Shown here: piece after piece, positions 1-43,448 of the stretch
How the letters are laid out: every line of letters starts with the position of its first letter
How positions within the stretch are numbered: position 1 is the first letter of the stretch
Source of the DNA: a virus
IMG/VR virus record: IMGVR_UViG_3300031857_000409
Coordinates: 1-43,448 of that record
DNA: 43,448 nucleotides
Direction: 5' to 3' (one strand)
Notes under the pieces: model-generated
Database searches by the model: none
Told to the model about the DNA's origin: nothing
The model's input: the letters and a program-made list of their open reading frames with translations, nothing else
Made by a program: the position numbers and the translations under genes

Positions 1-994
1 AGGGCTTCTCGTCAGTGGCGAGCACAGCCTCCGGCGACACCGAAGTGTTCGCACGGGCCGAGTTCGACCACAGGTCCACCGGGACCTCAGAGCCATTCAC
101 GACCATGGTGAAACGGCCACAAGGGGCGTTCACCGGATCGTAAATGTCCTGAGGCTCCTTCGAACCGGACGGAGCAACGACGATACGCTGCTGCGAGCCG
201 GCCCAGTTGGAGACCCACTGACGGGAAAGCTGGATCAACTTCTCACGCTTTTCGTTGGCGTCGGCCACCTGCGCCTGGGTCAGTCCGTCAAGCTTTTGCG
301 AGAGCAGGTGAGCCTGGAGACGAAGACCATAGACGCGCTGGAAGGTCTCGATAGCCGAGTCAGCAAAGTTCAGGAAGCCCTGACCAGTGCGGCTCTTGCT
401 ACGGTCGACCGAACCAACCTCAAACGAGGTCACCGGAACGCCAGTCTGGTGCTGGTATGCAGCGACGATACGGCCGGGATTGGAAATCCGACCGGTCACA
501 TCGACAGCACCAGCCTGCTTGAAGGCGGCGATGGCATGCTTGAAGCCCTCTTCGGCAGCACCGAACTGCTGGAAGAACAGCGGCATGGAGCCGGCGAAGT
601 TCAGACCCATGCTCACGAGCGAGGAGTCGAACTTGCTACGGTCCACCGTGCTTCCATCGGCGGTGACAAACTTGTAAAGCAGATCAGTCAGAGTGACCTT
701 CTCGCCATCCACGGTGAGGACGATGTCCATCTTGACCGGGTTCATCACACCGGTCACGAGGTAGTAGTCCTTGCCAGTGTAAGGCGACTTCTGCTCGAGG
801 ATGCTCAGACGGCTGAGTGCGGCTTCGCGAAGAGTGACCTCCATCGGAACCTCGGTGCCGTTGATGCTACCCTTCATGTTTGCGGTCTTGCCAACCGAGA
901 GGGTCCGAGTGGTCGAAGTACCCTGGAGGGCATCGATGTTCTCGGCAATCTCGGTAAAGAGACCAAGGTCCAAACCAAATGTACTGATATTCAT
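1..994 (-). CDS. Large hypothetical phage protein, C-terminus beyond the window
   Basis: About 331 residues are visible; the reading frame is open to the left edge, so the C-terminus is missing. The start is the ATG at 994-992, preceded by AAAGGATAATAATATC, which holds an acceptable Shine-Dalgarno. The protein begins MNISTFGLDLGLFTEIAENI and is rich in small polar residues and short hydrophobic strands, with no signal peptide or membrane span. A central segment (GSVDRSKSRTGQGFLNFADS and around it) and the phrase VNGSEVPVDLWSNSARANTS suggest a soluble globular protein. I do not recognise the family. It is the last gene seen in the leftward module and uses the same GC-rich codons as its neighbours. 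A leftward frame this long, with a ribosome site and good codon periodicity, makes the gene itself secure; its function is unknown. Confidence 0.85.
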   Translation of the reverse strand, partial: MNISTFGLDLGLFTEIAENIDALQGTSTTRTLSVGKTANMKGSINGTEVPMEVTLREAALSRLSILEQKSPYTGKDYYLVTGVMNPVKMDIVLTVDGEKVTLTDLLYKFVTADGSTVDRSKFDSSLVSMGLNFAGSMPLFFQQFGAAEEGFKHAIAAFKQAGAVDVTGRISNPGRIVAAYQHQTGVPVTSFEVGSVDRSKSRTGQGFLNFADSAIETFQRVYGLRLQAHLLSQKLDGLTQAQVADANEKREKLIQLSRQWVSNWAGSQQRIVVAPSGSKEPQDIYDPVNAPCGRFTMVVNGSEVPVDLWSNSARANTSVSPEAVLATDEKP

Positions 995-1071
995 GATATT
1001 ATTATCCTTTATTGTGTGTTTATTGTGTGCTAGGTGTTTCAAGGTCAAGATTCTTACTTGACCCTTCTTTT

Positions 1072-1206
1072 TTACTTACCGCTTTGGTAGCCCGAAACGA
1101 AAGACTCTTTGACGGCCTTGGTCTTCTTGGCGGTCTTGTTAGGAGCCTCCTTGATGACCTTGATGGTCTTGCCGGTCAACTTGCCGGCAGTCTTTGAAAT
1201 GTCCAT
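1072..1206 (-). CDS. Small basic lysine-rich protein, 44 aa
   Basis: The 44-residue protein reads MDISKTAGKLTGKTIKVIKE followed by APNKTAKKTKAVKESFVSGY and QSGK. It has about thirteen lysines and few acidic residues, so it is strongly basic and may bind nucleic acid or membrane. The start is set by GAAAGGAAACATC-ATG. The leader resembles that of the gene starting at 1782: both have ACCCAAAAA a little upstream and GAAAGGAAACA at the ribosome site. It lies between the partial gene to its left and a possible 25-residue gene to its right. No family is recognised. Small highly charged proteins of this kind are typical of early phage modules that act on the host, but that role is inference. Confidence 0.7.
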   Translation of the reverse strand: MDISKTAGKLTGKTIKVIKEAPNKTAKKTKAVKESFVSGYQSGK

Positions 1207-1248
1207 GATGTTTCCTTTCATTGTGTTTTTGGGTGTATAAGGTATTTT

Positions 1249-1326
1249 TTACATATTGGGATCAGCATTGGAGCCGGGAATAAAGAATTCCAAGATACCA
1301 ATGAGAAAGTCCATAATGAAATCCAA
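1249..1326 (-). CDS. Possible 25-aa hydrophobic micropeptide with TTG start
   Basis: Reading from a TTG at 1326 gives MDFIMDFLIGILEFFIPGSN then ADPNM and a stop. Residues 3-17 are almost wholly hydrophobic, so it could sit in the membrane. The case for translation is a very strong Shine-Dalgarno, GGGAGGTGA, placed 5 bases before the TTG. An internal ATG (residue 5) has worse spacing. The ribosome site lies in the 3' arm of a 17-bp hairpin (1329-1374), so expression would be low unless the hairpin is opened, for example by ribosomes translating the membrane protein that ends at 1383. The size is near the limit of what can be claimed from sequence. Confidence 0.4.
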   Translation of the reverse strand: MDFIMDFLIGILEFFIPGSNADPNM

Positions 1327-1328
1327 CT

Positions 1329-1374
1329 GAGTCACCTCCCTTCCCTTCTTTTTTGCAGGGAAAGGAGGCGACTC
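1329..1374 (-). promoter_or_regulatory. Long hairpin that buries a Shine-Dalgarno
   Basis: In the leftward transcript the arm 1374-1358 (GAGTCGCCTCCTTTCCC) pairs with 1345-1329 (GGGAAGGGAGGTGACTC) over 17 positions with only two G-U pairs and no mismatch; the loop is about 12 bases and A-rich. The right arm contains the ribosome site of the TTG-started micropeptide. The left arm contains CCTCC, which mimics the anti-Shine-Dalgarno. There is no T-run after the stem, so it is not a standard terminator. Its position just after the stop codon of the upstream gene fits translational coupling or an RNA stability element. Confidence 0.6.
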
Positions 1375-1382
1375 GGCCTTCT

Positions 1383-1520
1383 TTAGATACCATCTTTTTC
1401 CCAGTCGTATGGACGACCGGGATCGTATTCAGCGAGGACCATTGCAATTAGAGCAATAGACATCGCGCCGCAGGCGAGTATGAACCCGCCGGCGACAAAA
1501 TAGATGAACCAATCAAGCAT
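1383..1520 (-). CDS. Small single-span membrane protein, 45 aa
   Basis: The protein starts MLDWFIYFVAGGFILACGAM and continues SIALIAMVLAEYDPGRPYDW to EKDGI. Residues 4-30 form one clear transmembrane helix, followed by a short polar, acidic tail with Tyr-Asp and Trp residues. Its ATG overlaps the stop of the upstream gene (the gene starting at 1782) in the arrangement AATGCTTGA, so the two are almost certainly translationally coupled. No ribosome site of its own is needed. The family is unknown. Tiny phage membrane proteins in early modules often act in superinfection exclusion or membrane takeover, but nothing in the sequence decides this. Confidence 0.7.
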   Translation of the reverse strand: MLDWFIYFVAGGFILACGAMSIALIAMVLAEYDPGRPYDWEKDGI

Positions 1521-1782
1521 TGAGTGCTGCTTTCATCAGTTCATAAGATGGTGTGACAGGATTGTCACGGTAGTGAGCCGAGACATTGTTATCCTTGTTG
1601 TAGTCTCCACTGGAGAGAAGTTCCATTTTGATTTCCTCAGTAGTGAAGTCGAGAATGAGAGTGGTGGTCTCACTCATCTTGATGTAAACCTGGCCACCGT
1701 TGAAGTAGCAAAGTTTACCGTTGCGCGCAGCAAAGTCAATGATTTCGCCACGCTCCTTGTATGAAATGGGCTTGAAAGCCAT
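1513..1782 (-). CDS. Hypothetical small protein, 89 aa
   Basis: The 89-residue protein begins MAFKPISYKERGEIIDFAAR and ends YELMKAALNA. Its alternating hydrophobic pattern (KLCYFNGGQVYIKM, TTTLILDFTTEEIKMELL) suggests a small alpha/beta fold with a three- or four-strand sheet. The start is supported by GAAAGGAAACAATAAA-ATG and by the leader shared with the 1206 gene. It has no cysteine pairs or membrane span. It is coupled to the downstream membrane protein by a stop/start overlap. No family is recognised. Confidence 0.75.
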   Translation of the reverse strand: MAFKPISYKERGEIIDFAARNGKLCYFNGGQVYIKMSETTTLILDFTTEEIKMELLSSGDYNKDNNVSAHYRDNPVTPSYELMKAALNA

Positions 1783-1909
1783 TTTATTGTTTCCTTTCTA
1801 TTTTTGGGTGTTTGAAGTTTATGGTTTATTTTTTAGAACCAGCAGTGGGGAGTGGCCGGCGAAATAAATCACCAACCACCCCCCAAAGCCGGGAGGTGTC
1901 ACGCAAGAT

Positions 1910-2092
1910 CTAGCGTTGTGCGAGAAGAGTGTCGATGAGCTTGTGGCTCGCGACCATGTCTCCTTTGTCTGCTGCCCGCAATGCGGAAGCAAGCAGAAGG
2001 ATGTTTTCTTCAGAGATTGCAATGCCCAGATTGTGGGCGTTGAGCATTCCTTTGGCATCCTTCAGGTATTGGTTTTGGTTGTTCCGCTTCAT
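1910..2092 (-). CDS. Small helical protein, 60 aa
   Basis: The protein starts MKRNNQNQYLKDAKGMLNAH and is predicted mainly helical (ISEENILLLASALRAADKGD). The start is fixed by ATAGGAGGTTATT-ATG, one of the strongest ribosome sites in the window. It lies 15 bases after the stop of the gene that starts at 2287, so both are probably on one message. Between its end and the next gene (1783-1909) there is no gene I can support. That gap holds an imperfect 10-bp inverted repeat (near 1846-1893) without a T-run. Confidence 0.75.
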   Translation of the reverse strand: MKRNNQNQYLKDAKGMLNAHNLGIAISEENILLLASALRAADKGDMVASHKLIDTLLAQR

Positions 2093-2107
2093 AATAACCT
2101 CCTATGG

Positions 2108-2287
2108 TTAGCGGTTTTTTGGCCTGTAGGCTTCTGCCCAGCAGGCTTTTCTGTAGAGTCGGTGAACAAGTTCACTCAACTCTTCATAGTCCTCTTGTTC
2201 GAGAACTTTGCTTTTCTTCATTCCGTAGAGAGAATCGGCTATATTTGCTGTAGCATCGATGATCTCTTGTAGGGTCATTCGCTTCAT
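2108..2287 (-). CDS. Small helical protein, 59 aa
   Basis: The protein begins MKRMTLQEIIDATANIADSL and ends in the basic, Trp/Tyr-containing tail AYRPKNR. It is charged and helical throughout (KKSKVLEQEDYEELSELVHR). The start is set by CTAGGAGGTAACAAAT-ATG. Both this gene and the next begin Met-Lys-Arg and have the same ribosome site, so they may be distant duplicates, although the rest shows little similarity. Upstream (2288-2590) is the unusual AT-rich and stem-loop-rich interval. The function is unknown. Confidence 0.7.
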   Translation of the reverse strand: MKRMTLQEIIDATANIADSLYGMKKSKVLEQEDYEELSELVHRLYRKACWAEAYRPKNR

Positions 2288-2590
2288 ATTTGTTACCTCC
2301 TAGTTAACGGTCTTTCCCTTCTTTTTTGGGTGGCTTTAGAATAAACCTATATAAAAATATATAAAATAATATTATATATCTTTATATAGATTAGTGATTT
2401 AGGATTTATATATCTATAAATAAATAAATATATCGATCCGGAAGATCCGGTCGGGTCGAAGCTCGCGCAGCGAGCGAGGCGCCTGAGCAGCGTCCCCCGA
2501 AGGGGGGCCTGCGAAGGCGCAAGAAAGGGGGGGGACCCCCGGTCAAGTCGCGCATGAAGCACAACTCAACCGGGGGTCGAGGGGGGAAGG
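2288..2590. other. Gene-free interval: AT-rich tract beside GC-rich stem-loops
   Basis: No gene is supported here. Bases about 2340-2440 are nearly pure A/T with many TATATA, TTTATATAT and AAATAAATAAATA runs. Next to them lies GC-rich DNA with a GATCCGG direct repeat (near 2435-2450), a perfect GCTCGC-GCAGCGAGC hairpin (about 2461-2475), a nested stem in which GCGCCT pairs with AGGCGC around a CCCCC/GGGGG inner stem (about 2480-2520), and an inverted repeat with 10-bp perfect arms, GACCCCCGGT (2534-2543) and ACCGGGGGTC (2569-2578). The last follows the gene ending at 2591 and may act in termination. The pairing of an easily melted tract with stem-loops resembles a replication origin or other DNA-level signal. 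Nearer the 2287 gene is an A-rich AAAAAAGAAGGG leader motif. Confidence 0.55.
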
Positions 2591-2941
2591 TCAGAACGAC
2601 TGAGTGTCGTCGACCTTGGGGGTCCGGCGGTCGGACCAGGTGGTATCCGGCAGAGCCTCACCGTCGGTGAGAGCGACCGTGCCGAAGAATGAAACCTGAC
2701 GACGAGGAGCCTTGAGTGCCACACGGACATTCTGCTCATCGAGGTAGTCGACTTCGACATCACCGAACTTGATGGTCTGGGCGTCGATGCGGTTCCACTT
2801 CTGGGGAGCGAGACCTGCGGGGATGTACGCGAAATGCGTGACACCCTGCTGGAACTCGGGAGCGGTGAGCAGGACCTTGACGGTCTTGCCCGTGGACGAG
2901 GCCTCCGGAGAGACCCAAGTGATGGTGGGCATGGTACCCAT
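2591..2941 (-). CDS. Hypothetical beta-rich protein, 116 aa
   Basis: The start is the ATG at 2941, chosen because CAGGAGGTGCAATC precedes it exactly; the frame is open further upstream, but that part has no ribosome site. The protein begins MGTMPTITWVSPEASSTGKT and reads as alternating beta strands (VKVLLTAPEFQQGVTHFAYI, VEVDYLDEQNVRVALKA), probably one small beta-sandwich or OB-like domain. It has no cysteines, signal peptide or membrane span. It sits just downstream of the terminator of the 770-residue gene and so needs its own promoter in 2942-3133. There a TATATT near 3070 and a small ACTGT/ACAGT leader hairpin (2999-3013) are visible. The function is unknown. Confidence 0.75.
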   Translation of the reverse strand: MGTMPTITWVSPEASSTGKTVKVLLTAPEFQQGVTHFAYIPAGLAPQKWNRIDAQTIKFGDVEVDYLDEQNVRVALKAPRRQVSFFGTVALTDGEALPDTTWSDRRTPKVDDTQSF

Positions 2942-2998
2942 GATTGCACCTCCTGATGCGTTGTGGCGGGACGGGATTGTCCCTTCTTTTCTGGATGA

Positions 2999-3013
2999 AC
3001 TGTATCGGACAGT
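2999..3013 (-). promoter_or_regulatory. Leader hairpin before the 2941 gene
   Basis: In the leftward transcript ACTGT and ACAGT form a 5-bp stem around the loop CCGAT, about 60 bases before the start codon. It is the weakest member of the series of compact leader hairpins found upstream of several genes in this module (see 5546, 7011, 7415, 7922, 8448). Confidence 0.35.
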
Positions 3014-3133
3014 CCACCCAAGGTAAGATTCGGCAGTTCTAGCCTTACCCAACCCGCGAAAGCGCTTTAGAATATAACTTTTAATCATATTAAAGCACTC
3101 TGGGGCTTAAGGTCTGACTTGTGGCCTAGGCAC

Positions 3134-3182
3134 TACCCATAAAGAGAAAAGCCCCCACTACACTGGCAGTGTAGCAGGGGCT
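3134..3182 (-). terminator. Rho-independent terminator with ATGGGTA tag (copy 1)
   Basis: In the leftward direction AGCCCCTGCTACACTG pairs with CAGTGTAGTGGGGGCT over most of its length, followed by TTTTCTCTTT and then ATGGGTAG. It lies 27 bases beyond the stop codon of the 770-residue gene. It is the first of seven elements with the same plan (stem, T-rich tail, ATGGGTA). Confidence 0.85.
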
Positions 3183-3208
3183 GATCTCAGTCTCGGTTGT
3201 CCGTCTGG

Positions 3209-5521
3209 TTAACGGTTGGTCTTGCTCTGTTCGGCCTTGAGCGCCCGGATGAACCAGTCCAAAGGCTGCTTTTCGCTCTTGGCAGCGAGCGAGTACAGCC
3301 ACTGGTCGTGGTTGGCACGGGGCCACTGGGCTTTGGCGTTGAACGCTTCGTTGGCAAGGCGGAGAATCTTGCGATTTGTCCTCTCCTCACCGAACTCGGC
3401 GTCCGACTCCTCCAGGAGCTTCACGAACTCCTGAACCCAGTCAGCTGAACGGGACTTGCCGGCCTTTACCTTAGCCAACTCGTTGGGTGCATCCCGAATC
3501 TCTTCAGGCGTCCAACGGATGCTGGCCAGGATATCCGGCTTGGTGATGTTGGCGTTGAGCCAAAAGGTCATCTCCTCAAGGGCCTTGCGAGTCATCAACT
3601 CACGCTGCCTGTGAAGAGCCACCCAGGGCGATGCCTCAACATCTCCTGCAGTCAACCCGTGCATAAGAGCCAGTTCATCGTAGAGTCTGGTATGATACCA
3701 GAATGCATCCACGACTCCATTGGTCTTATTACGGAGCTGAGCAAAGATGTAGTCAGCAAAGTCCTTGATGATCATGATATCCTCTGGAGTAGCCATACCT
3801 TGCTGCAAAGCGTCAATGATATCCTCATTGGACGCCTTGTATTCAGGCAAATAGCCACCCACACAGGCCGCATAGACCATCTTGGGCAGAACTGCACCAC
3901 CGGTTCCAGCCGGGAAAAGCTCAGCAGCCGTGCGAACACGACGCTCATCTTCAAGAGAGAATTCATCACCGATGGTGAGATTCTTTCCTCCCGGCAGAGA
4001 TCCAATGGTAAGCTGATCCATCATCCAGCTGAACTGGGGAACCGTATTGAACAGTTCTTCCCAATCCACAACGGGAGGCTGATCAGTGTACGCATGGAAC
4101 ACTGGGCCTGGCTCGTTGACTGGAATGACGCTCCACTCACCGAAATCATTCGGATTGCGGAGCAGGAACGCTACCATCGTATCACCGATAGTACGGATAT
4201 GGACCTTGACCGTATCGTCCAAGTCAGGACCACCGTGGTCAGGAAGGTGCTTCTGGAAGAAAGCTCCAGGAACCACAAAGCTGTGTGTAGCTTCGTGGAA
4301 GAGCCCGAATTCTCCCTTGGGCATCTTGAAACCGGCAAGCTCCAAGACTTCCTTGGTCATGATGTGAGCGGCATAAGCCCACGGCACTGGGAACCAGTGA
4401 CGCGTCTTGTCCATCCACACACGACCCTTGTCGGCATTACCCAGGACTTGCTGCTTCAAACCATTCACGCTCAAGAACATGAGGGTCTGAGATGCAGTAA
4501 GAGGGACACCAAGCTTGTCAAGCTCAGCGACCTTTTCCTGAATCAATCCAACAAGGCCACGGTCAGACGAGAACCGGGACTCAACATCCTCGTGGAGAAC
4601 CTGCTCGGAATCAACCAAGCGGGTCAACCACTCAGACCTCTTGCCCTCTTTCAGGTCCGCGAAGAAAGTCTTCAGCATTCCATCCAGGGACTCAAGGAGA
4701 GTCTGGTCGTCGTACAGGCCCGACACACCACGATAGATAGCATGAGTGAGATCATCAGACTTCACCGGGATTGCTCCGTAGCTCGGTTCGATGGTTACCC
4801 ACTGCCATCCTGTGGTGCGGATCTCAGACTTGATGTTCGGGTCAAACGTTCTCACGTCATAGCCGTTCATCATTCGCCCGGGAAGAACAAGAGCATTGCC
4901 CTTAATCAACCCATCCGAGCAGAGCATACGGAAGCTCACAATGGCGGTTTTGCCAGAGTGAATCCTCCAGATCTGCTTGGCCCTCCACCGACGTGATGCA
5001 TCGGTATTGGAGCGAATGCACCGAAGTGCAAGCCTGCGACTGATGAAGCTGATGCCGTCAACGTAGCAGTCCGGATAGGAATGCTTGATGACTTCCAGCT
5101 TCAACGAGCCGTCTGGGACGTGGACCCACATGGACGCAGTCCGGACGATCTCAACCAGTCGCTTGCTCATCTTCTTGGAGTTTCGGATGATGAGTCCGAT
5201 TTCCTTGAAAGACGACAACCAGCCTTGATTGCCCTTGATGCGAACCATATACTGGTCCGATGCCGTGCTCCAGCGAATCACTTCACTGGAGAACAGCTGG
5301 TCATGGACAGCGGGAGACTCGGAGTTGATACCCCGCATCTTCCGCTGCTTGACCTTCCTGACTTCGACCCGGTACTTTCCCGGGAAGAAGATGTTCAGGA
5401 AGGCAGCCTGGTATGGGCCAGGCCTGAACTCCTCGATGACGGTTTCGCCATCAAGGAGTGCCGCTGAGGTGATCAGTCGAAACCAATAACCCTTTGCGGA
5501 CTTTACGATGCCGTGAAACAT
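3209..5521 (-). CDS. 770-aa early protein; possible divergent double-psi-barrel polymerase
   Basis: This is the largest protein of the leftward module, with start ATG at 5521 after AAGGAGGTGCACG. It is soluble, mixed alpha/beta, with no membrane span. Two stretches recall two-barrel RNA polymerases of the cellular RdRP/YonO class. One is KGNALVLPGRMMNGYDVRTF (about residues 225-244), which lies in a beta-rich part. The other is HGGPDLDDTVKVHIR (about 445-460), followed by LLRNPNDFGEW. The polymerase signature is D-x-D-G-D, and here it reads D-L-D-D-T. The R-N-P phrase lies after the acidic motif rather than before it, so catalytic function is doubtful or the layout is rearranged. The C-terminal third is helical. 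It is followed by terminator copy 1 and preceded by its own leader hairpin. The gene is certain; the family is only a hypothesis. Confidence 0.8.
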   Translation of the reverse strand: MFHGIVKSAKGYWFRLITSAALLDGETVIEEFRPGPYQAAFLNIFFPGKYRVEVRKVKQRKMRGINSESPAVHDQLFSSEVIRWSTASDQYMVRIKGNQGWLSSFKEIGLIIRNSKKMSKRLVEIVRTASMWVHVPDGSLKLEVIKHSYPDCYVDGISFISRRLALRCIRSNTDASRRWRAKQIWRIHSGKTAIVSFRMLCSDGLIKGNALVLPGRMMNGYDVRTFDPNIKSEIRTTGWQWVTIEPSYGAIPVKSDDLTHAIYRGVSGLYDDQTLLESLDGMLKTFFADLKEGKRSEWLTRLVDSEQVLHEDVESRFSSDRGLVGLIQEKVAELDKLGVPLTASQTLMFLSVNGLKQQVLGNADKGRVWMDKTRHWFPVPWAYAAHIMTKEVLELAGFKMPKGEFGLFHEATHSFVVPGAFFQKHLPDHGGPDLDDTVKVHIRTIGDTMVAFLLRNPNDFGEWSVIPVNEPGPVFHAYTDQPPVVDWEELFNTVPQFSWMMDQLTIGSLPGGKNLTIGDEFSLEDERRVRTAAELFPAGTGGAVLPKMVYAACVGGYLPEYKASNEDIIDALQQGMATPEDIMIIKDFADYIFAQLRNKTNGVVDAFWYHTRLYDELALMHGLTAGDVEASPWVALHRQRELMTRKALEEMTFWLNANITKPDILASIRWTPEEIRDAPNELAKVKAGKSRSADWVQEFVKLLEESDAEFGEERTNRKILRLANEAFNAKAQWPRANHDQWLYSLAAKSEKQPLDWFIRALKAEQSKTNR

Positions 5522-5545
5522 CGTGCACCTCCTTAGTGCTTTGAT

Positions 5546-5564
5546 GTGCAGAGGCCGTCTGCAC
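5546..5564 (-). promoter_or_regulatory. Leader hairpin before the 770-aa gene
   Basis: A perfect 7-bp stem, GTGCAGA with TCTGCAC, closes a CGGCC loop 25 bases upstream of the start codon and just before the AAGGAGG ribosome site. It is too short and lacks a T-run for a terminator. It is probably a 5' stability or regulatory hairpin of the early-gene series. Confidence 0.5.
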
Positions 5565-5603
5565 GCGGTTTGGGATCAACCTTGAACCTTGCGGCCTATG
5601 GTC

Positions 5604-5636
5604 TACCCATAATAAAGAGAGCCCCCGAAGGGGCTC
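5604..5636 (-). terminator. Rho-independent terminator with ATGGGTA tag (copy 2)
   Basis: Leftward, GAGCCCC and GGGGCTC form a 7-bp stem around a UUCG-type loop, followed by TCTTTATT and ATGGGTAG. It lies about 50 bases beyond the end of the 67-residue gene and separates it from the 770-residue gene. Confidence 0.85.
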
Positions 5637-5685
5637 CCACCTGTTATGTTACCTCGCTATCAGGTTGCGATGCTGTATACAGCTT

Positions 5686-5889
5686 TCAGTCGAACAGAGT
5701 CGGCTTCTGGAGCTTCTTCTGCTTGGCTGCTTCTTTGGCCTTGCGAATGTTGTCCTTCCACTCCTCGTAGTGGACATTGCACAGGGCCATCGGCTGTGGA
5801 TAAGCCACAAAGTGACCCTCTCCTCGCCGTAGTTTGACACGGCACTGGTGGCCTTTGCACCAGACGCCGTCCCATGATTGAAAAGCCAT
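5686..5889 (-). CDS. Small Cys/His-containing protein, 67 aa
   Basis: The start at 5889 is chosen from GAAAGGAGGCCAGTA-ATG. The protein begins MAFQSWDGVWCKGHQCRVKL and contains Cys at residues 11 and 16, then a later LCNVHYEEWK with Cys and His, and a basic coiled C-terminus (KAKEAAKQKKLQ). The C-x4-C ... C-x2-H pattern could bind one zinc ion, giving a small nucleic-acid or protein-binding fold. It lies 67 bases after the gene that starts at 6214, separated by a large hairpin (5913-5959). It is followed by terminator copy 2. The role is unknown. Confidence 0.7.
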   Translation of the reverse strand: MAFQSWDGVWCKGHQCRVKLRRGEGHFVAYPQPMALCNVHYEEWKDNIRKAKEAAKQKKLQKPTLFD

Positions 5890-5912
5890 TACTGGCCTCC
5901 TTTCTTGTTGGG

Positions 5913-5959
5913 TGAGTTGCCCCCAGAGCTGACCTCTTGGCTCCGGGGGCATTGACTCA
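5913..5959 (-). promoter_or_regulatory. Intergenic three-step hairpin between two early genes
   Basis: Three nested perfect stems, TGAGT/ACTCA, GCCCCC/GGGGGC and GAGC/GCTC, are separated by one to four unpaired bases. In the leftward message the outer base includes the TGA stop of the 85-residue gene, and the 67-residue gene starts about 24 bases later. No T-run follows, so full termination is unlikely. An RNA processing or decay barrier that sets different levels of the two proteins is the likeliest use. Confidence 0.6.
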
Positions 5960-6214
5960 CTTGTTGTTGTTGGTGTTGGCTGCGCGCCGCTCCTGGGCAA
6001 CGCGCAGGTTCTCCTGGGTCTTCAGGCCCTTGAGGACCTGGATGACCTGGTTCGCCCAGACCGTGGTCTGGATCTGGTCACCGGAGATGTGCCCCTTCAT
6101 CTTGCCGATGAGGGACTTGGCCTTCTCCTCGGAGAGAAGGTGGCCGACCTGTGCGAACAGGTCACGGATGAACGAGATCTGCTTCTCGCTCATGGGGTTG
6201 GTGTTTGCGGACAT
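5957..6214 (-). CDS. Hypothetical helical protein with SEKQ motif, 85 aa
   Basis: The start at 6214 follows TCAGGAGGAATC. The protein begins MSANTNPMSEKQISFIRDLF and continues with amphipathic helices (HLLSEEKAKSLIGKMKGHIS, VIQVLKGLKTQENLRVAQER) to a low-complexity NTNNNK tail. The phrase SEKQ..FI..L is common at the start of small helical phage and plasmid domains that accompany DNA-binding or recombination proteins, but I cannot name the family. It shares a message with the 67-residue gene downstream. The leader is long (6215-6363) and carries two stem-loops. Confidence 0.75.
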   Translation of the reverse strand: MSANTNPMSEKQISFIRDLFAQVGHLLSEEKAKSLIGKMKGHISGDQIQTTVWANQVIQVLKGLKTQENLRVAQERRAANTNNNK

Positions 6215-6298
6215 GATTCCTCCTGAATCTGTCTCGAATCGCATGGCGGGATTGCCACACTAACTTATGTCTACGTTATGGTGGACGCATGACGGACT

Positions 6299-6336
6299 AT
6301 GCACAAGCTCGTGCATGCTCTCTGAAGGAAGAGCAT
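6299..6336 (-). promoter_or_regulatory. Two adjoining leader stem-loops before the 85-aa gene
   Basis: Leftward, ATGCTCT pairs with AGAGCAT (outer limits 6336-6315), and directly after it ATGCAC pairs with GTGCAT around GAGCTT (6316-6299). They sit between terminator copy 3 and the 6214 start codon, in the same relative position as the other leader hairpins, although further from the start. Confidence 0.45.
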
Positions 6337-6363
6337 CCTGGGTGTGACCTGAGGTCTAAGTCT

Positions 6364-6400
6364 TACCCATGAAAAAGAGAGCCTCCGAAGAGGCCCTCTT
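6364..6400 (-). terminator. Rho-independent terminator with ATGGGTA tag (copy 3)
   Basis: Leftward, GGCCTC and GAGGCT pair around a UUCG-type tetraloop inside an AGAG/TCTCT extension, followed by CTTTTTC and ATGGGTAAG. It ends the LysM-protein gene, whose stop is about 20 bases upstream. Confidence 0.85.
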
Positions 6401-6421
6401 TCTCTGGCTGGCTTCCCTTGA

Positions 6422-6682
6422 CTAGGGAAACCAAACAATTTGGCCGACCCGAACATCGGCAGACTTGTTCAAGTCCACCATGTCCGAGACAACCTCTCCT
6501 GTGAGGTGACGAGGAGTGCAGTACTCCTCTGCCAGACCCCACAGGGTGTCGCCGGGCGCAGCAGTAACCGAGGTCACACTGCACCTGATGGGCTCCTCGG
6601 ACGAAAGCTCGATGAGCCCCCATCCAAGAAGGATTGGGAGAAGGACAACCATGATCCTCCTCCTGATATAGACTGCCTTCAT
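6422..6682 (-). CDS. Membrane-anchored LysM protein, 86 aa (YneA/ChiZ-like layout)
   Basis: The start at 6682 follows AGAAAGGAGGCTGTC. The N-terminus MKAVYIRRRIMVVLLPILLG gives a positive stretch then one membrane helix to about residue 28, so the rest should face outward. The remainder is a LysM domain: VTAAPGDTLWGLAEEYC ... MVDLNKSADVRVGQIVWFP, with the hallmark GDTLW start, Asn in DLNK and the closing VG..W.P. A short anchor plus one LysM is the layout of SOS-induced division suppressors (Bacillus YneA, Mycobacterium ChiZ), so a role in arresting host division or binding host peptidoglycan is plausible. It has no catalytic domain, so it is not a lysin. It is the only gene between terminators 3 and 4. 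Confidence 0.85.
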   Translation of the reverse strand: MKAVYIRRRIMVVLLPILLGWGLIELSSEEPIRCSVTSVTAAPGDTLWGLAEEYCTPRHLTGEVVSDMVDLNKSADVRVGQIVWFP

Positions 6683-6758
6683 GACAGCCTCCTTTCTCCC
6701 ATTTGTAGGCATGAGATAAGCCTTCTTTGGGTTTCGCCGCGATCATAGATCTAGCATC

Positions 6759-6798
6759 TACCCATAAAAAGAAAAGCTCCTGCGTTTGCAACAGGAGC
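6759..6798 (-). terminator. Rho-independent terminator with ATGGGTA tag (copy 4)
   Basis: Leftward, GCTCCTG pairs with CAGGAGC around TTGCAAACG, followed by TTTTCTTTTT and ATGGGTAG. It lies 15 bases after the stop of the 56-residue gene. Confidence 0.85.
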
Positions 6799-6812
6799 CT
6801 TCCTTTTCTGGA

Positions 6813-6983
6813 CTACTTGCCCAGGTTGGACCTCAGGGCGTTGAGGTCCAGCTCACCCTCCTTGTCGAAGGTGATGGGGGAGGAGAGGCCGTTCTCCTCG
6901 GGGTGGATGTTCTCATCGGTCGGCTTTCCGATGAGGTCCCGCAGCTCTTCCAAGCTGGGGTTGGTGGGTTGCATTTCTGCCAT
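6813..6983 (-). CDS. Small acidic hypothetical protein, 56 aa
   Basis: The start at 6983 follows TAGGAGGTAGTC, the same ribosome-site wording as the genes at 7897 and 8421. The protein begins MAEMQPTNPSLEELRDLIGK and continues PTDENIHPEENGLSSPITFD to a helical end NALRSNLGK. It is acidic and probably partly disordered, with two short helices. It is a single-gene unit between terminators 4 and 5, with its own leader hairpin at 7011-7033. The function is unknown. Confidence 0.7.
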   Translation of the reverse strand: MAEMQPTNPSLEELRDLIGKPTDENIHPEENGLSSPITFDKEGELDLNALRSNLGK

Positions 6984-7010
6984 GACTACCTCCTAAGTGG
7001 TCATACCCGT

Positions 7011-7033
7011 GCACAGGTTTTTCCGTACTGTGC
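7011..7033 (-). promoter_or_regulatory. Leader hairpin before the 56-aa gene
   Basis: A perfect 6-bp stem, GCACAG with CTGTGC, closes an 11-base loop TACGGAAAAAC about 28 bases before the start codon. The loop begins TACG like two of the three GTTAAG-type loops (7415, 8448) but lacks GTTAAG, so it is a related but distinct member. Confidence 0.5.
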
Positions 7034-7073
7034 TACATACGGTTGTTGGGTAAGACCTTTGAGGTCTGCAAAC

Positions 7074-7115
7074 TACCCATGAAAAGAAAAGCTCCCTGCG
7101 CGCATGCAGAGAGCT
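7074..7115 (-). terminator. Rho-independent terminator with ATGGGTA tag (copy 5)
   Basis: Leftward, AGCTCTCTGC pairs with GCAGGGAGCT (one G-U) around ATGCGC, followed by TTTTCTTTTC and ATGGGTAG. It ends the gene for the 86-residue membrane protein 15 bases upstream. Confidence 0.85.
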
Positions 7116-7130
7116 CTCTTTTCTGGAGGA

Positions 7131-7391
7131 CTAGAGCGTCCAGTCCTCCTCTTCGTCCTCCTCGTTGTTTCCGAGGAAGAAGTCTTCCAGGACGCCCCGG
7201 TTGTAGGCGACCCACAGGCCACCTGCCACCAAGGTGACGAACACCAGACCCAGGGGGTTGATGGCCCCCAGGATGGTGAACGTGATCCCCAGCATGAAGC
7301 CGAGGATTGCAAACGCCCAGCTCACCACGGGGGTGAACAGGGCGATGACGACAGCCGCCACGATGGCGACTCGGTTAGTGTTGTTGAACAT
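7131..7391 (-). CDS. Small two-span membrane protein with acidic tail, 86 aa
   Basis: The start at 7391 follows CTAGGAGGAGTC. The N-terminus MFNNTNRVAIVAAVVIALFT opens a first hydrophobic segment. Together with FAILGFMLGITFTILGAI and LGLVFVTLVAGGLWVAY, two or three membrane helices run from about residue 7 to 64. The tail GNNEEDEEEDWTL is very acidic and probably cytoplasmic. It has no enzyme motif and no holin-specific feature beyond size; its place in the early module makes a holin less likely than a membrane-takeover protein. It is a single-gene unit with a GTTAAG-type leader hairpin at 7415-7437. Confidence 0.75.
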   Translation of the reverse strand: MFNNTNRVAIVAAVVIALFTPVVSWAFAILGFMLGITFTILGAINPLGLVFVTLVAGGLWVAYNRGVLEDFFLGNNEEDEEEDWTL

Positions 7392-7414
7392 GACTCCTCC
7401 TAGAGCATGTGCAT

Positions 7415-7437
7415 GACGAAACTTAACGTACTCCGTC
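7415..7437 (-). promoter_or_regulatory. GTTAAG-loop leader hairpin (copy 1)
   Basis: Leftward, GACGGAG pairs with TTTCGTC (two G-U) around the 9-base loop TACGTTAAG, about 24 bases before the start codon and just ahead of the ribosome site. The stem sequence differs from the copies at 7922 and 8448 while pairing is kept. Confidence 0.6.
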
Positions 7438-7458
7438 TGATTATTACGTTTGATGATA

Positions 7459-7475
7459 CGATGCGCCGCATCAAC
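7459..7475. repeat. Repeated GATGCGGCGCATC box (copy 1)
   Basis: The plus-strand reads CGATGCGCCGCATCAAC, matched at 7964-7980 with one change. It is nearly palindromic and lies about 20-40 bases further upstream than the leader hairpin in both units. It may be an operator or part of the early promoter; no standard -35/-10 pair can be placed on it with confidence. Confidence 0.5.
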
Positions 7476-7591
7476 AAAACCCTATGTTATTAACATGTCT
7501 CACGACACATTCATGCTGGGGTACATTCGCATGGTTCTCGTTGTCAGTTTATTTATAGTCCCCAACAACCAGGACTTCGGGATCATATAGA

Positions 7592-7631
7592 TACCCATAA
7601 AGAGAAAAGCCTCTGGGCACATCCAGAGGCT
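7592..7631 (-). terminator. Rho-independent terminator with ATGGGTA tag (copy 6)
   Basis: Leftward, AGCCTCTGG pairs perfectly with CCAGAGGCT around ATGTGC, followed by TTTTCTCTTT and ATGGGTAT. It ends the 83-residue gene 15 bases upstream. The interval 7392-7591 beyond it holds the leader of the membrane-protein gene and no other gene I can support. Confidence 0.85.
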
Positions 7632-7645
7632 ATCTCTTTCACTTA

Positions 7646-7897
7646 TCAGGCGAGGTGAATGGTGTGGTGGGTGACCACCGTGTTGTTCCAGTTGGTGTGA
7701 GCGACGATGGCCACACGCTTCCCGGTGAACTCCCGCATGAACCACTGCGGGTCATTGTGGGTGTGGTTGAAGAGGACCGAGTCGGTCTCGCCACCACCAT
7801 TGGCACGGATCCACACGTGGACACCATCGTGTCCAACGACCTTGCCTGTGTAGACGAGGTCTCCGTTGATTGCCGTGTTGTTACGGGTAATGTACAT
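7646..7897 (-). CDS. Small beta-rich hypothetical protein, 83 aa
   Basis: The start at 7897 is chosen from TTGGAGGTAGTC-ATG; four upstream codons in frame have no ribosome site. The protein begins MYITRNNTAINGDLVYTGKV and is made of short beta strands (GHDGVHVWIRANGGG, KRVAIVAHTNWNNTVVTHHT) with many His and Asn residues, probably a small barrel such as an SH3-like or OB-like fold. It has no cysteines. It is a single-gene unit between terminators 6 and 7 with a GTTAAG hairpin in the leader and a 42-base leader repeat shared with the 8421 gene. The function is unknown. Confidence 0.75.
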   Translation of the reverse strand: MYITRNNTAINGDLVYTGKVVGHDGVHVWIRANGGGETDSVLFNHTHNDPQWFMREFTGKRVAIVAHTNWNNTVVTHHTIHLA

Positions 7898-7921
7898 GAC
7901 TACCTCCAAGTAGTATGCTTT

Positions 7922-7942
7922 GTCTGACTTAACCCATCAGAC
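7922..7942 (-). promoter_or_regulatory. GTTAAG-loop leader hairpin (copy 2)
   Basis: Leftward, GTCTGA pairs perfectly with TCAGAC around the 9-base loop TGGGTTAAG, about 25 bases before the start codon of the 83-residue gene. It has the same length and place as the copy at 8448, with an unrelated but still complementary stem. Confidence 0.65.
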
Positions 7943-7963
7943 GTGATTATTGGGTTGTTAATG

Positions 7964-7980
7964 CGATGTGCCGCATCAAC
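7964..7980. repeat. Repeated GATGCGGCGCATC box (copy 2)
   Basis: The plus strand reads CGATGTGCCGCATCAAC, one base different from 7459-7475, again upstream of a GTTAAG hairpin. It is next to the 42-base leader repeat at 7984-8025. Confidence 0.5.
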
Positions 7981-7983
7981 GAT

Positions 7984-8025
7984 ATGCACTGTTTTACTTG
8001 CCAGCATGATTGCAAGGTTCTTTCT
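7984..8025 (-). repeat. 42-base leader repeat (copy 1)
   Basis: This block matches 8507-8548 at 39 of 42 positions. Leftward it begins AGAAAGAACCTTGC and ends GGCAAGTAAAACAGTGCAT. CTTGC and GGCAAG can pair to form a hairpin within it. It lies between the terminator tag and the leader hairpin, where the promoter of each unit must be, so it is the best candidate for the early promoter or its operator. Confidence 0.7.
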
Positions 8026-8064
8026 GTATCTTCGGATCAGACCCCTAGGATGAGGTTGTTAACC

Positions 8065-8104
8065 TACCCATAAAGAAAAAAGCCCCTGTACACACACAGG
8101 GGCT
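8065..8104 (-). terminator. Rho-independent terminator with ATGGGTA tag (copy 7)
   Basis: Leftward, AGCCCCTGT pairs perfectly with ACAGGGGCT around GTGTGT, followed by TTTTTTCTTT and ATGGGTAG. It ends the 100-residue gene 15 bases upstream. Confidence 0.85.
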
Positions 8105-8118
8105 CTCTCCTTCATCCG

Positions 8119-8421
8119 TCAGAGCTCGATGCTCGGACGGGTGGTCTTCTCCTTCTCGATGAGGCCGTTCTCACGACCCCACTTCAGGAGAGTGGTGATC
8201 TCCACCTCCATGGTCTGCTGACCATAGCGGAAGACCATCTTTGCGGGTCCGTACTTGCGCACGTCCACCGCCTTGCCATCCCCGCCATGAGCGGAGATGT
8301 ATGCCCTCAAGAGCTTCTCGTGAAGCTCCTGCTGACGGAAGATATCGCCAAGGCCAGCAAAGGCCCCGGCAATACCATCCATGATCTGCCGAAGGTCCTC
8401 GGCAGCACGGTCGTTGCTCAT
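8119..8421 (-). CDS. Hypothetical protein, 100 aa, first gene of the leftward module
   Basis: The start at 8421 follows TGGGAGGTAGATT. The protein begins MSNDRAAEDLRQIMDGIAGA; the first half is helical (FAGLGDIFRQQELHEKLLRA) and the second half has strands (AKMVFRYGQQTMEVEITTLL) and an acidic/basic tail. It has no cysteines or membrane span. It is the first gene of the leftward block, so its promoter in 8422-8600 should fire first. It is a single-gene unit ended by terminator copy 7. The function is unknown. Confidence 0.75.
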   Translation of the reverse strand: MSNDRAAEDLRQIMDGIAGAFAGLGDIFRQQELHEKLLRAYISAHGGDGKAVDVRKYGPAKMVFRYGQQTMEVEITTLLKWGRENGLIEKEKTTRPSIEL

Positions 8422-8447
8422 AATCTACCTCCCAGTAGTGCAACGGT

Positions 8448-8468
8448 GCACGGCTTAACGTACCGTAC
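8448..8468 (-). promoter_or_regulatory. GTTAAG-loop leader hairpin (copy 3)
   Basis: Leftward, GTACGG pairs with CCGTGC (one G-U) around the 9-base loop TACGTTAAG, about 26 bases before the start codon of the 100-residue gene. With copies 1 and 2 it shows changed stems, kept pairing and a constant loop. Confidence 0.65.
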
Positions 8469-8506
8469 GTGGTGATCACGTGTGCGCATGGTGTGTCATA
8501 CGACTA

Positions 8507-8548
8507 ATGCGCTGTTTTACTTGCCAGCATCATCGCAAGGTTCTTTCT
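8507..8548 (-). repeat. 42-base leader repeat (copy 2)
   Basis: It matches 7984-8025 at 39 of 42 positions and has the same position relative to the leader hairpin of the gene it serves. The differences fall in the loop of the CTTGC/GCAAG stem and near the ACAGCGCAT end. Confidence 0.7.
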
Positions 8549-8745
8549 CCTCTTCTTTATCCTCCTAGAAGACAGGAGGGGACCCCATACCCGGGTGGGC
8601 TCGTTAAAGCTTTGTGACGGGCATAGTATCCATAGGTTCCCCCCCATAAATTTTCCCCTATTTTTACCCTATAATGACTTTTATATATTCTTATATATGT
8701 TCACATAGGTTCGCCAAAAAAATCCAAGAAATATCCCAGAACGAG

Positions 8746-8774
8746 TTGACACATCCACCACTACCCGATAGATT
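8746..8774 (+). promoter_or_regulatory. Sigma-70-type promoter, rightward
   Basis: A perfect TTGACA at 8746-8751 and TAGATT at 8769-8774 are separated by exactly 17 bases. Transcription would begin about 75 bases before the 58-residue gene at 8860. It is the clearest -35 box in the right-hand strand of this interval. Confidence 0.65.
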
Positions 8775-8859
8775 GCTCCCTGTTGGTCACTTCCAGACAA
8801 AGTGGCCGGCTAAAACAAATAAGATACAATCCCTTATACCAAAGGAGAAGAAAACCAAA

Positions 8860-9036
8860 ATGCCCACCAACCCTGTAGACCACCTTGACCCAGAAGACTT
8901 CTATCGTCTAGAGACAGAAGAAGAGGTCAACCAGTTCATAGAGTCATACCAAATCGGCGGCTTTGACAAATACAGAGAGTCTGCCTATGGAGACTATGAC
9001 ATAGACAACTACGGATGGGATGACTACTCCTACTAG
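8860..9036 (+). CDS. Small acidic tyrosine-rich protein, 58 aa
   Basis: The start at 8860 is chosen because AAAGGAGAAG precedes it; the frame is open upstream without a ribosome site. The protein begins MPTNPVDHLDPEDFYRLETE and ends with a striking acidic/aromatic tail (YGDYDIDNYGWDDYSY). The charge is strongly negative. Such acidic mimics are common among phage proteins that block host DNA-binding enzymes, but no specific family is recognised. It is transcribed from the promoter at 8746 together with the next gene. Confidence 0.65.
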   Translation: MPTNPVDHLDPEDFYRLETEEEVNQFIESYQIGGFDKYRESAYGDYDIDNYGWDDYSY

Positions 9037-9089
9037 AGTGGCCCATAATAATATTTCAAACTAGAATAAGAAAGCCCACTAAAATTCAA

Positions 9090-9659
9090 ATGAACACAAA
9101 TACAATGCCAAACAACATACTGGTAGGATCAGAGAAGCTTTTCAGAACAAAAGCTCCTTGGAGAATATCACATTCCCTCTATGGAGAGATGACCAAAGAT
9201 CATTCCTGTATTCTATTCAACTATAATCTCAATGTATTATCACCAACCAAAGTAGCAAAGCACATAGGTCGCCATATCTATGATAAAGCACAACATCCCC
9301 ATGAAAAGATCACCTTCATAGGAATAGGTAGAGATACAGAGATTCTCTATGAATTGAATGAGCTAGGATTTGTGTTTGACGCAGCGGTTTTGGTCAATCA
9401 CGAAATGAATCCAAAGATGTTTGAAGCCGGCTTTGAGAGAACAGCCATCTACAACTTTTGTACGAAGGTACACGAATACAAAGATTCCATCATTCAGGGA
9501 GCTGAATGTAACGAATACGTGAGAACATATGTTCCGGCCCATATGTCAAATAGACTCGCAAAAGAGATCTTTGGCAATGTGGTTTATCAGAGCTATGAAG
9601 TGAACTACCTCAATGATGTGGTTCCAACCTTCAAATACTTAGAAGATATTCCAGCCTAG
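9090..9659 (+). CDS. Hypothetical protein, 189 aa, alpha/beta fold
   Basis: The ATG at 9090 begins MNTNTMPNNILVGSEKLFRT. A second ATG at residue 6 is possible, and neither has a good ribosome site. The middle shows an alternating strand-helix pattern (SCILFNYNLNVLSP, KITFIGIGRDTEILYELNEL, GFVFDAAVLVNHEMN), like an alpha/beta hydrolase or Rossmann core. A hydrolase G-x-S-x-G elbow is absent; the equivalent place reads GIGRD, so hydrolase activity is unlikely. A His occurs in VPAHMS near the end. It is followed by a convergent leftward gene; no clear terminator is seen in 9660-9685. Confidence 0.65.
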   Translation: MNTNTMPNNILVGSEKLFRTKAPWRISHSLYGEMTKDHSCILFNYNLNVLSPTKVAKHIGRHIYDKAQHPHEKITFIGIGRDTEILYELNELGFVFDAAVLVNHEMNPKMFEAGFERTAIYNFCTKVHEYKDSIIQGAECNEYVRTYVPAHMSNRLAKEIFGNVVYQSYEVNYLNDVVPTFKYLEDIPA

Positions 9660-9685
9660 ACAAATCAAAACAAAAACAAGAAGAG

Positions 9686-9979
9686 CTAGATTTCCTCAGG
9701 GTTGACCACATAGATGTTCGGCCCCGAGGGATCTAGCTCTCTTACTATGTCTTCCACAGGCTTGTTGAGAAAAGTACTCATGTCAGTCAACAGGGACCAC
9801 TGATCCTTGTCGAACACTGAGACCACCATCATCTCATCTTTGTTCGTATGAAACGTCATAGTATAGTCTCTTGATTCGTCGCCCTCATTGGACTCCCACT
9901 CAAGCTCCATCATCCCCTTGTCGTCTTTCGACACAAGGCCCTTCAGAATCTTCTGTACGGTTTCCCAGAATGGATCCAT
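9686..9979 (-). CDS. Hypothetical acidic protein, 97 aa
   Basis: The protein begins MDPFWETVQKILKGLVSKDD and alternates helices with short strands (YTMTFHTNKDEMMVVSVFDK). It is acidic, with a tail NIYVVNPEEI and no cysteines. It is the last gene of the leftward recA cluster. The 120 bases upstream (9980-10099) are AT-rich with a run of nine T on the coding strand near 10030, but have no hairpin, so whether it is separately transcribed is unclear. The ribosome site is GACAGGAAGTTCATCAAT, placed somewhat far from the ATG. The family is unknown. Confidence 0.65.
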   Translation of the reverse strand: MDPFWETVQKILKGLVSKDDKGMMELEWESNEGDESRDYTMTFHTNKDEMMVVSVFDKDQWSLLTDMSTFLNKPVEDIVRELDPSGPNIYVVNPEEI

Positions 9980-10099
9980 ATTGATGAACTTCCTGTCTAC
10001 CTGTTGTCTGTATATAAAAAGTCTATTATGTATTTAAAAAAAAATTACTGGCGCAAAAAATTTGGCGTCGGGTTTTGGATGTTATAGTAACTTAAAGAT

Positions 10100-10327
10100 T
10101 TACTTTTTATTATGAAGATAGGTAAGAAGATTGTCTAAAGCCAGGGATACTTTTGCGAGCTGTGTCTCCAGCTTTTCCAGATAAGAAGTAGAAATTCCAA
10201 CGGTAAGCTGAGCTCTGGCCTCTTCTGTTTGGATGGGGTTTAAGACAAAGTCGTAGTAGTAGTTGGGCGACTGGACTTTCTCTTTGTTGAAATCTACAGA
10301 TATAATATTTTGTATATCGTCATTCAT
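10100..10327 (-). CDS. Hypothetical protein, 75 aa
   Basis: The protein begins MNDDIQNIISVDFNKEKVQS, has a tyrosine-rich patch (NYYYDFVLN) and then a long helix (YLEKLETQLAKVSLALDNLL) that could form a coiled coil. Its ATG overlaps the end of the upstream 54-residue gene by 8 bases, indicating coupled translation in the recA operon. The function is unknown; by position it may be an accessory to recombination. Confidence 0.65.
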   Translation of the reverse strand: MNDDIQNIISVDFNKEKVQSPNYYYDFVLNPIQTEEARAQLTVGISTSYLEKLETQLAKVSLALDNLLTYLHNKK

Positions 10328-10484
10328 CTACTATCTCGATCCACTTGTCTCCACACTCTCTGCACTCCACACCATATCTGGCACACTCCCCCTCTTTGGG
10401 AGGAAGCGCCGATATGACGAAGTCGGGCGGTATTGGGCAATCAGCACAAGGCTCTGGATTGATTGCGTCAGCTGCTCTTGACAT
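10320..10484 (-). CDS. Small zinc-ribbon-like protein, 54 aa
   Basis: The protein starts MSRAADAINPEPCADCPIPP and contains CADC, then CARYGVECREC. The C-x2-C ... C-x6-C-x2-C arrangement could form a zinc ribbon, with a terminal strand DKWIEIVDE. It overlaps the end of recA by 17 bases in another frame and the next gene by 8 bases, so the three genes form a tightly coupled set. Overlap at both ends and a dense cysteine pattern make this a real gene despite its size. The zinc role is inference from spacing. Confidence 0.7.
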   Translation of the reverse strand: MSRAADAINPEPCADCPIPPDFVISALPPKEGECARYGVECRECGDKWIEIVDE

Positions 10485-11451
10485 TGTTTAACTCTTCTTT
10501 GACCTGATTGAACATCTCATCATTTGTTCTGAGCTCATTCAGAGCGTTCTCTCTACCCTGAGCAAAGAGCTCGCCATTGTAATAGATCCATGCGCCCTTT
10601 TGACTGAACACACCTTGGTCAATAGCAACATCAAGTACGCACCCGTATTGATCGATACCTTTACCGTAGAGGATGTTGAACTCTGTAACCTTCATTGGTG
10701 GGGCCATCTTATTCTTGATGATCTTGACCTTTGAGGTAATACCAACTGCGTTGCCAGCCTTGTCCTTTAGATCTTCCTTCTTACGGATATCTATTCTGAC
10801 AGATGCGGCAAACTTAAGGGCCATTCCACCTGGAGTTGTCTCAGGGTTACCGAACATGATACCGATCTTGTTGCGCAGCTGATTAATAAAAATCAAAAGA
10901 GTCTTGTGCTGATTAGCAAGACCGACAAGCTTTCTCATGGCCTTGGCCATCATTCTCGCCTGAAGTCCCATCTGCTGAGCTTCCATCTCGCCTTCAAGCT
11001 CAGCCTTAGGAATCAGAGAAGCAACAGAGTCAATTACGATAACTCCGAGCTCTCCTGTTCTAATGAGCTTGTCCACGATCTCAAGAGCCTGCTCGCCGTA
11101 GTCGGGCTGTGCAAGAAGAAGATTATCAAGATCAATGCCGACCGCCTGCATATAGACGGGATCAAGCGCGTGCTCAGCATCAACATAGGCACAACGTAGA
11201 CCAGACTTTTGAGCCTGTGCTACAACAGAGAGGGCAAGAGTGGACTTGCCTGACGACTCGGGTCCGTAGATTTCTACGATCCTACCTTTTGGTAATCCGC
11301 CAATACCAAGTGCTCTATCCAAAGACATTGCTCCTGTTGGAATTGCCGGCCAAGATTCAAACTCGGTGGTACCGAGTCGCATTACTGAGCCAGAACCGAA
11401 TTGCTTTTCAATCTGAGCAATTGCGATCTCTAACTGCTTTGACTCTTCCAT
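10468..11451 (-). CDS. recA: RecA recombinase, 327 aa
   Basis: This is a complete RecA-family ATPase: it forms filaments on single-stranded DNA, pairs homologous strands and may stimulate LexA-type cleavage. The Walker A motif GPESSGKST is at residues 63-71 and is followed by YVDAEHALDP. The Walker B region is VIVIDSVASL, and the DNA-binding loops lie in GEMEAQQMGLQARMMAKAMR and INQLRNKIGIMFGNPETTPG. The start MEESKQLEIAIAQIEKQFGS matches the family N-terminus with no extension. The acidic C-terminal tail of bacterial RecA is short or missing (ends NNVKSS), as in many phage RecAs. The upstream promoter (11495-11523) is near consensus. No LexA-like box is obvious, so expression is probably constitutive or early. 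Confidence 0.97.
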   Translation of the reverse strand: MEESKQLEIAIAQIEKQFGSGSVMRLGTTEFESWPAIPTGAMSLDRALGIGGLPKGRIVEIYGPESSGKSTLALSVVAQAQKSGLRCAYVDAEHALDPVYMQAVGIDLDNLLLAQPDYGEQALEIVDKLIRTGELGVIVIDSVASLIPKAELEGEMEAQQMGLQARMMAKAMRKLVGLANQHKTLLIFINQLRNKIGIMFGNPETTPGGMALKFAASVRIDIRKKEDLKDKAGNAVGITSKVKIIKNKMAPPMKVTEFNILYGKGIDQYGCVLDVAIDQGVFSQKGAWIYYNGELFAQGRENALNELRTNDEMFNQVKEELNNVKSS

Positions 11452-11494
11452 TTTTAGTTAATCCTACTTTCGTATTTTAGTTAGGCTTGATGAC

Positions 11495-11523
11495 ATTATA
11501 TCAGGCTTGCGAGGCCTTGTCAG
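11495..11523 (-). promoter_or_regulatory. Near-consensus promoter for recA
   Basis: Leftward, CTGACA (11523-11518) and TATAAT (11500-11495) are 17 bases apart, with a TGA immediately before the -10 that adds an extended -10. It lies inside the last codons of the small gene that ends at 11501. The transcript would start about 35-40 bases before the recA ATG. Confidence 0.8.
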
Positions 11524-11677
11524 ATTTAATAAACTTGATTCGTTCCATGACTTTATTTTCAAGCTGTTGCATCTCGACTCTTGTTTGATAGTCTGCGCCC
11601 AAAACATTATTTCTTATCTTCTCCAGTAGAGCATAGAGTTTCTTTAGCTGGATTTCTTTTCCGTTCATCTTGTACAT
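11501..11677 (-). CDS. Small helical, probably coiled-coil protein, 58 aa
   Basis: The protein begins MYKMNGKEIQLKKLYALLEK and is one long charged helix (VEMQQLENKVMERIKFIKSD). The start follows AAAGGCGGAAAAACC, a fair ribosome site. Its last codons contain the recA promoter. It begins back to back with the rightward 50-residue gene at 11742. The function is unknown. Confidence 0.65.
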   Translation of the reverse strand: MYKMNGKEIQLKKLYALLEKIRNNVLGADYQTRVEMQQLENKVMERIKFIKSDKASQA

Positions 11678-11696
11678 GGTTTTTCCGCCTTTATAG

Positions 11697-11705
11697 TGGT
11701 ATAAT
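11697..11705 (+). promoter_or_regulatory. Extended -10 promoter, rightward
   Basis: TGGTATAAT gives the TG-n-TATAAT extended -10 form, 37 bases before the GTG start at 11742. No good -35 is present, as expected for this promoter type. Confidence 0.5.
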
Positions 11706-11741
11706 AAATGTCATCTAGTATAGCATTTAATAGGAGCATTA

Positions 11742-11894
11742 GTGAGCAGAAAAGTAGAAACCCACCCAGATTTTATTCGCGCAAAAATACTTTTAAACAA
11801 AAGATTTCACACACCTCATGATCTTATTGTTTACTGGTCCATGAGTGGCCCATGCAGAGAGCCTCATCCGGAGATAGAAGATATTTCCGAGTAA
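11742..11894 (+). CDS. Small hypothetical protein, 50 aa, GTG start
   Basis: The start GTG at 11742 follows TAGGAGCATTA. The protein begins MSRKVETHPDFIRAKILLNK and continues RFHTPHDLIVYWSMSGPCRE to an acidic end PEIEDISE. It is probably a small mixed fold with one cysteine. It has its own extended -10 promoter, and two more promoters lie directly after it, so it is a short independent unit. The family is unknown. Confidence 0.6.
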   Translation: MSRKVETHPDFIRAKILLNKRFHTPHDLIVYWSMSGPCREPHPEIEDISE

Positions 11895-11898
11895 GCAC

Positions 11899-11929
11899 TT
11901 GACAGCTGGCTTGACAGCTATGCTATACT
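11899..11929 (+). promoter_or_regulatory. Promoter with tandem TTGACAGCT boxes
   Basis: TTGACAGCT occurs twice (11899-11907 and 11911-11919), followed by TGCTATACT (extended -10 at 11921-11929). The first box lies 19 bases from the -10, long but workable with an extended -10. The second copy between -35 and -10 could be an operator. Transcription would start near 11936, at the candidate structured RNA. Confidence 0.5.
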
Positions 11930-11934
11930 GGGTA

Positions 11935-12030
11935 TTAGAGAGCATAAGAACAACTGGTTCCACCGTAGCTCCAAGCTTGATAGGCAACTATCATCTTATA
12001 CGATTCCCCTGATACAGGGAAGGCTTTTGG
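11935..12030 (+). ncRNA. Candidate structured small RNA or leader
   Basis: This 95-base stretch follows a promoter and has no ribosome site or convincing ORF. It contains TGATAG-GCAA-CTATCA (11978-11993), a 6-bp stem capped by a GNRA tetraloop, enclosed by ATAAG (11944-11948) paired with CTTAT (11995-11999). It ends in TTCCCCTG/CAGGGAA (12004-12021), which is followed by GGCTTTTGG, a weak terminator-like tail. A separate promoter for the next gene starts at 12058. It could be a small RNA or a regulatory leader of the Clp-like gene; a 30-codon frame from 11921 has no ribosome site. Confidence 0.4.
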
Positions 12031-12057
12031 ACAAAATTCCTAAAAGCATTTACTATA

Positions 12058-12066
12058 TGTTATAAT
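12058..12066 (+). promoter_or_regulatory. Extended -10 promoter for the Clp-like gene
   Basis: TGTTATAAT is identical to the promoter at 39410-39418. It lies 40 bases before the ATG at 12106 in AT-rich DNA; no -35 match is visible. This would be the promoter of the rightward morphogenesis block. Confidence 0.55.
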
Positions 12067-12105
12067 ATATTAACTTTAAATATATACAACGAAAGTAGGT
12101 GCAAA

Positions 12106-13591
12106 ATGAGAATATATCAAATATATATGCCCGAACTTGCAACTTTCGTAAAGTTCAAGGTAATGGAACCAGAGTCGGTTCAAACATTCTTAGATTCCCT
12201 TTCTTTCTCTAAAGAAGAGATGAGTGAGCAAGAATATTATTTTTCTTTTAGAAAAGCAGTTATTGAAAACTTCATATTCAATCTCAAAGGTGAGATATCC
12301 GAGTCTTTAAGACTTATGTCTCGCAAAGCAGCAGAAGCCTGCCTTGATGCAATGTACACGGGCGCAGTTATGCTTAACCCTGGCCTAGACGTTGATGCCT
12401 GGATATCTTTATCATATATGCCGACGGGTAGTTCTTTTAATGATGACCCAATAGATTTTGATTCTCTATCAAAAGACTTTATTGAAAGCCTTAAAAAAGG
12501 TGGAAACAAAAGAGCACCTAAATTTGATTTAGATGATTTCCCTTTTGCCTCTTCTAAAAGAAAAGAAGAACCAAAGAAGCCAAAGCAAATATCCAAGCAA
12601 AAATTCATGGGCTTAGAAAATCATTTGAAGCAAAACATCATCGGACAAGATGCTGCAATCGACACAATCGTTTCTGCTTTAAAAAGAGCACAAGCAGGAT
12701 TGTCAGATGCTGATAGACCACTTGGAGTTTTCTTATTTGCCGGATCCTCGCGGAGTTGGTAAAACACACTTAGCAAACACTCTTCATAAATATCTTTTTG
12801 GCGCAGACATGCCGATGGTAAGAATTGACTGTGGAGAATTCCAGCACAAGCACGAAAACCAAAAACTTATAGGTTCTCCTCCTGGATATGTTGGCCACGA
12901 TGAAGGTGGGCAGTTAGTCAATCAGGTTAAGCAGAATCCTAATACAGTGGTTCTGCTAGATGAGATAGAAAAGGCTCACCCAGATCTTTGGAATACATTC
13001 CTTAGAGTTTTTGATGATGGAGTTTTAACTGACGCCAAAGGTGAGCTTGTTAACTTCAAGAATACGATAATCATTATGACCACCAACCTAGGAAATGATA
13101 AGACCACGGAAAACATGTTAGCCAGTGGAGCTGGGTTTACAAAAGATATTTCATATAAGCTTGGAACAAGAATCGTTCCCGATAGATCCATTGTTGAAAG
13201 AAATACCAATAACGCAATCAAGAAGCACTTCAAGCCAGAGTTCTTGAACAGAATAGACAAAATAGTCATATTCAATTTCTTGTCAGAAAAAGACTGCCAG
13301 CACATCGCTAGACTAGAGATGTCTATTGTTATAGACAAACTTTCAAAGAAGGGCTATCAAATTAAATATAGCGACAATGTTCTTTCGGGATTAATCAACA
13401 AAGGTATTGACGCAGTCAAGGGGGCAAGGGGGTTATCTCAAATAAGAAGAGATCAAATAGAGTCTCCAATAGCCGATACGTTGGTTTACTCTGTGGTACC
13501 TAGGGGTACCACTTTTCACATTGATTATGAGGATGAACAGTTTAAATTTGAGGTTCAAAAACCGCATAAGAAATCAGAGATTAAAGAGTAA
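12106..13591 (+). CDS. Clp-type AAA+ ATPase with novel N-terminal domain; one-base frameshift
   Basis: Two frames join into a 494-residue protein if one base at 12745 is removed (GGA-T-CCT restores AGPRGVGKT, the Walker A motif). Residues 1 to about 165 are a unique domain beginning MRIYQIYMPELATFVKFKVM, unlike the Clp N-domain. From about 168 follows a single ClpA/B D2-type module: IIGQDAAIDTIVSALKRAQ, Walker A near 212-220, the pore-loop region GSPPGYVGHDEGGQ, Walker B TVVLLDEIEKAHPDL, sensor IIIMTTNLGN and the small C-terminal domain. Clp D2 rings unfold or remodel proteins. No ClpP-contact loop is obvious. Its place before structural genes suggests a chaperone or remodelling role in assembly. 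The ribosome site is AGTAGGTGCAAA. Confidence 0.85.
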
Positions 13592-13634
13592 AACTAGTTA
13601 CTATTAAACTATATCACTATTTTAGGAGCATTTT

Positions 13635-13889
13635 ATGCCAATGACCAGAATGTTAGCAGGATTAGGCAGAAGAGCTTCGTCTGCAACAGCTGCAACAAGA
13701 ACTACGGCTAGATCTTCTGGCGCAATGTCCGCTATGAAAAACAACAGAATGGCGCAAATGGTTGCGAGAAACCCTGGTAAAAGCGCAATTGCTGGTGGAG
13801 CAGTTCTTGGGGGAGTTGCCATGGGAAGAACAAGAAAGTCTGGACTCGATAAAACTCGTGGCAGACCAACCGGAATGTACGGATACTAA
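13635..13889 (+). CDS. Small basic Gly/Ala-rich virion-type protein, 84 aa
   Basis: The start follows TTAGGAGCATTTT. The protein begins MPMTRMLAGLGRRASSATAA and has many Arg, Ala, Ser and Gly. A short hydrophobic Gly-zipper (SAIAGGAVLGGVAMG, about 50-65) could cross or disturb a membrane. The tail is basic and ends GMYGY. Similar composition recurs in the genes at 13902, 15603, 19167 and 19761. I infer a set of internal or ejected virion proteins, but no family is recognised. Confidence 0.7.
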   Translation: MPMTRMLAGLGRRASSATAATRTTARSSGAMSAMKNNRMAQMVARNPGKSAIAGGAVLGGVAMGRTRKSGLDKTRGRPTGMYGY

Positions 13890-13901
13890 TAGGAGTTTAC
13901 T

Positions 13902-14285
13902 ATGCCAGGAAAACTTGGTAGAGGCGGATTTATAGGAACTTTGGCTGAAACAATCAGCCGAGGTATCGGTCAGGATGTTGGCGTATCAAGAAGGGGTCTC
14001 AATAAAGTTGGACTTTCTGGAGCTGTCGCTTCAGGCACAAGAAGAACTAGAGTTATAGGACCAGGAAACTCAAACTCTACAGCTGCAAACTTGGTTACTG
14101 GAAAAGGGTCCGGCAGAAGATTCATATCCAATAATCAGTACTCTCAAATTCATGAAATGAGAGGAAGAAAAGTTCTTGGAGCCGGAATAGCCGCTGGAGG
14201 CATGGGTGTTGTAAACGCCGACGCCAACAAAAAAGGTTATTATAACCCGATGCCAGCACCTAAGGGCTCCGGCAGATTCGCTTAA
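13902..14285 (+). CDS. Basic Gly-rich protein, 127 aa
   Basis: The start follows AATAGGAGTTTAC. The protein begins MPGKLGRGGFIGTLAETISR and is rich in Gly, Arg and Ser, with a central disordered run (GPGNSNSTAANLVTGKGSGR). A hydrophobic Gly-rich segment (VLGAGIAAGGMGVVNA, about 92-107) resembles that of the preceding protein. It ends PAPKGSGRFA. It is probably a partner of the 84-residue protein, and both may be small virion components. No enzymatic motif is seen. Confidence 0.7.
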   Translation: MPGKLGRGGFIGTLAETISRGIGQDVGVSRRGLNKVGLSGAVASGTRRTRVIGPGNSNSTAANLVTGKGSGRRFISNNQYSQIHEMRGRKVLGAGIAAGGMGVVNADANKKGYYNPMPAPKGSGRFA

Positions 14286-14312
14286 ATAATTTATTGAAAG
14301 ATGTGATATGTG

Positions 14313-14723
14313 ATGAACGATTGGAAAACGTTTATAAATGAAAATGGCGATTTCGAATTGCCGAACTTTTTGTATAAGACAATAACAGATCTTATGAAGC
14401 AAACACTTGACATGGGGACTCTTTTGTCTAGCGATCAAGCAAAGCTTAGAGCATACAAAGAGCAAACCAAAAAAGCCTTTAAGTCTAGATGGTATGAAAT
14501 AGCAAAAGCTTTAGAGTTCTTCAACATTATTGATCCTTGCATTTGTTCATCAGATGAAAAAGAGATTTATTGTGATGTATGCAAAGGTGCAAGATATATC
14601 ATTAGCTCAACACTCACAGCAGATGAGATGAGAGAAGTCGGATTTTTTACCAATGCCGGAACCAATGTTGAGATGATAGAGAAACTACAAAAAAGCTTAA
14701 ATCAAATATTGATGGAAATGTAA
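14313..14723 (+). CDS. Hypothetical protein with Cys pairs, 136 aa
   Basis: I chose the ATG at 14313, giving MNDWKTFINENGDFELPNFL; a GTG one codon upstream is possible. The protein is helical, with a cysteine cluster DPCICSSDEKEIYCDVCKGA around residues 75-94. The C-x-C ... C-x2-C pattern could hold one zinc ion. The C-terminal helix (MIEKLQKSLNQILMEM) may form a coiled coil. The next gene, also a cysteine-rich small protein, starts one base after the stop codon. The family is unknown. Confidence 0.7.
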   Translation: MNDWKTFINENGDFELPNFLYKTITDLMKQTLDMGTLLSSDQAKLRAYKEQTKKAFKSRWYEIAKALEFFNIIDPCICSSDEKEIYCDVCKGARYIISSTLTADEMREVGFFTNAGTNVEMIEKLQKSLNQILMEM

Positions 14724-14724
14724 C

Positions 14725-14898
14725 ATGTCTTGTCCAAGGTGTGGCTCTCAGACACAAAATGTTACTGAGTATGTCACACAAGAAGAGAAGACTGTTTATG
14801 TAAAAGAATATTATTGTAGCAAGTGTAAAAGTTCATCAATTGATTTTTATGATGAACAAGGATTTTTTAAATCAGAGTGGATTGATTTTAATGTCTGA
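14725..14898 (+). CDS. Zinc-ribbon protein, 57 aa
   Basis: The protein begins MSCPRCGSQTQNVTEYVTQE and contains CPRC near the N-terminus and YYCSKCKSSS at residues 30-37, the classical C-x2-C ... C-x2-C zinc-ribbon knuckles. The tail is acidic and aromatic (YDEQGFFKSEWIDFNV). It starts directly after the stop of the previous gene and overlaps the next by 8 bases (ATGTCTGA). Zinc ribbons in phage clusters usually bind nucleic acid or polymerase; the target here is unknown. Confidence 0.75.
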   Translation: MSCPRCGSQTQNVTEYVTQEEKTVYVKEYYCSKCKSSSIDFYDEQGFFKSEWIDFNV

Positions 14899-15610
14899 AA
14901 TAGAAAAAGTAAACGACAAACAAAACTTCATGAAAGAGTTTGGTTCTCTTAGGCCAGATCTCTTCTTTCCCGAGTCTTGGACTCAAGACGACAAAGACAA
15001 AGCAATAGAGCTGGTTAGACCGCAAAAAACTAGAAACTCAATGTTCTCGTCGATACCAATGAACTGCGAAGCAGAGCGCTGCATTTTTGCGTCAACCTGC
15101 CCCCTACTAAAAGAAAACCTTGCGCCAAGAAATAATCCATGTCCAATAGAGATGTCAATGGTTTCACAGTTCACAGGAGAATACATGGAACAACTTGATG
15201 TGAATCCAAACAATCTTGTGGAAGTATCAATGGTTAGAGATCTTGTTGATCAAGAGATTCAGTACATGAGAAAGACAAAACTGTTAGCCAAAGAACACTT
15301 TATTCAAGAAAATGTTATTGGAGTTGATCAAGACGGACAGCCAATTCTAAAGAAAGAATTGCACCTAGCAGTAGAACTTGAAGACAAACTGCATAAGAGA
15401 AGAAAAGATCTTAGGAACCAACTGCTTGCAACAAGAGAAGCAAAAGCAAAAGTTGGTCAGGTGCAACTAGATACAGCTCAAGCTATTTCTGAAATTATTG
15501 ACAAAGTTCAATCAATTGAATCGCAAAGAGAAAAGCTCATTAAACAAAAGCTTGGTACATACGAAATAGACGAGTATATAGAAGCCCAAACGGTAGAGGA
15601 AGATGGCTAA
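14891..15610 (+). CDS. Hypothetical protein with four-cysteine cluster, 239 aa
   Basis: The start at 14891 overlaps the previous stop; an upstream ATG in frame (14852) lies inside the zinc-ribbon gene and is less likely. The protein begins MSEIEKVNDKQNFMKEFGSL. Residues about 58-83 hold MNCEAERCIFASTCPLL and later NNPCPIE, giving Cys-x4-Cys-x5-Cys-x13-Cys, which could bind zinc or an iron-sulfur cluster. The C-terminal half is a long charged coiled coil (DKLHKRRKDLRNQLLATREA onward). A small terminase-like role is conceivable, given coiled coils and location, but TerL is 6 kb away. No family is recognised. Confidence 0.75.
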   Translation: MSEIEKVNDKQNFMKEFGSLRPDLFFPESWTQDDKDKAIELVRPQKTRNSMFSSIPMNCEAERCIFASTCPLLKENLAPRNNPCPIEMSMVSQFTGEYMEQLDVNPNNLVEVSMVRDLVDQEIQYMRKTKLLAKEHFIQENVIGVDQDGQPILKKELHLAVELEDKLHKRRKDLRNQLLATREAKAKVGQVQLDTAQAISEIIDKVQSIESQREKLIKQKLGTYEIDEYIEAQTVEEDG

Positions 15611-18600
15611 TTTTTATAAAAAGCTTGAAGAAACTCTAAAGACACCTTTATCTACATTAGGTGCAACCAACCCGCAGCAACTATCTGCGATGATATCAAG
15701 CAACTTAAGAAATCCAGTTGGCGCAGATCCAAATAAGCTAAAGTTTATGTTTGGTTCTGAAGACGACTTCATGGCAAGGTATCAGAACTTTGAACAGCTT
15801 TACAAAGCTGCTTTGCAAGAAGAGCTGCAATCAACAGCACTAAGTGCATCCAGAAAGAGAATGATCCAAGGAGCAATGGATGCTCCAGTTATAAATCTTA
15901 ATTTAGTAGGAAACTATAAAGCAAGACAATCTTTGATATCCCACCTTAATTCAGAAGTTCTTCCACTTGAGGGTTTAATCAAAAACTTTGGTGCCCCTGG
16001 AGTTGGCATGCCGTCCTCAAACCTTTTTAGAGGCGCCGCAAGGTACATGACAGATATGTTGGGGGGCGGAGGTCATCCAGTTCTATCTTTAATCAACAGT
16101 TTGACATTTAATATAGATCCCACAAAAGCTGGCATAGAAGCTTTCGGTTATGGTAAAAGCAACCTGCCATCTGCAGCTGCACTTCGTGCATCATCTGAAA
16201 TGAGTCAAAGAATTAGTAGGGGCCCAGCTGGTCGGTGGTATATTCGATTTTTCAAGAGCCACTGCAGGTGCAGGTGGGGTAAAAAAACTTAACGTATTTA
16301 CATTTGACGTTGAAACAAGCGGCCTTGGAGTATATGACCAGGTTAGATCACTCGCCGCGTCCTCAATGCAGGTAACAGACAATGGAGCAATAACTCATCA
16401 GGCAAATGCGTACGCTGTTCAGTTTTTGACTCCACAAATGGAGCAGTTTGATGTACCTGGAAAAAATGGATCTAGAGAATCGCTTGGTAAATTTGTTTCT
16501 ACTCTTGAAAAAACAAGTCCAGCAGAACAATTACACGACCTAAATACCGCTCAAGGAAGAGCAGAAGCAATTAAATCGTACAAACAGTTTATGAGACAGG
16601 CAATAGACTCAGATGTTGTTGTTGGCCATAACGTTCAATTCGACTTTCAAAAAATATCAATGTCAGCTCATGCAATAGAGGGCTGGGATTTAGATGATGA
16701 AGCGGTTGATTTATCAAGAAGATTTAATGGAATGGCAGAACAAGGAAGAGTTATTAACACTCTTGATTTAGCTAAAGATTATTTAACTAGACAAATTTCT
16801 GCTGATCTAACATTGGGCGGAGAAGAAGCAACTAGAAAAATAATATCGACAATGTTTGCTCCAGAAACATTAACTCGAGCTTCTATAGGTGGAGCAGCCA
16901 CGCCCTTCTCAATTGGTAATATTGCTGGCCAAACAAATCTACTAGAACTTATTGAACAAAAAGGTGGAACAGTTGGAAGAGACTTAGTTGGCAATTTAGC
17001 AAGGGGGGGATCTGCAGCTCACCAAGCTCAAGTTGACACAATTCTTACTAATTTTATGGTTCAATTTATTCACACTGGAGAACTTCAGTATGGAGAAATA
17101 ACAGGAATGTCAGCTGATGTATCCGCAGCAAGAAAAACAATTCTAAAATCTTCAGCTATTGTACCAACGACAAATATTGCCAGCGCTCAGCACATGTCCG
17201 ATGCTGTCTACAATTATGCAAAGGGTCGAGGGATTGAGGGAGTAAAGCTTACGACCGACAATTCAATTATTGCTTTTTCAAAAGAAAATAACTCATGGTA
17301 CGAATACACTACTGATCCAACAACTGGAGAAACAATTAGTACCCAGTACAATGGAAATCCCATACAAGCAAGAGTAACTGCAGCTCTTGAAGCTTCTAAA
17401 AGAGGAGACGAAAGTGAACTTCTTGATATAGGCTTAAATTATCTTGAACAGTCAAGAGCTGACAGAATGCTGGCCAATATAGGTACAACAGCAAATGTGT
17501 CAAGAACAACAAACCTAAGATCTCTTGCAGCAGGCATAAGCGCGGGAGATAGGGCAGTTGAAGATCAATTAATAGACTCTCTTGCCGCAACCAGAGAAAT
17601 ACTTGGTTTCCAAGAATTTGGAGAAAGACCAGAGATTTTTTCTCAAATGGGATTAGACAGAGTAATGTCAGCTAATAACATGTTGATTAATCAAGGTCAA
17701 GCAAGCGACTATCTGACAAGACTTGCCTCAGCTGGAATAGAAACTGGTATAGATGATCCATATTTGAGAAGAGGTTTTGTTAGCATAGCATCAATAACTT
17801 CTGGTATACCTTTTGGTGAAGAGGGAGCTCAAGCTTCGGACAGTTTAGCTAGAACAATTGTTAGTAGAGTCGCTGGTAGTGGCGTTTCTCCAGCAGAGCT
17901 TTCCGATAGGGTCAGCGAGTTCAATGCAAATACAGGCAGAAAAGTTGGAGAATATTTAAGCGAGTTTGGAATCTCGTTTGCAAGAACACAAACACAAAAT
18001 TATGTATTTGGAGCTTCTGGTGAAGTTTCTAGGCCCATTATTTCAACAGACATACTAAAACAAATAGATATTGATCTAGGTGGCGGAAGAGGCCCTGTAA
18101 AATTTTTGAGTGATGAATTTTTAAGTGAATATGGAGTCAATAAATTCGGTCTGTCAGCTATAGAAAGAGAAGAGGGAAGAGCAGTAAATCTTGTTTTTGG
18201 AGATTTAGCAGCAGATGTGAATAGCGGTGGTTCAGTAATAAGAAGAGACATAGCTGATCAATTGGCTAGAGGTATAACCGATCAATTAGAGTTTTTAACC
18301 AGTGCAGACAATCTAAAAGATGCAGTAGAGCAAGGTAAGTTTGCAAACGTTAATCAAGCACGTCAAATACTCGGCATGTTTGAAACCGAGGGGAAAGATA
18401 AAGTAAGGGATATGATTAGAGATTCTCTTACTAAACGAGGTCTTGTTGTTGGCTCCATAGAGGGAAGGGAAGGGGCAGGAGTAGCTGCAATAATTGACCA
18501 AGTGTCATCTCTGCAAAACGACACAGACGCTTTCCAAAGACTTTATCAATTCTCTGTTAACAAGTTTGGAGACGCACACATAGCTTTCCAGGGAAGAATG

Positions 18601-19164
18601 GACGATACGACCTTAGGCATTTTGGAGCAGGCTGAAGCAGATGGGAAAATAGCTGCAGGAACTCTTCAAAGAATTCAAAGTGGAGAAATGGGCAGAGAAT
18701 CCTATGAAGCATACGAAGCCACTCTTGAAAGGGCCTATCAAGATTCTGGGTTTAGAAGAAGACTACAAAGGACCTTTGCCCGCAAGAACTTGGACAAAGG
18801 AATATTGGGGACTAGAGTCGGCCGATCATTAAGGGATGATGCGGTAAGGGAGACCTATAGAAAAGTTGCTCCTAAAGTAGGTATGGGATTAGCAGCTGTT
18901 GGATTGTTGAGCGCTGGTTACTATATAGCAAAGAAAAGAAAAGAGTCTGATCTTTATGGCGAAACCATGGAGGAGCAGCCTACAGAAAATAGCAGCAGAG
19001 GCAATGTTGCCTACTCAAATAATGAAACTATTTCAACAAATACGCCAAGAAGCACGAGAAGGGACCCTCTTGCAACAGCGGGCGTTGTAGGTAATCTTGA
19101 TAGAAACAAGATAAACCACACAAGAATGGGTCCTCAAAAATACAACAATCTATACGGAGGTTGA
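15603..19164 (+). CDS. Very large internal virion-type protein with DEDDh exonuclease domain; one-base frameshift
   Basis: Removing the extra base at 16233 joins two frames into 1186 residues. The N-terminal 225 residues are helical. A DnaQ-type 3'-5' exonuclease follows: Exo I VFTFDVETSG (Asp235, Glu237), Exo II VVGHNVQFDF (Asp347) and Exo III AAHQAQVDTI (His473, Asp478), so all DEDDh catalytic positions are present. The remaining 700 residues are Ala/Gly/Ser/Arg-rich and helical, with one hydrophobic helix (VGMGLAAVGLLSAGYYIAKK) near residue 1100 and a tail NNLYGG. I infer a protein ejected with the genome or held in the head. Fusion of a nuclease to a long structural, membrane-active body is unusual. 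Confidence 0.8.
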
Positions 19165-19166
19165 TG

Positions 19167-19761
19167 ATGGCAATTTTAAACAGCATAGGAAGAGCAGTTG
19201 GAGCTGCCAGTAGATCAAAGGCTGTTATGGGGCTTGCCGTAGCCGGAGCCGTCACTAAAGGTCTTTCCGATACAGTTGGACAATCAGCAATTGACAACGC
19301 TATGGACATAGCTTTTGACAACCCAGAAGCAGATAGAGCAATTCTTGGCACTGACTTAACACCAAGTCTTTTAGTTTCTCAAGCAGGGCTTGGTCCAATT
19401 TCTGGCGCCGCAAGAGCAATGAACATGGATAAATACGGCGTCAACATGGGTATTGAAGGGCCTATGAAATTTGGCGGTGCCGTTGGCACGGTTGGCGGAG
19501 CAATGGCTGGAGCTTCATTTGGCGCAAGAAGAGGTGTCATTGGACGGAATAGCTGGTGGAGTCATTGGTGGATTGACAGGAATGATAGGTGGCGCGGGCG
19601 CAGGCGCAGGCGCATCCTTTGCAAATGCCGCAGCGTACACAAGAAGGAATGAACAGCTTCTTAGGCAATCTCCATTTTCTAACTCATCTTTGGCAACAGC
19701 ACAATCCCTTAATGCAACCGGAGACATAGTTCTCGGTATGCACAACTCCAGGAGACCCTAG
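19167..19761 (+). CDS. Gly/Ala-rich hydrophobic protein, 197 aa; one-base frameshift
   Basis: Removing the extra base at 19544 (ATTGG-A-CGGAATA) joins two frames to 197 residues. The ATG at 19167 has the ideal spacing to ACGGAGG; the one at 19164 is too close. The protein begins MAILNSIGRAVGAASRSKAV, with hydrophobic Gly-zipper segments (KFGGAVGTVGGAMAGASFGA, GGVIGGLTGMIGGAGAGAGA) typical of membrane-inserting or channel-forming peptides. It lies between the exonuclease protein and another Gly/Ala-rich protein. It may be a pore-forming ejection protein; this is inference. Confidence 0.7.
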
Positions 19762-21332
19762 TGCCACTTAACCCTATGACAGGTCAGTTTGAATACGGTG
19801 GCGAGTCCTATGACGTGCCAACTGTTGGTGCTGGCGCAACTATGGCAGGAATGGGTGCAGTTGGTGCAGATATCCCAATAGCATTTAGAATGATGGAGAA
19901 CATGCCAAGCTTTACAGCTACGGCTTTGTTTAACGCCAGAAGATTTTCTAACACAATGTTTCAAGGTGGATTCCTTGATGTTGCAAACGCTGACCCACAA
20001 GACCTTGGAAGAGTAGGAAAATTAAGACAAAAAAGAAGGGTTAATCAAGCAAGGAAGTACGGTGCATTTGTTGGCGACACCGCACAAAGGCCAACTCAAG
20101 GAGCTTTTCTTTTTGGTCGAGCAAGAAACATTGACGCAGCAACAAAAACTGCAATAGTCCAACCAGCAAGAATAAACAGCTTTACCGCAAGACCAAGAAT
20201 ATTCAATAGATTTAGTTCTGTAACAAACTTGTCTGGAGTTGCAAACCAAGGTTTTTATACACCATTTCAAGGAGCAAGCTTCTTTAACTCAATGCTCGAA
20301 AGAGGTGGAAGAGGAGACAAAATTCTCGCAGCAAAGGGTATAACTAGAGCTGCAGATGAACCATTGTTGACCGGCGGTATTCTTGGAAGAATGACGACCA
20401 TGTCAAACACCTATGCTCTTGAACAAAAGCAAGCACGATTACTAGCCAAAGGCACTGCCAGAGCAAATGCAAAGGCTGCAAAAATTGGAAGAAAGCTTGG
20501 CGGTTTAGACGAAAACATAGTAAGAATGGGTAGACAAACTGGAGCAGTAACAAGAGTAGCTGGACAAATGGCAGATGAAGCTATGTCAACCATAGGGGTT
20601 TCTTCATCAAGAGCTGCAGGAATGAGAGCTTCTTTAATCGATGATGTAATGACAGGGGGTATGGCAGATGTTAGATATGGCCGAAGCGTTGCAGGAAATA
20701 GATTAAAGTCTATATCTGATACTTCTAGAGGCGTTTTAAGTAGAGCTGCAACTGAATATATGGGAACTATGTTGGATCCATCAAAGTTTGTGGGAACTAG
20801 AGCTTATAATGCTCTTAGTTCAAATATTGTCTCAGCTATGACTCCGCTTCAGGCCGATGGAACGATGAGTATAAGGACTGGACAACAATCAGCACAAAGG
20901 GCAGCAGCATTTTTAGCGGGAGAAACTGTTGATGATTTAGGTAAGTTTGGAGTTAGATCCATGGGCAAACTTAGTACTCAAGCTTTTGCTTCTGGACAAA
21001 GAGCTGTTGGAATGAGATTGGCAGGAGCAACTGGAGCAAGGGCTCTGGGCCTCGCTATTCCTGGAATAAACGTAATAGCTACAGCTTCTTTGGTTTATGA
21101 TTTAACAAAAATGGCAGGACAAGGTTTTATTGCCGCTGGTAATTTTGCAAAAGATGCTGTAAAATCAATGCAAGGATCTATTCGTAAACCGTTGTTTGGA
21201 ATGGGTTTTAAAGATAATGAAGTAGCTGCAACATCTAGAGCAAGAGGTGTAATGGCTATTCAAAACTCTAGACTAAATGCTAGAAGTATGTTGGGCGCCG
21301 AAGCAGGAATGATGGCTGCACACTTTGGGTAA
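19761..21332 (+). CDS. Ala/Arg-rich large virion-type protein, 523 aa
   Basis: The GTG start at 19761 overlaps the upstream TAG and follows CCAGGAGACCCTA. The protein begins MPLNPMTGQFEYGGESYDVP and is extremely rich in Ala, Arg, Gly and Met, with helices such as RANAKAAKIGRKLGGLDENI. It has one hydrophobic segment (GLAIPGINVIATASLVYDLT) near 430-450 and a basic C-terminus. It has no cysteines and no enzymatic motif. Composition and location group it with the proteins at 13635, 13902, 15603 and 19167 as probable inner-head or ejection components. Confidence 0.75.
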   Translation: MPLNPMTGQFEYGGESYDVPTVGAGATMAGMGAVGADIPIAFRMMENMPSFTATALFNARRFSNTMFQGGFLDVANADPQDLGRVGKLRQKRRVNQARKYGAFVGDTAQRPTQGAFLFGRARNIDAATKTAIVQPARINSFTARPRIFNRFSSVTNLSGVANQGFYTPFQGASFFNSMLERGGRGDKILAAKGITRAADEPLLTGGILGRMTTMSNTYALEQKQARLLAKGTARANAKAAKIGRKLGGLDENIVRMGRQTGAVTRVAGQMADEAMSTIGVSSSRAAGMRASLIDDVMTGGMADVRYGRSVAGNRLKSISDTSRGVLSRAATEYMGTMLDPSKFVGTRAYNALSSNIVSAMTPLQADGTMSIRTGQQSAQRAAAFLAGETVDDLGKFGVRSMGKLSTQAFASGQRAVGMRLAGATGARALGLAIPGINVIATASLVYDLTKMAGQGFIAAGNFAKDAVKSMQGSIRKPLFGMGFKDNEVAATSRARGVMAIQNSRLNARSMLGAEAGMMAAHFG

Positions 21333-21337
21333 ATAAT

Positions 21338-21643
21338 ATGTCAAATGCATTAAAAAATAAAACTCTAGAATTTAGAAAGAAGCTTGAAAAGCTTCCAAAA
21401 GAAGATCTTCTTGAAATTATCAAGATGCAAGATGTCGACACCCTAAAAGAGATTAATAGAATTGAATGGGTGTTTAGAAATAAGCTTCAGCATTTAACTT
21501 GGGCAGATGGCTCAACTATCACTGAGAGAGATATAACAAACAGAGAGCTTGCACTTCTTGTTGACGAGCCTTTTGAATTAGACTATGAGCTTCTCGACAT
21601 GCGGAATAACCGCAGAGCAGCAAAGGCAACTGCACATAGCTAA
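21338..21643 (+). CDS. Small helical protein next to terL, 101 aa
   Basis: The protein begins MSNALKNKTLEFRKKLEKLP and is charged and helical throughout. Its last 59 bases overlap the start of terL in another frame. Position and helical character fit a terminase small subunit or terminase accessory, but the sequence shows no recognisable helix-turn-helix and the protein is short for a small subunit. The ribosome site is weak (GGGTAAATAAT). Confidence 0.7.
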   Translation: MSNALKNKTLEFRKKLEKLPKEDLLEIIKMQDVDTLKEINRIEWVFRNKLQHLTWADGSTITERDITNRELALLVDEPFELDYELLDMRNNRRAAKATAHS

Positions 21644-23216
21644 AGATCCTTGCGTTTGGGCCAGAGAGTTTTTGGATGCGCGCACAAGAGTCTATCAAAC
21701 TTTAATATTAAGAGATCCTTCTTTAAGAAAAGTTTTAAGAGCAGGCCGTCGTCTTGGCAAGACCTTTAGTATGGCAATCTATCTACTTCACTATAGTTAC
21801 ACCCATAAAGATGGTAGGTGTCTAGTTATTGCGCCAATGAAGTCTCACGTAGAACTTATCTATCAGGAGATCTTGCGCCTTGCTGCAAAAAACGAAATAG
21901 TAATGAACTCTATTTCAAGAAAAGTTACATCACCTCAGTTTATGATTCAGTTCACCAATGGGTCAACAATTAGATTCTTTACTTCCGGCATGAGGTCTGG
22001 TGGAAAGTCTGACGTAGCTAGAGGTCAAGAGGCCCACGTCATTGTTCTTGACGAGATGGACTACATGCATGCAGATGACCTTGACGCACTTTATGCAATG
22101 CTTCAGAAGACTGCCGAAGATCAACCAGACAAAGTTCTCATTGGTGCCTCAACTCCAACAGGTAGAAGAGAAAGATTTTGGGAATGGTGCAGAAGCCCCA
22201 GGTTTAAAGAGTTTTGGTACCCATCATATGCAAACCCCTATTTCTCAAAAGAACAAGAAGAAGAGTTTAGGGAGCAGTATTCAGAAGTTGGATACAGACA
22301 CGAAATTGAAGCTGACTGGGGTGAAGACGCAGAAGGCGTCTATCCCAGAAAGTATATTGACAAAGCATTTATTGAACCAAGCTGGAATTATATACCGGAG
22401 CTAACTTCTGCTAGAAGCTTTTTAACAATGGGTGTTGACTGGGACAAATACGGTGCTGGTACAAATATTGTTGTTCTAGAAGCCTGCTCAGACTCATATG
22501 AGGAGCAGAGGTTTAGAAACAAAGTAAGACTTGCATACAGGGAAGAAATCGAAAGATCTGAATATACTCTTACAAAAGCGGTCTCTAGAATTGTTGAGTT
22601 AAATGACATATTCCAGCCCAAACATATTTATGTTGACAGAGGTTATGGAGAAGTTCAGGTAGAACTGCTTCACAAGTATGGAGTTGAGAATCCGATCACT
22701 GGACTAAAGACAAAAGTAAAAGGCGTTAGCTTTAGCGAGACTATTGATATTAGAGATCCATACACAAAACAGATTGTCAAAAAAGAAATCAAACCATACA
22801 TGGTCGACAATCTTCGTCAATATCTTGAAAAAGAGGCGTTGGTTTTTCCGGCCAAAGACGATGAGATGTTTATGCAATTAATATCTTATGTTGTCGTAAG
22901 AACAACTCAAACAGGAAGACCCGTTTTTGAAGCCGGCGGATCAGCAGTTGATCACGCACACGATGCCCTAATTCTAGCCCTTCTTTCGATTACGGAAAAC
23001 TACAGTGAACTACACAAAGCAAAGTTCACCTCAAAAACAGAAAGTTTTTCAAACACTTTCTTTATGCCGAACTCTTCAAGTGCAGACTCAGATTATCCAG
23101 ATGAATCTTCTTCTGGTTTTGTCTCTGGAAGAGCGGGTTCTCTTGCAGGCAAATCATCTTTTGCAAAAGGGTATAGGTCTAGTGGTAAAAGTGGTCTTAA
23201 AAGGAAAGTGTTCTAA
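21585..23216 (+). CDS. terL: Terminase large subunit, 543 aa
   Basis: The DNA-packaging motor and headful or site nuclease. The ATPase has a variant Walker A RAGRRLGKTFSM at about residues 52-63 and Walker B VIVLDEMDY near 152-160, with a coupling motif in LIGASTPTGR. The RNase H-like nuclease has acidic residues in TMGVDWDKYG (Asp285, Asp287), IYVDRGYGE (Asp351) and VDHAHDALIL (Asp460). The Ser/Gly-rich tail (SSSADSDYPDESSSG) is unlike most TerLs and ends in basic GLKRKVF. The start overlaps the upstream gene by 59 bases. Because the ATG lacks a good ribosome site, translational coupling is likely. Confidence 0.95.
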   Translation: MSFSTCGITAEQQRQLHIAKDPCVWAREFLDARTRVYQTLILRDPSLRKVLRAGRRLGKTFSMAIYLLHYSYTHKDGRCLVIAPMKSHVELIYQEILRLAAKNEIVMNSISRKVTSPQFMIQFTNGSTIRFFTSGMRSGGKSDVARGQEAHVIVLDEMDYMHADDLDALYAMLQKTAEDQPDKVLIGASTPTGRRERFWEWCRSPRFKEFWYPSYANPYFSKEQEEEFREQYSEVGYRHEIEADWGEDAEGVYPRKYIDKAFIEPSWNYIPELTSARSFLTMGVDWDKYGAGTNIVVLEACSDSYEEQRFRNKVRLAYREEIERSEYTLTKAVSRIVELNDIFQPKHIYVDRGYGEVQVELLHKYGVENPITGLKTKVKGVSFSETIDIRDPYTKQIVKKEIKPYMVDNLRQYLEKEALVFPAKDDEMFMQLISYVVVRTTQTGRPVFEAGGSAVDHAHDALILALLSITENYSELHKAKFTSKTESFSNTFFMPNSSSADSDYPDESSSGFVSGRAGSLAGKSSFAKGYRSSGKSGLKRKVF

Positions 23217-23224
23217 GGTAAATT

Positions 23225-24799
23225 ATGGCTAAGTATGGTTTTGGAGAAAGCTCAGCTCTTGAGGATGTCTTTGATGAAAATGTATCAAATGATGAAAGCG
23301 TATACACTACGCTTTCAGATAGACAAGAAGCTCTTAAAAATTCAAAGACAAAGACAAGGCACAACTATTCAACTGATTTTTCTGAAGTAGCAATTGATCA
23401 TGTTAGATCAAATGTCTTTTTTGCAGAAAAAATGATTCTTGGTTTAATAAGAGAAATAGAAGATAACATGTCCAAAGTAACGATTAATCCTTATGCCTGG
23501 ATTGATCTTGAGAATGCGCACAACGCAGTGTGGAAAGATATAACAAAAGAAAACACTACAGCAAAAACAAAAGACAAACCAAACTTTATTATATTTCAAG
23601 AATATCTGTTTGCAGAAAAGCACCTCTGCCGAGCATGCAGAAACTTCATGAAAGAATACGAACTATCCGTAGTTCATACCACATTTGGTCACCTTCTTGA
23701 GGCAAGAAAAGCCCTTACCTTCTTGCTGAGAGAACTTGCAATATTAAAAAATATCGTCACTTACTACATAGGGGAAGAGTACAGAGATGGCACAGAAGCG
23801 CAAATTGCAAAATACATTTCAGACTGGTCGAGCTCAGCAACGCACTATACGAAACTCATTGCCACCGAAATCACGTCAGCGCCAGCGTCAATCCCCCAAT
23901 CCGAGTTGGATCAAATCTCAAAAAAACAAGCCGCTCAATTTCAAGCATTTTTTTCAGTCAAAGTAAACTCATATACAGCTGAAATAGACACGCTATTAAA
24001 TCTGATTAAAAGAGATAGCGTAGAAACGTCTGAAACGTTTTATAACAAGTACCTTATGCCAGCATTGAGTATGAAATCAAAAATAGTTGACCCAATGCTG
24101 TTTGACGTGTCAACAACTAATATTAAAAACAATATACCCACTTTGATGAAGGAAGTTTTTGTTGCAACAAGTGCAATAACAGGAAATTTGGGCGCTGTAA
24201 CAACAGACATGATTCAAAGAAATGTTCAAGTGTATAAAAGATTTGATGCGCTAATGCAAGCTATAAGATTAAAAAGAAGATACGTAAACTACATGGTGCA
24301 GTTAGAAGGTGTTGGGGCGATAAGAAAAGCAAATGTCTTAACACAAGAATCGCCAGACTCTGATACATATAGGTCTCTTTTTGAAAATACTTTAGTAGAC
24401 ACAAGTTCTAGGGCAAGCCTTAGGTCTTCCCATAATGATCTCGATGACATAGACGGAGATGCACACCCTCAATATTTGAGGATCGACGGAGGCACCATTA
24501 AGGGAGATATATTTGTTGAAGAAGGCGTAAGAATAGCTGGAATCGACCTGGCAAATCACACACATAATGGAAATGATGGAAGTAATTTTATCAGTTCTTC
24601 TTCAATTGATTACGAATCAGGAAGAGAACAATATTACGATACAACCAATGTAAGACCCTATAGCAATCTTAATTTAGTATCCCTTACTTCTGTTGTTTTA
24701 ACTGGTGGAGTTCCACAATATGAGGCTGTTTTTGAAATAGAAGTAGATGATGATAATATTGACTCATATGAATTTGAGATACTTTATAAAGAGATATAA
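23225..24799 (+). CDS. Structural protein with fibre-type HPQYL motif, 524 aa
   Basis: The start is 8 bases after the terL stop. Residues 1 to about 390 are helical (YGFGESSALEDVFDENVSND onward, with long amphipathic helices). The C-terminal part has HNDLDDIDGDAHPQYLRIDG, the D-x-HPQYL-x-x-DG motif found in phage tail-fibre and baseplate proteins, followed by beta-rich sequence (GTIKGDIFVEEGVRIAGIDL). A helical N-terminal anchor with a fibre-like end suggests a baseplate or neck component that carries a short fibre. It sits between TerL and portal, an unusual place for adsorption genes. Confidence 0.8.
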   Translation: MAKYGFGESSALEDVFDENVSNDESVYTTLSDRQEALKNSKTKTRHNYSTDFSEVAIDHVRSNVFFAEKMILGLIREIEDNMSKVTINPYAWIDLENAHNAVWKDITKENTTAKTKDKPNFIIFQEYLFAEKHLCRACRNFMKEYELSVVHTTFGHLLEARKALTFLLRELAILKNIVTYYIGEEYRDGTEAQIAKYISDWSSSATHYTKLIATEITSAPASIPQSELDQISKKQAAQFQAFFSVKVNSYTAEIDTLLNLIKRDSVETSETFYNKYLMPALSMKSKIVDPMLFDVSTTNIKNNIPTLMKEVFVATSAITGNLGAVTTDMIQRNVQVYKRFDALMQAIRLKRRYVNYMVQLEGVGAIRKANVLTQESPDSDTYRSLFENTLVDTSSRASLRSSHNDLDDIDGDAHPQYLRIDGGTIKGDIFVEEGVRIAGIDLANHTHNGNDGSNFISSSSIDYESGREQYYDTTNVRPYSNLNLVSLTSVVLTGGVPQYEAVFEIEVDDDNIDSYEFEILYKEI

Positions 24800-24801
24800 T
24801 A

Positions 24802-25854
24802 ATGGCTTGGTTTACTTATTTTTCAAATGAAACTCCTGCGGTAGAAAAGATTCCTTCGGTAAGAAGAAGGATATCTTTCCCGAGTGTATCAGAAAACCTA
24901 AAAACAGGAGACTGGATAAGCGTTTCTTTATCAAGCATTAATATTGGAAGGATGCTATCGCTAGTTGACGGCGCAATAGTCTCTTCTCTGGACGCAGATT
25001 CTTATTTGGTTGTTTTTGAAGATGAAGATGGAATCACTGCAACAGAAAGTTTTATTGATGCCGACTCAAATTTATATTTTAAATCATTGTTTGATTTAGG
25101 TTTGGGCCAGGTTCTTCCTGGCGAATATTATATATACTATCACTCGGATAATATTCAGTATATACAAAAAGTTGGCCAGAACTATGTGCAAACCACCATT
25201 GGAACAGGTTCAAACTTTATCGCTCAAGAAACCGGCACTGGACCAAAGGTTATTAATAAGTTTTCAAATGTAGTTTTACCTGGTAGCGAAAATGAAAGAG
25301 TAGCTACTATTAGCTATATTTCTTCTTCGGGAACTTGGGAAAACAATACCAGTAACGTTCCTGGAAATAAAGTTATCGGAAGATTTGATGGACCACTGCT
25401 CAGAGTCTATGGAACAAAACAGTCAAGCGGTGGAAAGGCTTCAATTAAAATTATTAAAACATCGATATCAAATACGGGCCAATCACTCGTTAAGCAAGAT
25501 GCAATTGATTTTTATTCGTCTAATTTAATTGAGGATCAAATTATTTATGAAATTGATCTAGAGAATGTAGTTACCCTCTTCGCCGCAGAAGAACCTGTAG
25601 AAGATGAAAATGTTGACAATCAACAGTCTGGCTACAGTGAATCTGAAGAAGACAGTGCAACTATAGACAGAAAGTCTGTTCTTTATACATCGTATATGTT
25701 TGAAATCGAAATACTTAATGAAAGCAACATATCAAGTTCTGGAAAAGATATTGTTGTAACAAAATACGCTTTTGGAAAAAACTTTGGACTGTCAATAAAT
25801 CCAGAAGAAATTTATGAAGATATAGCATTTTTAAGCACCGGAGTTATAAGATAA
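24802..25854 (+). CDS. Beta-rich structural protein, 350 aa
   Basis: The protein begins MAWFTYFSNETPAVEKIPSV and is dominated by short beta strands (WISVSLSSINIGRMLSLVDG, EYYIYYHSDNIQYIQKVGQN). It has no cysteines. An acidic loop (EEPVEDENVDNQQSGYSESE) falls near residues 265-285. The stop overlaps the next start (TAATG), so it is coupled to the S74-bearing protein and is probably its partner in the same appendage. No family is recognised. Confidence 0.75.
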   Translation: MAWFTYFSNETPAVEKIPSVRRRISFPSVSENLKTGDWISVSLSSINIGRMLSLVDGAIVSSLDADSYLVVFEDEDGITATESFIDADSNLYFKSLFDLGLGQVLPGEYYIYYHSDNIQYIQKVGQNYVQTTIGTGSNFIAQETGTGPKVINKFSNVVLPGSENERVATISYISSSGTWENNTSNVPGNKVIGRFDGPLLRVYGTKQSSGGKASIKIIKTSISNTGQSLVKQDAIDFYSSNLIEDQIIYEIDLENVVTLFAAEEPVEDENVDNQQSGYSESEEDSATIDRKSVLYTSYMFEIEILNESNISSSGKDIVVTKYAFGKNFGLSINPEEIYEDIAFLSTGVIR

Positions 25855-28019
25855 TGGCAAGGATAAGAAAGACAATATCTGGATTAAAACCAGACACAAA
25901 CTATCTGTTTACCGTAAAGCCAAAAAACGCAGAAGTCGTTGCAAGTGATAATTTAACTGAAACAATCAGAGTAAAAGTTCCAGCCTCAGACTCAATTCCC
26001 TCTAACGTTACCGGTTTAGTCGTTGCCTCAAATTTTCAAACAGTAATACTTAAGTTTGATCCAGTAAACGATATTGATATTCAATATTACGAATATCAAA
26101 TATACGATGAGCCAACTGGCACCAACATGCCACTCAACAATATTCCTTCTCCATCAACTGGCGAGATTATTTCTGGAACTCATACAGCAAATGTTTTTAC
26201 AGTATCTGTTAGCAACTCTACAACAGAAGAAAATAGACAGTATTGGGCTAGAGTAAGGGCAATAAATACTTCAGGCGCTCCAAGCGCTTCTTGGTCCAAT
26301 CTCGTTGGTTCTGGAGATCTTGATCTTATAGAAGATCAATTTATTGCAAGCTTGACTGCAGGCAAAATTACATCTGGAGAAATTCAGTCTGCAACGATCA
26401 ACATGTCTGGTGCAAACTCAATGATCAAGTCAACTATTTATGATTTTTCTGATGCAACTCCAGTTGGTTGGTTCATTAGAGGGGACGGACAATTTAGTTT
26501 AGGTGGATCATCTGGAATAACATATGATACAAATACTGGAGTAACGATAGGTTCAGGTGTAACAATCGTGCCAAACGTTGGCTTGGCAGCAAACGCAATC
26601 ACAGTTGGTTCAGCACCTAGTATTTTGAGAATCTCTAATGACTTAGGTGGCGGTAAAGCAGGACTTGCGGTTGGTTCAGCTGGATACTGGCACACAGATG
26701 GAGATTTTCAGTTAGGCAGTTCACCAAACTATTTAAGCTGGGATCAAAGCGAATCAGCAATTACGCTTGGCGGAAGCATAGATGCAATCTCTGGAAAAAT
26801 TGGTGGATTCTCTATTGATCAACACAGCTTAACTTCTATAACGCCAACTGGAGCAGTTGGCGTTTCTTCTGGTGGAGTGATTGAAACTATTCCTGGTCTT
26901 GACGATGTTGCATTCTTTGCAGGAAAAGATGGAGTATCTAACACTCCTCCGTTTAGGGTCTACACTGACGGCAGAGTCATAATGGGAGGTGGAGGTGTTG
27001 AAGTTTTAACAAATGGAAACATGACAACCTCAGGAAGCCTTACGGTAGCTGGAAACATGAGCTCAACTGCAAACATAACAGCTAATGGAAATATTTACGC
27101 AAAACTTTTGCAATCACACACCACAGTTCCCCAACCTTCAGGGTCCTCTTGGAAATTGGATGGAACAGGTTTTCAAGCTTGGTCAGGAACAACCGAAATA
27201 GTAAGCATAAGTACCAACACAAAAATAACTGGAAACCTTTATGTGAATAACGCAAGCGGAACTGGGGCAATAAGGATAAACTCTGATGCAAGCACAAGCT
27301 CTTCTTTTAGCTTGGTTGCGTGCAATGCTGTAGGAGATTCAATTCTTGCAGTAAGAGGAGACGGTGCCGTAAAAATAAATAATGCAACAGGATACACATC
27401 TGAAAAATTCTGGCATGCAGGAAATGATGGTTCTGGTTCTGGCCTAAATGCTGACCTATTAGACGGAGTTCAGGCCAGCTCTTTCCTTAGGTCAGACGCT
27501 ACTGATAGTGCAAGCGGAAGCCTTACCTTTTCTGGCTCTACAACATTTAATGGCTTCTCAATATTTAACGGTGGAGTGGATATTAATTCCAGCTTAACAA
27601 CTAATGGATATTTTAGGTCCTCATCCGGCGGCAATATACTTTCTTATTCTACAAACGCCGCATGGTCTTCCTCTACCTTTGGCGGAACATTGGGCAAGTC
27701 AACTTCATCATCTAGAAGGTATAAAGAAAATATTGTAGAAACATTTTCTGAAAATCTTGATCCGTCTAAAATACTTGACCTTTCTGTAGTTCAATTTAAC
27801 TATAAACCAGGAATTATAGGAGCAGGAGACAGTATAGAAGGAAAAACTCTGATTGGTCTTTTGGCGGAAGATGTTCACGAGAAGTATCCAGTTGCGTGTT
27901 TGTACGATGAAGAAGGTAGGCCAGAAAACTTCTATGACAAAGTTTTAATTCCCGCAATGCTTAAGGTTATACAAGACCTTGCTACAAAGGTTGCGGAACT
28001 TGAATCTCGTCTGATATAA
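25854..28019 (+). CDS. Tail-tip or fibre protein with FnIII domain and S74 chaperone, 721 aa
   Basis: The N-terminal 140 residues look like a fibronectin type III pair (ISGLKPDTNYLFTVKPKN, YWARVRAINTSGAPSASWSN). A stalk of beta repeats follows, including DADLLDG-type NADLLDGVQASSFLRSDATD, common in fibres. The last about 105 residues are an S74 intramolecular chaperone (SSSRRYKENIVETFSENLDP, LIGLLAEDVHEKYP), which trimerises the fibre and is released by self-cleavage just before the Ser of this motif. So the mature fibre should lose this C-terminus. The start overlaps the previous stop. Receptor specificity is unknown. Confidence 0.85.
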   Translation: MARIRKTISGLKPDTNYLFTVKPKNAEVVASDNLTETIRVKVPASDSIPSNVTGLVVASNFQTVILKFDPVNDIDIQYYEYQIYDEPTGTNMPLNNIPSPSTGEIISGTHTANVFTVSVSNSTTEENRQYWARVRAINTSGAPSASWSNLVGSGDLDLIEDQFIASLTAGKITSGEIQSATINMSGANSMIKSTIYDFSDATPVGWFIRGDGQFSLGGSSGITYDTNTGVTIGSGVTIVPNVGLAANAITVGSAPSILRISNDLGGGKAGLAVGSAGYWHTDGDFQLGSSPNYLSWDQSESAITLGGSIDAISGKIGGFSIDQHSLTSITPTGAVGVSSGGVIETIPGLDDVAFFAGKDGVSNTPPFRVYTDGRVIMGGGGVEVLTNGNMTTSGSLTVAGNMSSTANITANGNIYAKLLQSHTTVPQPSGSSWKLDGTGFQAWSGTTEIVSISTNTKITGNLYVNNASGTGAIRINSDASTSSSFSLVACNAVGDSILAVRGDGAVKINNATGYTSEKFWHAGNDGSGSGLNADLLDGVQASSFLRSDATDSASGSLTFSGSTTFNGFSIFNGGVDINSSLTTNGYFRSSSGGNILSYSTNAAWSSSTFGGTLGKSTSSSRRYKENIVETFSENLDPSKILDLSVVQFNYKPGIIGAGDSIEGKTLIGLLAEDVHEKYPVACLYDEEGRPENFYDKVLIPAMLKVIQDLATKVAELESRLI

Positions 28020-28052
28020 TACTGCATTAAATAAATTTAAACGGAGTTTTAA

Positions 28053-28223
28053 ATGCAGCCACAAGAGCCTAATCTAGACGCTAATTTGATTATACAATCT
28101 TTTCAAGAAAAAATTAATCAACTTATGACAGAAATTATTGTCAAAGAAGCCACCATAAAGCAATTAACCATTCTTATTGAAGAAACAAAAAAAGCAAAAA
28201 ACACTAAAAAAGAGGAGCAATAA
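28053..28223 (+). CDS. Small coiled-coil protein, 56 aa
   Basis: The start follows AACGGAGTTTTAA. The protein begins MQPQEPNLDANLIIQSFQEK and is one long helix with a lysine-rich end (EETKKAKNTKKEEQ). It is coupled to the next gene by TAATG. Small coiled-coil proteins between fibre and portal genes may be assembly chaperones; no family is recognised. Confidence 0.65.
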   Translation: MQPQEPNLDANLIIQSFQEKINQLMTEIIVKEATIKQLTILIEETKKAKNTKKEEQ

Positions 28224-28402
28224 TGTCCGAGGAAACAGTTAATCTTTTGGATCAAAAAGAGTTTAATATTAATATTAAGATCACAAAGTCAAATATCTCT
28301 TATAAAAGCGACTTTTCTGAGCCTGAAACCGTTTTTTGGCTTGAATCAATCAAGTCAATTATAATAAATAAGGCTTTTGAGCAGGTAAACGAAAACAGCT
28401 GA
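28223..28402 (+). CDS. Small hypothetical protein, 59 aa
   Basis: The ATG at 28223 overlaps the stop of the previous gene. The protein begins MSEETVNLLDQKEFNINIKI and looks alpha/beta (KITKSNISYKSDFSEPETVF), ending in a helix (LESIKSIIINKAFEQVNENS). It is the last gene before the promoter at 28410. The function is unknown. Confidence 0.65.
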   Translation: MSEETVNLLDQKEFNINIKITKSNISYKSDFSEPETVFWLESIKSIIINKAFEQVNENS

Positions 28403-28409
28403 TATTAGT

Positions 28410-28437
28410 TTTACTGTAATTGTTTGACTACTATAGA
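28410..28437 (+). promoter_or_regulatory. Possible promoter for the portal gene
   Basis: TTTACT and TATAGA are 16 bases apart (four of six matches each), about 30 bases before the portal ATG. The interval 28403-28468 also contains a TTGACT. It is weaker than other promoters in the window but is the only sign of new transcription start between the fibre and portal genes. Confidence 0.35.
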
Positions 28438-28468
28438 GATATATTTTGGACCCTAAAGCAGGAAAGTT

Positions 28469-30166
28469 ATGCCACTAAGAAAATTTTTGCCATTTTCAAA
28501 TAATGTCTCCATAGAAGAAGCTACCCTTGACACGGATCAGATCAGGTCATTGTCTAGGTCAATGAGGGTTGCAGCCCTTGCACTTGGTTATCGTGGTGTT
28601 AATTATTATTACACTAATAGGACAAACTTTGAGCCAGCTCCTTATGATTTTGATAGAATTATTCAGGCAATTGATACCGACTCTTATGTAAAGCAAGCTA
28701 TATCTAAATATCAGGAATTATTCTGGAAAGAGGGCTGGCAAATAGTCGGAGAAAATCAAGAAGCCGTTGCCTATCTTTATCAGCGCATAGACTATATGGA
28801 AATAGCTATGAAGAAGTCTTTTCTTGAATTTCTTTATGAGCTTTCTGATCAGCTGTTTAAATTTTCAAATGTTTTTATCGTCAAGGCAAGAGCGGATCTT
28901 TCTGAATATTTTCCAAAAGCACTAAATCCTGTTGGAGCAAGTCAGCCCATAGTTGGTTATTATATTATCCCTACTGAACAAACAAGAATTCTTAGAGATA
29001 AGCATAACAAAGCAAAAGCATTCCTTCAGAGAACTAACCCGCTAACCTATGCGCCTACCGATAGAGACCCAAGATGGGATGCAGAGAAAGTAATCCATCT
29101 ACACTTTGACAGAAAGCCTGGTAGAGCTTTCGGTACTCCTTTCCTTTCCAACGTTCTTGATGACGTAGTCGCACTTAGGCAGATGGAAGAGGATATTCAA
29201 AATCTTGTTCACAGAGAATTATTTCCTCTTTACAAATATAGAATTGGAACAGCAGATCAACCAGCTGAGCCTGAGGAAATTGATCAGGCTGCAATGGAAA
29301 TTGAGGCTCTTAGATCTGAAGGTGGATTAATTCTTCCATATAGACACGACGTTGAAGTCATAGGAACTGGCAATCAGGCAATGGACGCAACATCATATCT
29401 GGACCACTTTAAGGAAAGAGTTGCCATAGGACTTGGTGTTGCTCCTCACCACATAGGTATGACCTTTAATGGTGGCAACAGAGCTGTAACAGAAAGATTG
29501 GACACGGCTCTTTATGACAAGATTAAAACCTATCAAAAAAAGTTTGCTGAGATGATTAGGGTAAACATCTTAAATGAACTCCTTTTTGAGGGTGGTTTTG
29601 ATCCACTTGTTAATCCAATTGAAAACGATATGTCCGATAGGTGCTACTTTAAATTTCATGAAATTGACGTTGACACTCAAGTAAAAAAAGAAACTCACAT
29701 TATTCAAAAGTATGTCAACTCTTTAATAACTCTTGACGAAGCCAGACTAAAGCTCGGAGAAGACCCTGAGATTGATACAGAGAACATGTTCTCGGCAATT
29801 CAGGCCAAAATACAAGCAGATAGCGCCGTTGCTCAAGCAAAAGCCCAAGCAAAGATTAATCCTCCAGCCCAACCTCAAATGAAAGACGTTGTGATGGACG
29901 GAGACAAGCAAGAGCCAGCCAAAAAGGGTCAAAGAAACGCTCCCTCTTCAAGAAGGGGTCCAGGCAATGTTATCCGCCCACAAAACCAACAAGGAAGAGT
30001 AACATCCCCTGACATTAAGAGATCAGACACATCTTGGATTGGTGTAGTTGAAAGCTTGTTGCAAGATCAGTATAATGTTCAAATAGCTGAAGACGAAAAT
30101 GTTTTAAAAGATAAAAAAGTAAACGAGGATAATAATGAGCATAATGATAAAGTCGGAGATCTCTAG
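28469..30166 (+). CDS. Portal protein, 565 aa
   Basis: The dodecameric portal forms the DNA entry channel at one vertex and docks the terminase. The protein begins MPLRKFLPFSNNVSIEEATL. Typical features are an N-terminal wing, the strand/helix segment EKVIHLHFDRKPGRAFGTPF, LDDVVALRQMEEDIQ and the long stem helix, and the phrase FKERVAIGLGVAPHHIGMTF followed by NRAVTERLDTALYDKIKTYQ. The C-terminus is a disordered Gln/Lys/Pro-rich tail (QPQMKDVVMDGDKQEPAKKG), probably inside the capsid. It ends 32 bases inside the next gene. The ribosome site is AGCAGGAAAGTT. Confidence 0.92.
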   Translation: MPLRKFLPFSNNVSIEEATLDTDQIRSLSRSMRVAALALGYRGVNYYYTNRTNFEPAPYDFDRIIQAIDTDSYVKQAISKYQELFWKEGWQIVGENQEAVAYLYQRIDYMEIAMKKSFLEFLYELSDQLFKFSNVFIVKARADLSEYFPKALNPVGASQPIVGYYIIPTEQTRILRDKHNKAKAFLQRTNPLTYAPTDRDPRWDAEKVIHLHFDRKPGRAFGTPFLSNVLDDVVALRQMEEDIQNLVHRELFPLYKYRIGTADQPAEPEEIDQAAMEIEALRSEGGLILPYRHDVEVIGTGNQAMDATSYLDHFKERVAIGLGVAPHHIGMTFNGGNRAVTERLDTALYDKIKTYQKKFAEMIRVNILNELLFEGGFDPLVNPIENDMSDRCYFKFHEIDVDTQVKKETHIIQKYVNSLITLDEARLKLGEDPEIDTENMFSAIQAKIQADSAVAQAKAQAKINPPAQPQMKDVVMDGDKQEPAKKGQRNAPSSRRGPGNVIRPQNQQGRVTSPDIKRSDTSWIGVVESLLQDQYNVQIAEDENVLKDKKVNEDNNEHNDKVGDL

Positions 30167-30464
30167 CCAGTATCTTTTAGAGGAAGATGCAGTAGAGGGT
30201 TTTAAAACCGCAGTTGCAAATGGGCAGGTTAGACTTGCTCTCCAGATAATGACAGAAATAGTTGACGGCATCATGGAGATTTTTGACGCCGCACTTGGAG
30301 ATGATGAAGATGATGATACTTCAGCAACAGCAGCAGCAGCAGAGGTGCCCGCACCTTCTGCTGTAGAAGAAGCAGCCAAGGAGTCGGCTCCTATAAAAGA
30401 AAAAAAAGAGCCAGCAAAGAAGGCTCAAGAAGAGAAGACAGAAACAGTTACTGCACCTAAGTGA
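30135..30464 (+). CDS. Acidic, tail-disordered protein, 109 aa
   Basis: The start ATG at 30135 follows ACGAGGATAATA, inside the end of the portal gene. Residues 1-55 are helical (MSIMIKSEISSQYLLEEDAV). The rest is low-complexity Ala, Glu, Lys and Pro (DDEDDDTSATAAAAEVPAPS, KKEPAKKAQEEKTETVTAPK), like a scaffold or head-assembly linker. It may bind the portal or the protease-scaffold. No family is recognised. Confidence 0.7.
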   Translation: MSIMIKSEISSQYLLEEDAVEGFKTAVANGQVRLALQIMTEIVDGIMEIFDAALGDDEDDDTSATAAAAEVPAPSAVEEAAKESAPIKEKKEPAKKAQEEKTETVTAPK

Positions 30465-31243
30465 TGAAGTTAGTAATAGGTTGTCCAATCTATAAAAGAA
30501 GTTGGATTTTTCCTTTCTGGGCCGCTTGCATGGAAAGGCAGTCAATTAGTCTTTCTAACATTGGTTTCGTTTTTGAAACATCGCCAAATGATATTGAGAC
30601 AAAAGATATTATTTTAAAGTGGAAATCACTTCATCCAGAAATTCCACTTTTTGAAATAAATGATAGATCTGATATTCCTCATTTCGAGCATGAAAAAGGC
30701 TCTAGACAGTGGACTATGTCTAAATATCATAACATGATAAATTTAAGAAACTCTCTATTAAAAAGAGTAAGAGAAATTCAACCTGATTATTATTTTAGCT
30801 TGGATTCAGATATTCTGATAAAGAATCCAAACACATTAGAGTTGTTGATGAAACATGTTGATGAGGGTGCAGACGCAGTCAACACGCTTATGTTTATGAC
30901 GCCTTTTGATACTAAGTTCCCCTCAGTCATGACATGGAATAATGATGAGAACAATAGGGCGCACAGGGCAGACTCCTATCCTCTGGGATCTTTTTTTGAA
31001 GCCGACATAATCATGGCAGCAAAAATGATGTCAAAAGACACATATAAATCAGTTAATTATGAGTTTCACATACAGGGAGAGGACCTTGGCTGGTGCCAAG
31101 CCGCAAAAAGAGCAGGCAAAAGACTCTACTGCGCCTCATACATATACACTCCTCACATAATGCATGAAGAGATGTTAATTGAGTTTACAAAAACCGGTGA
31201 CCCTAGGGAAAAGGTTATTTTTGAAAACTCAGCAAAGATATGA
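30464..31243 (+). CDS. GT-A glycosyltransferase between portal and protease, 259 aa
   Basis: The ATG at 30464 overlaps the previous TGA. The protein begins MKLVIGCPIYKRSWIFPFWA. A GT-A nucleotide-sugar domain is shown by the D-x-D motif in DYYFSLDSDILIKNPNTLEL (Asp114, Asp116) with the preceding HNMINLRNSLLKRVR helix. The acceptor-side motif EFHIQGEDLGWCQAAKRAGK resembles the E/D-D-x-W segment of this fold. It probably adds sugar to a phage or cell-surface target using a metal-bound nucleotide sugar. Its location inside the head gene cluster, directly before the protease, suggests a virion protein as substrate; the repeated-Thr fibre gene (39452) is an attractive candidate. Specificity cannot be read from sequence. 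Confidence 0.8.
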   Translation: MKLVIGCPIYKRSWIFPFWAACMERQSISLSNIGFVFETSPNDIETKDIILKWKSLHPEIPLFEINDRSDIPHFEHEKGSRQWTMSKYHNMINLRNSLLKRVREIQPDYYFSLDSDILIKNPNTLELLMKHVDEGADAVNTLMFMTPFDTKFPSVMTWNNDENNRAHRADSYPLGSFFEADIIMAAKMMSKDTYKSVNYEFHIQGEDLGWCQAAKRAGKRLYCASYIYTPHIMHEEMLIEFTKTGDPREKVIFENSAKI

Positions 31244-31325
31244 TATATTTATATAAAATTGTTTAATGTTATAAAAGAAAAATTACTATATATGATACAC
31301 ACTACACTTTTATTTGGAGAAGCTC

Positions 31326-43448: not shown

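Follow-up and report, generated by a model that had tools for sequence, protein, structure and literature searches.

The Bacillus thuringiensis phage 0305phi8-36 carries an RNAi-type polymerase (orf99), 14 candidate phage promoters of 21 bp and small monocistronic genes (PMC2147016). Thermus phage P23-45 has two polymerases, the non-virion gp64 and the virion gp96, and two promoter motifs (PMC10770324). SPbeta encodes YonO, a two-barrel polymerase made of one chain of ∼100 kDa (PMC5467207). In phiKZ, promoters of the non-virion RNA polymerase have the sequence TATG, with G as the start (PMC5312081). Here we analyzed a cluster of small genes in the window, the whole 43,448-nt stretch of viral DNA under study. 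We think it probable that each junction in this cluster is a terminator whose U-tract doubles as the core promoter for a phage polymerase, yielding mRNAs with a 5' stem-loop.

All genes of the cluster lie on the minus strand, and one geometry recurs at 7/7 junctions: a stem closing in GC, a pyrimidine tract of fixed length, and the tag ATGGGTA, all matching GCTYTYYTYWTYATGGGTA in a pattern scan. The first gene (8119–8421, 100 aa) is followed by junction 7 (8065–8104; stem 8104–8081, tag 8071–8065), an 83-aa gene (7646–7897) and junction 6 (7592–7631; stem 7631–7608, tag 7598–7592). Next come an 86-aa gene (7131–7391), junction 5 (7074–7118; stem 7118–7087, tag 7080–7074, then a TGGGTA..TACCCA leader stem), a 56-aa gene (6813–6983) and junction 4 (6759–6798; stem 6798–6776, tag 6765–6759). 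An 86-aa LysM-domain gene (6422–6682) leads to junction 3 (6364–6394; stem 6394–6381, tag 6370–6364, with a TGGGT..ACCCA leader stem). Behind it, genes of 85 aa (5957–6214) and 67 aa (5686–5889) form a single unit. Junction 2 (5604–5638; stem 5638–5617, tag 5610–5604) precedes a 770-aa gene (3209–5521), which junction 1 (3134–3182; stem 3182–3150, tag 3140–3134) separates from the last cluster gene (2591–2941, 116 aa). No tag follows the latter.

The initial annotation had listed plus-strand TACCCAT at 3134, 5604, 6364, 6759, 7074, 7592 and 8065, and all seven are present, beside stems unlike in sequence and alike in layout. Its statement that every transcription unit ends in this way holds for the seven junctions; there is no terminator between 6214–5957 and 5889–5686, and the first gene (8421–8119) has no preceding tag. 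The distance from stop codon to stem, given as 15–25 nt in five of seven cases, is 12–47 nt.

TACCCAT occurs 12 times in the window versus 3.5 ± 1.9 expected, a count reached in 0/100 shuffles. The five remaining copies have no hairpin and T-run ahead of them, and scanning the whole window gave no further site within three mismatches of the composite pattern. One TACCCAT, at 2935, coincides with the start codon of the gene at 2941–2591. Across 84 sites, relatives included, the conserved stretch runs beyond the tag, as T-run + ATGGGTAG + N4 + (T)AGRYC. The motif extends from about –11 to +19, and no –35-like element is conserved. The stem-loop rich in GC, followed by a U-tract, has the form of an intrinsic terminator, although a few tags have a weak hairpin or none. 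No match was found for the region among 50,697 phage records at the DNA level, nor in Rfam for nt 2300–9200.

Related junctions occur in a family of uncultured freshwater phages of ∼200 kb, known from metagenomes. Each relative has 6–20 tag copies, within one cluster of small genes in a single orientation. Pattern searches in the relatives returned 6–13 one-stranded copies in a single cluster, compared with 0–2 for the reversed pattern, and G003 has 14 copies inside 10 kb. In a 210-kb relative, 13/13 terminators in the cluster carry the tag, versus 0/14 outside it. Tags lie ahead of genes, at least 37 nt from the start codon, and genes with their leaders recur among relatives in changed order. 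A few tags have the T-run and either no hairpin or a weak one; two of these (L121, position 2261, and L126, position 4816) head the cluster, the stretch just upstream of them lacking a gene on the same strand. DNA-pattern matches in L001 and L002 were set aside; they fall outside this type of cluster, lack a hairpin ahead of the T-run and appear unrelated.

The 770-aa protein encoded behind junction 2 gave no sequence match in Pfam, PHROGs, PDB or phage records. An initial AlphaFold model (pLDDT 65) produced weak Foldseek matches, yet RDR/QDE-1 ranked first on re-alignment. A deeper alignment improved the model (pLDDT 86), which matched QDE-1 in Foldseek with E 2.4e-6 and probability 1.00. On structural re-alignment, 17 polymerase entries top the ranking, with Z 12.6 over 568 residues to RDR2, and Z ∼11 to gp62 and gp64, the Thermus-phage single-chain two-barrel RNA polymerases. 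According to these comparisons, most of the protein is predicted to fold like the single-chain two-barrel RNA polymerases of the QDE-1/RDR2/gp64 kind. The candidate catalytic motif is HGGPDLDD (D433, D435, D436). HGGxDxDD, with three invariant aspartates, is present in 20/20 family members; the metal-binding DxDxD is not conserved, the candidate motif being one residue shorter. A profile of YonO homologues showed no similarity to the window family (hhalign probability 0.1), which places the latter outside the YonO family proper, and the Pfam RdRP model matched 0/16 members. A search with PF00940 (T7-type polymerase) gave no match in five records, nor in control genomes. When ORFs of at least 250 aa in G003 and the window were scanned for a second polymerase, DxDGD was matched once in each, by a 524–537-aa protein adjoining the terminase gene. 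The polymerase family was absent from the 84,980 species genomes searched, and hence gives no clue to the host.

The sequence of the tag differs among clades of the 770-aa protein, a pattern that could reflect shared descent alone. ATGGGTAG is common to polymerases only ∼50% identical, suggesting that changes in specificity are few. The initial annotation had named relatives in which stems are kept and the tag is not as a refuting case. In L118, L119 and L133, stems are retained and almost every copy of the tag has changed in concert, which is what a site read in trans should show. In a subset of units, bases behind the T-run and bases of the leader downstream covary in a way that preserves an RNA stem. 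For variant tags, such pairing was seen in 27/82 cases versus 8.0 expected (maximum of 18 in 3000 permutations); the stem is clear in about one third of units only.

On the minus strand, then, transcription of the small gene upstream would end at the GC hairpin and U-tract, and the T-run plus ATGGGTAG behind it would act as core promoter of the next gene. The motif is recurrent, strand-consistent and ahead of genes, as phage promoters are. Among the uses proposed in the initial annotation, start of the next promoter best accounts for the position of tags ahead of genes, the hairpin-less tags, the untagged terminators elsewhere in the 210-kb relative and the polymerase-fold protein. The promoter would most likely be read by the single-chain two-barrel RNA polymerase encoded at 3209–5521. 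This gene itself lies behind such a candidate promoter, and the enzyme could amplify its own expression; the cluster is presumably expressed early. The probable start site is the first purine past the pyrimidine run (A or the first G of ATGGG), in which case the tag would be the mRNA 5' end. In many units, the tag may pair with a partner 20–35 nt on, forming a 5'-terminal stem-loop that might stabilize the mRNA. Counting against this explanation are the untagged first gene of the window and the presence of DxDD rather than DxDxD. A non-coding minus-strand block at the cluster top (8580–8715; AAAATAGGGxAAAATTT ... TTTAACGAG), recognisable in five relatives or contigs, is a possible entry promoter.

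A further version, which we regard as speculative, combines a terminate-and-restart relay along the cluster with a polymerase whose sequences would form a family of their own, new to science, and whose catalytic loop would be a shortened DxDD. The polymerase would release its RNA at the junction, perhaps stay on the DNA, and restart within about a dozen bases, which would be possible because the terminator's U-tract also provides the core promoter for the unit that follows. One enzyme might thereby produce, in a single pass, a string of separate hairpin-ended mRNAs.

Processing is an unlikely alternative, albeit the one that survives best. One long transcript would pass through leaky hairpins and be cut by an endonuclease in the U-rich linker, giving monocistronic mRNAs. 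The linker is conserved and has a hairpin on each side (3' hairpin before it, 5' leader stem after it), the tag pairs in RNA, and an enzyme cutting between genes would leave the window's first gene and the end of its last gene untagged, as observed. Yet the two top-of-cluster tags have no same-strand gene just upstream, every junction has a strong terminator-like hairpin, and no known nuclease site is present. Antitermination, which the initial annotation had paired with processing, found no support.

Slightly less likely still is that host RNA polymerase uses these sites with an unrecognised host or phage factor, the two-barrel polymerase serving other genes. YonO sets a precedent, as it acts on late genes rather than its own neighbourhood (PMC5467207). 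But the 84 sites lack –35/–10 hexamers at 16–18 bp, with neither a TATAAT-like hexamer nor any conserved element further upstream than –14; a sigma-70 scan of the window gave no match at any junction, and the tag varies by polymerase clade. The long relatives contain no match to sigma-70 region 2 or to cellular beta/beta'. In G003, the scan gave 26 intergenic matches (plus two in the window) versus 15 in the reversed control, a difference too weak for the remainder of the genome to be attributed to host promoters. A –10 of SigB/SigF type, GGGTAT, was dropped, with GTTT missing at the required distance. Stoperator- or SAS-type actinophage sites were considered and set aside. Searching the literature for a phage promoter reading TATGGGTA returned chance strings only.

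It is improbable that the tag belongs to the terminator, as a termination motif for the phage polymerase. The distance from hairpin to tag is fixed, and P23-45 has a 26-nt motif at seven termination sites (PMC10770324); against this, some tags have no hairpin and follow no gene closely, the last gene has no tag after it, the 14 other terminators are untagged, and the tag pairs with the downstream leader. Least probable is the recombination seam raised in the initial annotation, which would let cassettes shuffle: genes and leaders are indeed reordered among relatives, but nothing else speaks for it, and a seam needs neither RNA covariation nor joint change with one gene's clade.

These data link an orphan repeated motif to a phage RNA polymerase family that sequence searches miss. 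They provide ∼150 candidate promoters, among them natural variants that correspond to variants of the polymerase, so that the way in which single-chain two-barrel polymerases recognise promoters becomes directly testable. A promoter overlapping the U-tract of the preceding terminator would be an economical design for a gene cluster and, if confirmed, the junction could serve as an orthogonal expression part.

The window family resembles 0305phi8-36 in phage size (∼200 kb), in having a single-chain polymerase (RNAi-type in 0305phi8-36), in repeated candidates for phage-specific promoters and in small genes each with its own transcript. However, orf99 was detected by the RdRP Pfam model after extension, whereas the window protein was found by no sequence search, and the accessible part of the description of 0305phi8-36 does not mention overlap of promoter and terminator (PMC2147016). 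P23-45 likewise has single-chain two-barrel polymerases, its early region contains short promoters specific to the phage, and gp64 and gp62 are among the best structural matches; its polymerases have DxDxD and its promoter motifs are AT-rich or GC-rich, in contrast to DxDD and T-run + ATGGGTAG over a terminator. YonO is alike in kind of polymerase, without profile similarity, and drives one late operon from a promoter whose sequence was left open (PMC5467207). The phiKZ enzyme is multisubunit, and the window motif is longer and placed after a terminator U-tract. Yet the tag, read as T-run-ATG-GG, recalls the phiKZ promoter, and a start within ATG agrees with the leader stem.

All seven plus-strand TACCCAT copies that the initial annotation placed within 3134–8104 were recovered. 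This heptamer occurs 12 times in the window, more than in any of 100 shuffles. A composite pattern, GCTYTYYTYWTYATGGGTA, comprising the GC that closes a variable stem, then a pyrimidine tract and, at constant spacing, the minus-strand tag ATGGGTA, was matched by 7/7 minus-strand sites; with up to three mismatches allowed, no other such place was found in the window. The proposal that every unit of this minus-strand cluster ends in the same design held for these seven junctions, but none lies between 6214–5957 and 5889–5686, and the distance from stop codon to stem, put at 15–25 nt in five of seven cases, ranged from 12 to 47 nt.

A search of related phages found T-run plus ATGGGTA on one strand and in a single cluster, with 5–13 copies per record versus 0–2 for a reversed-pattern control (seven records of at least 61 kb showing the array). 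A sister contig carries a terminase and a large cluster gene both identical to those of the window, itself an IMG/VR virus record; relatives' terminases are 83–86% identical, and several of these contigs are ∼200 kb. In a 210-kb relative (G003), 14 T-run+ATGGGTA tags lie inside 115,980–126,004, with two weak matches elsewhere. A hairpin-plus-T-run search of this genome found 13/13 terminators tagged in the cluster versus 0/14 outside, so the tag is no general terminator feature in these phages.

To which unit does the tag belong? A motif built on 84 non-redundant sites from ten loci (among them a few chance coding-sequence matches) runs from a G-rich end of the stem through T4-Y3-T3 and ATGGGTAG to (T)AGRYC, with four unconstrained bases before this last block. 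Because the search itself demanded the ATGGG letters, only the T-run, the G that follows the tag and the AGRYC block are informative; upstream of –14, every position stays at or below 0.4 bit. At a few sites, T-run and tag are retained where the hairpin is absent or weak, both at the top of the cluster (L121, 2261; L126, 4816) and inside it (L125, 5441 and 8737), and in another clade (L136, 8397). Tags stand upstream of genes, the nearest start codon being 37 nt away by gene calls from a simple heuristic of ORF plus ribosome site; no tag stands 3' of the last cluster gene of the window. On these observations we assign the tag to the following unit. Past that last gene, at 2521–2585 (minus strand), lies a long GC hairpin, GACCCCCGGTT...ACCGGGGGTC, terminator-like and untagged.

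The junctions are most simply read as composite, in that a terminator for the preceding gene would be overlaid on a promoter for the next, the T-run being common to both. Among the uses first suggested for the tag, the start of the next promoter is favored, and we consider it fairly likely that the tags act as promoters. Against this reading, the first cluster gene of the window (8421–8119, minus strand) has no preceding tag. That gene sits behind a conserved AT-rich block, which may be an entry promoter. RNA processing within the U-rich linker is a possible alternative.

Under the promoter reading, the new mRNA would carry a 5'-terminal stem-loop. In 27/82 cases a variant tag is complementary to a stretch of its own leader, versus 8.0 expected (GACTAG-CTAGTC, GGCTAG-CTAGCC, GGATAG-CTATCC, GAATAG-CTATTC); the maximum in 3000 permutations was 18. 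The inner stem built by AGRYC also covaries (16/77 versus 6.6 expected, P ∼0.001), these pairing P values being upper-end because permutation leaves relatedness among leaders in place. A clear tag-leader stem is seen in only about a third of units. Pairing begins at, or just ahead of, the first G past the pyrimidine run, which suggests that the mRNA starts there. For the phiKZ nvRNAP, the start is the G of TATG (PMC5312081).

The likely reader of such a promoter would be a phage polymerase. The large cluster gene (3209–5521, minus strand), common to cluster-bearing relatives and preceded in most of them by a tag or tag-like site, encodes a 770-aa protein with no sequence match in Pfam, PHROGs, PDB, phage records or species genomes. 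Its AlphaFold model (20 homologues, pLDDT 85.7, pTM 0.79) gave QDE-1 as best Foldseek match (E 2.4e-6, probability 1.00), followed by the Thermus-phage polymerases gp64 and gp62. On re-alignment, the top 17 entries were all two-barrel polymerases (Z of 12.6 over 568 residues for RDR2, ∼11 for gp62/gp64 and 7.8 for gp96), and the next, unrelated entry had Z 5.5; with an earlier, poorer model, the first nine rows of the re-alignment were solely RDR/QDE-1 entries. Judged from the model, the protein very probably has the two-barrel RNA polymerase fold. HGGxDxDD is its candidate catalytic motif, with D433, D435 and D436 invariant in 20/20. K207 and K231, likewise invariant, may be counterparts of the QDE-1 active-site lysines. 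By eye, DLD-DTVKVHI of this protein resembles DFDGDQMAVHV of cellular polymerases minus the glycine.

Tag variants were compared with polymerase clades. In the polymerase tree, L118, L119 and L133 form one clade (support 99/98), and their tags are mostly GAGGATAG, GCCAATAG, GCGAATAG or ATGGATAG, replacing ATGGGTAG. L117 has a mixture of ATGGGTAG and shortened GGTAG forms, and in the most divergent clade the tag is ATGACTAG or ATGGCTAG. In five contigs of the latter clade (L130, L132, L134, L137 and L139), the 10 kb preceding the polymerase gene contains few tagged junctions or none, against five to eight in L135/L136; the cluster of those five may be smaller or located elsewhere. Tag copies of one genome largely vary in concert, as expected of a site read in trans, and common descent or host differences could account for part of this joint change. 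Host polymerase plus an unrecognized factor is another possible reader of the tags. The long relatives yielded neither a sigma-70 region 2 nor a cellular beta/beta' domain; a search of five records for T7-type polymerase gave no match, but control genomes were silent too.

A near-identical stretch, TTTTACTTGCCAGCATSATYGCAAGGTTCTTTCT (plus strand), recurs at 7985–8029 and 8504–8552 in the leaders of cluster genes one and two, as if duplicated; loss of a tag from the first gene is possible. Two leaders (7460–7480 and 7962–7980) contain palindrome-like GATGCGSCRCATC repeats, a possible regulator site. At the top of the cluster, a non-coding block (8580–8715, minus strand), recognizable in L117, L121, L126 and L099, is a putative entry promoter or other control region. 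Elsewhere, plus-strand genes encode a 604-aa protein with a mid-chain ferritin-like domain (31582–33396; PHROG 'DNA binding protein') and a 1190-aa protein, probably a fiber, in which collagen triple-helix repeats form several stretches (39452–43024).

Precedents exist in two phages. Phage 0305phi8-36 has an RNAi-type polymerase, 14 candidate phage promoters and a region where small genes are monocistronic (PMC2147016), and in P23-45 two polymerases of this type occur with two promoter motifs and a conserved termination motif (PMC10770324). Specific to the present system, by comparison, are a putative promoter overlapping the preceding U-tract, a different polymerase family, the shortened candidate catalytic motif of that polymerase and the covarying 5' stem.

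What the first reader, a model, noticed from the sequence alone, without database searches (positions are those of the whole stretch)
7415..8468. Leader hairpins with changing stems and constant GTTAAG loop
Before the genes at 7391, 7897 and 8421, hairpins of 6-7 bp close 9-base loops TACGTTAAG, TGGGTTAAG and TACGTTAAG. The three stems are unrelated yet fully paired (including compensating changes), and all sit about 24-26 bases before the start codon. Stem covariation with loop conservation is strong evidence for RNA-level selection. Other leaders (5546, 7011, 2999) have similar hairpins with other loops. The loop may bind a phage or host RNA-binding protein or an early regulator.
Basis: seen in the sequence. 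Interest (0 to 1): 0.7.

Follow-up and report, generated by a model that had tools for sequence, protein, structure and literature searches.

The report
Pseudoknotted mRNA leaders of a phage
The three reported hairpins are the visible half of RNA pseudoknots just upstream of phage genes, and they belong to a large, previously unlisted family of folded mRNA leaders that front most early-region genes in a clade of large phages that also encode their own unusual RNA polymerase.

Summary
In detail: on the minus strand, 23, 24 and 26 nt before the starts of genes 7391, 7897 and 8421, unrelated 6-7 bp stems close 9-nt loops ending GTTAAG. The interpretation needs changing. The first five or six loop bases are complementary to a segment 7-8 nt upstream of each stem (AACGUA:UACGUU, AACCCA:UGGGUU, ACGUG:UACGU). 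These are H-type pseudoknots, not hairpins with a free loop. The GTTAAG form occurs only in this phage, but homologous leaders in relatives carry, at the same place, pseudoknots whose two helices both show compensatory changes. All belong to one pattern seen in about 20 related contigs: [terminator hairpin]-10-nt pyrimidine tract-AT-GGGTAG-[folded leader]-Shine-Dalgarno-start, before most genes of one early-type region. The 5' GGGUAG stem itself covaries (GGAUAG/CUAUCC, GGCUAG/CUAGCC, GGGCAG/CUGCCC). No Rfam family matches. The same region encodes a divergent single-chain two-barrel RNA polymerase. Best reading: cis-acting leaders of single-gene mRNAs that start at GGG, protecting the 5' end and shaping the ribosome-binding site; function is inferred, not shown.

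The parts
7415..7450 (-). GTTAAG pseudoknot of gene 7391: S1 5' AACGTA 7445-7450, L1 ATAATCA 7438-7444, S2 GACGGAG 7431-7437 / TTTCGTC 7415-7421, S1 3' TACGTT 7425-7430, L3 AAG 7422-7424
7922..7956 (-). GTTAAG pseudoknot of gene 7897: S1 AACCCA 7951-7956 / TGGGTT 7931-7936, L1 7943-7950, S2 GTCTGA 7937-7942 / TCAGAC 7922-7927, L3 AAG 7928-7930
   Evidence: (p about 0.01 vs shuffles)
8448..8482 (-). GTTAAG pseudoknot of gene 8421: S1 ACGTG 8477-8481 / TACGT 8458-8462 (5 pairs, one G-U), L1 8469-8476, S2 GTACGG 8463-8468 / CCGTGC 8448-8453
7011..7042 (-). Pseudoknot of gene 6983: CCGTA-TGTA-GCACAG-TACGG-AAAAAC-CTGTGC
5546..5569 (-). Leader hairpin of the polymerase gene 5521: ACCGC-GTGCAGA-CGGCC-TCTGCAC; stem covaries in 5 phages, loop CGGCC and upstream CCG constant (possible 3-bp pseudoknot)
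7540..7576 (-). Second pseudoknot in the 7391 leader: AGUCC-UG-GUUGUUGG-GGACU-AUAAAUAAA-CUGACAAC; homologues in L174 (GUUAUU/AAUAAC) and L175 (GUCAUU/AAUGAC)
7984..8016 (-). Pseudoknot A in the 7897 leader: CUUGC-AAUC-AUGC-UG-GCAAG-UAAAACAGU-GCAU; duplicate in 8421 leader, distant homologue in L127 with AUUC/GAAU
8507..8539 (-). Pseudoknot A copy in the 8421 leader
8062..8112 (-). Terminator hairpin of gene 8421 - pyrimidine tract - ATGGGTAG, start of the 7897 leader (ATGGG at 8071)
7590..7631 (-). Terminator - pyrimidine tract - ATGGGTA, start of the 7391 leader (7598)
7073..7118 (-). Terminator - pyrimidine tract - ATGGGTAG (7080), start of the 6983 leader (5' stem GGGUA..UACCC continues downstream)
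6758..6800 (-). Terminator - ATGGGTAG (6765)
6363..6400 (-). Terminator - ATGGGTAA (6370)
5603..5638 (-). Terminator - ATGGGTAG (5610) before the polymerase gene
3133..3182 (-). Terminator - ATGGGTAG (3140)
3209..5521 (-). 770-aa divergent single-chain two-barrel RNA polymerase

Best explanation
SHOWN by sequence comparison: the GTTAAG hairpins are H-type RNA pseudoknots in the 5' leaders of three minus-strand genes. They are one form of a larger family of folded leaders that lie between a fixed junction (terminator hairpin, 10-nt pyrimidine tract, AT, GGGTAG) and the Shine-Dalgarno sequence of most genes in one early-type region of this phage clade. INFERRED: each leader is the 5' end of a single-gene mRNA that begins at or next to GGG. 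It is either started there by the phage's own two-barrel RNA polymerase or cut there from a longer transcript. The 5'-terminal GGGUAG stem and the pseudoknot near the ribosome-binding site act in cis: they shield the 5' end from nucleases and hold the ribosome-binding site accessible and insulated from neighbouring sequence. Only the fold, not the letters, needs to be kept. My weights: pseudoknot structure about 0.85, leader-family membership about 0.85, cis stability/translation role about 0.45.
For: Pseudoknot pairing in the three leaders: 97% of cells paired, 8 of 12 pairs with changes on both sides, registers slid by 1-3 columns at most 39% paired. The 7897 leader shares CCUAGGGGyCUGAkCCGAA with leaders in other phage contigs; those, plus the G008 leader, have a pseudoknot about 25 nt from the start whose two helices both carry compensatory changes (6 pairs). 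Polymerase-gene leader: 5 stem variants, 5 of 7 pairs with double changes. Inner 5' stem: double changes at 6 of 7 and 3 of 6 pairs in two sub-classes. 5' GGGUAG stem: Watson-Crick partner of 6 bp in 9 of 134 elements versus at most 6 in 500 permutations. Strong pseudoknots: 25 of 99 leaders versus 6.8 +- 2.3 after shuffling, maximum 14. Mean folding z -1.92 over 92 leaders. TTTATGGGTAG found in 23 of 25 records, on one strand only in each, with 3 hits for the reversed pattern. Leaders can be as short as 36 nt from ATGGG to start codon, leaving no room for a separate promoter. Two-barrel polymerase fold.
Against: No transcript, probing or protein data exist for these phages. The GTTAAG form rests on three paralogues in one phage (plus its near-identical second contig). 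One S1 helix has only 5 pairs, and L3 of 3 nt is tight for crossing 6 bp. Fold energies of the 7391 and 8421 leaders alone are not exceptional. Permuting the 5' stem with G-U pairs allowed does not separate own from foreign partners well. Many short leaders have no pseudoknot. Homologous leaders are not independent observations.
Confidence: 0.6

Rival explanations
1. The elements are binding sites for a phage or host RNA-binding protein (translational operators, as with T4 gp32, RegA or gp43), recognising the pseudoknot shape or the GUUAAG/A-rich segment.
For: T4 gp32 binds a leader pseudoknot 67 nt upstream of its start (PMC3014915). Within this phage GUUAAG is constant and the CGGCC loop of the polymerase leader is constant across phages.
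Against: The loop letters are mostly used in base pairing and change with their partner. Relatives at the same position keep the fold but not the letters. The genes served are diverse, which speaks against simple self-regulation.
Confidence: 0.2
2. The junction is a fused terminator-promoter of the phage's own two-barrel polymerase: the enzyme ends the previous RNA in the pyrimidine tract and restarts at GGG; leader folds are secondary.
For: Fixed 10-nt pyrimidine tract between stem and AT-GGG (positions -12 to -3), A-2 and T-1 invariant. Three array-first elements keep tract and ATGGGTAG without a strong hairpin. Few sigma-70-like sites (2 found, 3.7 expected). Bacterial RNA polymerase can restart after termination (PMC6978380, PMC6978322). 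P23-45 phage polymerases use their own motifs and an unusual terminator motif (PMC10770324).
Against: The third G and the following bases covary with a downstream partner, so they are at least also RNA structure. A conserved array-start block (CTTTAACGAGCCCACC) could instead be the operon promoter. No transcript data. This rival concerns the junction and is compatible with the pseudoknot finding.
Confidence: 0.3
3. RNA processing site: a long operon transcript is cut at the U-tract/AUGGG junction; terminator hairpins protect the 3' ends and GGG stems the new 5' ends.
For: Array-first elements without a strong hairpin still carry the junction, and a separate conserved array-start block lies upstream of several arrays. 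The 5' stem begins exactly at GGG.
Against: Strong hairpins with a 10-nt pyrimidine tract look like working terminators. No nuclease is known to cut this sequence.
Confidence: 0.2
4. DNA-level elements (operator or promoter palindromes), RNA fold incidental.
For: Strong sequence conservation of T-tract-ATGGG.
Against: Crossing helices with compensatory changes that include G-U pairs are meaningful for RNA, not for a DNA palindrome. Elements lie in the sense orientation between terminator and ribosome-binding site.
Confidence: 0.05
5. Ligand-sensing riboswitches or attenuators.
For: Compact pseudoknots with A-rich L3 resemble small riboswitches in design (own knowledge).
Against: No Rfam match at gathering threshold and none meaningful at relaxed threshold. 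No conserved ligand-core sequence across leaders of different genes. Served genes are unrelated.
Confidence: 0.05

Closest known systems
Phage T4/T2/RB69 gene 32 leader pseudoknot
   Same: H-type pseudoknot in the leader of a phage mRNA, upstream of the ribosome-binding site (PMC3014915).
   Different: There one pseudoknot, one gene, 67 nt from the start, bound by the gene's own product; here many genes, many sequence versions, about 15-27 nt from the start, no known binder. The 2010 review calls the T4 case possibly the only viral example used in autoregulation of translation.
SAS / ESAS of cluster K mycobacteriophages
   Same: Repeated elements at the translation starts of many phage genes; Shine-Dalgarno core flanked by complementary ends; an inverted repeat with variable spacer upstream of about half (PMC3203893).
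   Different: SAS is one conserved 13-bp sequence, ESAS one 17-bp repeat; here the letters vary freely and the fold is kept, and pseudoknots plus the terminator-GGGTAG junction are extra. No SAS match in the window.
Phage single-chain two-barrel RNA polymerases (P23-45 gp64/gp96, YonO, QDE-1 fold)
   Same: Fold of the 770-aa protein; a phage-encoded polymerase with its own promoter motifs in P23-45.
   Different: About 10% identity; nothing is known of its promoters; I found no report of such leaders in P23-45.
5' stem-loop stabilised mRNAs (general bacterial principle)
   Same: A 5'-terminal stem would block access of 5'-dependent nucleases (own knowledge).
   Different: Not tested here.

Membership tests
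H-type RNA pseudoknot | Loop of one hairpin pairs with sequence outside it, two crossing helices of 3 or more pairs | tested here: met
   All three GTTAAG leaders and the 6983 leader; homologous leaders
H-type RNA pseudoknot | Both helices supported by compensatory changes | tested here: met
   A4: S1 2 pairs, S2 6 pairs with double changes; A5: S1 2, S2 4. Few sequences (3 each)
H-type RNA pseudoknot | Forms in solution / in cells | not testable with these tools
   Needs SHAPE or NMR
T4 gene 32-type autoregulatory pseudoknot | Single site upstream of a single-stranded DNA-binding protein gene, with UUAAA repeats over the ribosome-binding site | tested here: not met
   Genes 7391, 7897, 8421 have no Pfam match and no single-stranded-DNA-binding PHROG match; elements occur before many unrelated genes
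SAS/ESAS | 13-bp GGGATAGGAGCCC at the ribosome-binding site | tested here: not met
   0 matches with up to 2 mismatches
Known Rfam families | Score at or above the gathering threshold | tested here: not met
   (window and eight relatives); weak hits only
Two-barrel (DPBB) RNA polymerase, for the 770-aa protein | Overall fold of QDE-1/RDR/phage single-chain polymerases | tested here: met
   pLDDT 81; Foldseek top hits only such polymerases (E 5.6e-6); Z 12.2, 9.1 to phage P32/P74 enzymes
Two-barrel (DPBB) RNA polymerase, for the 770-aa protein | Three-aspartate DxDGD catalytic motif | tested here: met
   Three aspartates invariant in 12 sequences; written DxDD in close relatives and DSDGD in L174, L175
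Two-barrel (DPBB) RNA polymerase, for the 770-aa protein | RNA synthesis activity | not testable with these tools
   Needs purified protein

The most novel reading that the evidence does not exclude
A gene-expression system new to phages: a divergent single-chain polymerase related to QDE-1 ends one RNA and starts the next at a fused terminator-AT-GGG junction, so that nearly every early-region gene yields its own mRNA, and each mRNA is given a self-folding, freely re-lettered 5' cap structure (GGG stem plus pseudoknot).
Probability: 0.25. Interest if true: 0.85.

Novelty: new variant of a known kind. Interest (0 to 1): 0.7.

Why it matters
Phage mRNA pseudoknots in leaders are known from very few cases; here a whole phage clade uses many folded leaders per genome, a good share of them pseudoknotted, with strong covariation and no match in Rfam. 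The setting (own two-barrel polymerase, fixed terminator-GGG junction, one leader per gene) makes open questions directly testable: where such polymerases start and stop, and how phage mRNAs are protected and translated without conserved letters. It also supplies many compact natural pseudoknots to study or use in reporters.

Tried and rejected
GTTAAG as a scattered motif: not enriched. GTTAAG pseudoknot in relatives: not found. Direct homologues of the small proteins in IMG/VR: only the near-identical contig; weak relatives of two of them in distant contigs have other leaders. DNA or 770-aa-protein match in the phage collection: none. Sigma-70 promoters: no excess. T7-type polymerase (PF00940): no hit, but the control did not ring either, so not evidence of absence. 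PDB sequence search with the polymerase profile: nothing meaningful; the fold search was needed. Host: the junction pattern in cellular genomes gives only 56 single, chance-like hits; host unknown. First attempt at a joint alignment of the 5' stems mixed two registers and showed no covariation; it was split into two sub-classes by register before recounting, so those counts lean towards the structure. Shine-Dalgarno hairpins: 54% of long leaders versus 25% of background genes, only moderate. Permutation of the 5' stem with G-U allowed is not informative.

Full report
OBSERVATION. The finding's three hairpins exist on the minus strand at the stated places. Their stems are unrelated and fully paired (three G-U pairs in all), the 9-nt loops are TACGTTAAG, TGGGTTAAG and TACGTTAAG, and the distances to the start codons are 23, 24 and 26 nt. 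Of 18 GTTAAG hexamers in the window, only these three close stems of six or more pairs, although the hexamer itself is not enriched.

WHAT THE LOOP REALLY IS. Reading 7-8 nt further upstream shows that the first part of each loop has its complement there: AACGUA-AUAAUCA-GACGGAG-UACGUU-AAG-UUUCGUC (7391), AACCCA-AUAAUCAC-GUCUGA-UGGGUU-AAG-UCAGAC (7897), and (C)ACGUG-AUCACCAC-GUACGG-UACGU(U)-AAG-CCGUGC (8421). This is the strand order of an H-type pseudoknot. Counting on the ungapped alignment of the three: 97% of cells paired, 8 of 12 pairs with changes on both sides, 0 of 500 column shuffles as well paired, and slid registers at 23-39%. By chance about 15% of hairpins of this kind in the window would have five such pairs and 6% six; four leaders here have 6, 6, 5 and 5, the fourth being the leader of gene 6983 (CCGUA-UGUA-GCACAG-UACGG-AAAAAC-CUGUGC). 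The apparent constancy of GTTAAG comes from the shared end of the S1 strand plus a short loop, in leaders that are diverged duplicates: they share further blocks upstream.

RELATIVES. The window is an IMG/VR virus record with a near-identical second contig. Its capsid protein has 531 relatives in IMG/VR, about 90% identical in the 80 kept; the nearest annotated phages are Bacillus phage KLEB27-3 and Moorella phage MTATph1 at 31-44%. Early regions of about a dozen relatives were fetched. The exact GTTAAG pseudoknot is absent from them. But the 7897 leader shares CCUAGGGGyCUGAkCCGAA with leaders in contigs G032/G026, G034 and G007. These, and a leader of G008, carry at the same place (about 25 nt before the start) a pseudoknot such as UCACAGUG-AA-GCGGACA-CGCUGUGG-UUAAACAAUAA-UGUUCGC. 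Three distinct versions: 100% of cells paired, six pairs with changes on both sides spread over both helices, slid controls at most 56% paired. The segment GGUUAA at the S1/L3 boundary matches the GTTAA of the finding.

A FAMILY OF LEADERS. In the window and relatives, most genes of one region (on one strand, opposite to the structural genes) are preceded by the same layout: G-ending stem of a terminator hairpin, a 10-nt pyrimidine tract, A, T, GGGTAG, a compact fold, a Shine-Dalgarno sequence, the start. TTTATGGGTAG occurs in 23 of 25 records searched, always on a single strand within a record, with three hits in all for the reversed pattern. Leaders run from 36 to over 200 nt, median 69. Their mean folding z-score is -1.92 over 92 leaders. 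Pseudoknots with both stems strong (total -18 kcal/mol or better) are in 25 of 99 versus 6.8 +- 2.3 in shuffled copies, maximum 14. These leaders include homologues, so the counts are not independent.

FURTHER COVARIATION. (a) The polymerase-gene leader: constant ACCGC and CGGCC around a stem that is GUGCAGA/UCUGCAC, GUGUCGA/UCGGCAC, GCAUGGA/UCUAUGC, GUAUGGA/UCCAUAC or GAUGGU/ACCAUC. (b) The upstream pseudoknot of the 7391 leader: constant AGUCC/GGACU and UAAAUAA with S2 GUUGUU/GACAAC, GUUAUU/AAUAAC or GUCAUU/AAUGAC. (c) The CUUGC..GCAAGUAAAA pseudoknot of the 7897 and 8421 leaders, with AUGC/GCAU there and AUUC/GAAU in the distant contig G002. (d) The 5' stem itself: GGGUAG/CUACCC changes to GGAUAG/CUAUCC, GGCUAG/CUAGCC and GGGCAG/CUGCCC. 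With Watson-Crick pairs only, 9 of 134 elements have a 6-bp partner for their own head versus at most 6 in 500 permutations; with G-U allowed the test has little power. (e) The inner 5' stem in two sub-classes; these were separated by register after a failed joint alignment, so they lean towards the structure.

TRANSCRIPTION SETTING. The 770-aa protein at 3209-5521 had no family match. A model from 12 relatives (pLDDT 81, pTM 0.77) matches only two-barrel RNA polymerases at the top of Foldseek (QDE-1, plant RDR2, phage P74 gp62 and P32 gp64) and in the second look (Z 12.2 to 9.1). The three catalytic aspartates are invariant. More distant paralogues of about 850 aa lie elsewhere in the same genomes. 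In phage P23-45 such polymerases use their own promoter motifs and an unusual 26-nt terminator motif (PMC10770324). It is therefore plausible, not shown, that the junction is read by this polymerase. Two points pull in different directions: three array-first elements keep the tract and ATGGGTAG without a strong hairpin, which favours a start or cut signal in its own right; and a separate conserved block, CTTTAACGAG(c/g)CCACC, lies at the start of several arrays, which may be the operon promoter and would favour processing.

MECHANISM. Most likely each leader is the start of a short mRNA whose 5' GGG is buried in a stem at once, with a pseudoknot or hairpins filling the space up to the ribosome-binding site. 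Freely changing letters with a conserved fold fit protection of the 5' end and insulation or tuning of the ribosome-binding site better than recognition of a loop sequence. The long leaders also tend to hold the Shine-Dalgarno core in a hairpin loop (54% versus 25% of background genes). Function is inferred.

COMPARISON WITH THE KNOWN. The T4 gene 32 pseudoknot is the nearest in design (PMC3014915); SAS/ESAS of cluster K mycobacteriophages the nearest in deployment (PMC3203893). Neither membership test is met. No Rfam family matches. I therefore file it as a new variant of a known kind (structured phage leaders), unusual in its number, its pseudoknots and its fixed junction with the preceding terminator.

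Noticed in passing
window 3209-5521 (-): Divergent single-chain two-barrel RNA polymerase without Pfam match; more distant paralogues (about 850 aa) in relatives at G007 98.5-101 kb and G008 54.3-56.9 kb (L122, L125); in G014 the homologue lies within a frame of about 1470 aa (L126).
   Followed up: partly
window 8480-8660 (-); L123, L124, L167, L168, L169, L170, L173: Conserved block CTTTAACGAG(c/g)CCACC preceded by ATAAAA and GGGGAAAATTTATG-like stretches at the start of the leader arrays, in the divergent intergenic region: candidate operon promoter.
   Followed up: partly
window about 8660: G+C falls from about 53% in the minus-strand early region to about 40% in the rest; the same step is seen in several relatives.
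   Followed up: no
window 12106-13591, 16292-16366, about 19640: Reading frames that look interrupted (an AAA+ protein split near its Walker A motif GPRGVGKT, and two others); the second contig agrees over the first of these, so it may be real.
   Followed up: no
window 39452-43024: Collagen-like G-x-T repeat protein of 1190 aa next to tail genes.
   Followed up: no
window leaders 7897, 5521, 7391 and relatives: Shine-Dalgarno core held in the loop of a small covarying hairpin (CUAC..GUAG, GCAC..GUGC, CCAC..GUGG, CAAC..GUUG).
   Followed up: partly
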